DNA of 54,625 nt from Candidatus Magasanikiibacteriota bacterium. Its GTDB lineage: Bacteria; Patescibacteriota; Patescibacteriia; Magasanikbacterales; UBA922. The notes beneath the pieces are model-generated. The model made no database searches. It was not told the origin of the DNA and worked only from the letters and a program-made list of their open reading frames with translations. How positions within the stretch are numbered: position 1 is the first letter of the stretch; every line of letters starts with the position of its first letter. The DNA is taken from positions 1 through 54,625 of the forward strand of contig PBBY01000004.1 of assembly GCA_002716765.1 (NCBI GenBank), read 5' to 3'. The position numbers were made by a program, and so were the translations under genes. Below are positions 1 through 54,625 of this stretch, in pieces.

Positions 1-696
1 AGCCTTCGAGACGAGTCCTTCTGCGACGGCGACTCCAGCTTCGTATTGCTCCACCTTGGCCTCGAGCGAGCTCTTGGCCTCGGCGTCACCTTGCGTGGCG
101 GCCACGAACTGGCTAAACAGACCTCCCTTGGCGTTCTCGGCGATCTCCGGACGCTTGGGGTTGTAGGGCGGCAATGTGGCCATTCCCTTCACCAGCAGCA
201 TCGCGAAGTTCGACAGACGCTCGGGGGTTTGTTCTGAGCGAGGCCCATCGAGGATGACTGCATCAGAGTCGAGCTCGGGGTAGGTGATATCTAGTGCTTT
301 CATTACTCCAAGGAGTCCGTCAGGGTCTGGATCCGCAACAATAGCATCGACACCAGTAAACTCGCCAGCACTCATGAGAAGTGAGCAGGCTGGGTTTTCG
401 TCGCGGGTGCTGATGATGGCGTCATCTGCCAGATTACGCACGAGCTCTGCCGCTTCCTTGATTGCTTCCTCGCGAGGGTTCTGTGGATCAAGGACATTGT
501 GGTGATCGCGAACGATACACTCGACGCATTTGGCCTGCAGCTCGGTGATGCAATTGGCGAGATGCTCGGTGGATGGGGTGTCAACAAATAGCACTTTTTG
601 AGCGTTCGTCATGGCTTCAACCACTGATGTCACTGATTCTGTTGAGAAAAATTTGGTCATTAAGACCGGAATGTTTTTGATGATTAACTTAATCAT
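1..696 (-). CDS. Partial CDS (3' end beyond window): DHH-motif-containing, phosphoesterase-like protein
   Basis: Manual minus-strand translation from ATG at 696 (SD TAAGGAGACAAACA) is open to the window edge: MIKLIIKNIPVLMTKFFSTESVTSVV...VRDHHNVLDPQ...IVADPDPDGLLGVMKALDI... Absent from the ORF track because there is no in-window stop. Confidence 0.7.
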   Translation of the reverse strand, partial: MIKLIIKNIPVLMTKFFSTESVTSVVEAMTNAQKVLFVDTPSTEHLANCITELQAKCVECIVRDHHNVLDPQNPREEAIKEAAELVRNLADDAIISTRDENPACSLLMSAGEFTGVDAIVADPDPDGLLGVMKALDITYPELDSDAVILDGPRSEQTPERLSNFAMLLVKGMATLPPYNPKRPEIAENAKGGLFSQFVAATQGDAEAKSSLEAKVEQYEAGVAVAEGLVSKA

Positions 697-767
697 TGTT
701 TGTCTCCTTAAAGAGATGTCTGTGACCACACAACGTGACCGAAAAAAGTTAAACAACCCAACATGGA

Positions 768-818
768 CTGCCTAACGATGTAGATATAGTATGTTGCTAT
801 ACCCACATCGTTAGACAG
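768..818. repeat. Inverted repeat / hairpin
   Basis: ctgcctaacgatgtagatatag / ctatacccacatcgttagacag: 22-nt arms with a few mismatches. Confidence 0.6.
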
Positions 819-879
819 TACTAAACCCTCTTAATCTTCATTATTTTCTTAATGTCTTTTTTTCTTTGTAATAAACACT

Positions 880-963
880 TGTGGAAATCTCCACACAACA
901 GATGAGTACTGATCTGGGTGATACTTAGAGTTTAGCCCTTCTGGTACTAAGCATCTGTTGTGT
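880..963. other. Structured intergenic element (nested and overlapping hairpins)
   Basis: acacaacagatg(893-904)...catctgttgtgt(952-963) with inner agtac/gtact; also tgtgga-aatc-tccaca (880-895) overlapping the 5' arm. Confidence 0.5.
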
Positions 964-1155
964 AGTGACTTCTTTGTAAAGTGCCAACCTTTCGGGTTTT
1001 TCTCTTTGCCTTTTCTTAGGTTAACGGCATATTGTACCACAAATATCTTAAAATGTCAAGACTTTGGTTACAATAATTTTAATAAAACTTAAAAAAAGGC
1101 TAAAATAAGCCAAAAAAGAAGTATATATATTGTGCAAAAAAGTGTAAATATAGTA

Positions 1156-1190
1156 TTGACAAAAAAAGAATAGTGTGGTATACTATTCTT
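1156..1190 (+). promoter_or_regulatory. Sigma70-type promoter (TTGACA-17-TATACT) with overlapping operator palindrome
   Basis: TTGACA 1156-1161, TATACT 1179-1184; inverted repeat AAGAATAGT(1166-1174)-7nt-ACTATTCTT(1182-1190). Confidence 0.75.
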
Positions 1191-1284
1191 AAATAAGACA
1201 AAAAATTGTCAAAGTGCACCGAATTTTAGCATGCCTATTACATAAAAAAAATTTACTTTATTTGCTAAATTTAGCCAAAAATAT

Positions 1285-2064
1285 ATGGAAAACATCATCA
1301 GCCAACCTATTACCGAGACGCTTGTGGAGCTTGGATTAAGTGAAAATGATGCAATGTTGTATCAGATTTTGCTTAAATACCCAGAAGCAACTATTGTGCA
1401 ATTACAACAAAAAAGCCCGTTTAAACGGACAATGCTGTATTATATATTGGAAAGTTTGCAGGATGTGGATTTGGTATACACCAAAAAGCGTGGAAAAAAA
1501 ACGGTGTATATTGCAGAATCACCAGCAAAGCTTGATCAGTTTATGCGAGATAGGGAAAAAGATTTGCGCAAACAAAAAGATATGCTTGCAGAAGTTATGA
1601 AGCAAATGCATGGTACGTATATGTTGGCGCATAATAAACCCGGAGTGCGGTTTTTTGAGGGACCAGAAGGGTTTGAAGAGGCATTGCGTGATACATTGAC
1701 CACAAAAGAGACACTTCGAACAATTGTGGATTTCTCTTCTATTCGTTATGTGGAAGAAATTAATGCGCGGTATGTAAAACAAAGACGAGCACTTGGTATT
1801 GAAAAAAAGATTCTCGTGCCACATGCACCAGAAAATATTGCTTTTGGGAAAAAGCTTGGGAGTGCACTTACAGATACAAAGTATTTTCCAAAAGGGTTAA
1901 ATCCTTTTGGCACAGGAATGCAAATATATGATAATAAGATTTCGTATTTTACCCTAAGAAAAGAGTTTATTATTGCTATTATTATAGAAGATAAACACAT
2001 TTACGAAATGCATAAAAACATATATGATTATTTTTGGGAACATAATTCGGTATCTTTGGCGTAA
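1285..2064 (+). CDS. TrmB-family-like transcriptional regulator
   Basis: N-terminal winged-HTH pattern (LVELGLSENDAMLYQILLKYPEATIVQLQQKSPFKRTMLYYILESLQDVDLV) followed by coiled and effector-like region. Confidence 0.7.
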   Translation: MENIISQPITETLVELGLSENDAMLYQILLKYPEATIVQLQQKSPFKRTMLYYILESLQDVDLVYTKKRGKKTVYIAESPAKLDQFMRDREKDLRKQKDMLAEVMKQMHGTYMLAHNKPGVRFFEGPEGFEEALRDTLTTKETLRTIVDFSSIRYVEEINARYVKQRRALGIEKKILVPHAPENIAFGKKLGSALTDTKYFPKGLNPFGTGMQIYDNKISYFTLRKEFIIAIIIEDKHIYEMHKNIYDYFWEHNSVSLA

Positions 2065-2069
2065 AGATG

Positions 2070-4382
2070 TTATATGTTATCTAATTTTTCGCAAACATAA
2101 TACCGTGCATCAGCTTGTTCTGGATCAATAAAATAGCGCGTTACATGATAACCATTTTTTGTGTGATCATCAATTGTATCAACCATTTGATTATGTTGGT
2201 CTTTGCTAAAATGCTCAATAATAACAGCATTCGCAGCTTCTTTTGATTGTCTTTCTTTATGTAAACGAATAATGTCGGATTGTGCTATTTTTTTTGTAGT
2301 ATATGTTTTATTTTGTTGCACATCGAGTGAAATGCAAAAAAATGGTGTGTCTGATTCAAGAAAATTTGGTATTATTCCAGTAATAACAAAACCGTTTTCT
2401 TCGACATAATGTGTACCCGCTGTAAGTTCTGGCATAACGGTTGCTTCTAGTCGGGCTGTTTTACTTGCTTCTATTAAAATATTGCGGAGTACGGTTTCTC
2501 CAATAGCTGAGCCACGCATATTGTGGGCAATGTTCAAAGAACCAGCTTTTTTGTATGCTCCTCGCTCATCTTGCGCATCTTCAAAAGATACAAAACCAAT
2601 AATCTGCTGGTCTTTTCTTAGGATATAAAAATCTACGCCAGATTGTTTTTTTAGATGTGCTTCAAATGCTTCTAGGACTTTTTCTCCGGTTTTACCTTTT
2701 GAATCCCAGTTTTTTGTTGCTATGGTGCGCATAGTTTCTTTTGTACTTTCTTGTAATGTTTCGACGGCAGTTCTTTGGTACTCCATGCCGTGCAAATCTT
2801 GTATATGTGCTTCTGGGTTATTTTTAAGATAACCAATACATACACTTTTAAATACTTCTAAGTTTGTTTGCATGTCTTTTAAGGCTGTAATAATTGGAGT
2901 GGTGTCTATTTGGTTTGATGCGGTGGTTTGTTGTATTGTTTCAGAAAGTAGGTGTTGTGCACGGTGTAATAAAGCGTGTGATATTTTTTCTGTGTCTACA
3001 TGCTCTGTTTCGTGTGCAGTAAAGTATTGGCGCATAATACTCTGTTCTACATCTTGAGCTGCTTGAATTAATGCGCTATATGTGTGAAATAGTGTTTGTG
3101 CTTCGGTTTCTGGTAGCACTTCTCCGAGTGACACAATTTCTTTTCTAAATGTATCACCAAATTCTGCAGAAAAAAATGTTCTTGCGCCTTCTATGCCAAA
3201 TTTTTTTGTAAATTCCTGCACTTTTTTTTCTTGGTCTAAAGTATAACCTTTTAATGATTCTACAAACCAGATTTGTTCTCGTGTGGTCATTTCTCGTATA
3301 TTAAATCCAAAATCTTTCTCAATACCATCTAAAAGAGTTATATCGAGTAACATAATATAGTCTTTTTGGGCTTGCTCTTTTCGTTCTTTTTCCTTTTGAC
3401 CCATTTTTTTTGTTGGAGAAAGGCTGGGTAGTTCTGCGGGGTGAATAATATCATTAGTTGTAAGCGCTCTTTCATTGTTTTTTGTTGGAAGTAATCCAAG
3501 TAAAACACCGTTTAAGTTGTATGCACCGGTGTATTCAGAGGATACTGCCAGAAACCTGACTCGGCCAAAAAACTGTTCCTGGAGTTCATGAATTTCATAA
3601 TCATCTAAAAGTTCGTCCTTAAGGTCGTAGGCAGTTGGTTTACCCTTTTGGGCTACCAGAGATTCTGACTTTCTTTTAAGTAATGCATTTTGTGTTTCTA
3701 CGCTAAATATTTTAAGAGTGGTCATCATTTCTTCGTTGAAATCCGCTGAATAGCTGTCACGCATACGTGTTAGAAGTGCAATAATTTCAAGAAATTGAAT
3801 CTCTTCTTCTATTGTTTTTTTCCCAAGTTCTTGTATTTTTTCTTTAAAATAGCGTCTCAAGCCAAAAGTCCCTAAATAGTTTAAGCCGCTTAACAGTGTT
3901 ATTTTTGTATGTTGATCTGTTTTTGGGTGGTTTATAAGCTTTGCCGCAGTTTTAAGAAGGCTTTCTGCGCTTATTATTGGTTGTTGGTAAATGCGATTAA
4001 GTAGTTCTCGGACTATGTTTGGGTGGGTTTCGTAAAAATCTGGAAGTGCTTCTGTAAAAGTGTCAATAAAATCCCGATCAGAGTGTTTAGTTTCTGGCAT
4101 GTAAAGTTCTCCAAAATTCCACGCCAAAAGGCTAATATTTTTTTCTTCTGGATCAAGTTGAGAAAAATACTCAGCAACAAGCATCTTTTGTTCAGCTAAA
4201 GAGAGTTTGTTTATGTCTCCACTATGTCTCATATCCTTAATTATTTTCTCTTTTTCTTCTTTTGTTGCTGCTGACGCTAAAAGCTCCCATTGCGGTGTAT
4301 GGACTTCTTCTTGTTCTACTTCTAATTCCGATGGATCTTCTAAGATTGACTCAAGTTGATGTGTTGTAAATTCTTCCGACAT
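2070..4382 (-). CDS. Large hypothetical protein with C-terminal GNAT acetyltransferase-like domain
   Basis: Long ORF; C-terminal FYILRKDQQIIGFVSFEDAQDERG...LNIAHNMRGSAIGETVLRNILIEA resembles GNAT motifs. Confidence 0.65.
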   Translation of the reverse strand: MSEEFTTHQLESILEDPSELEVEQEEVHTPQWELLASAATKEEKEKIIKDMRHSGDINKLSLAEQKMLVAEYFSQLDPEEKNISLLAWNFGELYMPETKHSDRDFIDTFTEALPDFYETHPNIVRELLNRIYQQPIISAESLLKTAAKLINHPKTDQHTKITLLSGLNYLGTFGLRRYFKEKIQELGKKTIEEEIQFLEIIALLTRMRDSYSADFNEEMMTTLKIFSVETQNALLKRKSESLVAQKGKPTAYDLKDELLDDYEIHELQEQFFGRVRFLAVSSEYTGAYNLNGVLLGLLPTKNNERALTTNDIIHPAELPSLSPTKKMGQKEKERKEQAQKDYIMLLDITLLDGIEKDFGFNIREMTTREQIWFVESLKGYTLDQEKKVQEFTKKFGIEGARTFFSAEFGDTFRKEIVSLGEVLPETEAQTLFHTYSALIQAAQDVEQSIMRQYFTAHETEHVDTEKISHALLHRAQHLLSETIQQTTASNQIDTTPIITALKDMQTNLEVFKSVCIGYLKNNPEAHIQDLHGMEYQRTAVETLQESTKETMRTIATKNWDSKGKTGEKVLEAFEAHLKKQSGVDFYILRKDQQIIGFVSFEDAQDERGAYKKAGSLNIAHNMRGSAIGETVLRNILIEASKTARLEATVMPELTAGTHYVEENGFVITGIIPNFLESDTPFFCISLDVQQNKTYTTKKIAQSDIIRLHKERQSKEAANAVIIEHFSKDQHNQMVDTIDDHTKNGYHVTRYFIDPEQADARYYVCEKLDNI

Positions 4383-4403
4383 AAAAGAATGGTTGTGTGT
4401 TGT

Positions 4404-5546
4404 TTACCTTTCCGTTTTTATTGGCCCGTCTATTGCTTCCACTTCTATTTGTCTTTCGCCTTTTGTGATTCGTACCACGTCTTTGTCTATTTTTCCAAGC
4501 TCTTTGTATGCAGCATTGTAATGATTGGTGGTGGTTTGCATACTGTTACCTAACTTTTGCATATACGCTTCGTATGCTTTTATGTGCTTTTGTAACAGTT
4601 CTACATTTTTTCGAATACTTTTGGCACTCTCTTCTATTTTTAATGCGCGCAGGCCTTGTAAAACAGTTTGTAAATAGGCGGCAAATGTTGTTGGCGACAC
4701 AATGATCACTTTCTTTTCTTTAAACGCGTATTCGATTAAATTTCGCGTATTTACTTTTACTGCACCAACTTCGTTTACGAGTAAATCATAATAAATAGCT
4801 TCGGCTGGAATAAACATAAAGGCAAAATCCATCGTGCCTGATTGTGTTTTTATATATTTCGACGTTTCGTCAATGCGTTTTTTTAAATCATTTTTAAATG
4901 CTTTTTCCAGCTCTGCACGCCGCTGTTTGTTTTCTTCGTCAACAAGTTTATTGTAATTTTCTAAAGGAAACTTTGCATCAACCGGAATAATGCCATCTTT
5001 GGTAAACACTGCTGCGTCAACCGTGTCTCCATCTTCAAATTCGTATTGCAAAGCAAAAGCACCGGGTGGTAATATGTTTTCCAAAACAAGTTGTAATCCT
5101 GCCTCACCTAAATTTCCACGTTGTTTTTGACTTGTAAGTACTTTTTCCAAATTTGTTAGTTGTGCAGAAAATCCAATTACTTGTTGATTAGTTTTATCTA
5201 AACTAGTAAGTTTTTCGGTAATTTCTCCTATCATTTTTGCGCTTTGGCCAGAAATGCCTTGAATGAGTCTGGTGTTTTGTGAAAATTGCTCTTGGAGTGT
5301 GTTGTGTAGATGTTGCTGTGAAGTACTCATGGCTTTTGTTGACTCTGCAATTTTTTGATCAAGTGTTTTGGTAAGGTCTTGCACACTTCGTGCTTGTTCT
5401 TGGATTTGATTTTGGATCATAATAAACAGGTTGTCGTCACCTTCTTTTGGTTTTTGTAAGTCAGTAAGTTTTTGTTGCATTGAAAAGATGAAATACAGTG
5501 TAATAAGTAGTATGACAAGAAGTACAAAAATAAGCATGATTTCCAT
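4404..5546 (-). CDS. rmuC: DNA recombination protein RmuC family
   Basis: N-terminal TM, coiled coil, then GNLGEAGLQLVLENILPPGAFALQYEFEDG..VDAAVFTKDGIIPVDAKFPLENY typical of RmuC. Confidence 0.88.
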   Translation of the reverse strand: MEIMLIFVLLVILLITLYFIFSMQQKLTDLQKPKEGDDNLFIMIQNQIQEQARSVQDLTKTLDQKIAESTKAMSTSQQHLHNTLQEQFSQNTRLIQGISGQSAKMIGEITEKLTSLDKTNQQVIGFSAQLTNLEKVLTSQKQRGNLGEAGLQLVLENILPPGAFALQYEFEDGDTVDAAVFTKDGIIPVDAKFPLENYNKLVDEENKQRRAELEKAFKNDLKKRIDETSKYIKTQSGTMDFAFMFIPAEAIYYDLLVNEVGAVKVNTRNLIEYAFKEKKVIIVSPTTFAAYLQTVLQGLRALKIEESAKSIRKNVELLQKHIKAYEAYMQKLGNSMQTTTNHYNAAYKELGKIDKDVVRITKGERQIEVEAIDGPIKTER

Positions 5547-5675
5547 AACACGTTTTTAGTATATTAAATGTTGTAAATAGTTGTACTAGTATAGCATGGT
5601 TTTAGAGATTTGCATCTGCATTGGTTTTTTGCTCTTATTTCTCACATCCCGTTCGAAATGACAGTATAAAACAAA

Positions 5676-5702
5676 AAAGACTACCTGTAATAGATAGTCT
5701 TG
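5676..5702 (-). terminator. Hairpin, possible terminator
   Basis: aagactacctgtaatagatagtctt inverted repeat in the intergenic gap. Confidence 0.35.
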
Positions 5703-5775
5703 CACTTCTTCACAAAATAATCATTTTATAACCTAAAATAGGTGTTGTTTTGGAAGAATCTTAGCTGATCGACTC

Positions 5776-6390
5776 TTAATTGTCCCCGTTTTTGATCTCA
5801 TTCAGGAGCCAATTGACTGCCGGAAGAAGGGTATACTCGTCTAATTTCTGCACCTCAGGGTGCAGCGATGAGTACAGGGGAAAATCTTCACGTGCGTTTG
5901 GTCCATAAGGTCTGGAACCAACGCGAACTTCCCCTGCTTGGAAAGACACATGATTCAGTCTCATAAGCATGTCGACACTCTCAAAATCTTTTCCACTGAT
6001 AATCCCTTGCAGAAGATTTACCAGGTCGTCCTTAGTGGCGGCGTTCCCAAGAAGGAAGTCGCCAATTCCATAACACAAGACGAGTAACGGTACTAAATTC
6101 TTCCCCTGTGTCTCACTATCCAACTCCTCAAACGGAAGGTAAAGTGGATGGTAGACGTCATCACTTGGGTTGGCATCCAACAAAATGCCAAGGTCTGCCT
6201 TCTCTTTTACTGACAAATCGCCGACTTTTATTCTACTGGGTCCATAGCCTTGGAAGGGGTTATTGGGGTCCTTGAGACCCTCCTCCTTTGCTGTAAGCCA
6301 CCCTTGGTGGGCAAGCTCCGCTGGCTCCTCCAGTTTCTTTGTTGTCAGTATACCGTCTAAAAATTCATGTACGCTAAACTTTTTGCTCAT
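5776..6390 (-). CDS. Hypothetical protein
   Basis: 204-aa ORF with good SD (AAGGAGTAGTTATT-ATG); no family recognised. Confidence 0.65.
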   Translation of the reverse strand: MSKKFSVHEFLDGILTTKKLEEPAELAHQGWLTAKEEGLKDPNNPFQGYGPSRIKVGDLSVKEKADLGILLDANPSDDVYHPLYLPFEELDSETQGKNLVPLLVLCYGIGDFLLGNAATKDDLVNLLQGIISGKDFESVDMLMRLNHVSFQAGEVRVGSRPYGPNAREDFPLYSSLHPEVQKLDEYTLLPAVNWLLNEIKNGDN

Positions 6391-6475
6391 AATAACTACT
6401 CCTTAAAGTATTGAGCGGCTGGTAGTGTTATTGTACAAATATATGCACATGTTCTAGCTACTCGAAATAGAACTA

Positions 6476-6546
6476 ACACTGTATAAAAAATAACAATGAT
6501 GAGTAGCATGATATATACAATATCTTGTATACAGTGTGCTGCTCAT
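6476..6546. repeat. Interleaved inverted repeats in pseudoknot order (A-B-A'-B')
   Basis: ACACTGTATA(6476-6485)/TATACAGTGT(6528-6537) and ATGAGTAGCA(6499-6508)/TGCTGCTCAT(6537-6546). Confidence 0.55.
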
Positions 6547-6688
6547 TAACAATCGATCTAATCTTCGTTATGATTAATGTTATTTCTTTGTCATGAGACT
6601 ACACCTTATCACACTTTAAATTATTCGTCAAGTGTTTCACGCACCTACTTGTATAAAACCCTACTTATGGTACAATATGGCAGTAAAT

Positions 6689-6760
6689 GTCCCTGTAGTT
6701 TAATGGATAGAACACTCCCCTCCTAAGGGAGAAATCCACGTTCGATTCGTGGTGGGGACA
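6689..6760 (+). tRNA. tRNA-Arg (anticodon CCT)
   Basis: Cloverleaf by eye: acceptor GTCCCTG/TGGGGAC, anticodon arm CTCCC-CTCCTAA-GGGAG, T arm CCACG-TTCGATT-CGTGG, discriminator A. Confidence 0.95.
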
Positions 6761-6897
6761 CAAATAGTTCAATGTATAAAGCTTTTGCTTTTATTATAGA
6801 TTTCTTACATCCAGTTCGAAATGACTGTAACGCTATTCATTGAAATTTTCTTAGTCTATTCTTCTATTTGTATAGACTAGTATATACAAATATAAAC

Positions 6898-7164
6898 TGT
6901 GGATAATTTCTATTTGAGTAGTCTAATCTAGACAAATAAATATGCAAATCATATATTTGAGTAGTCTAATCTAGACATTTATAAATAAAGTTTTTTTACT
7001 ATTTTTATTTACTTTTTTAAAAAAATACAAAATACACGAATATTTTCTTTATTTGAGTATTCTATTCTAGACAAATAGGATTTTGTAAAAAATCTTTTTG
7101 AGTAGTCTACTCTAGACAAAAAACTGTGGATAATCTCTATTTGAGTATTCTAATCTAGACAAAT
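6898..7164. repeat. Iteron-like array: five 26-bp palindromic repeats with two interspersed DnaA-box matches
   Basis: ATTTGAGTAGTCTAATCTAGACAAAT-type repeats at 6912, 6955, 7051, ~7095 and 7139; TGTGGATAA at 6898-6906 and 7125-7133. Confidence 0.8.
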
Positions 7165-7241
7165 AAAAGATTTTTGCCTTTTTTCATGTTTTTCGAAGAA
7201 TTGTTGTATTTGTATTGATTGTTTAATTAAAGAAAGTCTAA

Positions 7242-7257
7242 TGTTTCATGTGAAAGT
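7242..7257. promoter_or_regulatory. parS-like site 1 (degenerate)
   Basis: TGTTTCATGTGAAAGT, 13/16 match to TGTTTCACGTGAAACA. Confidence 0.45.
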
Positions 7258-7424
7258 ATAACAGCTGTAGAACATCAGAATTTAGGCGATGTTTCATTAA
7301 CAATATGTGAACTCGACTGTTTTTATGTCTACTCTCCGCTGTGGCGGGAATGTGAAGAAACTGTAATAGTGTGGATTAAATATAGAATTTACACAAGATC
7401 CTCGGTAGATTCCGAATAAGAAGC

Positions 7425-7440
7425 TGTTTCCGGTGAAACA
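7425..7440. promoter_or_regulatory. parS-like site 2
   Basis: TGTTTCCGGTGAAACA, 14/16 match to TGTTTCACGTGAAACA. Confidence 0.6.
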
Positions 7441-7500
7441 CTCTACCATAACCAGGTCCGTTGATTGTTAATTGAATTAATGAATAAACAATAAAAAACT

Positions 7501-7516
7501 TGTTTCCGGTGAAACA
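7501..7516. promoter_or_regulatory. parS-like site 3
   Basis: TGTTTCCGGTGAAACA, identical to site 2. Confidence 0.6.
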
Positions 7517-7590
7517 GTAGTTTTTGTCTTGGAAACTATATAAAAGGTCAATTTAAAAATAGTGAGAGCTCAAAACAATTTTTTTATATG

Positions 7591-7631
7591 TTATACACAA
7601 TTTACTTATTTTATCCACAAGTTAATCCACA
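7591..7631. promoter_or_regulatory. DnaA-box cluster
   Basis: TTATACACA (7591-7599), TTATCCACA (7611-7619), TTAATCCACA (7622-7631) next to AT-rich DNA. Confidence 0.65.
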
Positions 7632-7865
7632 ATTTGTTAATAAATAAGCAGTTTGTTGAATAAAGGACACTATACAAAACCCACCGGTTTCCCACAACTG
7701 TACACAGATAATAGTATTTTGAATTGTTTCATATGGAATTTTATAACAAAAAATATAATTTGGAGTGTCTAAAAATTTAATAACAAAGTAAGTTTGAGAA
7801 TTTATTGGCCAAGCAAACACGAGTAATTGTGGAATTTTTTGTAGAGTTTGAAAAAGAAAAAAGTA

Positions 7866-7881
7866 TAGTTCACGTGAAACA
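7866..7881. promoter_or_regulatory. parS-like site 4
   Basis: TAGTTCACGTGAAACA, 14/16 match to the parS consensus with intact CACGTG core. Confidence 0.6.
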
Positions 7882-8323
7882 AATTGGGATAAAAAAAATA
7901 GTTTATTTTTGTGTTAAACAAAATCTAACGTAAATCTATTATATAATTACAGTCGTAAAATAAATATTAGGCTTCAATTATTTTTTTATGCTAGAAATGT
8001 GGCATAATATGTATTGTGTAGATATTGACCCAATTTGCTCACTAATTAAGAAAAAAAGACGAAAAAAAGGGGGTACAGTGGTACAAAAATAGTAAAAAAA
8101 CGTGTGATTTACCTACTTTTTTGGCTAAAAACACCTGTTTTGGGGGTAATTTTTTGGAAATTAGAGGTAGAATTATAAGTTTTATTATTATTTTTTAACT
8201 AAGATGGTTTGCGGAGTATAGTGTGGTGTAAAAAGGAGGACAATGTTTTACGTGGTTTTTATGTGGTATAAAAATTTAAAAAAAACACGGAAAGTGTTTT
8301 TTTATTAAAGCAATGTTGATTTG

Positions 8324-8352
8324 TTGACGCAATAGATAAAATGCAGTATACT
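8324..8352 (+). promoter_or_regulatory. Promoter for tRNA-His
   Basis: TTGACG-17 nt-TATACT immediately upstream of the tRNA. Confidence 0.7.
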
Positions 8353-8378
8353 TCTACCTGTAAATAAGCCCTTTTTGG

Positions 8379-8454
8379 GGTGGCCATGGTGAAACGGTTA
8401 TCACAGAGGTTTGTGGTACCTCTATTACGGGTTCGATTCCCGTTGGTCACCCCA
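8379..8454 (+). tRNA. tRNA-His (anticodon GTG), encoded G-1 and CCA
   Basis: G-1 plus acceptor GTGGCCA/TGGTCAC, anticodon loop TTGTGGT, T arm ACGGG-TTCGATT-CCCGT, C73 and CCA. Confidence 0.95.
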
Positions 8455-8465
8455 AAGTGGGTTTT

Positions 8466-9617
8466 TTATTTTTTGTGATGCAGTATTTGGTCTTTATATG
8501 CATCTAAAAGAAGGGATGTCATGTTTTTGGCAGAAAGTTTTTGTGCTTTTTCTGCCGCTTCTTTTACTTTTTTGTTGTAGAGTGTTTTATTGTTTAATAG
8601 TGTAACAACATGACTTACAAATGATTTTTTTGTTTCTTTGGTAAGGTATCCACCAGTATTTCCGGCCAATACATCACAAACACCCATACCATTTACGGCA
8701 ACCACCGGTATCTTCATTGCCATTGCTTCTAACAATACCAAACCCTGTGTTTCTGTTTTAGACGCAAATACAAATATTTTTGCAAGACTGAGTAATGCAA
8801 AAATATGGCGACGTTCTATGTAGCCAGTAAAAATAATTTTTCGTGAAATACCAAGTTTTTTTGCTAATTCTTGTAACGATTTTTTTTCTGGACCATCTCC
8901 TACAATAATAAGCCGCGTTTTTGGGTGAGTTTTTATCAATCCCGCAAAGGAGTTAAGTAAAAATGCGATATTTTTTTCTTTTCCAAGCCGAGAGACGGTA
9001 ATAAGATAGGTAAGATTATCTTTGATTGCGTATTTCTTTTTAATTGCCCTAATCGTGGCTGCGTGAGGTTTAATACAATCAATTCCTGTAGGAATAGTAA
9101 GAATAGGTGAGGTTATATTGTATGATGTAAGCTCTTTTTTTATTGCTTTTGATGGTGCAATAACTACATTATTGGTATTACAATATGATTTACTTACCCA
9201 CACGGCAAAGTTTTTTAGATAGTCAGAATGAACGGGAAGGTAATGGGTATATTCTATGTATAATGTGTGATATGTGTGAATTAATGGAATACGGTGTTTT
9301 TTTGCTAAATAGAGCGCAAGTAATCCAATTGTAAATGGGGTGTGTGAATGAATAATGTCTATTTCTAATTCCTGGAATTTTGCCAGTGTTCGGGAGTAGG
9401 GTAAGCTAATACGTGATTCTGGGTGAAAAAGTACTTTTGCCGAAGGAAAACGATACACATTTTTTGGATCATGACGTTTTCGTTTTGTGGTAAAAGCAGG
9501 GGCAAAAATATATACATTATGGCCCATTTTTTTGAGTTCTTTGCTAAATATTTGGATAGATGTAACAACGCCATTTATTTGCGGCGAATAGGTATCGGTG
9601 AAAAAGGCGATATTCAT
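8466..9617 (-). CDS. GT4-family glycosyltransferase
   Basis: MNIAFFTDTYSPQINGVVTSIQIFSKELKKMGHNVYIFAP... and LIIVGDGPEKKSLQELAKKLG, E-x7-E region TETQGLVLLEAMAMKIPVVA. Confidence 0.9.
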   Translation of the reverse strand: MNIAFFTDTYSPQINGVVTSIQIFSKELKKMGHNVYIFAPAFTTKRKRHDPKNVYRFPSAKVLFHPESRISLPYSRTLAKFQELEIDIIHSHTPFTIGLLALYLAKKHRIPLIHTYHTLYIEYTHYLPVHSDYLKNFAVWVSKSYCNTNNVVIAPSKAIKKELTSYNITSPILTIPTGIDCIKPHAATIRAIKKKYAIKDNLTYLITVSRLGKEKNIAFLLNSFAGLIKTHPKTRLIIVGDGPEKKSLQELAKKLGISRKIIFTGYIERRHIFALLSLAKIFVFASKTETQGLVLLEAMAMKIPVVAVNGMGVCDVLAGNTGGYLTKETKKSFVSHVVTLLNNKTLYNKKVKEAAEKAQKLSAKNMTSLLLDAYKDQILHHKK

Positions 9618-9729
9618 AAAAGGGAAAAAATAAGAAAGTTTCTTGTGTAATGATACGTGTTTTTTTGCTTTTTTGCAATGGTGGGGGGTTTTCTCGGTAT
9701 TATTTGAAATGGCGGTATCGCGCGAAACA

Positions 9730-9759
9730 AAAAACCAGCGGTAATTGCTGGTTTTTTTA
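9730..9759 (-). terminator. Rho-independent terminator
   Basis: aaaaaaccagcggtaattgctggtttttt downstream of the pilin-like array. Confidence 0.75.
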
Positions 9760-9762
9760 GGA

Positions 9763-10287
9763 TTATAGCTGACTTCTGTTTGTGTTAAATTGGTTTTTTA
9801 TAAAGTCTCTTGTTTCTCTTTCTATAGCTTGTAGTTCGGATTCTTCGTTTCGGATGTTTGCATCTGTTTCATATTTTTCTATGAGTTGTCTATTGTCATC
9901 AGGTTCTCTTAGGAGTACTTGTGTCACAAAGACGGTGATTGAGTATGCCGATAGTACAATAACAAGACCAAGTGTGCTTATTTTTAAAATATTTTTTGCT
10001 TTTGTTACTTTTTCTTCTTCTCCAGCAGAGGTAAACATAAGGATTCCGGCATAAACTATGGTTAAGACAAAAAGTGTGCCAACAAAAGTAAGCCCATTTC
10101 GTATAATTGCTGCAATAACATCGCGTGGGTCTTTGGATTGGATTATGGCAAGGTCTTGCTCGGCGGCAGCTGAGCCAAGTTGTTTTACTAAATCTGTTCT
10201 GTAGTCAGCAGAAGTGCTGTCTACAAACATAAGAAAAGCCGCAAGCGTCATGGAAAAACAGAGGAGTGTGAAGATGTTTCTTTTCAT
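9763..10287 (-). CDS. T4SS pilin-like (VirB2/TrbC-type) paralog 1
   Basis: Signal peptide, two TMs, shared core LFVLTIVYAGILMFTSAGEEEKVTKAKNILKISTLGLVIVLSAYSITVFV. Confidence 0.75.
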   Translation of the reverse strand: MKRNIFTLLCFSMTLAAFLMFVDSTSADYRTDLVKQLGSAAAEQDLAIIQSKDPRDVIAAIIRNGLTFVGTLFVLTIVYAGILMFTSAGEEEKVTKAKNILKISTLGLVIVLSAYSITVFVTQVLLREPDDNRQLIEKYETDANIRNEESELQAIERETRDFIKNQFNTNRSQL

Positions 10288-10299
10288 ATATATAAAATA

Positions 10300-10803
10300 T
10301 TATCTACTTACGCAGTCGAATGAGCCTTTTTGCCAGAATTTCCATTTATTTACTTTGCACTGAACCGTTGGCGGTGCCTCTTGGTGAACCCGATCTTGCA
10401 AAGATTTAAGCATAACCTGGCTAACTATTGTAGTAATGGCATATGCAGAAAGGGTGACAAATAATCCAATAACGGCCATTTTTATGGTTGTGAGCGCTTT
10501 TGTTACTTTTTCTTGTTCTCCGGATGCGGTTAAGAGCATGATTCCGGAATAGAGTACAAGTAGTAAGAAGACGGTTCCAACCACAGTAAGAAGTGACTTA
10601 ATAAATTCGGCAATAACTACTTGTGGGTTTTCTCTTGCAACGCCCATTTCTGCACTTTCTGCGCCAGCTTTGAGTTGTTTTGTTACATTTGCCCCAAAAC
10701 CCTTCTGCTTTGTGTTTGTTTCAAGAGCGTTAGCATTTACGAATGAAAACGTAAAAAAGAAAAAAGAAAGACAAATGACTGAAATGAGTAGTTTTTTGTT
10801 CAT
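10300..10803 (-). CDS. T4SS pilin-like paralog 2
   Basis: Core LVLYSGIMLLTASGEQEKVTKALTTIKMAVIGLFVTLSAYAITTIV. Confidence 0.75.
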   Translation of the reverse strand: MNKKLLISVICLSFFFFTFSFVNANALETNTKQKGFGANVTKQLKAGAESAEMGVARENPQVVIAEFIKSLLTVVGTVFLLLVLYSGIMLLTASGEQEKVTKALTTIKMAVIGLFVTLSAYAITTIVSQVMLKSLQDRVHQEAPPTVQCKVNKWKFWQKGSFDCVSR

Positions 10804-10812
10804 AAAATAGTA

Positions 10813-11484
10813 TTAAAGTAATCCACCCGTGCCTTTTGTTTCGGATGCTTTGTTGAGTCGTTGGAAATTAAGACATTGTGATTCCCTGATTGTAACATAT
10901 TCGCAGTCTAGGGCGTCTGGGTTGTCTTGTTTTGTTTTGGAGGCACAGCCACCCCAATATGATTCACAATTAGATTCTTTTACATATGGAATAGTTTTAT
11001 ATACAGAGGTGGTATCAATGACAGCTTTTGGATCAAATTTTTCTAATAAACAACAGCCAATAATTGGGTCTTGTGCAGAAGACTTTCCTTCGCCGGTTGC
11101 CCGTTTTACAAATTGTGGTACCACAAAGTTGGTAATGGTGTATGCGCCGGTGGTTATAACAATACCAATAATAGCCATGCGAATAGTGGTAATGGATTTG
11201 GTTACTTTTTCGTCCTCTCCGCGTGCGGTTAAGTACAGAAATCCAGCGTAAAACATGAGTGCAAAAAAGAGAGTTCCAATAAATTGCAGGGCAAGGTTTA
11301 TTACTCTTCCAATATTTGTGGCTACACGTGTTTCGTCTGTTCCGGTTACATCAAATCCAGATTTCCTTGCAATGCTTGCACCAAGATCTTGACCAATATT
11401 TAGTTGAGCAAACACGGAGTTTGCAACAAAAAAAGAAAGGAGAAGTGCCAGGAGAATAAAAAGGTAGGTGGTGTTTTTTTTCAT
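10813..11484 (-). CDS. T4SS pilin-like paralog 3, Cys-containing C-terminal tail
   Basis: Core LMFYAGFLYLTARGEDEKVTKSITTIRMAIIGIVITTGAYTITNFV; tail GCCLLEKF...CESYWGGC...CEYVTIRESQC. Confidence 0.75.
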   Translation of the reverse strand: MKKNTTYLFILLALLLSFFVANSVFAQLNIGQDLGASIARKSGFDVTGTDETRVATNIGRVINLALQFIGTLFFALMFYAGFLYLTARGEDEKVTKSITTIRMAIIGIVITTGAYTITNFVVPQFVKRATGEGKSSAQDPIIGCCLLEKFDPKAVIDTTSVYKTIPYVKESNCESYWGGCASKTKQDNPDALDCEYVTIRESQCLNFQRLNKASETKGTGGLL

Positions 11485-11515
11485 AAGGATTTTGCTGGGT
11501 TAATTAGTGTGTTTA

Positions 11516-12055
11516 TTATCTTCTTTCAGGGGGAACACACTGGTTTTCTGGAATACGTTTTATTTCTCCGGCACAATTATTCTTTTCTTGCTGATTACTG
11601 GCTACGTTTGCGCCTGTTGGAATATTTTTTGTAAATGTTATACAACAATCAACTATTTTTGCTCCTTTTATGTCGGAGGTTTTTGACGTGATTCTTGGTA
11701 AAATAAAAGTAGTAAGGCTGTATGCGCCAATACATAAAACAAGACCAATTATGGATGTACGAATAGTACCTTTTGCTTTTGTGGCTTTTTCTTCGTTTTC
11801 TCTGGCAGTCATCCACATTAATCCGGCATAAACAGTAAGTGCAAGGAAAATGGTTCCGACAAAGGTAAGCAATACATTAATAGTAAACCCAATAGTAGCA
11901 GAAAGTGTTGTGTCTGTTGTTGATTTATCAAAACCAGCAGTTGCTGCTGCATTTCTGACTTTATTTGTACCAATGTCTACTACGGCAAAAGCGGGAAGAG
12001 TAACAAAAAATACCAATATAATGACAGAAATAAAGAGTGAAAGTTTTTTTCGCAT
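11516..12055 (-). CDS. T4SS pilin-like paralog 4, Cys tail
   Basis: Core LTVYAGLMWMTARENEEKATKAKGTIRTSIIGLVLCIGAYSLTTFI; tail DCCITF..NCAGEIKRIPENQC. Confidence 0.75.
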   Translation of the reverse strand: MRKKLSLFISVIILVFFVTLPAFAVVDIGTNKVRNAAATAGFDKSTTDTTLSATIGFTINVLLTFVGTIFLALTVYAGLMWMTARENEEKATKAKGTIRTSIIGLVLCIGAYSLTTFILPRITSKTSDIKGAKIVDCCITFTKNIPTGANVASNQQEKNNCAGEIKRIPENQCVPPERR

Positions 12056-12064
12056 AAAAATTAA

Positions 12065-12454
12065 TTAACCTATACTTCCTAATTGTGCGGTAATAAGGTA
12101 TGTAATAGCATAAGCACTTAACGTAATAACTAATCCAATAAGTGTGGTTCGAATTATTGTTTTTGCTTTTGTGGCTTGTTCTTCGTTTTCTCTGGCAGTC
12201 ATCCATAAATAGCCGGCGTAAACCATAAGAACAAGGAAAATAAGACCAATAAAAGACAACGCCACTTGAATAACATTTCCAATAATAACGTCGAGTGATG
12301 CGGTCTTCTTTGTTACCCCAGCCTTACCTGCAGAAGTTGTAAGTTTTTTTTCCCAATCTCCTAATGTTCCGGCAGCGTGTGCGGTGCTTGCGTAAATAAC
12401 TCCAGCAAAAGTAAGTGAAAGGGTGGTGAATTGTTTTTTATATTTGTTTGTCAT
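12065..12454 (-). CDS. T4SS pilin-like paralog 5 (minimal form)
   Basis: Core LMVYAGYLWMTARENEEQATKAKTIIRTTLIGLVITLSAYAITYLI. Confidence 0.75.
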   Translation of the reverse strand: MTNKYKKQFTTLSLTFAGVIYASTAHAAGTLGDWEKKLTTSAGKAGVTKKTASLDVIIGNVIQVALSFIGLIFLVLMVYAGYLWMTARENEEQATKAKTIIRTTLIGLVITLSAYAITYLITAQLGSIG

Positions 12455-12505
12455 ATATTTGCTAACTTTTGTGTAAAGTATTAAACCTAAGATTTTTATT
12501 TATAG

Positions 12506-13207
12506 TTAATTTAGTTGCCAATTAGGTTCACTAAATAGAGTGGTCTGCAAGTCATCCCCGCCAAATTCATTGGCTTTATTGCATATATCTACACAAAGGC
12601 TGTAGCTGCTAAATGTAGAATTAAATCCCGAGGTTCCATTACCACAAACCGGGTCTCCAACCGAGCAGCTTTTTTGCTCTAGCACACACTCTTCTTTTGT
12701 TTTTATGGAACAGGAATATTCATTTGTACCCCAAGAGTCGTTAATCATGTTTATGCAACAACCATAAACCAGGTCTTTTGCTTCCTCAATTTTTTGGCCA
12801 CCTGTTGGTTTTGTTGTTCCGGTTGCACCTTGTAATACAACATTTGTAATAGTGTAGGAAGAAATGACAATAATTAGCCCGATAATTGCTGTTGTCATCA
12901 TGGTTCTGGCTTTTTTTGCTTGTTCTTCGTTTTCTCTTGCGATCATCCAGGTGTAGCCGGCGTATACCATAAGAATAAAAAACACGGCAGTAATAAGGGA
13001 AAGTGCAAGATTTATAATAGTTCCTGATTGGGATTCTACAGTTTGTGTCGCGTCTATTCCTGTGCCTGTTATAGAGGCTTCAAGGAAGTTTGTTGCGCCT
13101 CGTAGTGTTTTCTCATTTGCTTTTGTGTGTAATATGTTAAAAAATAACGAAAAACAGAAACAACTGGCAAGAAGAAAGAGAGTATTTCGTGATAGTTTTT
13201 TGTTCAT
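12506..13207 (-). CDS. T4SS pilin-like paralog 6, Cys-rich tail
   Basis: Core LMVYAGYTWMIARENEEQAKKARTMMTTAIIGLIIVISSYTITNVV; tail with CC and multiple Cys. Confidence 0.75.
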   Translation of the reverse strand: MNKKLSRNTLFLLASCFCFSLFFNILHTKANEKTLRGATNFLEASITGTGIDATQTVESQSGTIINLALSLITAVFFILMVYAGYTWMIARENEEQAKKARTMMTTAIIGLIIVISSYTITNVVLQGATGTTKPTGGQKIEEAKDLVYGCCINMINDSWGTNEYSCSIKTKEECVLEQKSCSVGDPVCGNGTSGFNSTFSSYSLCVDICNKANEFGGDDLQTTLFSEPNWQLN

Positions 13208-13241
13208 AGCAGTGGTTTGAGGTTAAGGAAGGTGTGGGTTA

Positions 13242-13634
13242 TTATTGACTGCCATCAGTCGGAGGAGATGTATTCTCTTCTACGCTTGTAAAGACAAAAT
13301 TGGTAATGGCGTAGGCGGAAAGTACCACAACCAATCCTATAATTGCGGCAATAATGGTTTTTTGTGCTTCTTTTACACCCTCTTCGTTTCCTCTGGCGGT
13401 CATCCATTTAAATCCAGCGTATACCATAAGGATAAAGAAAATAACACCAATTATAGAAAGTATGGTTCCGATAAGGTTTCCAATAATAGCTTCTGGCTCC
13501 TCTTTAATGGTTAGTCCGGCATAATTGGCAGTAATCTCTAATCCACCAGCTTCTGCAGCAAAACTATGTGCCGCTGGAAAAAGTGTAAAAAGGAGAATAG
13601 TAAGACTGCTAAATAATATAATGGATTTTTTCAT
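13242..13634 (-). CDS. T4SS pilin-like paralog 7 (minimal form)
   Basis: Core LMVYAGFKWMTARGNEEGVKEAQKTIIAAIIGLVVVLSAYAITNFVF. Confidence 0.75.
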   Translation of the reverse strand: MKKSIILFSSLTILLFTLFPAAHSFAAEAGGLEITANYAGLTIKEEPEAIIGNLIGTILSIIGVIFFILMVYAGFKWMTARGNEEGVKEAQKTIIAAIIGLVVVLSAYAITNFVFTSVEENTSPPTDGSQ

Positions 13635-13700
13635 AGAGTTAAGTTAATGGTTTTTTTATATTTTTGTGTCGTTTTTTCATAATAGAGTTTCAATTCAATC

Positions 13701-14495
13701 CTAATTAGGTTCTCTGAGTTCTTGACAAATGCATGTTTCTTTATCATCAGTCAACTCACAATTACCAACCCATCCTTTGTTGGAGCATGCTTCTCCTACA
13801 TTCTTACCAATACAAGCATCCCAAGTTGAAAATGTGCCATCTGGTTGTGCTTTTACTTCTGTATTTGGACAAAGTCCTGGTACAAGAAGCTCGGTAAGTG
13901 CTTTTATGTCTTCGTTTTGTGGTGAACATTGTTCCGCATTATTTGTAGGATAAAATGTGTTGGCAAAATAATCAGTATTTTGACCCCTTGCACTATTAAA
14001 TGCATCATCACACTCTTTTTGGGTAAATAAACTTTCAATTAAGAAAATACCTTTTTCTTTATCTTTTGGGATCAGTACACAACACCCTTTATCTCCTTCA
14101 TTCTCACTCTCACCTTCTAAACTGGAAAACAAGAAATTTGTTAATGAATATGACGAAAGTACTATGATTAATCCAACCGATGCTGCAATTATGGTACTTT
14201 GTGCTTTTTTTGCTTGATCTTCTTTTCCTCTTGCTGTCATCCACAAAATTCCTGCATAAACCATTAGGATAAAAAATATTACGGCAACGGTGTAGAGTAA
14301 CGCGCCCAATGCTTTTCCGATCATTGTTGGGATGTCTCTATTTTTTCTAAAATCTGCATCTACTATGCTGTTTGTATCAGAAAATCCTTTTTTTACTTGT
14401 TCTATTGCGTTACTTTGTGCCAATGTGTGTTGAAATGGCGCAATACACAAAAATAATAGAAGTAATAGGAGTATATTTTTGTGTCGTTTTTTCAT
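13701..14495 (-). CDS. T4SS pilin-like paralog 8, Cys-rich tail
   Basis: Core LMVYAGILWMTARGKEDQAKKAQSTIIAASVGLIIVLSSYSLTNFLF, nearly identical to the 14512-15258 gene; long Cys tail. Confidence 0.75.
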   Translation of the reverse strand: MKKRHKNILLLLLLFLCIAPFQHTLAQSNAIEQVKKGFSDTNSIVDADFRKNRDIPTMIGKALGALLYTVAVIFFILMVYAGILWMTARGKEDQAKKAQSTIIAASVGLIIVLSSYSLTNFLFSSLEGESENEGDKGCCVLIPKDKEKGIFLIESLFTQKECDDAFNSARGQNTDYFANTFYPTNNAEQCSPQNEDIKALTELLVPGLCPNTEVKAQPDGTFSTWDACIGKNVGEACSNKGWVGNCELTDDKETCICQELREPN

Positions 14496-14511
14496 AACTA
14501 TTTATCAGTTA

Positions 14512-15258
14512 TTAAGGATTTGGTTCGGCTGCTGCACAGCCGCAAACAGAGTCTTCTAACTCACATACACTACCCACTTTTTGGTCACAAATTTCTCCAA
14601 TCCTTCTTCCTATACAAAGATTTTGCCTTGGTTTTTCTGTGGAAACTTGTGTGTTTGGACAAAGTTCTGGTACAAAAAGGTTTGACTGTTCACTTGTTTG
14701 GAAGGCGGTTTCACAGTGACAGTGATTTGGAATATTTGTGTAGTTTTTTATTTGACAAGTACCTTGAATGTTACCCTGATTAGGAATAATAATGGTACAG
14801 ACACTGTCTATTGGTTTATTGTAGCAAGGTGTTTCCATGTTTCCTCCATGAACCACCTTAGATGAGCAGTTCTGTATACTCTCACCCTCCAAACTCGCAA
14901 ACAAGAAATTTGTTAATGAATATGACGAAAGTACTATGATTAATCCAACCGATGCTGCAATTATGGTGCTTTGTGCTTTTTTTGCTTGATCTTCTTTTCC
15001 TCTTGCTGTCATCCACAAAATTCCTGCATAAACCATTAGGATAAAAAATATTACGGCAACGGTGTAGAGTAACACACCCAATGCTTTTCCGATCATTATT
15101 GGGATGTTTGTTTTTTTAAGGCCGGAGTCTGTTATTTGTCCTGCGGTTTGATCTAATCCAAGTTTGCCAAATTTTGTTACGGCAGCAAATGATTGAATTG
15201 GGGCAAAACACACAAAAAAGAGAAATATGATTGATACTATAATGAAACATTTTTTCAT
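14512..15258 (-). CDS. T4SS pilin-like paralog 9, Cys-rich tail
   Basis: Core shared with paralog 8; divergent Cys-rich tail. Confidence 0.75.
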   Translation of the reverse strand: MKKCFIIVSIIFLFFVCFAPIQSFAAVTKFGKLGLDQTAGQITDSGLKKTNIPIMIGKALGVLLYTVAVIFFILMVYAGILWMTARGKEDQAKKAQSTIIAASVGLIIVLSSYSLTNFLFASLEGESIQNCSSKVVHGGNMETPCYNKPIDSVCTIIIPNQGNIQGTCQIKNYTNIPNHCHCETAFQTSEQSNLFVPELCPNTQVSTEKPRQNLCIGRRIGEICDQKVGSVCELEDSVCGCAAAEPNP

Positions 15259-15290
15259 ACTTTTGTATGTGTTTTACGGGTTTTGCGCTG

Positions 15291-15707
15291 TTATTGTTGG
15301 TCTACTCTTTCTGTTTCTACGCCCGTTTCATAATCAATTCCTGTGGTTGCGCTATATAGTTGTGTAGTAACAAATCTGGAAATAGAGTAGGCGCTTAAAA
15401 TTAATGCTAAACCAATAACCGATGAAAAGAGTACTTTTTTTGCTTTTGCTACTTGATCGTCATTTCCTCCGGAAGTCATCCACATAAATCCTGCATACAC
15501 AATAAGAATGAGTGCGACAATACCAAGTAATCCAAGGGCAACGTTAATAATTTCTGCTGTTGTTGTTCGAATATCTTTTGCACCAAGACCAGAACGTGCA
15601 CCATGACGAACACCAAGTGGGTCAGCACCTTGAGCTTGGGTTGCGGTTGGTAAAACAGTGAATGAAAAGAAGAGAAAGGCACAAGCAAAAAGACAAGCTT
15701 TTTTCAT
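15291..15707 (-). CDS. T4SS pilin-like paralog 10
   Basis: Core LIVYAGFMWMTSGGNDDQVAKAKKVLFSSVIGLALILSAYSISRFV. Confidence 0.75.
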   Translation of the reverse strand: MKKACLFACAFLFFSFTVLPTATQAQGADPLGVRHGARSGLGAKDIRTTTAEIINVALGLLGIVALILIVYAGFMWMTSGGNDDQVAKAKKVLFSSVIGLALILSAYSISRFVTTQLYSATTGIDYETGVETERVDQQ

Positions 15708-15818
15708 AGAAGTGTATTATGTAAATAATATGCGCATCACCTTGTAAAAGATGGTGTAAAAACTAGAAATTAGAGACTACTTTCCAGTTTTTAAAAGGGA
15801 ATAACCCCTTTTAAATTA

Positions 15819-16277
15819 TTAAAAACTATATTGATTTGCTCCGGTAACAGCAGTGGCTTGACCAAGTTGAATAAGCACAAATCTGGCGATTGCCCAGGCA
15901 CTCATTATGATTGCCAAACCAATTATTCCAGATAAAATAAGTTTCTTTGCTTCTTCTACTTTGTCGTCGTTTCCTCCGGCAGTCATCCATTTAAATCCAC
16001 CAAGAAGAATTATAACAACAGCAACGATTCCAAGTAAGCTCAGCATAACATTTATGATTCTGGCAACGGTTGTTTGCAAATCTGCTTTTCCAAGTGCAGT
16101 GGTTTCGTGAATTGGATCAATACCAAAAACATCATCATTTTGTGCGGCACCTTGATTGTTTGGTTCAACCCCACCATCGTTTGCAAAAACATTTGATGCG
16201 GCTAATGTAGAAAATAGTACGGCTGCAATAATTGCAATAATAGTTTTGTATTTTACTAAACGCATTGCTAAATACAT
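15819..16277 (-). CDS. T4SS pilin-like paralog 11 (tandem-duplicate copy A)
   Basis: Strong SD AGGAGGTGATATT-ATG; MYLAMRLVKYKTIIAIIA... core GGFKWMTAGGNDDKVEEAKKLILSGIIGLAIIMSAWAIARFVLIQLGQ. Confidence 0.8.
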   Translation of the reverse strand: MYLAMRLVKYKTIIAIIAAVLFSTLAASNVFANDGGVEPNNQGAAQNDDVFGIDPIHETTALGKADLQTTVARIINVMLSLLGIVAVVIILLGGFKWMTAGGNDDKVEEAKKLILSGIIGLAIIMSAWAIARFVLIQLGQATAVTGANQYSF

Positions 16278-16402
16278 AATATCACCTCCTTTTTTGTGTG
16301 GTTTGTCATATATTTTTGTTCTTCACCTAAAAGATGAAGTAAAAACTAGAAATTATAGACTACTTTCCAGTTTTTAAAAGGGAATAACCCCTTTTAAAAT
16401 TA

Positions 16403-16912
16403 TTATAGTTCGTATGCTGTTGCTCCGGTAACATCTGTTGCTTGGCCAAGTTGAATAAGTACAAATCTGGCAATTGCCCAGGCACTCATTACAATAGCTA
16501 AACCAATAATTCCAGCTAAAATAAGTTTCTTTGCTTCTTCTACTTTGTCGTCGTTTCCAGCTGCTGTCATCCATTTAAATCCACCAAGAAGTATGATAAC
16601 TACTGCAACAATCCCAAGTAAACTTAATGCAACGTTAATGATTCTTGCAATAGTAGTTTGTAAATCTGCTTTTCCTAGTGCGGTTGTGCCATGAATGGAG
16701 TCCATACCAAATACATCAACTTGAGCTGCAACTTTACAAATACCATTGAAACAGACGTCGGTTTCTAATGTACAAGTATTTCCAGGTAGACACACGTCAT
16801 CTGTATCACCAGCTGCTGCAAAAACACTTGATGCGGCTAATGTAGAAAATAGTACTGTTGCAATAATTGCAATAATAGTTTTGTATTTTACTAAACGCAT
16901 TGCTAAATACAT
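16403..16912 (-). CDS. T4SS pilin-like paralog 12 (tandem-duplicate copy B, extra Cys segment)
   Basis: Same leader, core and SD as copy A; N-terminal insertion with CLPGNTCTLETDVCFNGICK. Confidence 0.8.
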   Translation of the reverse strand: MYLAMRLVKYKTIIAIIATVLFSTLAASSVFAAAGDTDDVCLPGNTCTLETDVCFNGICKVAAQVDVFGMDSIHGTTALGKADLQTTIARIINVALSLLGIVAVVIILLGGFKWMTAAGNDDKVEEAKKLILAGIIGLAIVMSAWAIARFVLIQLGQATDVTGATAYEL

Positions 16913-16985
16913 AGTATCACCTCCTTTCGTTGTTGGGTTTGTTTCATATAATAATACAGTATGGGAATAATATAATAAAAAAACG

Positions 16986-17414
16986 CTAAAAAATCCCCAG
17001 TATTTGGTTTAGTATAGCATAAGAACCAAAAATCACAAAAAGACCAATGGTTGCGTATAACATGGTTTGTGTGCCTTTTTTTACTTTTTCTTGGTTTCCG
17101 GCAGAGGTAAGCCACATAAACCCACCAAACATAAATGCCAAAAGCGTTAATGATCCAATAATTCCTAATGCTGTTTGCGCAACTTTTCCTATGAGCTCCT
17201 GAGGTGTGGCAGATGCAATTGGGTTTTGAAGCTGTCTTACTTTAGGTGCTATCTTGCTAAGGACGGGTGTTTGTGCTTTCGTATTTTGAGGCACTGCTGG
17301 AGCTGTTGCTGTAGCAGCTGTTGCAAAAGAGGTAAAAGAAAAACAAAAGCCACTAATTAAAATAAGAAAAAGAAATAATTGAATAGGAGAAAGGAGTTTG
17401 CGTTTAGCAGTCAT
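16986..17414 (-). CDS. T4SS pilin-like paralog 13
   Basis: Core FMFGGFMWLTSAGNQEKVKKGTQTMLYATIGLFVIFGSYAILNQIL. Confidence 0.75.
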   Translation of the reverse strand: MTAKRKLLSPIQLFLFLILISGFCFSFTSFATAATATAPAVPQNTKAQTPVLSKIAPKVRQLQNPIASATPQELIGKVAQTALGIIGSLTLLAFMFGGFMWLTSAGNQEKVKKGTQTMLYATIGLFVIFGSYAILNQILGIF

Positions 17415-17503
17415 AAAATACGTATAAAGTAATAGTTAATAGTATAGCATTAACGTGTTGGAAAAAAAAGGCGTAGCACTGTGCAAAACACACACGTAAG
17501 TTG

Positions 17504-18262
17504 TTATTTTATTACGCGTACGTTTTCTTTTACGCCAGTTGTGTCTAAAACAATTTGTATTATTAAATGAGCAAAAATTGCGATACAAATACCAATAACC
17601 GCGGCAATCATAATACCTTGACCTTTTTTAAACTTTTCCGGGTTTCCAAAAGACATAATCATGGTAAATCCACCAAATAAAAACATAACAAAAGCAATGG
17701 AACCAATAATACTTAAAATAAATTCAGAAATGTTAATACCAATACATAAATAATCATTGAGATTTCTACAATTGCCATCTACGGCGCATTGTGGTAATAA
17801 TCCTTCCACTTTTTTGCATCTGTCTACAAGTGGTTCTTGGAGTTTTTTTGCAATTTCTTTTTCTGCTGGGCCAATGCTTGCGCTTATTGTTGTGATTTCG
17901 TCAAGTGTTTTATTTAAGACTTCAACACTTTTCAAAAAATCAATATTCTGGCTTAAGTTTAAGGGGTCTACTGTTAGAACTTCTAAAATAATGTTTTCCG
18001 CCTCAGTTAACAGATCTTTTACTTTTTCAATCACAAGTTTAGCTTCTGTTTGGTAGGCAAGGTCTTTTGTACTTGCTAATAACGTTTTAGCCTCATCCAT
18101 AATTCTTTCTGAGTCTGTTAAGATACTGTCTTCGTATGATCCTTCTACAAACAAATCAGAAATTTTTTGCGCCTTTACTACAAAAGGTAAAAATAGAGCA
18201 CAAATAATACTACATATAATGGTGTGTATAAAAAAGCGGGGGAGTGTGCGAGAGTGTGTCAT
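17504..18262 (-). CDS. T4SS pilin-like paralog 14 with long N-terminal extracellular extension
   Basis: ~160-aa extension, LPQCAVDGNCRNLNDYLCIGINIS, then FMLFGGFTMIMSFGNPEKFKKGQGIMIAAVIGICIAIFAHLII-like core. Confidence 0.7.
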   Translation of the reverse strand: MTHSRTLPRFFIHTIICSIICALFLPFVVKAQKISDLFVEGSYEDSILTDSERIMDEAKTLLASTKDLAYQTEAKLVIEKVKDLLTEAENIILEVLTVDPLNLSQNIDFLKSVEVLNKTLDEITTISASIGPAEKEIAKKLQEPLVDRCKKVEGLLPQCAVDGNCRNLNDYLCIGINISEFILSIIGSIAFVMFLFGGFTMIMSFGNPEKFKKGQGIMIAAVIGICIAIFAHLIIQIVLDTTGVKENVRVIK

Positions 18263-18271
18263 ATAGTGGTA

Positions 18272-18985
18272 TTATTTTACAGCTCTAAAACTGTCATGTG
18301 TACCAAGAGTATCTAGAATAAGATCCACAATAAGATGTGCCGAAAGTGCAACAACAATTCCTACAACGGCCAAAACCATAATACTTCTACCTTTTTTAAA
18401 CTTTTCTGGGTTTCCAAAAGACATGATCATGGTAAAACCACCAAATAAAAACATCACAAAAGCGATGGAACCAATTAATTGAAGGAGGAGTTTTGATATA
18501 TTTATTCCCATGCAAACATAATCATCGGTATCAAGACAATTACCATCCAAAGCACATTGTGGTAATAAGCCTTTAATAGCTGCACATCGGTTTGGGAGGT
18601 TGTCTGATAAGGTGTTAAAACTAGCGCTTGTTTTGGTTCTTAATGCGGTAATTTTTGTTTCAATATTAAGTTTGTTAACTTCAAGAAGATCTGCTTGTTT
18701 GGAATTATTTTTTGCAAATGTATCCCACTTTTCTGCTAATTCTAACTCTGCTTCAAATCTTTTATAGGTAGTGTTTGCTGTTTCTTTTGTGGCAAAACGA
18801 GGTATGTCTCTTGCTGCATCTTGGGCGGCTTTTAGGTGTGTGTTAGCTTGGTCTATTGCTTTTTGTATTGCCGGATCTGTTATTGCTAAAGCAGTGTACT
18901 GAATGGCAAAAAAGGCACATATACAAAGAGTGGCATAAAAGAAATAATGGATTTTTTTAAAGCGAAAATAATTGCGCGTGATCAT
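18272..18985 (-). CDS. T4SS pilin-like paralog 15 with long N-terminal extension
   Basis: LPQCALDGNCLDTDDYVCMGINIS and FLFGGFTMIMSFGNPEKFKKGRSIMVLAVVGIVVALSAHLIVDLIL; close to the 17504 gene. Confidence 0.7.
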   Translation of the reverse strand: MITRNYFRFKKIHYFFYATLCICAFFAIQYTALAITDPAIQKAIDQANTHLKAAQDAARDIPRFATKETANTTYKRFEAELELAEKWDTFAKNNSKQADLLEVNKLNIETKITALRTKTSASFNTLSDNLPNRCAAIKGLLPQCALDGNCLDTDDYVCMGINISKLLLQLIGSIAFVMFLFGGFTMIMSFGNPEKFKKGRSIMVLAVVGIVVALSAHLIVDLILDTLGTHDSFRAVK

Positions 18986-19016
18986 AAAATGGAATTACAA
19001 TAAAAAGAGTAAAAGA

Positions 19017-20396
19017 TTAATTTGTTCCTTGCATTTGGTTTGGCAGGTTTTGTATAATGTCTTCTTGTCGTTTTTGTGCAATATCTTCTGGATATTCTTC
19101 TATAATGGTGTCTAAGTATTCTTTTATTTTTGTATACGCACCGGTTGCGTCTGTGCCACGATACCAATTTTTTGCGGTAAGAATTTGCGATGCAAATGGT
19201 CCTAAAAATGGATCTTCTGATTGTGCTGCAATTTGTGATCGTAATGGCGATGGTTGATTTGTTGCTTTGGAGTATTTTTCTATATTAGCAGGTAATGTAA
19301 TAAAGCGAACAAAATCCCATGCATGATCTTTGTGTTTGGATTTTTTTACGACACTTTCTATCCAATAAGACGCAACATTGACCGGTTCGGCTTCGTTGAG
19401 TTGGGGAAGTGGAATAATTTCTAAATTCATTTGTGGTGCTCTGGCGGTTATTCTGGATTTTTCAAAAGAAAACCCAATATAAAAGACGGATTTATTTTGG
19501 ACAAATGCATCAAATGCACGTTCTTTGTCTGTGCTCCAAGAATAGACTTCTTTTGTTGGCCTGGCAAAGTCCGTATAAAAACGGGTTACTTCGTATGCTG
19601 GATCATTTTTGTTTGCGCCAGTCATGCCACGAGTAAAGGATAAATACCCTCTTTGTGCGACATCTATTCCTTTTTGCATTAATAGTGCGGCAAAAATATC
19701 TGCTGAATTGGCAATATTACTCCCGGTGCCAAGCGCAATACCAGATTGTATAATATCGCCATTATTGTTATAAATTGTTGCTTTTTTTACGGCGTCTGTT
19801 AATTCTGTCCAATTTGTTGGTGGTGTAGGAATGCCGGCACGGTCGAGTAAATCTTTGTTGTAATATACAGCCAATGTGTCTACGGCCAATGGTAGTCCAT
19901 AAACGGTGTTTCCACTAATTACATCTTCTGAGACGGTTTTTATGTAATTACTTCTTATCCATGATTTGCTTGGTAGAGGGTTTGTTTCAAAGGTAACAAC
20001 CGGTTCCTGTGTGTATTTTCCTTTTATAAAAAAGTTTGCGGTTGTGGCTGAGTCTGGCATTTTGTCTATTCTTGATCTGTATTTTTCTAATTCTTTTATG
20101 GGAACAGAAATAATATCTGGTCCAACGTCGTCTGCAAGGGCATTAACAAATAATTCATCAAATTCCTCTAATCGTACGCGGCGAATATTGACATTTACGT
20201 ATGATCTTTGTGCATTATATTCTTTTGCAAAGTTTCGTAATTGGTTTACGTCATTATAAATAGTCCAATACGATAATTTTACTGGTCTAATTGCCGCCGT
20301 TTCTTTTTCCGAAAGGCCTTTGCAGCCAACACCAGACAAAAGAAGAACGGCACAGAGAATTCCGGTGGTAATATAACGAAATAAAGATCTTTTCAT
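19017..20396 (-). CDS. Extracellular solute-binding lipoprotein (ABC sugar-binding type)
   Basis: Lipobox LLSGVGC; LSYWTIYNDVNQLRNFAKEYNAQRSYVNVNIRRV, YGLPLAVDTLAVYYNKDLLDRAGIPTPPTNWTEL typical of family-1 SBPs. Confidence 0.88.
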   Translation of the reverse strand: MKRSLFRYITTGILCAVLLLSGVGCKGLSEKETAAIRPVKLSYWTIYNDVNQLRNFAKEYNAQRSYVNVNIRRVRLEEFDELFVNALADDVGPDIISVPIKELEKYRSRIDKMPDSATTANFFIKGKYTQEPVVTFETNPLPSKSWIRSNYIKTVSEDVISGNTVYGLPLAVDTLAVYYNKDLLDRAGIPTPPTNWTELTDAVKKATIYNNNGDIIQSGIALGTGSNIANSADIFAALLMQKGIDVAQRGYLSFTRGMTGANKNDPAYEVTRFYTDFARPTKEVYSWSTDKERAFDAFVQNKSVFYIGFSFEKSRITARAPQMNLEIIPLPQLNEAEPVNVASYWIESVVKKSKHKDHAWDFVRFITLPANIEKYSKATNQPSPLRSQIAAQSEDPFLGPFASQILTAKNWYRGTDATGAYTKIKEYLDTIIEEYPEDIAQKRQEDIIQNLPNQMQGTN

Positions 20397-20417
20397 ACAA
20401 AAAGGGATAAAAATACA

Positions 20418-21458
20418 TTAAAATACATTTTTGAAAATAAAGTTAACAATAATATAACTGGTTAAAATAACAATCACACCAGCCGAAGTCCAAAAAATCA
20501 TATTCATTGCTTTTTTCTCTCGCTCGGCGTTTCCGGCAGCAGTCATCCACATAATGCCAGAAAAAACAAATAATACAAGTGTAATGGAACCAATAATTTG
20601 CATAATAAGTTTTATGGCTTTTCCGATTACTTTTGCTGGATCAGACATTTGACTAACGCGGATTGTACCAAGCAGGCTTTGATATTCTTCGATAACAAGT
20701 GGTTCTTCTGTAATTTGTGTGGTAATCGGTTTGTCTGAACATTGGTCTTTAACAATAAAACAGTCTACACACCGAATCCTTCCAAATTCCTTTGTTGAGT
20801 CAAGTGCACCACAATCATTTTCCTGGGATTTGTGAGTGGCATTATTGTAAAAAAACTTTGTTTGTGAATAATTTTTACCATTAATAACAAAAGTAAAAGA
20901 TTCACACGCTTCATTTCCCTGTAAAACAAAGTTGCCACAAGTGTCGCCACTTAGCCTATTAAGATTATCGATGATTTCTTCAGTATTTGCTACATATTTT
21001 TGTAATTGTTTTTCTAGTTTCATAAAACTAGTAGCCAAGTTAATACGTTTTTCTCTTGTGTCAGAATTACTGCAATAAAGATGTGGTTGAACTCTATCAA
21101 CCAGATCCTGAATTCTTCTTGGTCGATTCGCACTGGCACTTATACTATAAGATCTACTTTTTCTTATCTTTTCCTTAATACTCTCAATTTTAGTAGAAGT
21201 GGTTTTGTCGGGTTTTTGTGTAAGAAGTGTATCATACATAGTTTCTACCTCAGCAAGTAGTGTGTTTCTCTTTTGTATTTCCTGTGTCCATTTTGTATGA
21301 GCCTTTTTTGCAAAAGACATTTCTCTTGGAGTACACTCTGGATTTTCAATCCTTTTATACCGTTCTCCCAAAGCAAAAACCGGCGTAGCACTACTTAATA
21401 AAAAAAACACTCCGATCAAAAAAGAGAAAATATATAGTATGTTTTTTCTTTTAGTCAT
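20418..21458 (-). CDS. T4SS pilin-like paralog 16 with large Cys-containing N-terminal region
   Basis: Start moved from 21536 to MTKRKNILYIFSFLIGVFFL (signal peptide); C-terminal LFVFSGIMWMTAAGNAEREKKAMNMIFWTSAGVIVILTSYIIVNFIF. Confidence 0.7.
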   Translation of the reverse strand: MTKRKNILYIFSFLIGVFFLLSSATPVFALGERYKRIENPECTPREMSFAKKAHTKWTQEIQKRNTLLAEVETMYDTLLTQKPDKTTSTKIESIKEKIRKSRSYSISASANRPRRIQDLVDRVQPHLYCSNSDTREKRINLATSFMKLEKQLQKYVANTEEIIDNLNRLSGDTCGNFVLQGNEACESFTFVINGKNYSQTKFFYNNATHKSQENDCGALDSTKEFGRIRCVDCFIVKDQCSDKPITTQITEEPLVIEEYQSLLGTIRVSQMSDPAKVIGKAIKLIMQIIGSITLVLFVFSGIMWMTAAGNAEREKKAMNMIFWTSAGVIVILTSYIIVNFIFKNVF

Positions 21459-21510
21459 GTGAGTGTTTTTAGTGGCACTGTTTTTTTGTGCGCACAGATT
21501 ACCGCGCAAA

Positions 21511-22356
21511 TTACAACAATCCTTGTTTTTTTGCAAAATGCATGGTGGTTTTTAATAATGCAACCTTGTTTCCGGTGTCAAAATAAATTCCTTCGTATTC
21601 ATATGCCAAAAAGTCTTGTTCTTTAGCAAGGGAGTTTGCTGCATCGGCAACCCAAATTTCTTCATCTTTTCCAAATCCCTGTGCTTCTAAATGAGGCCAA
21701 ATATCTTTGGTAAAAATATACCTCATTCCTCCAACAATAAGGCCGTTCGGGGAAACATTTTCTACGCTTGGTTTTTCTTTAAATTCTGTTACGTTGTATA
21801 ATTTGTCTTCTTCTAATTTATTGCCGTAAATATTCCCGTATTTTGTCATGTCTTCTGGGTTTTCTATCTTTTGTACCCCAATTATTGGAGTATTGTGTGA
21901 GTTAAAGACAGAAATAAGCTGAGAAATAACAGGTGTTTTTGCATCTATAATACTGTCACCGTCGGAAAAGGCAAATGAATCGTTTCCTACAAAACCTTTT
22001 GCACAAAGAAGTGCGTGGCCATTTCCCAAAGGTTCTGATTGGCGAGTATAATAGAACCGTACTTTTTTACATAAATCTACTAATGGTTGTAATCTGTTTA
22101 ATTTACCTTTCCCTTCTAAGAAATGCTCAAAGTCTTTGTTTCTGTCAAAATGATCTTCGATTGCACGTTTTTGGGAACTGGTAACAAACATGATTTCTTC
22201 TATACCACTTTCTACCATTTCTTCTACAATATATTGTACGACTGGTTTATCTAAAACGGGTAACATTTCTTTTGGCATGGCTTTTGTGGCAGGCAAAAAA
22301 CGCGTGCCAAACCCTGCAACAACAATAACTCCTTTTTTTACCGATGTGCTATTCAT
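21511..22356 (-). CDS. galU: UTP-glucose-1-phosphate uridylyltransferase
   Basis: KKGVIVVAGFGTRFLPATKAMPKEMLPVLDKPVVQYIVEEMVESGIEEIMFVTS; GNGHALLCAK. Confidence 0.93.
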   Translation of the reverse strand: MNSTSVKKGVIVVAGFGTRFLPATKAMPKEMLPVLDKPVVQYIVEEMVESGIEEIMFVTSSQKRAIEDHFDRNKDFEHFLEGKGKLNRLQPLVDLCKKVRFYYTRQSEPLGNGHALLCAKGFVGNDSFAFSDGDSIIDAKTPVISQLISVFNSHNTPIIGVQKIENPEDMTKYGNIYGNKLEEDKLYNVTEFKEKPSVENVSPNGLIVGGMRYIFTKDIWPHLEAQGFGKDEEIWVADAANSLAKEQDFLAYEYEGIYFDTGNKVALLKTTMHFAKKQGLL

Positions 22357-22417
22357 AGTTCTTTTATTAGTATATCAAAAATATCGTATATTTACTATAG
22401 TGTGTCTATTAGATATA

Positions 22418-23773
22418 TCATATTTCTATGTGTTCGTCAATTTCTATTGGTGCACCAAACCGACTACCTTGTCCTTTGGGGAATCCTGGAGGAGCATCTT
22501 CGAGGAGTTGTGGGTCAAAGGTATACTGCACCGTTTGGTACCCAGAGTAAAAGTCTCCGGCATTAGTTTTGTGCTTAAGACTTGGTAAAGAAGAGGCAAT
22601 ATATGTACCAAGCAAGTGAAAAGAGTTCCTGGTATTTTTTTCTAGTGCTGGGTCATATATATTTCGAAATAATCTTGATATTGATGGAGCCATCAATACC
22701 GCTTCTATTGTCATGTTATTTGGTGAATCATAAGGAATTATTAAAAATCCCCGAGTAAATAGTCCTAAAATATGATTACCGCTATTATCCTTTTTTGTAA
22801 TAGTATCATTAAGAAAAAACCCATATCCAATATTTGGGTTCGTAAAAAACGTTGCTTTTCCGTTTATAACACCATCTATCCATACATAATTATGAACATA
22901 AATAACACCGTTTTCTGGGAAGTCGTAGTGGCCAACAAATACTTCGTTTCCAATAGTGTTACAGTAACTTCTGGAGCAGTTGTGTTGATTGCAGTGGCAT
23001 TCTCGTGATGTTACTTTATACAAGTCAAAACCACCTGTTTCTAGTAACACCACATGCCAACCAAGCCCACCATGTGGTGCAGGAATTATTAATCCTTCAT
23101 CATGTTCTGCCATTGATGATAAGGTGTTAATGGTGTCTTGTCTGAGCCCAACAAAATCAATTGGTGGAACTGGAGAATGCCATAATTCGGCAGGACCACC
23201 AGAACCCTGAATCATATTTGCTTGTATTTCTTGGTTTATAAGTATATTACATGTCAAGGTATTATTACTGTGAACACTTCCAGAAATTTGCATGTCCGAG
23301 GATAATATGCCTGGGTTCTTAATGGTAAGGATATACGGAAATGCAAAACCACCTTCTCCTTGTGTTATTTTAAAAGTTTTTTTGATGTTTGGGTAATTGT
23401 GAAGCCATCCGGTAGATTGAATGCTTGTTGCATCATTTTCGTCCTGTGTAACGGAAATAGCATAAGAGCCGATTACATTGCCGTGTGCATCGGTGTAATC
23501 ATGAACAAATGGTCCTGGAGTTCCTGGTGGATTTCCATCCCATAAATCATCTGGGTTATTGTGTAGTACCCATGAATAATACGTGGTTCCAGCTTCTGCA
23601 ATCTCACGAATTTGTGCATGTTTTGTTATTTGAGTATTGTGTCGTAACACCATTGTGCCATACGCGCTTAACCCAAGCGTAAGACTTAAAAGTAGTGCAC
23701 TACCAAAAACAAGTACTAATAATAATGACGATCCTTTTGTATTAAATCTAAGTTGTGTTAAAAGATTTTGCAT
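22418..23773 (-). CDS. PilX-like pilus assembly / exported protein
   Basis: N-terminal GSSLLLVLVFGSALLLSLTLGLSAYGTMVLRHN hydrophobic segment; next to prepilin-like genes. Confidence 0.55.
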   Translation of the reverse strand: MQNLLTQLRFNTKGSSLLLVLVFGSALLLSLTLGLSAYGTMVLRHNTQITKHAQIREIAEAGTTYYSWVLHNNPDDLWDGNPPGTPGPFVHDYTDAHGNVIGSYAISVTQDENDATSIQSTGWLHNYPNIKKTFKITQGEGGFAFPYILTIKNPGILSSDMQISGSVHSNNTLTCNILINQEIQANMIQGSGGPAELWHSPVPPIDFVGLRQDTINTLSSMAEHDEGLIIPAPHGGLGWHVVLLETGGFDLYKVTSRECHCNQHNCSRSYCNTIGNEVFVGHYDFPENGVIYVHNYVWIDGVINGKATFFTNPNIGYGFFLNDTITKKDNSGNHILGLFTRGFLIIPYDSPNNMTIEAVLMAPSISRLFRNIYDPALEKNTRNSFHLLGTYIASSLPSLKHKTNAGDFYSGYQTVQYTFDPQLLEDAPPGFPKGQGSRFGAPIEIDEHIEI

Positions 23774-23785
23774 AATATCTAGTCA

Positions 23786-24391
23786 CTATGGGAGTTGCAC
23801 AAACGTTTGATAGGTTTTTGGTTTGGGATTGCTCATATTTTTTGACTCAACAATCAGTGTTACTGTAATTAATGATATTTGTGCTATATCTATTGGTTCT
23901 TCTAGTGGGTTATCTGTGTAAACGGATTGTCCGGCAGAATAAAAAGAAAATAATCCGGTTTGTGCGTGTTCATCATTAAGAGTAGTAAAAAGTACTGTTT
24001 CTACGGCGCCAGCTTCGTTATATGAATTAGTATTTTGGTCGTATGGTGTAATAATTTTACGAAGTATGTGGTTTTCCCTTTCGTATTGTATTTTTTTAGG
24101 GAACGTATGAGGTTTCTGTAAATAATAGAATGTAAGTCTGTTTTCTGAGGCAGTGGTAAGCGCAGCCTCTCCTGTTGCCCCCGATGTTATTCGTTTTATT
24201 TCTTCGGTTATTTCTGCAACAAATCGTCTCGCGGCAAATTCTGTGTCTAAGGTGGACTCTAGTTGTGTGCTTTGTGAACTGGCTGCAATAAAAAACTGTG
24301 AAACAGTAAGTATGATAAGTGTAGAAATAGCAATGCAGAGTACTAATTCCATGAGCGTAAATCCTTTTGTGTTTTTTTGCAGTAGTGTCAT
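23786..24391 (-). CDS. Type IV pilin-like minor pilin (PilW/PulJ-like)
   Basis: Prepilin peptidase site KGFTLMELVLCIAISTLIILTVSQFFI. Confidence 0.8.
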   Translation of the reverse strand: MTLLQKNTKGFTLMELVLCIAISTLIILTVSQFFIAASSQSTQLESTLDTEFAARRFVAEITEEIKRITSGATGEAALTTASENRLTFYYLQKPHTFPKKIQYERENHILRKIITPYDQNTNSYNEAGAVETVLFTTLNDEHAQTGLFSFYSAGQSVYTDNPLEEPIDIAQISLITVTLIVESKNMSNPKPKTYQTFVQLP

Positions 24392-24395
24392 ATGT

Positions 24396-26180
24396 TTAGC
24401 TTTTTGTCATAAACACCTGTTCGTTCATATTTCCTTGAATCGGCATGTTTTGTTGATGCATAATATATCCTGGGGCAGTAATAGTCATGGTATATACAGC
24501 ATTATTAAGATTATTAAAAAATACTTGGCCTGGCATGGTGCAATCAGAAGTTTTTTCAAATGAAATAGCGGAAAGCGCTGGAGAAAGTGTAGAGGATGGA
24601 GTGGAAAAATGTGCAAAATACCGAAGATAGCGATGATCTGTATCTAATTGTATTCCTTGTGATGTAATATAGTATGAATTTGGTGTACCGTCTGGACCAA
24701 GGTATTCCCAATCCTGCTCTATTGGTTCATCGCTTGTTGCTAACTGCATTTTGAGACTATTGTATGGTAAAAATCGGTTTTGTATTTTTGGATTTGGCAC
24801 AATCCGAACCAATTGCTGCGCTTCTTCTCCTAAATCTACAATAGATGACTCTATGTATCCGTTTGGTATGTATGATGTTCCTGCTTTGGTAAGGCGAATA
24901 TTTCCTGGCTCGGAAAACACATCTACTGTGGCGCTGTCGTCCCAATACTTACTTGTGTTAGTAAAAAGTAATTGGTTGTTGCCACCAGACCAATCTGTTT
25001 GTGTTATGACACTTCCTGCGGTGGTGTGTTCTGTGGTTTGGTTATTTACTGTAAGAGAAACGGTAGCATTTGGAATAATAGCATTGGTTTCTTGGTCTAA
25101 AACAGAAATACGTGCAGTATGTTCGGATCCTTCGCCAATAATAATAGATAAATCATGAATGGTGCCAGGGGCAAGCGGTGTTGGGGTTGGCGGAGACGAG
25201 CCAATAATAACAAAACCAGGAACTTGCGGTATAATACGTTCGGGCAATATATTTTCAAAAAAAGCAGTACCTGTATTATCTGATAATTGTGTGGTATTAA
25301 GTAAATAAATGTCAGGTTCTGTACCAAGAAGAGTTTCTCCGGTAAGACTTATTTCGGTATTTGCTTGCGGTACGCATGCTTGGTCACGAATATGTAACCG
25401 AAGCGTGGCTTGTGCATCTATAATAACGGTTTTTTCTGTTAGCTCGCCATCCGTAATGGTAAGTGGTGGATTTGTTGGGTTGGGATTTGCTTCTGAAGCA
25501 ATAATGGATTGGGCTGTGGTAAATCCGTTTTTTGTAACAGTAAATGCGTATTCGTTTATACCAATTGGAATTTGCGGTAACAATATTTTTCCTTCGGCAT
25601 TGGTAGAATCAATAATAGAGAGTGGGGGATTGAGTGAGCGTGACGTAATATGCACTTGGGCTTGCTGAATAGGTTGGCCAGCAGTATCGCGTACTATAAT
25701 GGTAAGTGCACCAGTATTTTCTGCAAGATCTTCATTTGGTGAAAATAAATACGCAGACGCGTGCCCGGTAAGTGTACTATTGCAATTGGTGCAGTGTGTT
25801 TCTACAAATATATGTTTATAATCAGCCGGTTGTGCGTCTGGTGGATTGCTTGTAGTAGTACCGTCTGTTGGGTGGTCTATAAAACGAACGGTTCGCGTGA
25901 TAATAATTTCTTGGTTTTGGAAGGTGTGTGTCTGGGTTTTTTGTAATATTCCGGCTGGGATTCCTTCTAAAATACCAATATCACTATAATTAAGGTTTTG
26001 TATTGCTACCAAATCATTTTTTGCTACTTGTGACAGTGTGGAATGTAAACTGGTGGTTTGTATTAGTTTTGCTACCATACGAACCCCAGCAATAACACCA
26101 AAAGCAAATAATATAAAAATACTAACAGAAACGAGTATTTCTATTGTGCTAAATCCACGAGTATTATATGTGTGTTTCAT
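24396..26180 (-). CDS. Prepilin-like protein with carboxypeptidase-regulatory-like repeats
   Basis: RGFSTIEILVSVSIFILFAFGVIAGV prepilin motif; LTIIVRDTAGQPIQQAQVHITSRS.. type Ig-like modules. Start reassigned from 26195. Confidence 0.7.
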   Translation of the reverse strand: MKHTYNTRGFSTIEILVSVSIFILFAFGVIAGVRMVAKLIQTTSLHSTLSQVAKNDLVAIQNLNYSDIGILEGIPAGILQKTQTHTFQNQEIIITRTVRFIDHPTDGTTTSNPPDAQPADYKHIFVETHCTNCNSTLTGHASAYLFSPNEDLAENTGALTIIVRDTAGQPIQQAQVHITSRSLNPPLSIIDSTNAEGKILLPQIPIGINEYAFTVTKNGFTTAQSIIASEANPNPTNPPLTITDGELTEKTVIIDAQATLRLHIRDQACVPQANTEISLTGETLLGTEPDIYLLNTTQLSDNTGTAFFENILPERIIPQVPGFVIIGSSPPTPTPLAPGTIHDLSIIIGEGSEHTARISVLDQETNAIIPNATVSLTVNNQTTEHTTAGSVITQTDWSGGNNQLLFTNTSKYWDDSATVDVFSEPGNIRLTKAGTSYIPNGYIESSIVDLGEEAQQLVRIVPNPKIQNRFLPYNSLKMQLATSDEPIEQDWEYLGPDGTPNSYYITSQGIQLDTDHRYLRYFAHFSTPSSTLSPALSAISFEKTSDCTMPGQVFFNNLNNAVYTMTITAPGYIMHQQNMPIQGNMNEQVFMTKS

Positions 26181-26301
26181 GAGAGTAAAAACCAAAAAAA
26201 CAAGACGTGGTTCGTCTTGCGTAGTATAGCATAAAAATATATTTCTAGCATTGCATATGTCGAAGATTTTTTTGTTGTATTACCTGTTCGTTCAACAATA
26301 A

Positions 26302-26769
26302 CTACGCTTCTATTGTTTGTGTTATGAGTTGGTCTACCATGTTTCGTGCTTTTTCTTCTGCATCATTGGTAGAAAGGTGTGGTTGCGTTGTTTGTATGTC
26401 TATAGTTTGTGCACGAATCAACTCTTCTTTCATGGATAACAATTCATTTCTGTATGCTGCAATCCGTTCTTTTAGTTTCTCTACTTGCTCTTCATCTTGT
26501 TGCACCGAACCTGCATCATTTGTTTGTGTTGTGGCAAGTTGTAACTGGGTGCGCAGTTGTTTTATGAGTTTTTTGACTTGTGCAATGTGTACTAAAATAT
26601 TCTTCATCATGGATTTGCTTGTTTTCATTTCCTTTACCAAATAATCTGCACGTTCTAATGTGGCAGCAGCACGTTCTTCTGGGCTTAGTTCCTGTTCTTT
26701 CGTTTCTTTTTTTTCTGCATCACTCTCACGTGATTCAAAGGATGGTTTTTTTTCAAATGTGTCGGACAT
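26302..26769 (-). CDS. Hypothetical coiled-coil protein
   Basis: Charged 155-aa ORF, heptad-like Leu/Glu/Lys pattern. Confidence 0.6.
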   Translation of the reverse strand: MSDTFEKKPSFESRESDAEKKETKEQELSPEERAAATLERADYLVKEMKTSKSMMKNILVHIAQVKKLIKQLRTQLQLATTQTNDAGSVQQDEEQVEKLKERIAAYRNELLSMKEELIRAQTIDIQTTQPHLSTNDAEEKARNMVDQLITQTIEA

Positions 26770-26847
26770 ACTATATAAAAAATAAATACAATAACTTTCT
26801 TATTGTAACACGATGCTACTTAGGCTGTATAGTAATGTGGAGAAAAT

Positions 26848-26880
26848 AAAAAAACTCTTTTTATAAGAGTTTTTTTAGGT
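26848..26880 (-). terminator. Rho-independent terminator
   Basis: aaaaaactctttttataagagttttttt after rpsR. Confidence 0.75.
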
Positions 26881-26882
26881 TT

Positions 26883-27098
26883 TTATTTTGGGACAAATGG
26901 AATAAGTCCGGCGATTCGTGCTTTTTTTATGGCTTTTGCCACCTTTCTTTGGTATTTTGCCGAAAGACCACTTCTTCTTCGTGGGCGGATTTTTCCATAT
27001 GAAGAAAGGAATCTTCGTAACACATCAACGTCTTGAAAGTCGACGGTAGGAATGTTGTTTGCCTTAAAAAAACACTTTCGTTGTCGTTTCTTTTGCAT
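26883..27098 (-). CDS. rpsR: 30S ribosomal protein S18
   Basis: CFFKANNIPTVDFQDVDVLRRFLSSYGKIRPRRRSGLSAKYQRKVAKAIKKARIAGLIPFV. Confidence 0.95.
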   Translation of the reverse strand: MQKKRQRKCFFKANNIPTVDFQDVDVLRRFLSSYGKIRPRRRSGLSAKYQRKVAKAIKKARIAGLIPFVPK

Positions 27099-27118
27099 AA
27101 TATTTAGTAAATGTATGG

Positions 27119-27559
27119 TTAAAATGGTATATCTTCTACTTTAATTTCGTCTGTGCCAACGTCTGGGGTTTGTGGACCTGGATCGATTGGTGTAGGAGGA
27201 TTATCTTGGGATGGTGCGACTCCGGAACCTTTTGGTCCATCGAGCATAATGAGGTTGTCTACGACTATTTCTGTTCGGTATCGTTTTGAACCATCTTGTG
27301 CGTCCCAGCTTCGTGTTTCAATTCTGCCTTCTATATATACTCGTCTTCCTTTAGAGAGATATTGTCCGGCAATGTCTGCGAGCTTTCCCCACAAAACACA
27401 ATTGTGGAACTCTGTTCGTTCTTGTTTTACCCCACTTTGATCGGTCCAAATTCTTCCGGTTGCAACGGCAAATGAAGCAACATTTCGACCATTTGGTGTG
27501 GTACGAACTTCTGGGTCTCTGGTAAGGCGTCCAAGTATTGATGCGCGATTAAGGTCCAT
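27119..27559 (-). CDS. ssb: Single-stranded DNA-binding protein
   Basis: MDLNRASILGRLTRDPEVRTTPNGRNVASFAVATGR...; C-terminal DIPF tip. Confidence 0.95.
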   Translation of the reverse strand: MDLNRASILGRLTRDPEVRTTPNGRNVASFAVATGRIWTDQSGVKQERTEFHNCVLWGKLADIAGQYLSKGRRVYIEGRIETRSWDAQDGSKRYRTEIVVDNLIMLDGPKGSGVAPSQDNPPTPIDPGPQTPDVGTDEIKVEDIPF

Positions 27560-27585
27560 AGAATAAAACTATTAGATAGATAAAA

Positions 27586-28149
27586 TTAAATGTCAGCGAT
27601 GTCTTTTTCTAGAATTTCATCTAGTTTTTTATTAATATCTTCTATGTCTTTTTCTTCTTGTGGAGCAACGTCTTCTTCTGGTGTCGATACTTCCTTTTTT
27701 GTTTCAGGTGCTTTTTCTGTTTTTTCCTGTTTTACTTCTTCTTTGACTACGTTTTTCTTTTCTGGTTTAACTGTATCTTCTTTTTCAGCCTTCTTTTGAG
27801 AAAATTTTTCACTCCTTTGCTTCATTTGTTGAATCTTTGCCTCTTTTTTATTATGCTCTTCTTCATTGTATACATGAAGCATGGTACGAAGTATGTCAGT
27901 TACAAGACGTAGTTTTTCTTTTATGGTTGCAACTTGCGTAGTTTCTGAACTGAATAGTATGGTGTAAAAATAACCATATCGAATGTGCTTCATTGGGTAG
28001 GCAAGTCGGCTTTTTCCCCCTTCTTTTGTTTTTATGTCTTCTGCACCATTTTCTTTCATGATGTCTAAGATTGACTGGATTTTTGCATTGCTTTCTTCTT
28101 CTGTAAGGGTTCCTGGTAAAATACAGAACAATTCATACATGTGTTTCAT
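27586..28149 (-). CDS. rpsF: 30S ribosomal protein S6 with charged C-terminal extension
   Basis: MYELFCILPGTLTEEE..., GGKSRLAYPMKHIRYGYFYTILF; operon with ssb and rpsR. Confidence 0.92.
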   Translation of the reverse strand: MKHMYELFCILPGTLTEEESNAKIQSILDIMKENGAEDIKTKEGGKSRLAYPMKHIRYGYFYTILFSSETTQVATIKEKLRLVTDILRTMLHVYNEEEHNKKEAKIQQMKQRSEKFSQKKAEKEDTVKPEKKNVVKEEVKQEKTEKAPETKKEVSTPEEDVAPQEEKDIEDINKKLDEILEKDIADI

Positions 28150-28352
28150 AGTCAGTTTGAATTATACATTATTATGTATTGTATTATAATATATGAGTAT
28201 ATTTGTGCGCATACTATACCAATTCTTATTTTTTTTGTCAAGACGCCAAAAAGGGTTTGTTTTGTATAATCTTGTGCTATGGTATACTGTATCATATATT
28301 ATACCCCAAGAGTAGTATAAAACTCTTCTTTTTGTGTATAATAGTCAATTAT

Positions 28353-29024
28353 ATGCATATTTCAAGCAAAATACAAGGTGGCATTGTATTATTGAGCACC
28401 TTTTTCCTTTTTGGTGCCACAACACCATTAACTAGTCAGATAAGTGGTGGGGATTACACTATTTATGCTGATTCTTTTGGTTTTGCCGAAAACACTTCAG
28501 TTTCTGGTGGGGATGTTACTCTTTATCACACAGGAGGAGAATTTGGTGTGGCGTCATCCACTGGTGGTACATTTGTATTACGGCCTGGATATCAGGCATT
28601 AGAACGAGGTACTATTTCATTTTCCTCTAAAAATGGCGAAAATGCTGTGGCATTTGGTCAAGCGCTTGATTCTGCGGTTTCTGCTAGCTCATTAGTTTTT
28701 TCTGTTACATCAGAATCATTATCTGGATATACTGTTACTGTAACAGAAGATGGAAACCTTCGTGATGGAGAAAATGATATAGATGATGTTGTCGATGGTG
28801 AAGTGACTGCAGGATCGGAAGAATATGGTATCCGAACCGTTGGTGGCGATGGTGATTTGGTGGCAGATACAGCTATTACCAATAATTTGGTAGTAATAAG
28901 TAATGATAACCCAGTAGAAAACCGTGAAACAACTGTAGAATTTCGTGTTGCAATAGATAATGACGTGACAGTCGAGGGGGATTATGCACACACCATAACA
29001 TTTACCGCGACCGCAAATCCATAA
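28353..29024 (+). CDS. Exported WxL-like surface protein
   Basis: Signal peptide from M28353 (MHISSKIQGGIVLLSTFFLFGATTPL); beta-rich C-terminus. In-frame upstream start at 28203 considered less likely. Confidence 0.55.
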   Translation: MHISSKIQGGIVLLSTFFLFGATTPLTSQISGGDYTIYADSFGFAENTSVSGGDVTLYHTGGEFGVASSTGGTFVLRPGYQALERGTISFSSKNGENAVAFGQALDSAVSASSLVFSVTSESLSGYTVTVTEDGNLRDGENDIDDVVDGEVTAGSEEYGIRTVGGDGDLVADTAITNNLVVISNDNPVENRETTVEFRVAIDNDVTVEGDYAHTITFTATANP

Positions 29025-29027
29025 TAT

Positions 29028-29915
29028 ATGACTCGTATCCAGTATTATATTCTTATTTGTTTTGTGGCGGTGGTTTTTTTTTCTGATACCAAACAAAGTC
29101 ATGCGATCACTATTTCCCCATTACGTCATGCTATTGTTTTAGAAAAAGGAGAAGAAAGAACTGTCTCGCTTGCGGTATATAATGAAACGGCAGAGGTTGT
29201 GACTGTTGTACCAGAAGTAGATGCGTTTTCTATTCATCCAAAAACAGGGGTTGCCCAGTTTGGGGCACCAGACAAAGCTAAAACATGGATAAGTGCGGCA
29301 CAAAAAAACCAAACCATTGTACCGGGCGACCAAAAACAATTAGACTTTCTTATTCGTGTACCAAAAGACGCAAAAGCAGAATCACACCATATTGGATTAT
29401 TTGCAACACAGCCGTCTACTTTGGGTGCGGTAACGATCGGTTCTCGAACAGGTTCGTTATTATCACTACACATTGCCGGAGAGGTAGAAGAGTCTATAGC
29501 CTTACGTGATTTTTCTGTAGAAAAAAAATTGGTTACCACACCAAAAACAACTCTGTTTCTTCATCTTAATAATGCGGGGACAATTCACCTGGTACCAACT
29601 GGCGGTATTCGCCTAATAAACAGAAAAGGAGAGATATTGGAAGATATATCGATCAACCCAGAAGAAAGTAGTGTGTTAAACGGAGAGCAATTTGTTCGTA
29701 ACTATGCCACATCTCAGCTATCTGTTAAAGATGTGGGAAAAATACGCGTACAACTATATATGAAATATGGTATTACACACCGTGAAATGAGTCATGAAAT
29801 TGCCTTTTGGTATATACCAAAAATACTTTTTTATGGCGGTATTTTTTTTGGTATTAGTATATTAATAGGTATGGTTAGTGTGTGGTATAAAAAATTATTA
29901 TACGCCAATGACTAA
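29028..29915 (+). CDS. Surface protein with DUF916/WxL-interacting-like ectodomain and C-terminal TM
   Basis: ITISPLRHAIVLEKGEERTVSLAVYNETAEVVTVVPEV..., C-terminal IPKILFYGGIFFGISILIGMVSVWYKK. Confidence 0.6.
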   Translation: MTRIQYYILICFVAVVFFSDTKQSHAITISPLRHAIVLEKGEERTVSLAVYNETAEVVTVVPEVDAFSIHPKTGVAQFGAPDKAKTWISAAQKNQTIVPGDQKQLDFLIRVPKDAKAESHHIGLFATQPSTLGAVTIGSRTGSLLSLHIAGEVEESIALRDFSVEKKLVTTPKTTLFLHLNNAGTIHLVPTGGIRLINRKGEILEDISINPEESSVLNGEQFVRNYATSQLSVKDVGKIRVQLYMKYGITHREMSHEIAFWYIPKILFYGGIFFGISILIGMVSVWYKKLLYAND

Positions 29916-32900
29916 ACAGAAAAATAATTCACTTGGATTTATGTATGGATTTTTTTTCTCTGTATTTTTTGGTACATTTTTTTTGGGGCAAACTGTTTTT
30001 GGTTTTGCTGTAGACGTTACAACAAGTGTGACTTATGGTTGTGGTAATGGGGTAAAAGAAGCGGGAGAAGAATGTGAAGGAAATGATTTTGGTGGAAAAA
30101 ATTGTTTTAATAGAGGATTTAATGGTGGTACATTACAATGTATTAACTGTCGTATAGATACTAGTAATTGTGAGGTTGCGCCAGGTCAGGGTGCGCCAGC
30201 TGCACCACCTCAGCCACCAGACCCAGTTTGTGGAAATGAAATAGTGGAATTCGGAGAAGTATGTGACGATGGAAATGACATAGAAACTGATGCATGTCTT
30301 TCTACTTGTGTTGCTGCAGCATGTGGTGATGGATTTATTCAGGAAGGTGTTGAAGTATGTGACGATGGAAATGACATAGAAACTGACGCATGTCTTTCTA
30401 CTTGTGTTGCTGCAGCATGTGGTGATGGATTTATTCAGGAAGGTGTTGAGGCGTGCGATGATGGGAATATTGCCAATAATGATGGGTGTTCCAATATTTG
30501 CGAAGAAGAAGCGCCTGCGGTAAATTGTGGAAATCAAGAAATTGACGAAGGAGAGGAGTGTGATGACGGGAATATACTTCCAGGAGATGGTTGTGATATT
30601 GCTTGCATTGTTGAAGTCTGTGGTAATGGTGTTGTGCAAGCTGGCGAGGATTGTGACGATGCTAATCAGGATAATACCGATGCCTGTTTAAATAATTGTA
30701 CCGCTGCTTTTTGTGGTGACGGTATTGTTCATGCAGAAGTGGAAGCGTGCGATGATGGGAATATTGAGGATGGAGACGCATGTAATGCAGAATGTGAAAT
30801 TCCAGAAGTGGCGATTTGTGGAAATGGTATACAAGAAGCCGAAGAAGCTTGTGATGATGGAAATCAAAATAATGGAGATGTATGCACCAACTTATGTAGT
30901 GTGGCGGTGTGTGGCGATGGTTTGGTTCACGAAAACGTAGAGGCCTGTGATGATGGAAATCAAAATAATGAAGATGTTTGTACGAATCAATGTGTGATTG
31001 CGGTTTGTGGTGATGGTATTGTTCGTGCAGAAACAGAAGAGTGCGACGATGGAAATAATATTAACAATGATGGGTGTTCGGCGCAATGTACTAATGAAGT
31101 GGAGCCGGTTTGTGGTGATGGTATTTTGCAATTTTTAGAAGAGTGCGACGATGGTAATAATGACGATACAGATAATTGTACCAATAATTGTGCTTTTGCA
31201 ATTTGTGGAGACACCATTATTCGTGCTGGCGTGGAACAATGCGACGATGGTAATAATGACGATACCGATGTGTGCACCAATCAATGTTTGGTTGCAATTT
31301 GTGGTGACGGATCGGTGCATGTTGGTGTGGAGCAGTGTGATGATGGAAACGTGCAAGATAACGATGGTTGTTCTGCGCAATGTGTAAATGAGGTTCAGCC
31401 AGCATGTGGTGATGGTATTGTTCAACCCCCGGAAGAGTGTGATAGTAATTTGTTTGGTGGAAATAGTTGTATTACCAAAGGGTTTGTTGGAGGAGATTTG
31501 TTGTGTGATGCTGTGTGTAGAATCAAAACAGATAATTGTTTGCCAAGAGTCTTACGTGAACAAGATCCAGAAAATCCTATTATTGCACTAGAAGAACCAT
31601 TAGAAGAACCAGAAATTCCTCGTATTGGGTTAGGAAATATTATTATTACCATTGGAAATGGAAAAATTCGTGCAGGGACACAAGAGCGTCGTATTACGAC
31701 ATTGGTTGGCGATACCATTACATTTGCTGCCGAAAACAAACTTTTCGAGGATTTTGATATTACACGTATCACTATTGTTGGTAACGGACAAGCAAAAGAA
31801 TTACGTTTTCGCGCAGATAAAAATAGATATCTTATTACACACACCGTTGACCGGGTTGGAGAAACACCGCTTCAAATGATTGTAGAATATGGCGATGGTG
31901 AATCAATTCCAACCCCTTTTGCAGTTATTGGAGAAATGCGTGGTAGTATTAGCGACGAAAATGGTAACGGAATTGTTGGTGCAACTATTACGCTTATAGA
32001 TGAAAAAACTGACAATGAATGGAATGGGCAATTATATAATCAACAAAACCCGGCCGCAACACAAGCACCAAATGGAACCTATGGATTTATTGTTCCAAAT
32101 GGAAAGTACATCATGCGTATAGAAAAAGAAGGGTTTCACACAAAAGAAACATTTACGCTTCGCATTACTGATAATATTGTACAGCAGTCATTTACTTTGG
32201 TAGCATTATTACCGCCGCTACAAGAAGATATTGCAGAAATTTTGGCACAAGATATTCCTGCGGTTGCAAAAATAGGACAAGTTGCCGAAGTAATTACCAA
32301 AAAATTAGGAGAAAATACTAAACTTGCTGCACAGGCTGTAGTAGAAACAGCGCAACTTATAGATGAAATTGCCGACGACCCATTGGTAGAAGAAATTACC
32401 GAAGAAGTTGTTGTTCCGGCTGGTGGAAGTGCTGTTACGGTTGTAATGGCACCATCACTGTGGAACATTATTTTACCATTAACACGATTTTTATTTTTAC
32501 AACCACTGCTATTATTATCCAGAAGGAAAAAACGTGAATGGGGAATGGTCTATAATAGTTTAACAAAGCTACCTATAGATTTGGCTGTCGTTCGCATTAT
32601 TGATGCAAAAACAAAAAAAGTAAAACAATCTCGGGTAACCGATGGAAAAGGAAGGTTTTTGTTTATTGCCGAACCGGGGTCATATATTTTGGAGATTGCA
32701 AAAAGTGGTTTTTCGTTCCCTTCAACTATTTTACAAAATACGAAACAAGATGGTGCATTTGCCGAGGTGTATCATGGAGAACCAATTGTGGTGACAGAAG
32801 AAGGTGTTGGTGTCACGCCAAACATCCCACTTGATCCAGCTGGTGCAGAAAAAACACCAAAAAGAATTATTTGGGAAAAGCGTATGCGCATTGTACAGCA

Positions 32901-33414
32901 TGGATTTTCTTTGTCCGGAGTATTTTTTACGTCGATCTCGGTATATGTAACACCAACACCAACTGTTTTTGCTTTTCTTGGGTTACATATACTTCTGTAT
33001 TTTGGATTTGTCCATTTTGTTAAACCAAAAAAACCAAAAGGGTGGGGAATTATTTACGATACCAATTCCAAAGAACCGCTTTCACAAGCTGTTGTTCGGT
33101 TGTTTACCAAAGAATATAATAAATTGGTTTCTACGTTTGTTACAGACAGAAAAGGACGATACGCCTTTTTGGTTGGGCCAAGTACTTATTTTTTAACCAT
33201 GCAAAAAAAGGGATATACAAACGAATCAATTGATCCAATTGTGGTAAAAGCAAAAAAAGGTGAAGAGGGTATTATTAAAACAGATGCTGCATTACAAAAA
33301 GAAAATGGTAACAATGCGTCTACAAAACCTGCAGAAGCTCCAGAAAAATTACCAGTAGTACCGACAGAGGGTGAGTTAAAAATAGAAGAAGAGTTACCGC
33401 AAGAAAAAAAGTAG
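29908..33414 (+). CDS. Giant Cys-rich repeat surface protein (DUF4215/Myxococcus-type repeats plus CarboxypepD_reg-like domains and TMs)
   Basis: 12 CDDG/CDDA-type units (e.g. CGDGIVQ..EECDDGNNDDTDNCTNNC); later VGATITLIDEKT... and two TM-plus-regulatory modules. Start at MTKQKNN (29908), overlapping the previous gene. Confidence 0.85.
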   Translation: MTKQKNNSLGFMYGFFFSVFFGTFFLGQTVFGFAVDVTTSVTYGCGNGVKEAGEECEGNDFGGKNCFNRGFNGGTLQCINCRIDTSNCEVAPGQGAPAAPPQPPDPVCGNEIVEFGEVCDDGNDIETDACLSTCVAAACGDGFIQEGVEVCDDGNDIETDACLSTCVAAACGDGFIQEGVEACDDGNIANNDGCSNICEEEAPAVNCGNQEIDEGEECDDGNILPGDGCDIACIVEVCGNGVVQAGEDCDDANQDNTDACLNNCTAAFCGDGIVHAEVEACDDGNIEDGDACNAECEIPEVAICGNGIQEAEEACDDGNQNNGDVCTNLCSVAVCGDGLVHENVEACDDGNQNNEDVCTNQCVIAVCGDGIVRAETEECDDGNNINNDGCSAQCTNEVEPVCGDGILQFLEECDDGNNDDTDNCTNNCAFAICGDTIIRAGVEQCDDGNNDDTDVCTNQCLVAICGDGSVHVGVEQCDDGNVQDNDGCSAQCVNEVQPACGDGIVQPPEECDSNLFGGNSCITKGFVGGDLLCDAVCRIKTDNCLPRVLREQDPENPIIALEEPLEEPEIPRIGLGNIIITIGNGKIRAGTQERRITTLVGDTITFAAENKLFEDFDITRITIVGNGQAKELRFRADKNRYLITHTVDRVGETPLQMIVEYGDGESIPTPFAVIGEMRGSISDENGNGIVGATITLIDEKTDNEWNGQLYNQQNPAATQAPNGTYGFIVPNGKYIMRIEKEGFHTKETFTLRITDNIVQQSFTLVALLPPLQEDIAEILAQDIPAVAKIGQVAEVITKKLGENTKLAAQAVVETAQLIDEIADDPLVEEITEEVVVPAGGSAVTVVMAPSLWNIILPLTRFLFLQPLLLLSRRKKREWGMVYNSLTKLPIDLAVVRIIDAKTKKVKQSRVTDGKGRFLFIAEPGSYILEIAKSGFSFPSTILQNTKQDGAFAEVYHGEPIVVTEEGVGVTPNIPLDPAGAEKTPKRIIWEKRMRIVQHGFSLSGVFFTSISVYVTPTPTVFAFLGLHILLYFGFVHFVKPKKPKGWGIIYDTNSKEPLSQAVVRLFTKEYNKLVSTFVTDRKGRYAFLVGPSTYFLTMQKKGYTNESIDPIVVKAKKGEEGIIKTDAALQKENGNNASTKPAEAPEKLPVVPTEGELKIEEELPQEKK
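30256..30447 (+). repeat. Two near-identical 96-bp coding tandem repeats
   Basis: gaagtatgtgacgatggaaatgacatagaaactga(t/c)gcatgtctt... at 30256 and 30352; encodes EVCDDGNDIETDACLSTCVAAACGDGFIQEGV twice. Confidence 0.9.
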
Positions 33415-33481
33415 AAGAATAATCAGAAAACCCTTTTAATTTATCATATAACAATGAAGAAGGTAAAACAAAAGAGGGGTA

Positions 33482-33517
33482 AAAAAATAGTCATGTTACC
33501 ACATGACTATTTTTTGT
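33482..33517. terminator. Bidirectional terminator
   Basis: aaaaaatagtcatgttaccacatgactatttttt between convergent genes. Confidence 0.85.
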
Positions 33518-34398
33518 TTCCATGCTTCTTTGTAAATATAATATCGTTTGAGTAAAAAATATATTGGCCATTTTGAAACAAACAGTTGCATGTTTCTTTT
33601 TCCATTATATACAAAACGAAAAAAAAGAATGGGAAAAAGAATTGGAAAAAAAATAAGATAGATATATTCTTTTGGCTGAATTATTTTTTCAAAAAGAATT
33701 GGTGGAGAAAAAATAGTAAAGTGGTTTGGGTATTTCTTTTTTAGTATTGGCCAAACTGATGCATTTTTTGCCGAAGCAAAAAGTGTTTTACTTGTCCAAA
33801 AACTTTGTTGATGAAAACATAATGCTTGTGGTTCGTAAGAAAAAGAAAAGTCGTGTGCAACTGCGCGAATTGCCATTTCCGAATCTTCATTATGATATGC
33901 ATCAAACACCGAATCAAAACCACCAGCTTTTTCAAATACCTCTTTTTTGTATAAAATATTTCCTGCGCCAGGCCACCGTGAAATAGACACGATTTTTTCT
34001 GGAAAACGTGCGGTATTATTTTTTTGCATATAATGTGTTTTACCAAAAACAATGTCGCTTTGTGACAATCTTCCTGTTTTTGTTATACGGGAAAGCCAGT
34101 TTTTATCCACAACACAATCATCGTCGGTAAATGCAATAAGATTGTGTGTTGTGTTAGCAATGCCGGTATTTCTTGCGCAACTTATGCCACGATTTTTATT
34201 ATGATGAATAACACGGAATCGCTTCGTTTTTATCTGGCTTAGATAATACCTTGTATTATCTGTTGATCCATCATTAACCACAATAATCTCACATTTTTCT
34301 TTTGGATAGTGTAAATTGTGGAGCGATTGCAGGCATTTTTTCAGTTGTTTTTCTCTATTATACGTACAAATTACAATAGAACAGAAGGGAATTGGCAT
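33496..34398 (-). CDS. GT2-family glycosyltransferase
   Basis: FCSIVICTYNREKQLKKCLQSLHNL...EIIVVNDGSTDNT..., AFTDDDCVVDKNWL. Confidence 0.92.
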   Translation of the reverse strand: MPIPFCSIVICTYNREKQLKKCLQSLHNLHYPKEKCEIIVVNDGSTDNTRYYLSQIKTKRFRVIHHNKNRGISCARNTGIANTTHNLIAFTDDDCVVDKNWLSRITKTGRLSQSDIVFGKTHYMQKNNTARFPEKIVSISRWPGAGNILYKKEVFEKAGGFDSVFDAYHNEDSEMAIRAVAHDFSFSYEPQALCFHQQSFWTSKTLFASAKNASVWPILKKKYPNHFTIFSPPILFEKIIQPKEYIYLIFFPILFPILFFRFVYNGKRNMQLFVSKWPIYFLLKRYYIYKEAWKQKIVMW

Positions 34399-34522
34399 AT
34401 GGTAGTTGTGTATTGTGTAGGTAGTGTATCACAAACTATTCGTGTTGTTGAGTCGGTAATCTTGACAAAAATTTGCATATATGATACGGTTTTTGTGTAC
34501 CCAATCTTTAAAGGAGGTTATT

Positions 34523-35083
34523 ATGGTACGATTAAAAAAAGTTAGTGTAGGCACAATTGTGTGGCTATATATTATTACAAAGGGGAAACCCTTCCGAGTT
34601 ACTACTGTGATATGGCGTGGGGATAAATATATTGATGCAAACTTTGGTCTGGTGTCCGAATATGTCGCAAACCAAGAAATTGAACACTTTCCTGTAACAA
34701 AGTCTGTGTCCTCTTTTAACAGGCTCATTAAAATTCTTGTCGCCGAAGGCACGCTCTCTGTCGTACGTAAAGTAAACGGTATAAGAGTAGGAAAAGTGTA
34801 CTCTTGGGAACTACCTAAACAAGAATTATTGGAGCGGCTGAAACTAGATAGAGAAAGTTGTGGCTTAGTGGATTCTTTGCTTAATAAAAAACCACAGAAA
34901 AAAGGTCCAAAAAACATTGATACACTAACACTTAATGAGCTAAATAATGAGCTTTCACAAAATGCGCAGAGAAGAGAGTTGTTAGAAGAGCGAAAAAGGG
35001 TTATTATGAGACAAATGATATTAGAAATCCTTCAGGATCAGCTTGATCTTACAGAACGCGAGGTAATTGAATATTTACGCTAA
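34523..35083 (+). CDS. Hypothetical protein
   Basis: SD AAAGGAGG 6-7 nt before ATG 34523 (MVRLKKVSVGTIVWL). Confidence 0.65.
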   Translation: MVRLKKVSVGTIVWLYIITKGKPFRVTTVIWRGDKYIDANFGLVSEYVANQEIEHFPVTKSVSSFNRLIKILVAEGTLSVVRKVNGIRVGKVYSWELPKQELLERLKLDRESCGLVDSLLNKKPQKKGPKNIDTLTLNELNNELSQNAQRRELLEERKRVIMRQMILEILQDQLDLTEREVIEYLR

Positions 35084-35116
35084 GTTAAGCGGCACTAGGT
35101 AAGAGGGGATTCACAT

Positions 35117-35138
35117 AGCACGTAATAGTGCTTTTTTA
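35117..35138 (+). terminator. Rho-independent terminator
   Basis: agcacgtaatagtgcttttttatt. Confidence 0.7.
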
Positions 35139-35191
35139 TTTACTTATTTTTGCTTTGTTGACTTTTACTCCTTTTGTGATACGATATATAT

Positions 35192-35377
35192 ACAATTACA
35201 GAGACGTCATACCTGTTATCAGCAGGGAATTGCTTCTACAATACGTCGAAGAAAGAACAGTATATTATTACTTAGTAGACTCTTCCGGATAAGCCCGTAA
35301 ACGCCGTAATAAAGCGCCACGATGGAATCGAGATGGTACCGCCCAAATTTGGGTTCTCGAACTGTGTGGTTTTTTTA
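35192..35377 (+). ncRNA. T-box riboswitch-like leader upstream of ileS
   Basis: Antiterminator pattern TCGAGA-TGGTACCG-CCC-AAATTT-GGG-TTCTCGA (35328-35360) with TGGT bulge, then T-run 35370-35377; upstream GACGT/ACGTC stem. Confidence 0.75.
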
Positions 35378-35392
35378 TTTAATTCTATTTCT

Positions 35393-38305
35393 ATGGCATA
35401 TAATGCACACAAAAATGAAGAAAACATTGCTGATTTTTGGGAAAAAGAAAGTATATTTCAGAAGTCTATTGAGCAGCGTTCTAAGGACAGGCCGTATGTT
35501 TTTTATGATGGACCTCCTTTTGCCACAGGTTTGCCACATTACGGACATATTGTTGGGAGTATTCTCAAGGATGCGATTTCGCGTTATGCAACAATGCAAG
35601 GGTGTCGTGTAGAAAGAAAATGGGGGTGGGATTGTCATGGTTTGCCTATTGAGAATATTGTAGAAAAAGAATTAGAAACAAAAAGTAAAAAAGATATTGA
35701 AACTCTCGGTGTTGATGTGTTTAATCAAAAGTGTCGGACAAAAATAGCAGGATTTGTTGATGGGTGGAAAAAAACAATGCGTTCACTTGGTCGTTGGGCT
35801 GATATGGAAAACGCCTACAAAACAATGGACGTTGAGTATATGGAAAGTGTTTGGTGGGTATTTAAAACGTTACACGAAAATGGGTATATTTATAAAGGGC
35901 ACAGATCAATGCATGTATGTCCACGTTGTGAGACCACACTATCTCAGCAAGAAGTTAGTGAGGGGTACAAGACAATAAAAGATATTAGTGTGACAGCAAA
36001 ATTCAAGATTACTTCTTCTACAAAAGAGATTGTCAATGAAGATGCAGATGTATATGTTCTTGCTTGGACTACAACACCATGGACACTACCGGGAAATGTA
36101 TTGCTGGCATTTGGGGAACATATTACATATTGTGTGGTAAAAAGTGATGGTGCCTATTATATTTTGGCAAAAGATTTGGTTGAAGATAATTTTGCTGAAA
36201 AAGAGTATGAAGTAATTGGAGAACATGATGGAAAAACATTTGAAGGGTTTACATATGAGCCACTTTTTCCATATTATAAAGAAACAGAGAAGGCATTTAC
36301 TACGGTTTTGGCAGATTTTGTTACTGCAGAAGATGGTACGGGGATAGTCCATATTGCGCCAGGTTTTGGTGATGATGATTACAGGCTTGCAAAAGCGTTT
36401 GGTGTTCCTTTTGTGCAGCATGTTTCAATGGGCGGTCAGTTCGTTGATACGGTGGTGGATTTTGCTGGTGTACAGGTCAAACCAATCGGAGATCATATGG
36501 CAACCGATATTCTTATGGTAAAATGGCTCGCACATAACGGAAAATTATTCTCAAAAAAGAAGTATGAACATAGCTATCCACACTGTTGGAGATGTGATAC
36601 GCCGCTTTTGAATTACGCAACAGATTCTTGGTTTGTTGCGGTAACAAAAATAAAAGCACAAGCATTAGAAACAGCAAAAAATATTTCATGGATGCCTGAA
36701 CATATAAAAGGCGGTCGTTTTGGAAAATGGCTAGAAGGTGCGAAGGACTGGTCTATTTCCCGTCAACGGTTTTGGGCATCGTGTATTCCTGTTTGGGAGT
36801 GTGAATGTAAGTGCGGTGAGCAGATTGTTATTGGTTCGATTGCTGAGCTTGAGAAACGTTCTGGTGTGGTGGTGACCGATTTACACAAAGATGTATTAGA
36901 TCCAATTACCTTTCCTTGTGGTTCTTGTGATAAAGTGATGAGGCGTGTGCCAGATGTCCTGGATTGTTGGTTTGATGCCGGGTCTATGCCTTATGCACAG
37001 GCACACTACCCCTTTAAGAATAAGGAGGAATTTGATAAAGCGTTTCCAGCAAATTTTGTTGCGGAAGGGATTGACCAAACTCGGGCATGGTTTTACTATC
37101 TTCACATTTTGTCAAACGGTGTTATGGGGAAGAATGCCGTGGATAATGTTGTGGTTAATGGTATGGTTTTGGCGGAGGACGGAAAGAAGATGTCAAAAAA
37201 ATTACAAAACTATCCTGACCCAGTAGAGGTGATGAAAAAATACGGTGCGGATGCTTTGCGCTGCTATATGCTTAGCTCTCCGGTAGTTCATGCAGAAGAT
37301 TTGCATTTTTCCGAACACGGTGTTCGTGATATGTTTAATAAAACCACAAATTCATTGGCAAATGTATTATCATTTTATATGATGTATTATGATGAGCAAA
37401 ACACTGTTTCGCACACGAACACAACACACGTTTTAGATAAGTGGGTCTTGGCACGGTTAGATGAGACAAGATTAGAGGTAGAAAAGTACTTTGAAACATA
37501 TGACCTGTCGGCTCAGATGAGAACGGTGGTTGCGTTTATCGGTGACTTATCACAATGGTATGTGCGCAGAAGTAGAGAAAGGTTTAAAGGATTAACACAT
37601 AAGGAAGATGCAGGGTTTGCACTTGCTACACTAAAACACGTATTACTTGAAACAAGTAAATTTATTGCACCATCAATGCCGTTTATTGCAGAACATATAT
37701 ATCAGGAAATGAAAAAATTAGATAATACAGAAAACAATTGTGAATCTGTACATCTTGAGTTGTGGTCAAAAAGTAACAGTGTATTAGAAAATAAAGAATT
37801 ATTAGAACAAATGAATCATGCGCGGCAAGTGGTGGAGTTGGTCTTGTCACTCAGAAAAGAAACAAAGATAAAAGTACGACAACCACTTGCGCAAATTAGT
37901 GTTTCTGGAGTAACACTTTCCAAGGATTTACACTCTATTATTTTAGAAGAAGTGAATGTGCATGATTGTGTTCAAGATGTTTCTTCCGAAGATGTTGTAA
38001 CAAAAACAGAGTATGGCATAACCGTTTCGCTCGACACTACTATTACAGAAACATTAAGAAAAGAAGGGCTACTTAGAGAAATTGTCCGTGCTATTAACCT
38101 ACTAAGAAAAGAGCAGGGATTTACTGTTGAAGATAAGGTTATGGTCGAATATTTTACAGAAGACAAGTATATTGCTGCAGTTTTTGTAGAATATAGTCAA
38201 GAATTACAAAATCAAGTACTTGCAGAAAGTGTTGTTGAGAATAAAAGTGGAGAAGTGGTGGAAATAGAAAAGATTCCTGTGTATCTTACAGTTAAGAAGG
38301 TATAA
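35393..38305 (+). CDS. ileS: Isoleucyl-tRNA synthetase
   Basis: YVFYDGPPFATGLPHYGHIVGSILKDAISRY, WGWDCHGLPIE, DGKKMSKKLQNYPDP. The track start (35333) lies in the T-box, so 35393 is preferred. Confidence 0.95.
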   Translation: MAYNAHKNEENIADFWEKESIFQKSIEQRSKDRPYVFYDGPPFATGLPHYGHIVGSILKDAISRYATMQGCRVERKWGWDCHGLPIENIVEKELETKSKKDIETLGVDVFNQKCRTKIAGFVDGWKKTMRSLGRWADMENAYKTMDVEYMESVWWVFKTLHENGYIYKGHRSMHVCPRCETTLSQQEVSEGYKTIKDISVTAKFKITSSTKEIVNEDADVYVLAWTTTPWTLPGNVLLAFGEHITYCVVKSDGAYYILAKDLVEDNFAEKEYEVIGEHDGKTFEGFTYEPLFPYYKETEKAFTTVLADFVTAEDGTGIVHIAPGFGDDDYRLAKAFGVPFVQHVSMGGQFVDTVVDFAGVQVKPIGDHMATDILMVKWLAHNGKLFSKKKYEHSYPHCWRCDTPLLNYATDSWFVAVTKIKAQALETAKNISWMPEHIKGGRFGKWLEGAKDWSISRQRFWASCIPVWECECKCGEQIVIGSIAELEKRSGVVVTDLHKDVLDPITFPCGSCDKVMRRVPDVLDCWFDAGSMPYAQAHYPFKNKEEFDKAFPANFVAEGIDQTRAWFYYLHILSNGVMGKNAVDNVVVNGMVLAEDGKKMSKKLQNYPDPVEVMKKYGADALRCYMLSSPVVHAEDLHFSEHGVRDMFNKTTNSLANVLSFYMMYYDEQNTVSHTNTTHVLDKWVLARLDETRLEVEKYFETYDLSAQMRTVVAFIGDLSQWYVRRSRERFKGLTHKEDAGFALATLKHVLLETSKFIAPSMPFIAEHIYQEMKKLDNTENNCESVHLELWSKSNSVLENKELLEQMNHARQVVELVLSLRKETKIKVRQPLAQISVSGVTLSKDLHSIILEEVNVHDCVQDVSSEDVVTKTEYGITVSLDTTITETLRKEGLLREIVRAINLLRKEQGFTVEDKVMVEYFTEDKYIAAVFVEYSQELQNQVLAESVVENKSGEVVEIEKIPVYLTVKKV

Positions 38306-38328
38306 GAATTTCAGAAACTAGAAAATAT

Positions 38329-38354
38329 AAAACACACCTTTTGGGTGTGTTTTT
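38329..38354 (+). terminator. Rho-independent terminator
   Basis: aaaacacaccttttgggtgtgttttt after ileS. Confidence 0.85.
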
Positions 38355-38373
38355 GGTAAAACAATTAGCGTTA

Positions 38374-38781
38374 CTATTTAGATAAAATGGTCATATACAG
38401 AACAGGAAACGCTGTGTCTATGTTTTTGTTTTGGTGAACTCCAACACAGGTGTAGGTGTTTGGGAGAAAAGAGCGATGGACATGAACCGCATGGATCGGT
38501 TGGTGCTTGACATACGAATAGGAAGCAAACAAAGAAAATGCTGCTTTTATTGGAACGGGAATACCTAGCCATCTTCTTGATGCACAAAGAGGTAATGGCC
38601 GAATAGAAAGGATTTGCACACAATCACTTTTTACGGTTTCTGCAAGTAGTGAAAAACTTTCTTTTTTCGATTGTTTACCAAATACAACGGTCAACAGAGG
38701 TTGAGATTTAATAGAGCGTGGTGGAAAAAAGGAGCTATACTTGATCCACATATAATAGAAATAGGAATGAATTTTATGCAT
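38374..38781 (-). CDS. Hypothetical protein
   Basis: ORF abutting the next gene; no family recognised. Confidence 0.45.
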   Translation of the reverse strand: MHKIHSYFYYMWIKYSSFFPPRSIKSQPLLTVVFGKQSKKESFSLLAETVKSDCVQILSIRPLPLCASRRWLGIPVPIKAAFSLFASYSYVKHQPIHAVHVHRSFLPNTYTCVGVHQNKNIDTAFPVLYMTILSK

Positions 38782-39464
38782 TATTTCAATATTCTCCGAA
38801 CGTGACGCTCATACCCTTCGGCGATAACATATTCTTCTCCACATCTGTGATAAGAAAAACAGAGCGCACCTTTTACAAACTCCAGCTTTCTTTCTGAAAG
38901 GTTTATTAAGCCAGGTCTAAACCTATCCAATTCATCTTCAATAGTTTTTTGAAAGACATGAATATTGTGTAATTGTGCTGTTTCTGGATCACATATTTCG
39001 TTGTACACTTGAGGTTGCCCACCTTTTGGGTTTTGTGCAAACTGGATGTAGTGTGCACTGCCAAGTTCTGCATGAAAGCCAAGAATAAAGAATAATACAG
39101 AATGATGCGCATCTGACCCAACTCTTTTTTCTAGTGCATAAGAGAGTCGTGGATTATTTGAAATAATGTCTTTGAAAAAGTAATATCGACTAGACGCCTC
39201 ATTTTGCATGAGTCGTTCAAATGGGTCAGCTGGTGGCATATGCATTAGGTGTGCAAAAGGGTCAAATGTTCTTGTACAGATCATTTGTTGCTCATGTGCA
39301 TTTTGCATTGCACCGCTACAAAGAGTCAAAATCCGAGACAGCTTTTGACTAAATGTTAGGTAGCGTAAACGTCTTGCTTGGCGTGTAAGTTCTTCAAGAA
39401 TTCTACACGAGGAAATCAGAATTCCAGCCGGCATAAGATTGAGATATGTTTGGTATATTTGCAT
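38781..39464 (-). CDS. Hypothetical protein
   Basis: SD AAAGGGGTGGT before ATG 39464 (MQIYQTYLNLMPAGIL). Confidence 0.6.
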   Translation of the reverse strand: MQIYQTYLNLMPAGILISSCRILEELTRQARRLRYLTFSQKLSRILTLCSGAMQNAHEQQMICTRTFDPFAHLMHMPPADPFERLMQNEASSRYYFFKDIISNNPRLSYALEKRVGSDAHHSVLFFILGFHAELGSAHYIQFAQNPKGGQPQVYNEICDPETAQLHNIHVFQKTIEDELDRFRPGLINLSERKLEFVKGALCFSYHRCGEEYVIAEGYERHVRRILK

Positions 39465-39557
39465 ACCACCCCTTTCTTTTCGTTGTAAAAAAGAACAAAA
39501 AACATGTATATACGGTATCATGTTGTGTGTATATCAGCAAGCAATTGTATAAGTATA

Positions 39558-39595
39558 AAAAACCTCAGCAATATTGCTGAGGGCTAAAAAAGAAC
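39558..39595. terminator. Terminator-like hairpin
   Basis: aaaaaacctcagcaatattgctgagggctaaaaaa. Confidence 0.6.
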
Positions 39596-39628
39596 AAGAA
39601 TAAGATTAAGAGAAAGGGTTAAAGTGTA

Positions 39629-41005
39629 CTATTCGTTCGTCGCAAGAACGCTTTTGCGAGATGTTTTGGCAATAGTGACCCATGTGTTACCTTGTAATCT
39701 AAAAGAGAAAATAATAGTAACAATGATAATTTCTATGGCAATACCAAGCCAGCCACCTACGACACCATATCCCATTTTTATTCCCACCAGCCACATAATT
39801 GGAGGTGCTACACACCATGCCGTTATCGATGAAACCCATGCGGTAAAACGTACATCGCCAGCAGCACGAAGTGTGTTTGATACTGGTATTAATATGGCGT
39901 CAGCTATGTGAAATATTGCGACAATGACAAAAATTTGTGCTGCACGTTTTTTCACAGAAGCATCTTCGATAAATAGTGACGCAAGCTCTTCTCCAAAAAA
40001 TAAGAACATGGTGACACCAAAAAAGCTAAAGATGAGTCCAAAGCATAATGCATGTTTTGTGGTCTTTTTAATGAGCTCAAACCGATCAGCTCCACATGCT
40101 TGTGCTACAAGAGTGTTAAGGGAAGAGGCGATTGCTAGAACCGGTAACAACACTAAGTGCTCGACATTGAGGACAATTTGTTGGGCTGCCATGTCGGTTG
40201 CACTAAAGAGGCTTACTAATATGCTCAGTAGAGTAAAACTACCAGTTGCAAGAAAGTTTACAATGATTTGAGGTTTTCCAAGTCGCCACACTTGTTTTAT
40301 GTGTAACATATTTTTTATGCGCCAGTTCAAACAGTTGAGTGTGTGGTTTTTCTGAGTATATAACAATACACAGAGTTGTAAGATGGTACCAATATTTGTT
40401 GCATAAGCAATACCATCAACACCGTACGTAAAATACACGATGAAGACGTAGTCAAAAATGGCATTACATGTATTGCCTAAAATTGCCGCAATCATGGGTG
40501 CACGTGTGTTGCCTCTGGCTTCAAAATTCTTTTCACATACTGCAATCAAAAATATGGCAGGATAGATAAGTACTCGTGTGAAATAGTACGTACTTGCTGC
40601 ATTTGCTTGAGCAGGATTTTCTGAGAGGTGGTCAATGCCTTGTAAAATACCAAAAATACTTACAAGTGTCATTAACATGCCGACTGTTAGGGCAATATAA
40701 ATACTTGCAACGAAGTATTGGTTTGCTAAGCCAGTCTTTCTGTCTCCAATTGCATTGGCTATTGTTGTTTTTGTACCATCGAGAAGGCCAAAAACTGTTG
40801 ATATTATGAGCCACAGCAAGGAGCATGCGAGTCCAGTGCCAGCCAACTCATTTTTTCCTAAGTATTTTCCAATAAAGAACGTGTCTATTGTACACATGAG
40901 TGCAAACGAGAGTAGGGAGATTGCAGATGGCCAAGAAAGTTGCCAAAGTCGTTTTGGTATGTTTTTTTCCCAATTTTTTGGGTTGTTAAGATCGATTTCT
41001 TGCAC
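39629..41005 (-). CDS. MATE-family efflux transporter
   Basis: WQLSWPSAISLLSFALMCTIDTFFIGKYLGKNELAGTGLA; 12-TM-type pattern. Confidence 0.88.
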   Translation of the reverse strand: MQEIDLNNPKNWEKNIPKRLWQLSWPSAISLLSFALMCTIDTFFIGKYLGKNELAGTGLACSLLWLIISTVFGLLDGTKTTIANAIGDRKTGLANQYFVASIYIALTVGMLMTLVSIFGILQGIDHLSENPAQANAASTYYFTRVLIYPAIFLIAVCEKNFEARGNTRAPMIAAILGNTCNAIFDYVFIVYFTYGVDGIAYATNIGTILQLCVLLYTQKNHTLNCLNWRIKNMLHIKQVWRLGKPQIIVNFLATGSFTLLSILVSLFSATDMAAQQIVLNVEHLVLLPVLAIASSLNTLVAQACGADRFELIKKTTKHALCFGLIFSFFGVTMFLFFGEELASLFIEDASVKKRAAQIFVIVAIFHIADAILIPVSNTLRAAGDVRFTAWVSSITAWCVAPPIMWLVGIKMGYGVVGGWLGIAIEIIIVTIIFSFRLQGNTWVTIAKTSRKSVLATNE

Positions 41006-41258
41006 GAGTGGTTACTCCTTGGTGCAAAGATTTTGGAGAGACAACGGTTTTGGGTGTGGTACGCGTTGCCGTAAAGGATGTTATACACAATGTATTATAT
41101 ACAATATCCAATACAGCAGGGTCGTACTATCTGATACCGTCGGTAGTTTCTTTAGTAAGTTTCATAGTCGTTTCTTGCTAAATATGTGCGGAAATGTGTT
41201 CCGTAAAAAAAACTATACACGCTCTAATTAATTTTGTCAAGTTTTTGTTAAACAGGCA

Positions 41259-41287
41259 TTGACTTTTTTATCATTATTTGGTATTGT
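41259..41287 (+). promoter_or_regulatory. Putative promoter
   Basis: TTGACT-17-TATTGT upstream of the 41322 gene. Confidence 0.45.
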
Positions 41288-41321
41288 TTCTTTGTCTTTT
41301 GTTCTTGAAAAAGGAGTTTCT

Positions 41322-41675
41322 ATGAAAAAAGATATTCAGGTGACACAACTACCTGCCGAGCTGTTTGATGATGAGCGTCGTATTGTAAGAAGAAGGGTGC
41401 TGAGAGGTTGTGTATGTTGGTTGCCAAGTATTTTATTGTTTGGTTTTCTACTACTTGTTAGTGGGTGTGATCCGCTGATTTCAGTTGGTGTTATGTTTAT
41501 TATCATTATTCTTTTATCCTTAAGGGGGATGTTTATTTTACTTCAAGAGTTTGAGGCTATAAGAAAGCTATACACCAACCCAGATTTGTTGGACAAGCTT
41601 AACATGGAGATCAATGCTCAGGTTGAGCAGATCAGAAATCAGTCGCGACCTGCCTCAGAAAACCACAAGGACTAG
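41322..41675 (+). CDS. Small two-TM hypothetical protein
   Basis: SD aaaggag before ATG 41322 (MKKDIQVTQLPAELFDDE); two hydrophobic segments. Confidence 0.6.
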   Translation: MKKDIQVTQLPAELFDDERRIVRRRVLRGCVCWLPSILLFGFLLLVSGCDPLISVGVMFIIIILLSLRGMFILLQEFEAIRKLYTNPDLLDKLNMEINAQVEQIRNQSRPASENHKD

Positions 41676-41750
41676 CCGTCCTTTAGTGAAAGAAAATTCT
41701 TTCACTTTTTTATTACAAAAAAAGACCGGTCTGGTCTTGTGAGTTTTATA

Positions 41751-42788
41751 TTATAGTGGAATGTTCATTCTCCACTGTGAGAACTGTCTAAGGATCGGGT
41801 GGTCAACACCACATTGGATGTCTTCTAGGGCGTTTCGTAGTCGTTGAGTGATTTCACCAACGGTACCGTCATTATACATTACGTCTTTGTTTTTGTAACT
41901 AATTCTTCCAACCGGTGCAACGCCTGCTGCGGTCCCAGTACAAAAACACTCTTGAGCACGAAGAACGTCCGTAATTTTTAGAGGTGCTGCAGCAACGATA
42001 ATACCTAGTGCTTTGGCAATATGAATAATACTGTCTCGTGTAATGCCAGGAAGGATTGTGTCATTGAGTGGTGCTGTGTATAGCACTCCGTCTATCATGG
42101 CAAAAAAGTTTGCTGCTCCACACTCTTCAACATATTTGTTTTGTCGCGCTTCAAGATATAGTAACTCATCAAAACCTTCTTTTTTTGCCTCTAGGACATG
42201 GAGCATTCCTGGTCCGTAGTTTCCTATCGCTTTTATACCACCTGTCCCACCAGGTGCTGTGCGGTGAATGTTTTCTGGGACTTTAAGAGAGATGGGTGTG
42301 ACACCGTCTTTGAAGTACGGGCCAACAGGGCACACAAAAACAATAAATGTGTAGGACTGAGAGGGGCCAATACCTAGTTTTGCTCCAGAGCCAATCAGTA
42401 GAGCCCTAACATATAAAGATCCTTTTTCTGTGGGGGGAACGTGTTTTATGTTTTTTTGTACAACCTGTTTTACGGCTTGAGTGAATTGTTCTGTGTGGAC
42501 GCTAGGCATGCACATTCGCCTTGCGCCATTTTGAAATCGTTCTGCGTTCTGCTCAGGACGGAAAAGCGTAACATGGCCGGTCGTTGTTCTTTTTGCTTTT
42601 AATCCTTCAAATATGCCTTGTCCATAGTTTAGTGCACTGGCAGCAGGATGTAAAGAAAAATCTTCAGGAACAACAATATCAGGGTCCTGCCACTCTTGAT
42701 CGTACACTTGCACATACATGGCTTCTGTGTCTCTGTATGAGAAGTCTAGCGAATCCCAATCGTGTGGTATGGTTTTTTTGGCTATCAT
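41751..42788 (-). CDS. ilvE: Branched-chain amino acid aminotransferase
   Basis: ALNYGQGIFEGLKAKRTTTGHVTLFRPEQNAERFQNGARRMCMP; NKYVEECGAANFFAMIDG; SD AAGGAGGTGCC before ATG 42788. Confidence 0.93.
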   Translation of the reverse strand: MIAKKTIPHDWDSLDFSYRDTEAMYVQVYDQEWQDPDIVVPEDFSLHPAASALNYGQGIFEGLKAKRTTTGHVTLFRPEQNAERFQNGARRMCMPSVHTEQFTQAVKQVVQKNIKHVPPTEKGSLYVRALLIGSGAKLGIGPSQSYTFIVFVCPVGPYFKDGVTPISLKVPENIHRTAPGGTGGIKAIGNYGPGMLHVLEAKKEGFDELLYLEARQNKYVEECGAANFFAMIDGVLYTAPLNDTILPGITRDSIIHIAKALGIIVAAAPLKITDVLRAQECFCTGTAAGVAPVGRISYKNKDVMYNDGTVGEITQRLRNALEDIQCGVDHPILRQFSQWRMNIPL

Positions 42789-42921
42789 TGGCACCTCCTT
42801 TTTGATATATATATTGTAGCCACGTCTGTACCGTATCACGGATTCGTTATTTCGTCAATTATAAAAAAATCCTAGTTTTGACTAGGATTGCGATTATTTC
42901 CCCCCTTTTTTCTTAAGGTGC

Positions 42922-43260
42922 TTATTTGGTTTCTTGATTTTCTAGTGAACTAAAGTATGCTTTTTTTATTTCATCTATTGTAGGGGGCTCCTCTCTACTT
43001 TTTCTCAAGGTTCGTAAAAAATTTTTTTTGTGGTTGCTGTCCTGAAAACTCGTAATAGTATTTTCAACCATTGAGAGAATGTGTTGTGCAGCGATTTGTC
43101 TTCTTGGTTCTTCTGGGGTTTTGTATTCACTTATGTATTGTAGGAGTGTGTCCCTGCTGTGAGGGTGCAACTTATCAATACCATACATAACCAGAGAAGT
43201 TTCTGTGTATTTTTTCTCTCTTGTCTGAGAGAGGTTGAAAAAATTACCAAGTAGGCCCAT
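42922..43260 (-). CDS. Hypothetical protein
   Basis: 112-aa ORF with GGAGG-containing upstream region. Confidence 0.55.
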   Translation of the reverse strand: MGLLGNFFNLSQTREKKYTETSLVMYGIDKLHPHSRDTLLQYISEYKTPEEPRRQIAAQHILSMVENTITSFQDSNHKKNFLRTLRKSREEPPTIDEIKKAYFSSLENQETK

Positions 43261-43395
43261 GCGTTTCTTTTCCTCCGTTTTTTGAAATGGGCTTCTTATT
43301 TTATGCTATATTGCAAATTTTGTCAAGTGCTGACCTTCCTGTGTTTTTGCATTGTTTGTGCTTCTTGTGTTTTTTTTGTGATATACTAAGGATAT

Positions 43396-43935
43396 ATGAA
43401 AATAGCGATTATAGGGACTCACTCAACTGGAAAAACGTCAATAATTAGGCAACTATCATTAGGATTGCAGGAGAAAGGGAAACGTGTTTTTGTTGTTTCT
43501 GAGCTCTCTCGTTTGGCACCAGGCGAGATAAATGAGGGCGCAAAAATAGAGACACAACTCTGGATTCAGCAAAAGCAAAAAGAGGAGGAATTAAAATACG
43601 CCTTATATAATGGACACGTTTTGTGTGATAGATCTACGGTAGATAATTTTGCTTATCTTCAGCGTATTGCCAACGGAGTTGATGTTTCAGAAATAGAGAA
43701 GGAGGCGGTGCGCCACATGCAAACCTATGATTTTGTCTTTAAAACCAAAAAACTATCGTTAGCCGCTGTAGACGATGGTATTCGGAGTGTGGATGATGTT
43801 TTTAGGGACGATATAGAGCGTCGTATCGAGTTGTTGTTGAAAAAACATGATATTTCTTTTTATCACCTGCCAGAAACTTTGGAGTATAAAAAGATTGTTC
43901 GCTACATTGAAGAGGTTGCTGGTCTCAGACAGTGA
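43396..43935 (+). CDS. AAA/NadR-kinase-like P-loop NTPase
   Basis: MKIAIIGTHSTGKTSIIRQL Walker A; VLCDRSTVDNFAYL. Confidence 0.8.
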   Translation: MKIAIIGTHSTGKTSIIRQLSLGLQEKGKRVFVVSELSRLAPGEINEGAKIETQLWIQQKQKEEELKYALYNGHVLCDRSTVDNFAYLQRIANGVDVSEIEKEAVRHMQTYDFVFKTKKLSLAAVDDGIRSVDDVFRDDIERRIELLLKKHDISFYHLPETLEYKKIVRYIEEVAGLRQ

Positions 43936-43946
43936 CTTTCTTCGTG

Positions 43947-44525
43947 TTATTGCATGAGCTTTAGTGCTTTTTTTAGGAGTGATGGTGTGGTTTCTTTGGG
44001 TGAAAAAATACTCTTAACGCAAGTGTTTGATTCCTGCTTACTATACCCAAGTGCTACAAGAGCATCGATTGTTTCATAAAAAACAGAAGCTTCTTTTTCC
44101 GTCAGAGGTTCTTTTGATGTGAGTGATTCAATTTTTGTATGAAGCTCTACCACAAGTCTTTCAGCTGTTTTTTTTCCAAGTCCTTGTACTGTCGAGAGGT
44201 GTTTTGCATCTTTTCTTGCGATAGCGTCTTTTGTTTCTTGTATTGGTCCAAGACCAAGAATATGCATCGCGCTTTTTGGGCCCACAGATTTGACACCAAG
44301 AAGGAGTGAAAAAAAATCTTTTTCTTCTTGTGATGAGAAACCAAAGAGTTCCATGGATTTTTCCGAAACTTTAAGATGGGTAAAAATCTTTACTTCCAGG
44401 TCTATTGGGTATTTTTCTCTATGTGTTTTTGGTATTTGTATACCATACCCAACACCTCCTTTTGTAAGCAGGACTAGTGTGTTTTTTGTAAGCGCAACGA
44501 CTTTCCCCTCCAAGAATGTGATCAT
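43947..44525 (-). CDS. ruvA: Holliday junction branch migration protein RuvA
   Basis: MITFLEGKVVALTKNTLVLLTKGGVGYGIQIP..., LLGVKSVGPKSAMHILG, VQGLGKKTAERLVVEL; start reassigned from 44600. Confidence 0.93.
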   Translation of the reverse strand: MITFLEGKVVALTKNTLVLLTKGGVGYGIQIPKTHREKYPIDLEVKIFTHLKVSEKSMELFGFSSQEEKDFFSLLLGVKSVGPKSAMHILGLGPIQETKDAIARKDAKHLSTVQGLGKKTAERLVVELHTKIESLTSKEPLTEKEASVFYETIDALVALGYSKQESNTCVKSIFSPKETTPSLLKKALKLMQ

Positions 44526-44533
44526 AAGATTTT

Positions 44534-46027
44534 TTAGACTGACTGAAGGTAGGTGATCACTGTTTGAACACCAAAACCGTTTGCACCACCACGTATCCAT
44601 GGTTTACCTTTTTCTCCATAGCTTGAACAAGAAAGGTCAATATGTGTCCAAGGGTAGTCGGTAAAATATTCAAGAAATGCCGCGGCAGTGCTTGCGCCTG
44701 CATAGCGTGGTCCACCAACTCCGCCTATATTTTTCACATCAGCAACTTCACATTTCATGGCTTCGGAATATTCTTGACCCAAGGGGAGTCGCCATAGTTT
44801 TTCGCCAGACTGTGTTGCTGCGTTTTGTAGTGCAGTAGACATGGCATCGTCTTTTGTAAACAGTCCTGATCGTTCGTTTCCTAAAGCAACCACACATGCT
44901 CCTGTGAGTGTGGCAAAATCTATTACATGTTTTGGGGTGTACCGACTTGCGTAACTCAGAGCATCAGCAAGAATAAGCCGCCCTTCTGCGTCAGTATTTT
45001 GAATAAGTACTGTTTTTCCGTTCATTGCACGTAATATGTCATCTGGTCTGTACGAGCTACCACTTGGCATGTTTTCACATGTTGGAACAAGTCCTACAAT
45101 GTTTTGCTTTATATTTAGGGCGGCCACAGCGCGCATGATGCCGATAACTGTTGCGGCACCAAGCATGTCAAATTTCATATCACGAATATATGGGTCTGGT
45201 TTGAGAGAGAGACCGCCAGAGTCAAAAGTAATACCTTTGCCCACAAAAACAATCGGCTTTTCTTCTTGTGCACCATTCATGTGTTCCATGATAATAAATT
45301 TTGGCTCAAGAATGGATCCTTGGGAAACACCAATAAGACAACCCATGCCATGTTCTTCAATCTGGGTCCTGTCTAGAACATTCACTGATAGTTTTGGAAA
45401 TGTTTTTCCTAGTTCTTCTGCTTCTTTAGCTAGGGAGGCGGGGGTCATTTCACTTGGTGGTGTGTTTCCAAGGTGTCTTGCGAGGTTTACTGATTCTGCA
45501 ATATGCACAGCATTTTGGGTTGATAATTCCCACAGCTCTTTGTCGGCAGGGTTTTGGTGGTCCCAATAAATTGTCATCACTTTGGTTGTTTCTGCTTCTT
45601 TGTCTTTGTGTGTGTCAAAACTATATGTCGCAATATGTGCAGCAATAACACTTTCTGTAATACTGTGATTTTTTTTAAAATGTTCAGTAGCCCATTCCGG
45701 GAAGTGTATGGTAATTATTGTTGATTTTTTGTCTTGTGCTGTGCGAACTGCAGTACCAATTGTTTTTTTCCATGCTTCAATTGTTAGATCTTCTTTTTTC
45801 CCCACACCAATCAAAAGAATACGTTTATGTCCGCTATTCTTTTCATAGACTGTTGCTTGCTGTAGCGCCTTTGCTTCAAAATCTTTTGTTTCAACTAAGG
45901 TAGTTATTGTTGGGTGGAGCATCTCATATTTTTCTGGAATTTGTGTAATAATTTCTTCATTTTCTACTATTGGTATAATAAGACAGTCTGTATATGTGTT
46001 GTCTTTGTACGGTTGGTGTTCTGGCAT
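44534..46027 (-). CDS. pepA: Leucyl aminopeptidase (M17)
   Basis: VGKGITFDSGGLSLKPDPYIRDMKFDMLGAATVIG; NTDAEGRLILADAL. Confidence 0.95.
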   Translation of the reverse strand: MPEHQPYKDNTYTDCLIIPIVENEEIITQIPEKYEMLHPTITTLVETKDFEAKALQQATVYEKNSGHKRILLIGVGKKEDLTIEAWKKTIGTAVRTAQDKKSTIITIHFPEWATEHFKKNHSITESVIAAHIATYSFDTHKDKEAETTKVMTIYWDHQNPADKELWELSTQNAVHIAESVNLARHLGNTPPSEMTPASLAKEAEELGKTFPKLSVNVLDRTQIEEHGMGCLIGVSQGSILEPKFIIMEHMNGAQEEKPIVFVGKGITFDSGGLSLKPDPYIRDMKFDMLGAATVIGIMRAVAALNIKQNIVGLVPTCENMPSGSSYRPDDILRAMNGKTVLIQNTDAEGRLILADALSYASRYTPKHVIDFATLTGACVVALGNERSGLFTKDDAMSTALQNAATQSGEKLWRLPLGQEYSEAMKCEVADVKNIGGVGGPRYAGASTAAAFLEYFTDYPWTHIDLSCSSYGEKGKPWIRGGANGFGVQTVITYLQSV

Positions 46028-46150
46028 ACGAGATTTTTATGTAGGTTAGTGTCTGTATTGTATAGTATGATGATTGTTGGGTCAACACAGTCTATGCTTG
46101 CAAAAATTTCTGTGTTCTTTATACTGTAACTATATAGTATTTTTGAATTT

Positions 46151-46954
46151 ATGAAATCAGCAGAGTATCATTGGGTTTTAGAGAGGGCTAGTTGGGATAG
46201 TGCGGCACAGCACATATTGTTTTTGAAACAAAGAAAGGCGTATGAATACGCTGCAACATTTGTTTCAGGAAAAAAAGTGCTAGATTATGGTGTCGGTAGT
46301 GGTTTTGGTACGCTTTTGTTGTCTGAGCATGCGTCACATGTGTGTGGGGTTGATGTTTTTCCAAAGACTATAGCGTATTGTAAAAAATTTCACCAAAAAG
46401 AAAATACAAAATTTATACGTATTCCAGATAGTTATACGACGCCATTTCCGGATAATCATTTTGATGTTGTCACTTCGTTTCAAGTAATAGAGCACATTCC
46501 TAACGTGGGGGATTATTTGCGTGAACTTGCTCGTGTACTTAAGCCAGGTGGGACCATTATTATTACCACACCAAATAGAGGCTATCGCCTACTCCCTTTT
46601 CAAAAACCGTGGAACGAAGAGCATGTACGCGAATATCATGGACCACAATTACAAAAAGAGGTTGAAGAGGTTTTTTCTTCTGTTGATGTACGAGCTATTT
46701 CCGGCGTGAAGGAGGTTGTGTCGATTGAGCATGCGCGGGTTAAGCAATCACCGGTTGCTGTCTATTTGCGTAATCCAATAAAACGGTTGATGCGTTTGGT
46801 AGTCCCAGACTTACTTAATCGTTTTGCTGGTGCTAGTGTCAAAAAAGAAACCTCTTTGAGCCATTACACTCCGACATACACAACAGCTGATTTTTTCGTT
46901 GGTGAGCAGGTTGAAAATCCTCTCGATTGGATTGTGGTAGGGAAAAAACAATAG
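46151..46954 (+). CDS. Class I SAM-dependent methyltransferase
   Basis: VLDYGVGSGFGTLLLSEHASHVCGVDVF; FDVVTSFQVIEHIPNVGDYLRELARVLKPGGTIIITTPN. Confidence 0.9.
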   Translation: MKSAEYHWVLERASWDSAAQHILFLKQRKAYEYAATFVSGKKVLDYGVGSGFGTLLLSEHASHVCGVDVFPKTIAYCKKFHQKENTKFIRIPDSYTTPFPDNHFDVVTSFQVIEHIPNVGDYLRELARVLKPGGTIIITTPNRGYRLLPFQKPWNEEHVREYHGPQLQKEVEEVFSSVDVRAISGVKEVVSIEHARVKQSPVAVYLRNPIKRLMRLVVPDLLNRFAGASVKKETSLSHYTPTYTTADFFVGEQVENPLDWIVVGKKQ

Positions 46955-46965
46955 ACATGCGCGTA

Positions 46966-46995
46966 TAAAAAAACCAGACTAAGTCTGGTTTTTTT
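46966..46995. terminator. Bidirectional terminator
   Basis: aaaaaaaccagactaagtctggttttttt between convergent genes. Confidence 0.85.
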
Positions 46996-47016
46996 ATTGC
47001 ATGATTTTGCTCTGAA

Positions 47017-48156
47017 TTATTCGACTGACTTTTCTACTTTTTTTTCTACTTTTTTTTGTGCGTAGGCTCTTTTTACTCCTTCTACACGTAAGCCAAGTCT
47101 GTGCTCTGTTGGGTCAATTGTAATAATTTCAAATTTTTTGATTTCACCAATACTGAACATTTCTTTCAGTTGTGCAAGGTCGTGCACTGGTGTGTTTGAC
47201 ACCTCAGAAATATGAGCAAGTCCGTGGATGTGGTCATCCAGCTTTACCATTAGTCCGAATGGTTCAATCTTGTGAATAGTTCCGTCAACCTTTTGACCTT
47301 CTGTGTATGTTTCTTTTACTGTCTTCCAAGGGTCGTCTTTGAGTCTTTTTACTGAAAGATATATTTTTGATTTATTAAGGTCGATAATTTGTGCTTTTAC
47401 TTTGTCGCCAATTTTTAAGACATCTTTCGGGTGGTCAATTCTTTGCCAGACAATTTCTGATATATGGATAAGACCCTCAAGGTTTTGTCCAAATTTGATA
47501 AATGCACCAAATGAGGTTAGCGCGCTAATTTCTCCCTCTACAATGTCGCCAATTGTGTATTTATCAAGGATAGATTTTTGTGCATCTTCCCACACTGCTT
47601 TTTCTGATACAATTAATTTTTCATCATTTCGTTGGATGTCGAGTATCTTGACTTGCAATGTTTGGCCAATAAGTTTTTGTAATTGCTCAAGGATGCGATT
47701 CTTGTCTCCGCCTGGAACACGTGGGTAGTTGTTTGGGGCAAGTTGTGAGACAGGCATGAATCCGTCTATACCACAGACTTTCATCATTAAACCACCTTTG
47801 TTAGCGTGTACAATCTTTGCGTCAATAACGGCTTCTTTTTCAAGATATTCCGCCAAATTTTCCCAAATTTTTTGGTGACCAGCAATACGAAATGACAGTT
47901 CCATCTCACCGTTTTCGTTTTCTTGTTCGATAACCGTTGCTTGTACTTTGTCTCCAACCTTAACATTTGCATATTCAGGGGACTCTGCAAAAAGCTCTTG
48001 CCCGCGAACAATACCAACAATAAGTCCGTTAATGTCGATTCGGACAGCACCATTGCTAATAGAAATAATAGTACCTTCTACAAGGCTATTTACGGCTGGG
48101 ATCTGTGTAAAGTATTCTTGTAAGAGTACTCCAAAATCTTCTGTTTTTTTTGCCAT
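47017..48156 (-). CDS. rpsA: 30S ribosomal protein S1
   Basis: Multiple S1 domains (VEGEISALTSFGAFIKFGQNLEGLIHISEIVWQRIDHP); start at MAKKTEDFG (48156). Confidence 0.92.
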   Translation of the reverse strand: MAKKTEDFGVLLQEYFTQIPAVNSLVEGTIISISNGAVRIDINGLIVGIVRGQELFAESPEYANVKVGDKVQATVIEQENENGEMELSFRIAGHQKIWENLAEYLEKEAVIDAKIVHANKGGLMMKVCGIDGFMPVSQLAPNNYPRVPGGDKNRILEQLQKLIGQTLQVKILDIQRNDEKLIVSEKAVWEDAQKSILDKYTIGDIVEGEISALTSFGAFIKFGQNLEGLIHISEIVWQRIDHPKDVLKIGDKVKAQIIDLNKSKIYLSVKRLKDDPWKTVKETYTEGQKVDGTIHKIEPFGLMVKLDDHIHGLAHISEVSNTPVHDLAQLKEMFSIGEIKKFEIITIDPTEHRLGLRVEGVKRAYAQKKVEKKVEKSVE

Positions 48157-48409
48157 ATATTTTTTTGGACCGTTTTTATGTATGTGGCCCATTGTTTGTC
48201 TTACCCCACACATACAAGTGAGGTCCCTATTGTGAGTCAGGGTGAATAAATAATTTGTGTTACTATAGCACAGAAGAGAAGATTTTGCAAGGGGTTGTTT
48301 GTGGACATTTTTTCCTAAATCCTAGGCTAATTTAATCTTGCAACAACCATGGTGTTGGGGTATACTGTATCTACGTAGTTTACTGAAGCACTTACTTAAA
48401 GACAAAATT

Positions 48410-49024
48410 ATGCATATTTCTTGGCTTGGCGGTACCGCAATTAAGATTCAAACAAAGACATCTGGAGAGGATGTTACTGTCTGTATTGATCCATATAAAC
48501 CCAAGGTTGGGGCTTTCCTAAAGAGTACTGCAGCGAGTATTGCGCTGTACACTAGGGGGTCTGGCGGGTCTATTCCCGTGTCTGGAAAACCATTTATTTT
48601 GGCGGGCGCTGGTGAGTGTGAGGTCAAAAATGTGCTTATTCATGCGGTTCAAGGTCATGCGGCAAAAGATTGTTTGTTTCGCCTTGATCTAGAGGGGATG
48701 AGTCTTGGGCATCTTGGTCAGTGTGGGGCTGCGCTAACAAATGAACAGCTTGAGGCGTTTGTTGGTGTAGACATACTCTGTATTCCTGTTGGAGGTGCTC
48801 CTGGCTTTACACCAGAACAGGCTTCGGCATGTATACAGAAAATAGAACCCCGTGTAGTCGTTCCTATGGCTTTTCTTTCAGAAAACGACCCAGAAGCATC
48901 TTCTCTTGAGTCTTTTGTTAAGGCCGTGGGTGTTGCCCCGCAAGAACCGATGAAGAAGTTGGTAATAAAGAAAAAAGATTTACCACAAGAAGATATGCAT
49001 GTTGTTGTCCTGAATAAGGAGTAA
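48410..49024 (+). CDS. Metallo-beta-lactamase-fold-like protein lacking the usual HxHxDH motif
   Basis: MHISWLGGTAIKIQTKTSGEDVTVCIDPYKPKVGAFLKSTAASIALYTRGSGG...; overall pattern of UlaG-like hydrolases. Confidence 0.65.
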   Translation: MHISWLGGTAIKIQTKTSGEDVTVCIDPYKPKVGAFLKSTAASIALYTRGSGGSIPVSGKPFILAGAGECEVKNVLIHAVQGHAAKDCLFRLDLEGMSLGHLGQCGAALTNEQLEAFVGVDILCIPVGGAPGFTPEQASACIQKIEPRVVVPMAFLSENDPEASSLESFVKAVGVAPQEPMKKLVIKKKDLPQEDMHVVVLNKE

Positions 49025-49055
49025 TCGGTGTTATTATTCATATAATATTAGCATT

Positions 49056-49829
49056 ATGCCAGCAAAAAAAAGGAGTAAAAAAGAGGCTTTAGAAAGTGAA
49101 AGCCCGAAGAAGGTGGCAAAGAAAAAGACTGCCAGTTCTGTCTCTAAAAAAAGACGCAAAACTGTCGATGCTAAGAAAAAAAAACCGTCCCGTGTGTCTG
49201 TTGTAAAATCGACCGGTAAAAAGAAGCGTGTTGCTAAAAAAACAACAGCAAAAAAAGGTGTAGTGAAAAAAACAAAAACAACAAGAAGGAGTGTGTCCAA
49301 AGAGGATCACAAAGATATGCGTGCGGCCGTTGAGGCGATACCAAGCTTAATTTTTGAGGAGGTTTTATTTGATACATCTGCTCAAGAGGTGTTGGCTGAT
49401 TCGAAGAAACAAAAAATATTTCTTTCAGATACCATAGTTGAGGATAGAAAGAGAAAGCATAGAATACTTGTGGTAGGAGTAACCTTTTTGTCAACACTGA
49501 TTTTTTTGGTCTGGGGTTTTGGATTGCGGCTTCAGATTGGGAACATTTCTGCGCAGGAACATTTTTTTGATAAAGAGGTTGAAGGATCATTGTCAGAGGG
49601 TTATTCGGAGCTTTCTAGTGCAATCTCAGCAATTCGCGAACAAAAAGATGCTGCGGTGGGTTTACTTGAAAAAGTTGAGGAGGGTAATCAGAATACTGAT
49701 TCTTTCACAGAGAAAGATGTTGCTGTTTTTGATGAGGCGGCGCTTGCATCTGTGTTAGAAAAAATACAGCATAACACAGAAGATTCCGCTACTTCTTCAG
49801 AACGTGTAGAGGTGGGTGATTCATTATAA
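49056..49829 (+). CDS. Membrane-anchored protein with histone-H1-like Lys-rich N-terminal tail
   Basis: MPAKKRSKKEALESESPKKVAKKKTASSVSKKRRKT...VAKKTTAKKG; TM ILVVGVTFLSTLIFLVWGFGL. Confidence 0.7.
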   Translation: MPAKKRSKKEALESESPKKVAKKKTASSVSKKRRKTVDAKKKKPSRVSVVKSTGKKKRVAKKTTAKKGVVKKTKTTRRSVSKEDHKDMRAAVEAIPSLIFEEVLFDTSAQEVLADSKKQKIFLSDTIVEDRKRKHRILVVGVTFLSTLIFLVWGFGLRLQIGNISAQEHFFDKEVEGSLSEGYSELSSAISAIREQKDAAVGLLEKVEEGNQNTDSFTEKDVAVFDEAALASVLEKIQHNTEDSATSSERVEVGDSL

Positions 49830-49906
49830 TTATCTTAATACATGTAATATAGTGTAGGCAGTGTGATATTTCGTACTGTGTCCGTTGTATTATATGAATT
49901 TTAGCT

Positions 49907-52399
49907 ATGTCAAAACAAAATCCCGAAGCGGTGTTGCCTGGTGGTGGTGCTGCTGATTCAGCAGGTGAAAGAATTGTCCCAATTCATTTGGTTGATGAAA
50001 TGAAAACGTCTTATCTTGATTATGCAATGAGTGTGATTGTTGCGCGTGCACTACCTGATGTTCGTGATGGGTTAAAACCAGTGCATCGGAGAGTCTTGTA
50101 TTCTATGTGGAAACTAGGATTAAAGCATGGGGCAAAGTTTAGAAAATCTGCTCATGTGGTGGGTGATGTTATGGCAAAGTACCATCCGCACGGTGATGCA
50201 TCTATTTATGATTCTCTTGTTCGTATGGCGCAGGATTTCTCTATGAGAAGTCCTATGGTTAATGGTCAAGGAAACTTTGGGTCGATGGACGGTGATAGTG
50301 CGGCTGCGATGCGTTATACGGAGGCAAAATTGCAGCACGTTGCAGAAGAGATGTTGCTTGATATAGAAAAAGATACCGTTGACTTTGGACCAAACTATGA
50401 TGGTTCAACAAAAGAACCACGAGTTCTTCCGAGCAAGCTCCCACATTTGCTTTTGAATGGAAGTATGGGTATTGCCGTGGGAATGGCAACAAATATTCCC
50501 CCACATAATCTGGGTGAACTGTGTGATGCGGTCACGCATATTATTGACAATCCAAGTACAACGATTGAAGGGCTTATGGATTTTGTACAAGGACCCGACT
50601 TCCCAACAGGTGGTATTATTTATGATAAAAAAGATATTCTCACAATGTATGCCACAGGAAGAGGTGGGGTTGTGTTGCGTGCAAAGGCTGAGATTGTCGA
50701 GGCAAAGTCTGGATTGTTTAAGATTGTTGTCAAAGAGATACCTTATCAGGTAAATAAGGCAAACCTGATAGAAAAGATTGCTAGACTTGTTCAGGAGAAA
50801 AAGATTATTGGGATTAAAGATTTGCGAGATGAGTCAAATAAAGACGGTGTCCGTATTGTTATTGAGCTTAAAAAATCTGCATATCCCAAAAAGGTGCTTA
50901 ACAAGTTGTATAAAATGACTGATTTGCAGACCACGTTTCATATGAATATGATTGCGCTTGTCGATGGGATTCAGCCAAGGCTCATGACACTAAAATCAGT
51001 ATTGGAGGAGTATGTAAAACATCGACAAATTGTGGTTCGCAGAAGGACGGCGTTTGACTTAAGAAAGGCTGAAGAGCGTGCTCATATTTTGGAAGGTCTT
51101 TCAAAAGCTTTGGACAAGATAGATCAGGTAATCAGTGTTATACGAGCATCAAAAGACAAGGAAGAGGCAAAGCAAAATTTGATGAAAAAATTTAAATTTA
51201 CCGAAAGGCAGGTTGTCGCAATACTTGACATGCGTTTACAGCAGTTGGCAAACCTAGAAAGAAAAAAAATAGAGGACGAGTTAAAAGAAAAACTTGCACT
51301 TATTAAGGAGTTACAAGGAATACTTGCAAGTGAGAAAAAGATTTTAGGTATCATTAAAGACGAGGTGTCTGATGTTCGGGCGAAGTTTGCTAACCCACGT
51401 AGAACAAAGGTGGTTGCCAGAGGGATTAAGGAGTTTACCATAGAAGACTTAGTGCCAAATGAGCCTACAATTATTATGGCTACACGTGATGGGTATATTA
51501 AGCGTATGCCAATTGACACCTTCAAAACACAGGCTAGAGGAGGTAAGGGGGTAATTGGGTTAACAACAAAAGAGGAGGATGTGGTCGAGCATTTGCGGAC
51601 AACCAACACACACGATAGTTTGTTATTTTTTACGACTCGCGGACGTGTGTTTCAATTGCATGCTTATGAAATTCCAGAGGCATCTCGTACAGCAAAAGGT
51701 CAGGCATTGGTAAACTTTTTACAACTTGCTCCACATGAAAAGGTTGCGGCAATACTCTCTATGGAAGATATGACGAAGTATGAGTATCTTGTCATGGTTA
51801 CAAAAAAAGGTGTTATTAAGAAAACAAAAATTAGTGATTTTAAGAATGTGCGCAGGTCTGGTTTAATTGCACTAAAGATTAAGTCTGAAGATATGCTTGA
51901 GTGGGTTCGACCATCAGGCGGTAAAGATGACATTGTTCTGGTTACTCAGTTTGGGCAAGCAATTAGGTTTAAAGAGGCTGATGTTCGTGCAATGGGAAGG
52001 ACAGCTGCAGGTGTTCGCGGTATCAAGCTTAAATCCGAGGATGATGTTATTGGTATGGGGGTTGTGTCTCCTGCTTTGGTTAAGAAAAAAGTGATGGAGC
52101 TCTTGGTTGTTTCTGAGAATGGTCTTGGAAAACGAACAAAAATATCCGAGTATAAGGTTCAGGGTCGCGGCGGAAGTGGTATAAAAACAATGAATGTTAC
52201 CGACAAAACAGGAAGAATTATGAGCGCACGAGTGATTAACAATACAGAGCCAAACGATTTGCTTATTATTTCAAAAAATGGGCAGGTTGTACGAATACCA
52301 CTTAAGACCGTCTCTACTTTGGGTCGGGCAACACAAGGTGTAAGGATTATGCGTTTTAAGAAGTCTGGTGATATTGTGGCTGGGATTACGGTCCTTTAG
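49907..52399 (+). CDS. gyrA: DNA gyrase subunit A
   Basis: SYLDYAMSVIVARALPDVRDGLKPVHRRVLYSM...AAMRYTEAKL; C-terminal beta-propeller blades. Confidence 0.96.
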   Translation: MSKQNPEAVLPGGGAADSAGERIVPIHLVDEMKTSYLDYAMSVIVARALPDVRDGLKPVHRRVLYSMWKLGLKHGAKFRKSAHVVGDVMAKYHPHGDASIYDSLVRMAQDFSMRSPMVNGQGNFGSMDGDSAAAMRYTEAKLQHVAEEMLLDIEKDTVDFGPNYDGSTKEPRVLPSKLPHLLLNGSMGIAVGMATNIPPHNLGELCDAVTHIIDNPSTTIEGLMDFVQGPDFPTGGIIYDKKDILTMYATGRGGVVLRAKAEIVEAKSGLFKIVVKEIPYQVNKANLIEKIARLVQEKKIIGIKDLRDESNKDGVRIVIELKKSAYPKKVLNKLYKMTDLQTTFHMNMIALVDGIQPRLMTLKSVLEEYVKHRQIVVRRRTAFDLRKAEERAHILEGLSKALDKIDQVISVIRASKDKEEAKQNLMKKFKFTERQVVAILDMRLQQLANLERKKIEDELKEKLALIKELQGILASEKKILGIIKDEVSDVRAKFANPRRTKVVARGIKEFTIEDLVPNEPTIIMATRDGYIKRMPIDTFKTQARGGKGVIGLTTKEEDVVEHLRTTNTHDSLLFFTTRGRVFQLHAYEIPEASRTAKGQALVNFLQLAPHEKVAAILSMEDMTKYEYLVMVTKKGVIKKTKISDFKNVRRSGLIALKIKSEDMLEWVRPSGGKDDIVLVTQFGQAIRFKEADVRAMGRTAAGVRGIKLKSEDDVIGMGVVSPALVKKKVMELLVVSENGLGKRTKISEYKVQGRGGSGIKTMNVTDKTGRIMSARVINNTEPNDLLIISKNGQVVRIPLKTVSTLGRATQGVRIMRFKKSGDIVAGITVL

Positions 52400-52460
52400 G
52401 TTCGGTTTTTAGGACAACATATTCTTTTTATTTGCCTCTTAGGAGATACCATTCTTTTGG

Positions 52461-52489
52461 TTGACAAAAAGGTATTTCTTCTTTATACT
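52461..52489 (+). promoter_or_regulatory. Sigma70-type promoter for ftsH
   Basis: TTGACA-17-TATACT. Confidence 0.8.
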
Positions 52490-52549
52490 ATTGGTCATAC
52501 TTATGATAAAAATTTATTTATCATCATCCAATAGTTAACACGTATATTT

Positions 52550-54415
52550 ATGAAAAAATTATTACAAAATTTTGGTATTATTATTCTTACACTCGTACTA
52601 CTTGCCGGTGTTATGAGTGTGCTCCATGCAGGAGAAGAAAAACCAAAAGATGTTGGAATAAACACACTTGTTTCTTATGTTATAGAAGATAAAGTAGAAA
52701 AAGTAGAGGTTGAAAAAGATACCATTCTTGTTACGGTAAAAGATGTCGATACCGTTGATATGGAGGAGCGAGGAAAGCAGTTAAAAATAAAAAAAGAGTT
52801 TGGTCAATCTTTTACTGAGTTGATGGAGAATGTTGGTGTGTCAGGTGAAAAACTTCAGGCATTAGATATCAGAATTAAAGAGGATCCGGTTTGGAAGACT
52901 ATTCTTATAGGTATGGCACCATTTTTGTTTCCATTTCTTATTATTGGTGTGTTTTTATACTTTATGACAAGACAGGTGCAAGGGGCTAATAGCAAGGCGA
53001 TGGGTTTTGGGGCAAGTTCTGCAAAGCAAGCAAAAACTGACGAAAAAAGTAAAAAAACATTTAAAGATGTTGCTGGGGCTTATGAAGCAAAAGAAGAGTT
53101 AGAAGAGGTCGTTGACTTTTTAAAACATCCGCAAAAGTTTACCGATATGGGGGCAAAAATTCCACGCGGTGTGTTGCTTATGGGTTCACCAGGAACAGGA
53201 AAAACATTATTAGCAAAAGCTGTTGCTGGCGAGGCGCAGGTGCCATTTTTTCACATTTCTGGTTCAGAATTTGTAGAAATGTTTGTTGGTGTGGGTGCAA
53301 GTCGTGTTCGAGATTTGTTTAATAAGGCTAAAAAAGCTGCACCTGCAATTGTGTTTATAGATGAAATTGATGCTGTAGGAAGAAAGCGTGGTGCTGGCCT
53401 TGGCGGGTCTCATGATGAGCGCGAGCAAACATTAAATCAAATTTTGGTAGAAATGGACGGGTTTGATCCAAATGTTGGTATTATTGTGATTGCCGCAACT
53501 AATAGACCAGATGTATTAGACAAAGCTTTATTGCGACCAGGTCGGTTTGATCGACGTGTGGTTATTGCTTTACCAGACATTAAAGAGCGTGAAGAAATTC
53601 TTGGTGTACATGTTAAAAACAAACCGCTTGCAAAAGAGGTGAGTGTCAAAAGTTTGGCAGAAAGGACCCCGGGTTTTTCTGGTGCGGATTTGGAAAACCT
53701 GCTTAATGAGGCAGCAATTCTTGCAGTGCGGAAAAAATCAAAAACTATTACAGAAGAGATGGTGCGAGAAAGTGTAGATAAGGTGTTACTTGGACCAGAA
53801 AAAAAGTCACGACTTATGACAGAAGAAGACAAGGAGATGACAGCGTATCATGAAGCAGGTCATGCAATTGTAGGTCACTTCCTTGAAAATTGTGATCCAG
53901 TGAGGAAAGTGTCTATTATTGGGCGTGGTATGGCAGGTGGGTATACGCTTTCGATGCCAGACAAGGATAGACATTATCGAAGACTTGTTGAGTTCAAGGA
54001 TGATATGGCAATGATGATGGGTGGGTACGTTGCAGAAGAAATGCAGTACGGAAGAGACAGGCTCACTACCGGACCGTCGAGTGATTTGAAAAAAGCAACA
54101 CAGCTTGCAAAGAAAATGGTTATGCAATATGGTATGAGCGAAGAGCTTGGCCCGCGCGTATATGGTGATAATGAAGAACTTATTTTCCTTGCACAAGAAA
54201 TTCACGATAAGAAAAATTATTCCGAAAAAACGGCAGAAATTATCGATAGAGAAATTAATGAACTCCTTAAAAATGCAAAAAAAGAAGCAGAGCGTATATT
54301 AACCAAACACAAAGATGAGACAGAACGATTAGTCAAGAAACTTCTAGAGGTGGAAACAGTAGAACAAGAAGAGTTTAATGCTATTATGGAAGGAAAGGGT
54401 GTGGAGAAAAAATAA
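52550..54415 (+). CDS. ftsH: ATP-dependent zinc metalloprotease FtsH
   Basis: [56 protein letters not shown]. Confidence 0.97.
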
Positions 54416-54431
54416 AAAAAAGACGAATCAT

Positions 54432-54466
54432 AAAAAACACCAGGTAGTTAAGTGGTGTTTTTTATT
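54432..54466 (+). terminator. Rho-independent terminator
   Basis: aaaaaacaccaggtagttaagtggtgttttttattttt after ftsH. Confidence 0.85.
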
Positions 54467-54480
54467 TTTTGGGTACAAGC

Positions 54481-54509
54481 TTGACAAAAATACTATCATT
54501 TGCTAAGGT
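54481..54509 (+). promoter_or_regulatory. Putative promoter
   Basis: TTGACA-17-TAAGGT. Confidence 0.45.
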
Positions 54510-54559
54510 CAGAGGGTTGGGTAATTCTGCCTAATAACCTCATTGAGAGGATTGTGTAA

Positions 54560-54625
54560 ATGAGTGTAAATAATTCAAACAAAGAAGAAGTAACCTGGAA
54601 TCCTGAGCATCTTGCAAATGCTCTT
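54560..54625 (+). CDS. Partial CDS running off the right edge
   Basis: ATG at 54560: MSVNNSNKEEVTWNPEHLANAL..., upstream gagagg. Confidence 0.5.
   Translation, partial: MSVNNSNKEEVTWNPEHLANAL

Follow-up and report, generated by a model that had tools for sequence, protein, structure and literature searches.

An intergenic region of a Candidatus Magasanikiibacteriota genome carries a row of near-identical palindromes beside DnaA boxes, and it raises the question of which protein binds these repeats and to what end. The region lies in the window, by which we mean the whole stretch of 54,625 nucleotides analysed here (contig PBBY01000004.1 of assembly GCA_002716765.1). An earlier note on this DNA had read the repeats as an iteron array coupled to DnaA boxes, with an unknown binding protein.

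Palindromic repeats, DnaA boxes and parS-like sites in the window

A pattern search of the window with up to three mismatches returned exactly five copies of the repeat, against a mean of 0 in 100 shuffles, and thereby recovered in full the five-copy array that had been placed at 6898-7164. Counted as 24-mers, the copies start at 6913, 6956, 7052, 7097 and 7140; the 26-mers begin one base earlier. Sites were also scored with a weight matrix, which was built from 22 sites in the HTH/ECF gaps of other genomes only, recognises the sites in the window and on contigs C2 and C18 of the same genome, and gave one match of at least 14 in 260 kb of non-target DNA. Copy 1 (TTTGAGTAGTCTAATCTAGACAAA, 6913..6936), copy 3 (TTTGAGTATTCTATTCTAGACAAA, 7052..7075), copy 4 (TTTGAGTAGTCTACTCTAGACAAA, 7097..7120) and copy 5 (TTTGAGTATTCTAATCTAGACAAA, 7140..7163) scored 17.4, 17.0, 16.4 and 17.0, respectively. 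Copy 2 (6956..6979), which has a CATT end in place of CAAA, carries two mismatches and scored below 14. A further palindromic site, TTTGTATAGACTAGTATATACAAA (6867..6890), was identified by a pattern match and a matrix score of 35.4, and is the nearest of all to the family consensus. The earlier note had seen an extra copy at about 6865-6892 and called it degenerate; the copy exists, but its score of 35.4 versus 16.4-17.4 for the four canonical copies does not bear out that description.

When the segment 6391-8466 was shuffled by dinucleotides, 5 of 1000 shuffles attained a score of 14, which five of the six window sites exceed. A chance origin of the repeats is excluded. The repeats are real, comprising five near-identical copies of 24-26 bp and a sixth at 6867-6890. 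Start-to-start spacings of the five copies are 43, 96, 45 and 43 bp; the first two agree with the values previously given, while the last two had been put at 44 each. A period of about 43 bp holds within the window but is not a general feature, as other loci and relatives are without it.

Two DnaA boxes of sequence TGTGGATAA lie on the minus strand at 6898..6906 and 7125..7133, and each sits 5 nt before a 26-mer, that of copy 1 (6912) or copy 5 (7139), exactly as had been reported. This 5-nt distance is local to the window and is not kept by relatives at the corresponding locus. Two further DnaA-box-like sequences, TTATACACA and TTATCCACA, are present on the plus strand at 7591..7619. The same region contains two copies of a parS-like site, TGTTTCCGGTGAAACA, at 7425..7440 and 7501..7516, each with two mismatches to TGTTTCACGTGAAACA, and positions 7425 and 7501 are the only matches to TGTTTCNNNNGAAACA in the assembly. 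A degenerate parS-like site, TAGTTCACGTGAAACA, is found at 7866..7881 and a second one at 7242-7257.

The region has a conserved left border in tRNA-Arg(CCT) (6689..6761, plus strand) and a conserved neighbour in rmuC (4404..5546, minus strand; Pfam RmuC, 3.9e-52). On the far side lies tRNA-His(GTG) (8380..8454, plus strand), which several relatives also have there within a few kb. An Rfam search of the window gap gave the two tRNAs alone above the gathering score and no other known RNA.

Two other features of the window were noted. About a dozen consecutive pilin-like paralogues occupy the minus strand at 9763-18985, beside the parS region (the one tested matched T4SS_pilin at 8.2e-9). T4SS genes near dnaA have been reported in Patescibacteria (PMC12102498), which fits this row starting 9.8 kb into the window. 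An ORF of 1178 aa at 29878-33414 contains many CGDG...ECDDGN cysteine repeats that by eye resemble repeats of DUF4215 type.

The motif occurs in three settings

Pattern searches of the 886-kb assembly gave exact matches to TTTGNNTA-N8-TANNCAAA only in the window and, upstream of holA, at C2:4038 and C2:4119. With one mismatch allowed, two more copies appeared ahead of the HTH gene on C18, at 12684 (score 13.5) and 12754 (21.4), as well as a few other matches with middling scores of up to 17.0 (C3:41032). Strong matches are confined to three places in the genome, the window (C4), C2:4038/4119 and C18:12684/12754, so the genome-wide search that the earlier note had proposed shows that the motif is not a scattered generic repeat. 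The canonical variant of the window, TTTGAGTA...TCTAGACAAA, recurs at C2; the hth promoter of this genome is without it and has different sites.

Across the family, the spaced pattern was found in 39 of 46 genomes, and most matches resemble TTTGTATACACTAGTGTATACAAA even though the centre was left free. The family motif in these 46 genomes is the palindrome TTTGTATACACTAGTGTATACAAA, and it occurs in three settings. In the first, it separates two divergent operons, hth-DUF11 and ECF sigma-DUF5667; hth encodes a conserved HTH_17 protein of ~105 aa and precedes the DUF11 gene. In the second, it lies in the neighbourhood of dnaA, ahead of a traR/dksA-like gene, and abuts DnaA boxes at a constant spacing; in the genome studied here, this setting is represented by the C2 copies ahead of holA. 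In the third, it shares a noncoding region ahead of rmuC with the parS sites of the genome.

The window array lies in the parS region and is not the replication origin

The window array is an instance of the third setting, and the intergenic region around it is the parS (centromere) region, orthologous to that of relatives. The order rmuC, tRNA-Arg(CCT), motif/parS recurs in relatives. Among 23 rmuC loci of Magasanikbacteria, 14 have the motif within 1.5 kb of parS, with nearest distances of 27 to 925 bp, and the other 9 have parS without the motif nearby; at rmuC loci outside Magasanikbacteria (L273-L321), neither motif nor parS was found nearby. Genome-wide, most TGTTTCACGTGAAACA sites are at the rmuC/parS locus: a genome of the same genus (G001) has 11 perfect sites in ~1 kb and G007 has 3, with few or none elsewhere in these two genomes. 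The RmuC of the same-genus genome (93% identical) belongs to a Candidatus Magasanikbacteria MAG. At the window region, too, TGTTTCACGTGAAACA-type sites are clustered, probably near the origin. ParB, with its ParB_N and HTH_ParB domains, is present in 46/46 genomes, including the one studied here. A literature search for ParB, parS and Patescibacteria jointly gave no paper.

The eleven perfect parS sites of G001 (L026:2363-3326) are unusually many and follow a partly regular ~27/112-bp pattern. A single-contig genome of the same family (G029) has ParB and RmuC, gave no match to a DnaA domain, HTH_17 or holA, and contains motif matches that look random.

In 23 genomes rmuC and dnaA are on one contig, a median of 14 kb apart. 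In the genome studied here they are on separate contigs, rmuC on that of the window and dnaA-dnaN on C2. Because of the 14-kb median, the window is probably origin-proximal, and no more than a few tens of kb probably separate its intergenic region from dnaA.

A noncoding, AT-rich stretch of 2 kb that contains DnaA boxes and repeated palindromes could be explained by a Rep- or DnaA-dependent origin within this region. In two relatives whose contigs are long (G011:C37, 329 kb, and G002:C17), however, cumulative GC skew reaches its minimum at dnaA-dnaN, roughly 8-20 kb away from the motif loci, and DnaA boxes and a TACTAT-rich tract are also present in the gap between dnaA and dnaN on C2. For these two reasons we conclude that the array is not oriC. 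Nor is the contig a plasmid, because it carries gyrA-like, aminoacyl-tRNA synthetase-like and ftsH-like ORFs (identified by reading). No Rep initiator gene was recognised among the scanned ORFs around the array. The origin or iteron reading was accordingly rejected on the skew of G011 and G002, which is indirect for the genome studied here, and we regard it as highly improbable. What survives of the earlier description is an array that is specific, coupled to DnaA boxes, origin-associated and not scattered; replication iterons it is not, and the parS character of the region had gone unmentioned.

DnaA boxes and a conserved promoter at the traR locus

At the traR locus, a DnaA box lies no more than 110 bp away from 28/33 sites, versus 7/81 at HTH loci, and the distances peak at +23-25, +35 and +55-57. 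This arrangement, and the origin-proximal noncoding position, would suit a DnaA-control element resembling E. coli datA or DARS, with the HTH_17 protein in the role of IHF or Fis. In the window, however, only two copies have a box at 5 nt, where its orientation is opposite to that at the traR locus and its distance differs, and most sites at other rmuC/parS loci have none (4/17 sites there have a box). By analogy such an element is conceivable, yet we consider it rather improbable.

All 16 of the 16 traR-upstream regions have a TTGAC-17-TAT promoter between the sites and traR, followed by a leader of 0.3-0.7 kb. An Rfam search of the region upstream of traR gave no match, and an alignment of the 16 leaders showed short conserved blocks and a weak consensus fold. 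The leader is a possible noncoding RNA of unknown type or cis-regulator. In G000:C2 (L008:4219-4890) and 15 relatives, the conserved strong promoter and untranslated leader are accompanied by terminator-like T runs before traR.

A candidate binder: the HTH_17 protein

The gene for the HTH_17 protein in the genome studied here is at G000:C18:12350-12655, with promoter sites that score 21.4 and 13.5. The protein is present in 42/46 family genomes and extends beyond the family to further families of the order and to part of the class; in sampled genomes of the other classes of the phylum, none was found at E<=1e-10. Its domain matches are HTH_17 and excisionase-family, and a PDB sequence search gave no significant relative and no match to RacA. 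A gene for a membrane-like DUF11 protein follows hth, and the ECF sigma factor best matches a BldN-family model, though under its cut-off. A literature search on DUF5667 together with sigma factors gave no paper.

One to four sites were found between hth and the ECF sigma gene at 39/42 HTH loci, including 19/22 genomes outside those used to train the matrix. Two or three copies, mostly with scores of 34-37, precede the HTH gene in two further families of this order. The three exceptions constitute one genus, g24 (G024, G059 and G060), in which the site now reads ATAGTATAC...GTATACTAT. The changed form occurs at 7 sites at the HTH locus in the three genomes. In G024 and G059 it also occupies 4 sites at the traR/DnaA-box locus, which is on a different contig, and one of these has retained the +24/+56 spacing. 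No canonical site is left in the traR and HTH loci examined in this genus (L322, L323 and L089-L091). Only in genus g24 does the HTH protein have RRAIA directly behind its predicted recognition helix; every other HTH protein has RRAIK/Q/R or RRALK there.

Since the change is concerted, the simplest account is that one trans-acting protein, and the HTH_17 protein in particular, serves both loci. The parallel between the altered motif at the first two settings and the unique HTH substitution is the strongest evidence and makes this protein the best candidate binder, a well-supported assignment on comparative sequence grounds, although the co-varying substitution represents a single evolutionary event in one genus. 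The array is a specific, palindromic one, and for the binder that the earlier note left unnamed a candidate can now be given.

Should a different protein bind the sites, the HTH_17 gene would merely own one of its operators. Two genomes (G019 and G018) lend this some weight, as both have sites, upstream of traR in G019 and likewise in G018, with no HTH gene detected; both are multi-contig MAGs. Also counting against HTH_17 as the binder is that the canonical variant of the window is not mirrored at the hth promoter of the same genome. The near-universal presence of the site at the HTH locus, in the family and the order, and the joint change of the operator and the HTH protein within a single genus point the other way, and we consider a different binder unlikely.

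Proposed role of the array

We favor the interpretation that the window repeats are an operator array for the conserved small HTH_17 protein of this order, set in the parS/centromere region, and judge it probable on comparative evidence, although 9 of the 23 rmuC loci, with parS but no motif close by, speak against it. At all three settings, TTTGTATACACTAGTGTATACAAA-type sites would be the targets of this protein. It would regulate its own synthesis through the sites in the shared upstream region of the hth-DUF11 and divergent ECF sigma-DUF5667 operons, bind beside DnaA boxes upstream of the promoter ahead of traR, and bind among the parS sites at the rmuC locus. At the traR and parS loci it may help DnaA and ParB complexes to form or to be controlled.

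It is also possible, though appreciably less likely, that the sites are plain transcriptional operators, with the HTH_17 protein as a local repressor or activator of nearby promoters such as that of the traR leader RNA. The location of sites within the shared promoter region of hth and the ECF sigma gene fits this, as does the 17-bp-spaced TTGAC/TAT promoter between the sites and traR in 16/16 regions. The sites at the parS locus, however, are not beside a protein-coding promoter (the nearest gene is tRNA-Arg, and rmuC is farther), and a coupling to DnaA boxes at fixed distances would be unexpected. We infer that at the traR and parS settings the HTH_17 protein would act in the architecture or regulation of replication and segregation, and not in promoter regulation alone. 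A bolder extension, which we regard as doubtful, is that HTH_17 is a second centromere- or origin-binding factor and that the DUF11 membrane protein and ECF sigma factor couple the state of the envelope to origin anchoring, replication and segregation.

To our knowledge, the control of replication and segregation in Patescibacteria, which have tiny genomes and are often episymbiotic, is almost unknown. What is gained for this group is a parS locus, a named candidate regulator and its exact operator, together with a testable connection of DnaA and the centromere to an ECF sigma pathway.

Comparison with known systems

The array shares with plasmid iterons its repeated units of ~22-26 bp near DnaA boxes; it differs in lying on a chromosomal contig and not at an origin, and its palindromic sites are also found ahead of a regulator gene. 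In outline, datA, DARS1 and DARS2 of E. coli each combine a noncoding DnaA-box cluster with a neighbouring site to which a helper protein binds. The noncoding loci described here likewise have DnaA boxes beside a putative helper-protein site, but the helper is not IHF or Fis, and the likeness is one of sequence layout alone. Compared with ParB-parS systems, the window region is the parS locus of a genome that has ParB, whereas the palindromes are not parS themselves and form a second site type among the parS sites.

BldC of Streptomyces binds head-to-tail direct repeats, AATTXXXX(C), and exemplifies the ability of small MerR-like proteins to bind arrays cooperatively (PMC5859096). The HTH_17 protein resembles BldC as a small, possibly MerR-like HTH protein without an effector domain, and its linked ECF sigma factor is nearest to the BldN-family model, below the cut-off. 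It differs in its putative 24-bp operator, a palindrome by sequence, and its conserved C-terminal extension. Because TGTATACA is itself self-complementary, the operator could also be read as direct repeats.

The closest working analogy, with no claim of membership in the RacA or BldC family, is RacA and its ram sites (PMC6593407). RacA of Bacillus subtilis is a MerR-like HTH protein whose repeated ram sites are dense near the origin and form a centromere-like element (PMC6593407), and it binds as a symmetric dimer (PMC5859096). The RacA site is GC-rich, and ram also occurs across the rest of the chromosome, whereas the sites described here are AT-rich, are limited to about three loci, and belong to a candidate protein with no sequence match to RacA. 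Common to both is an HTH protein, here a candidate, paired with repeated sites that are dense near the origin.
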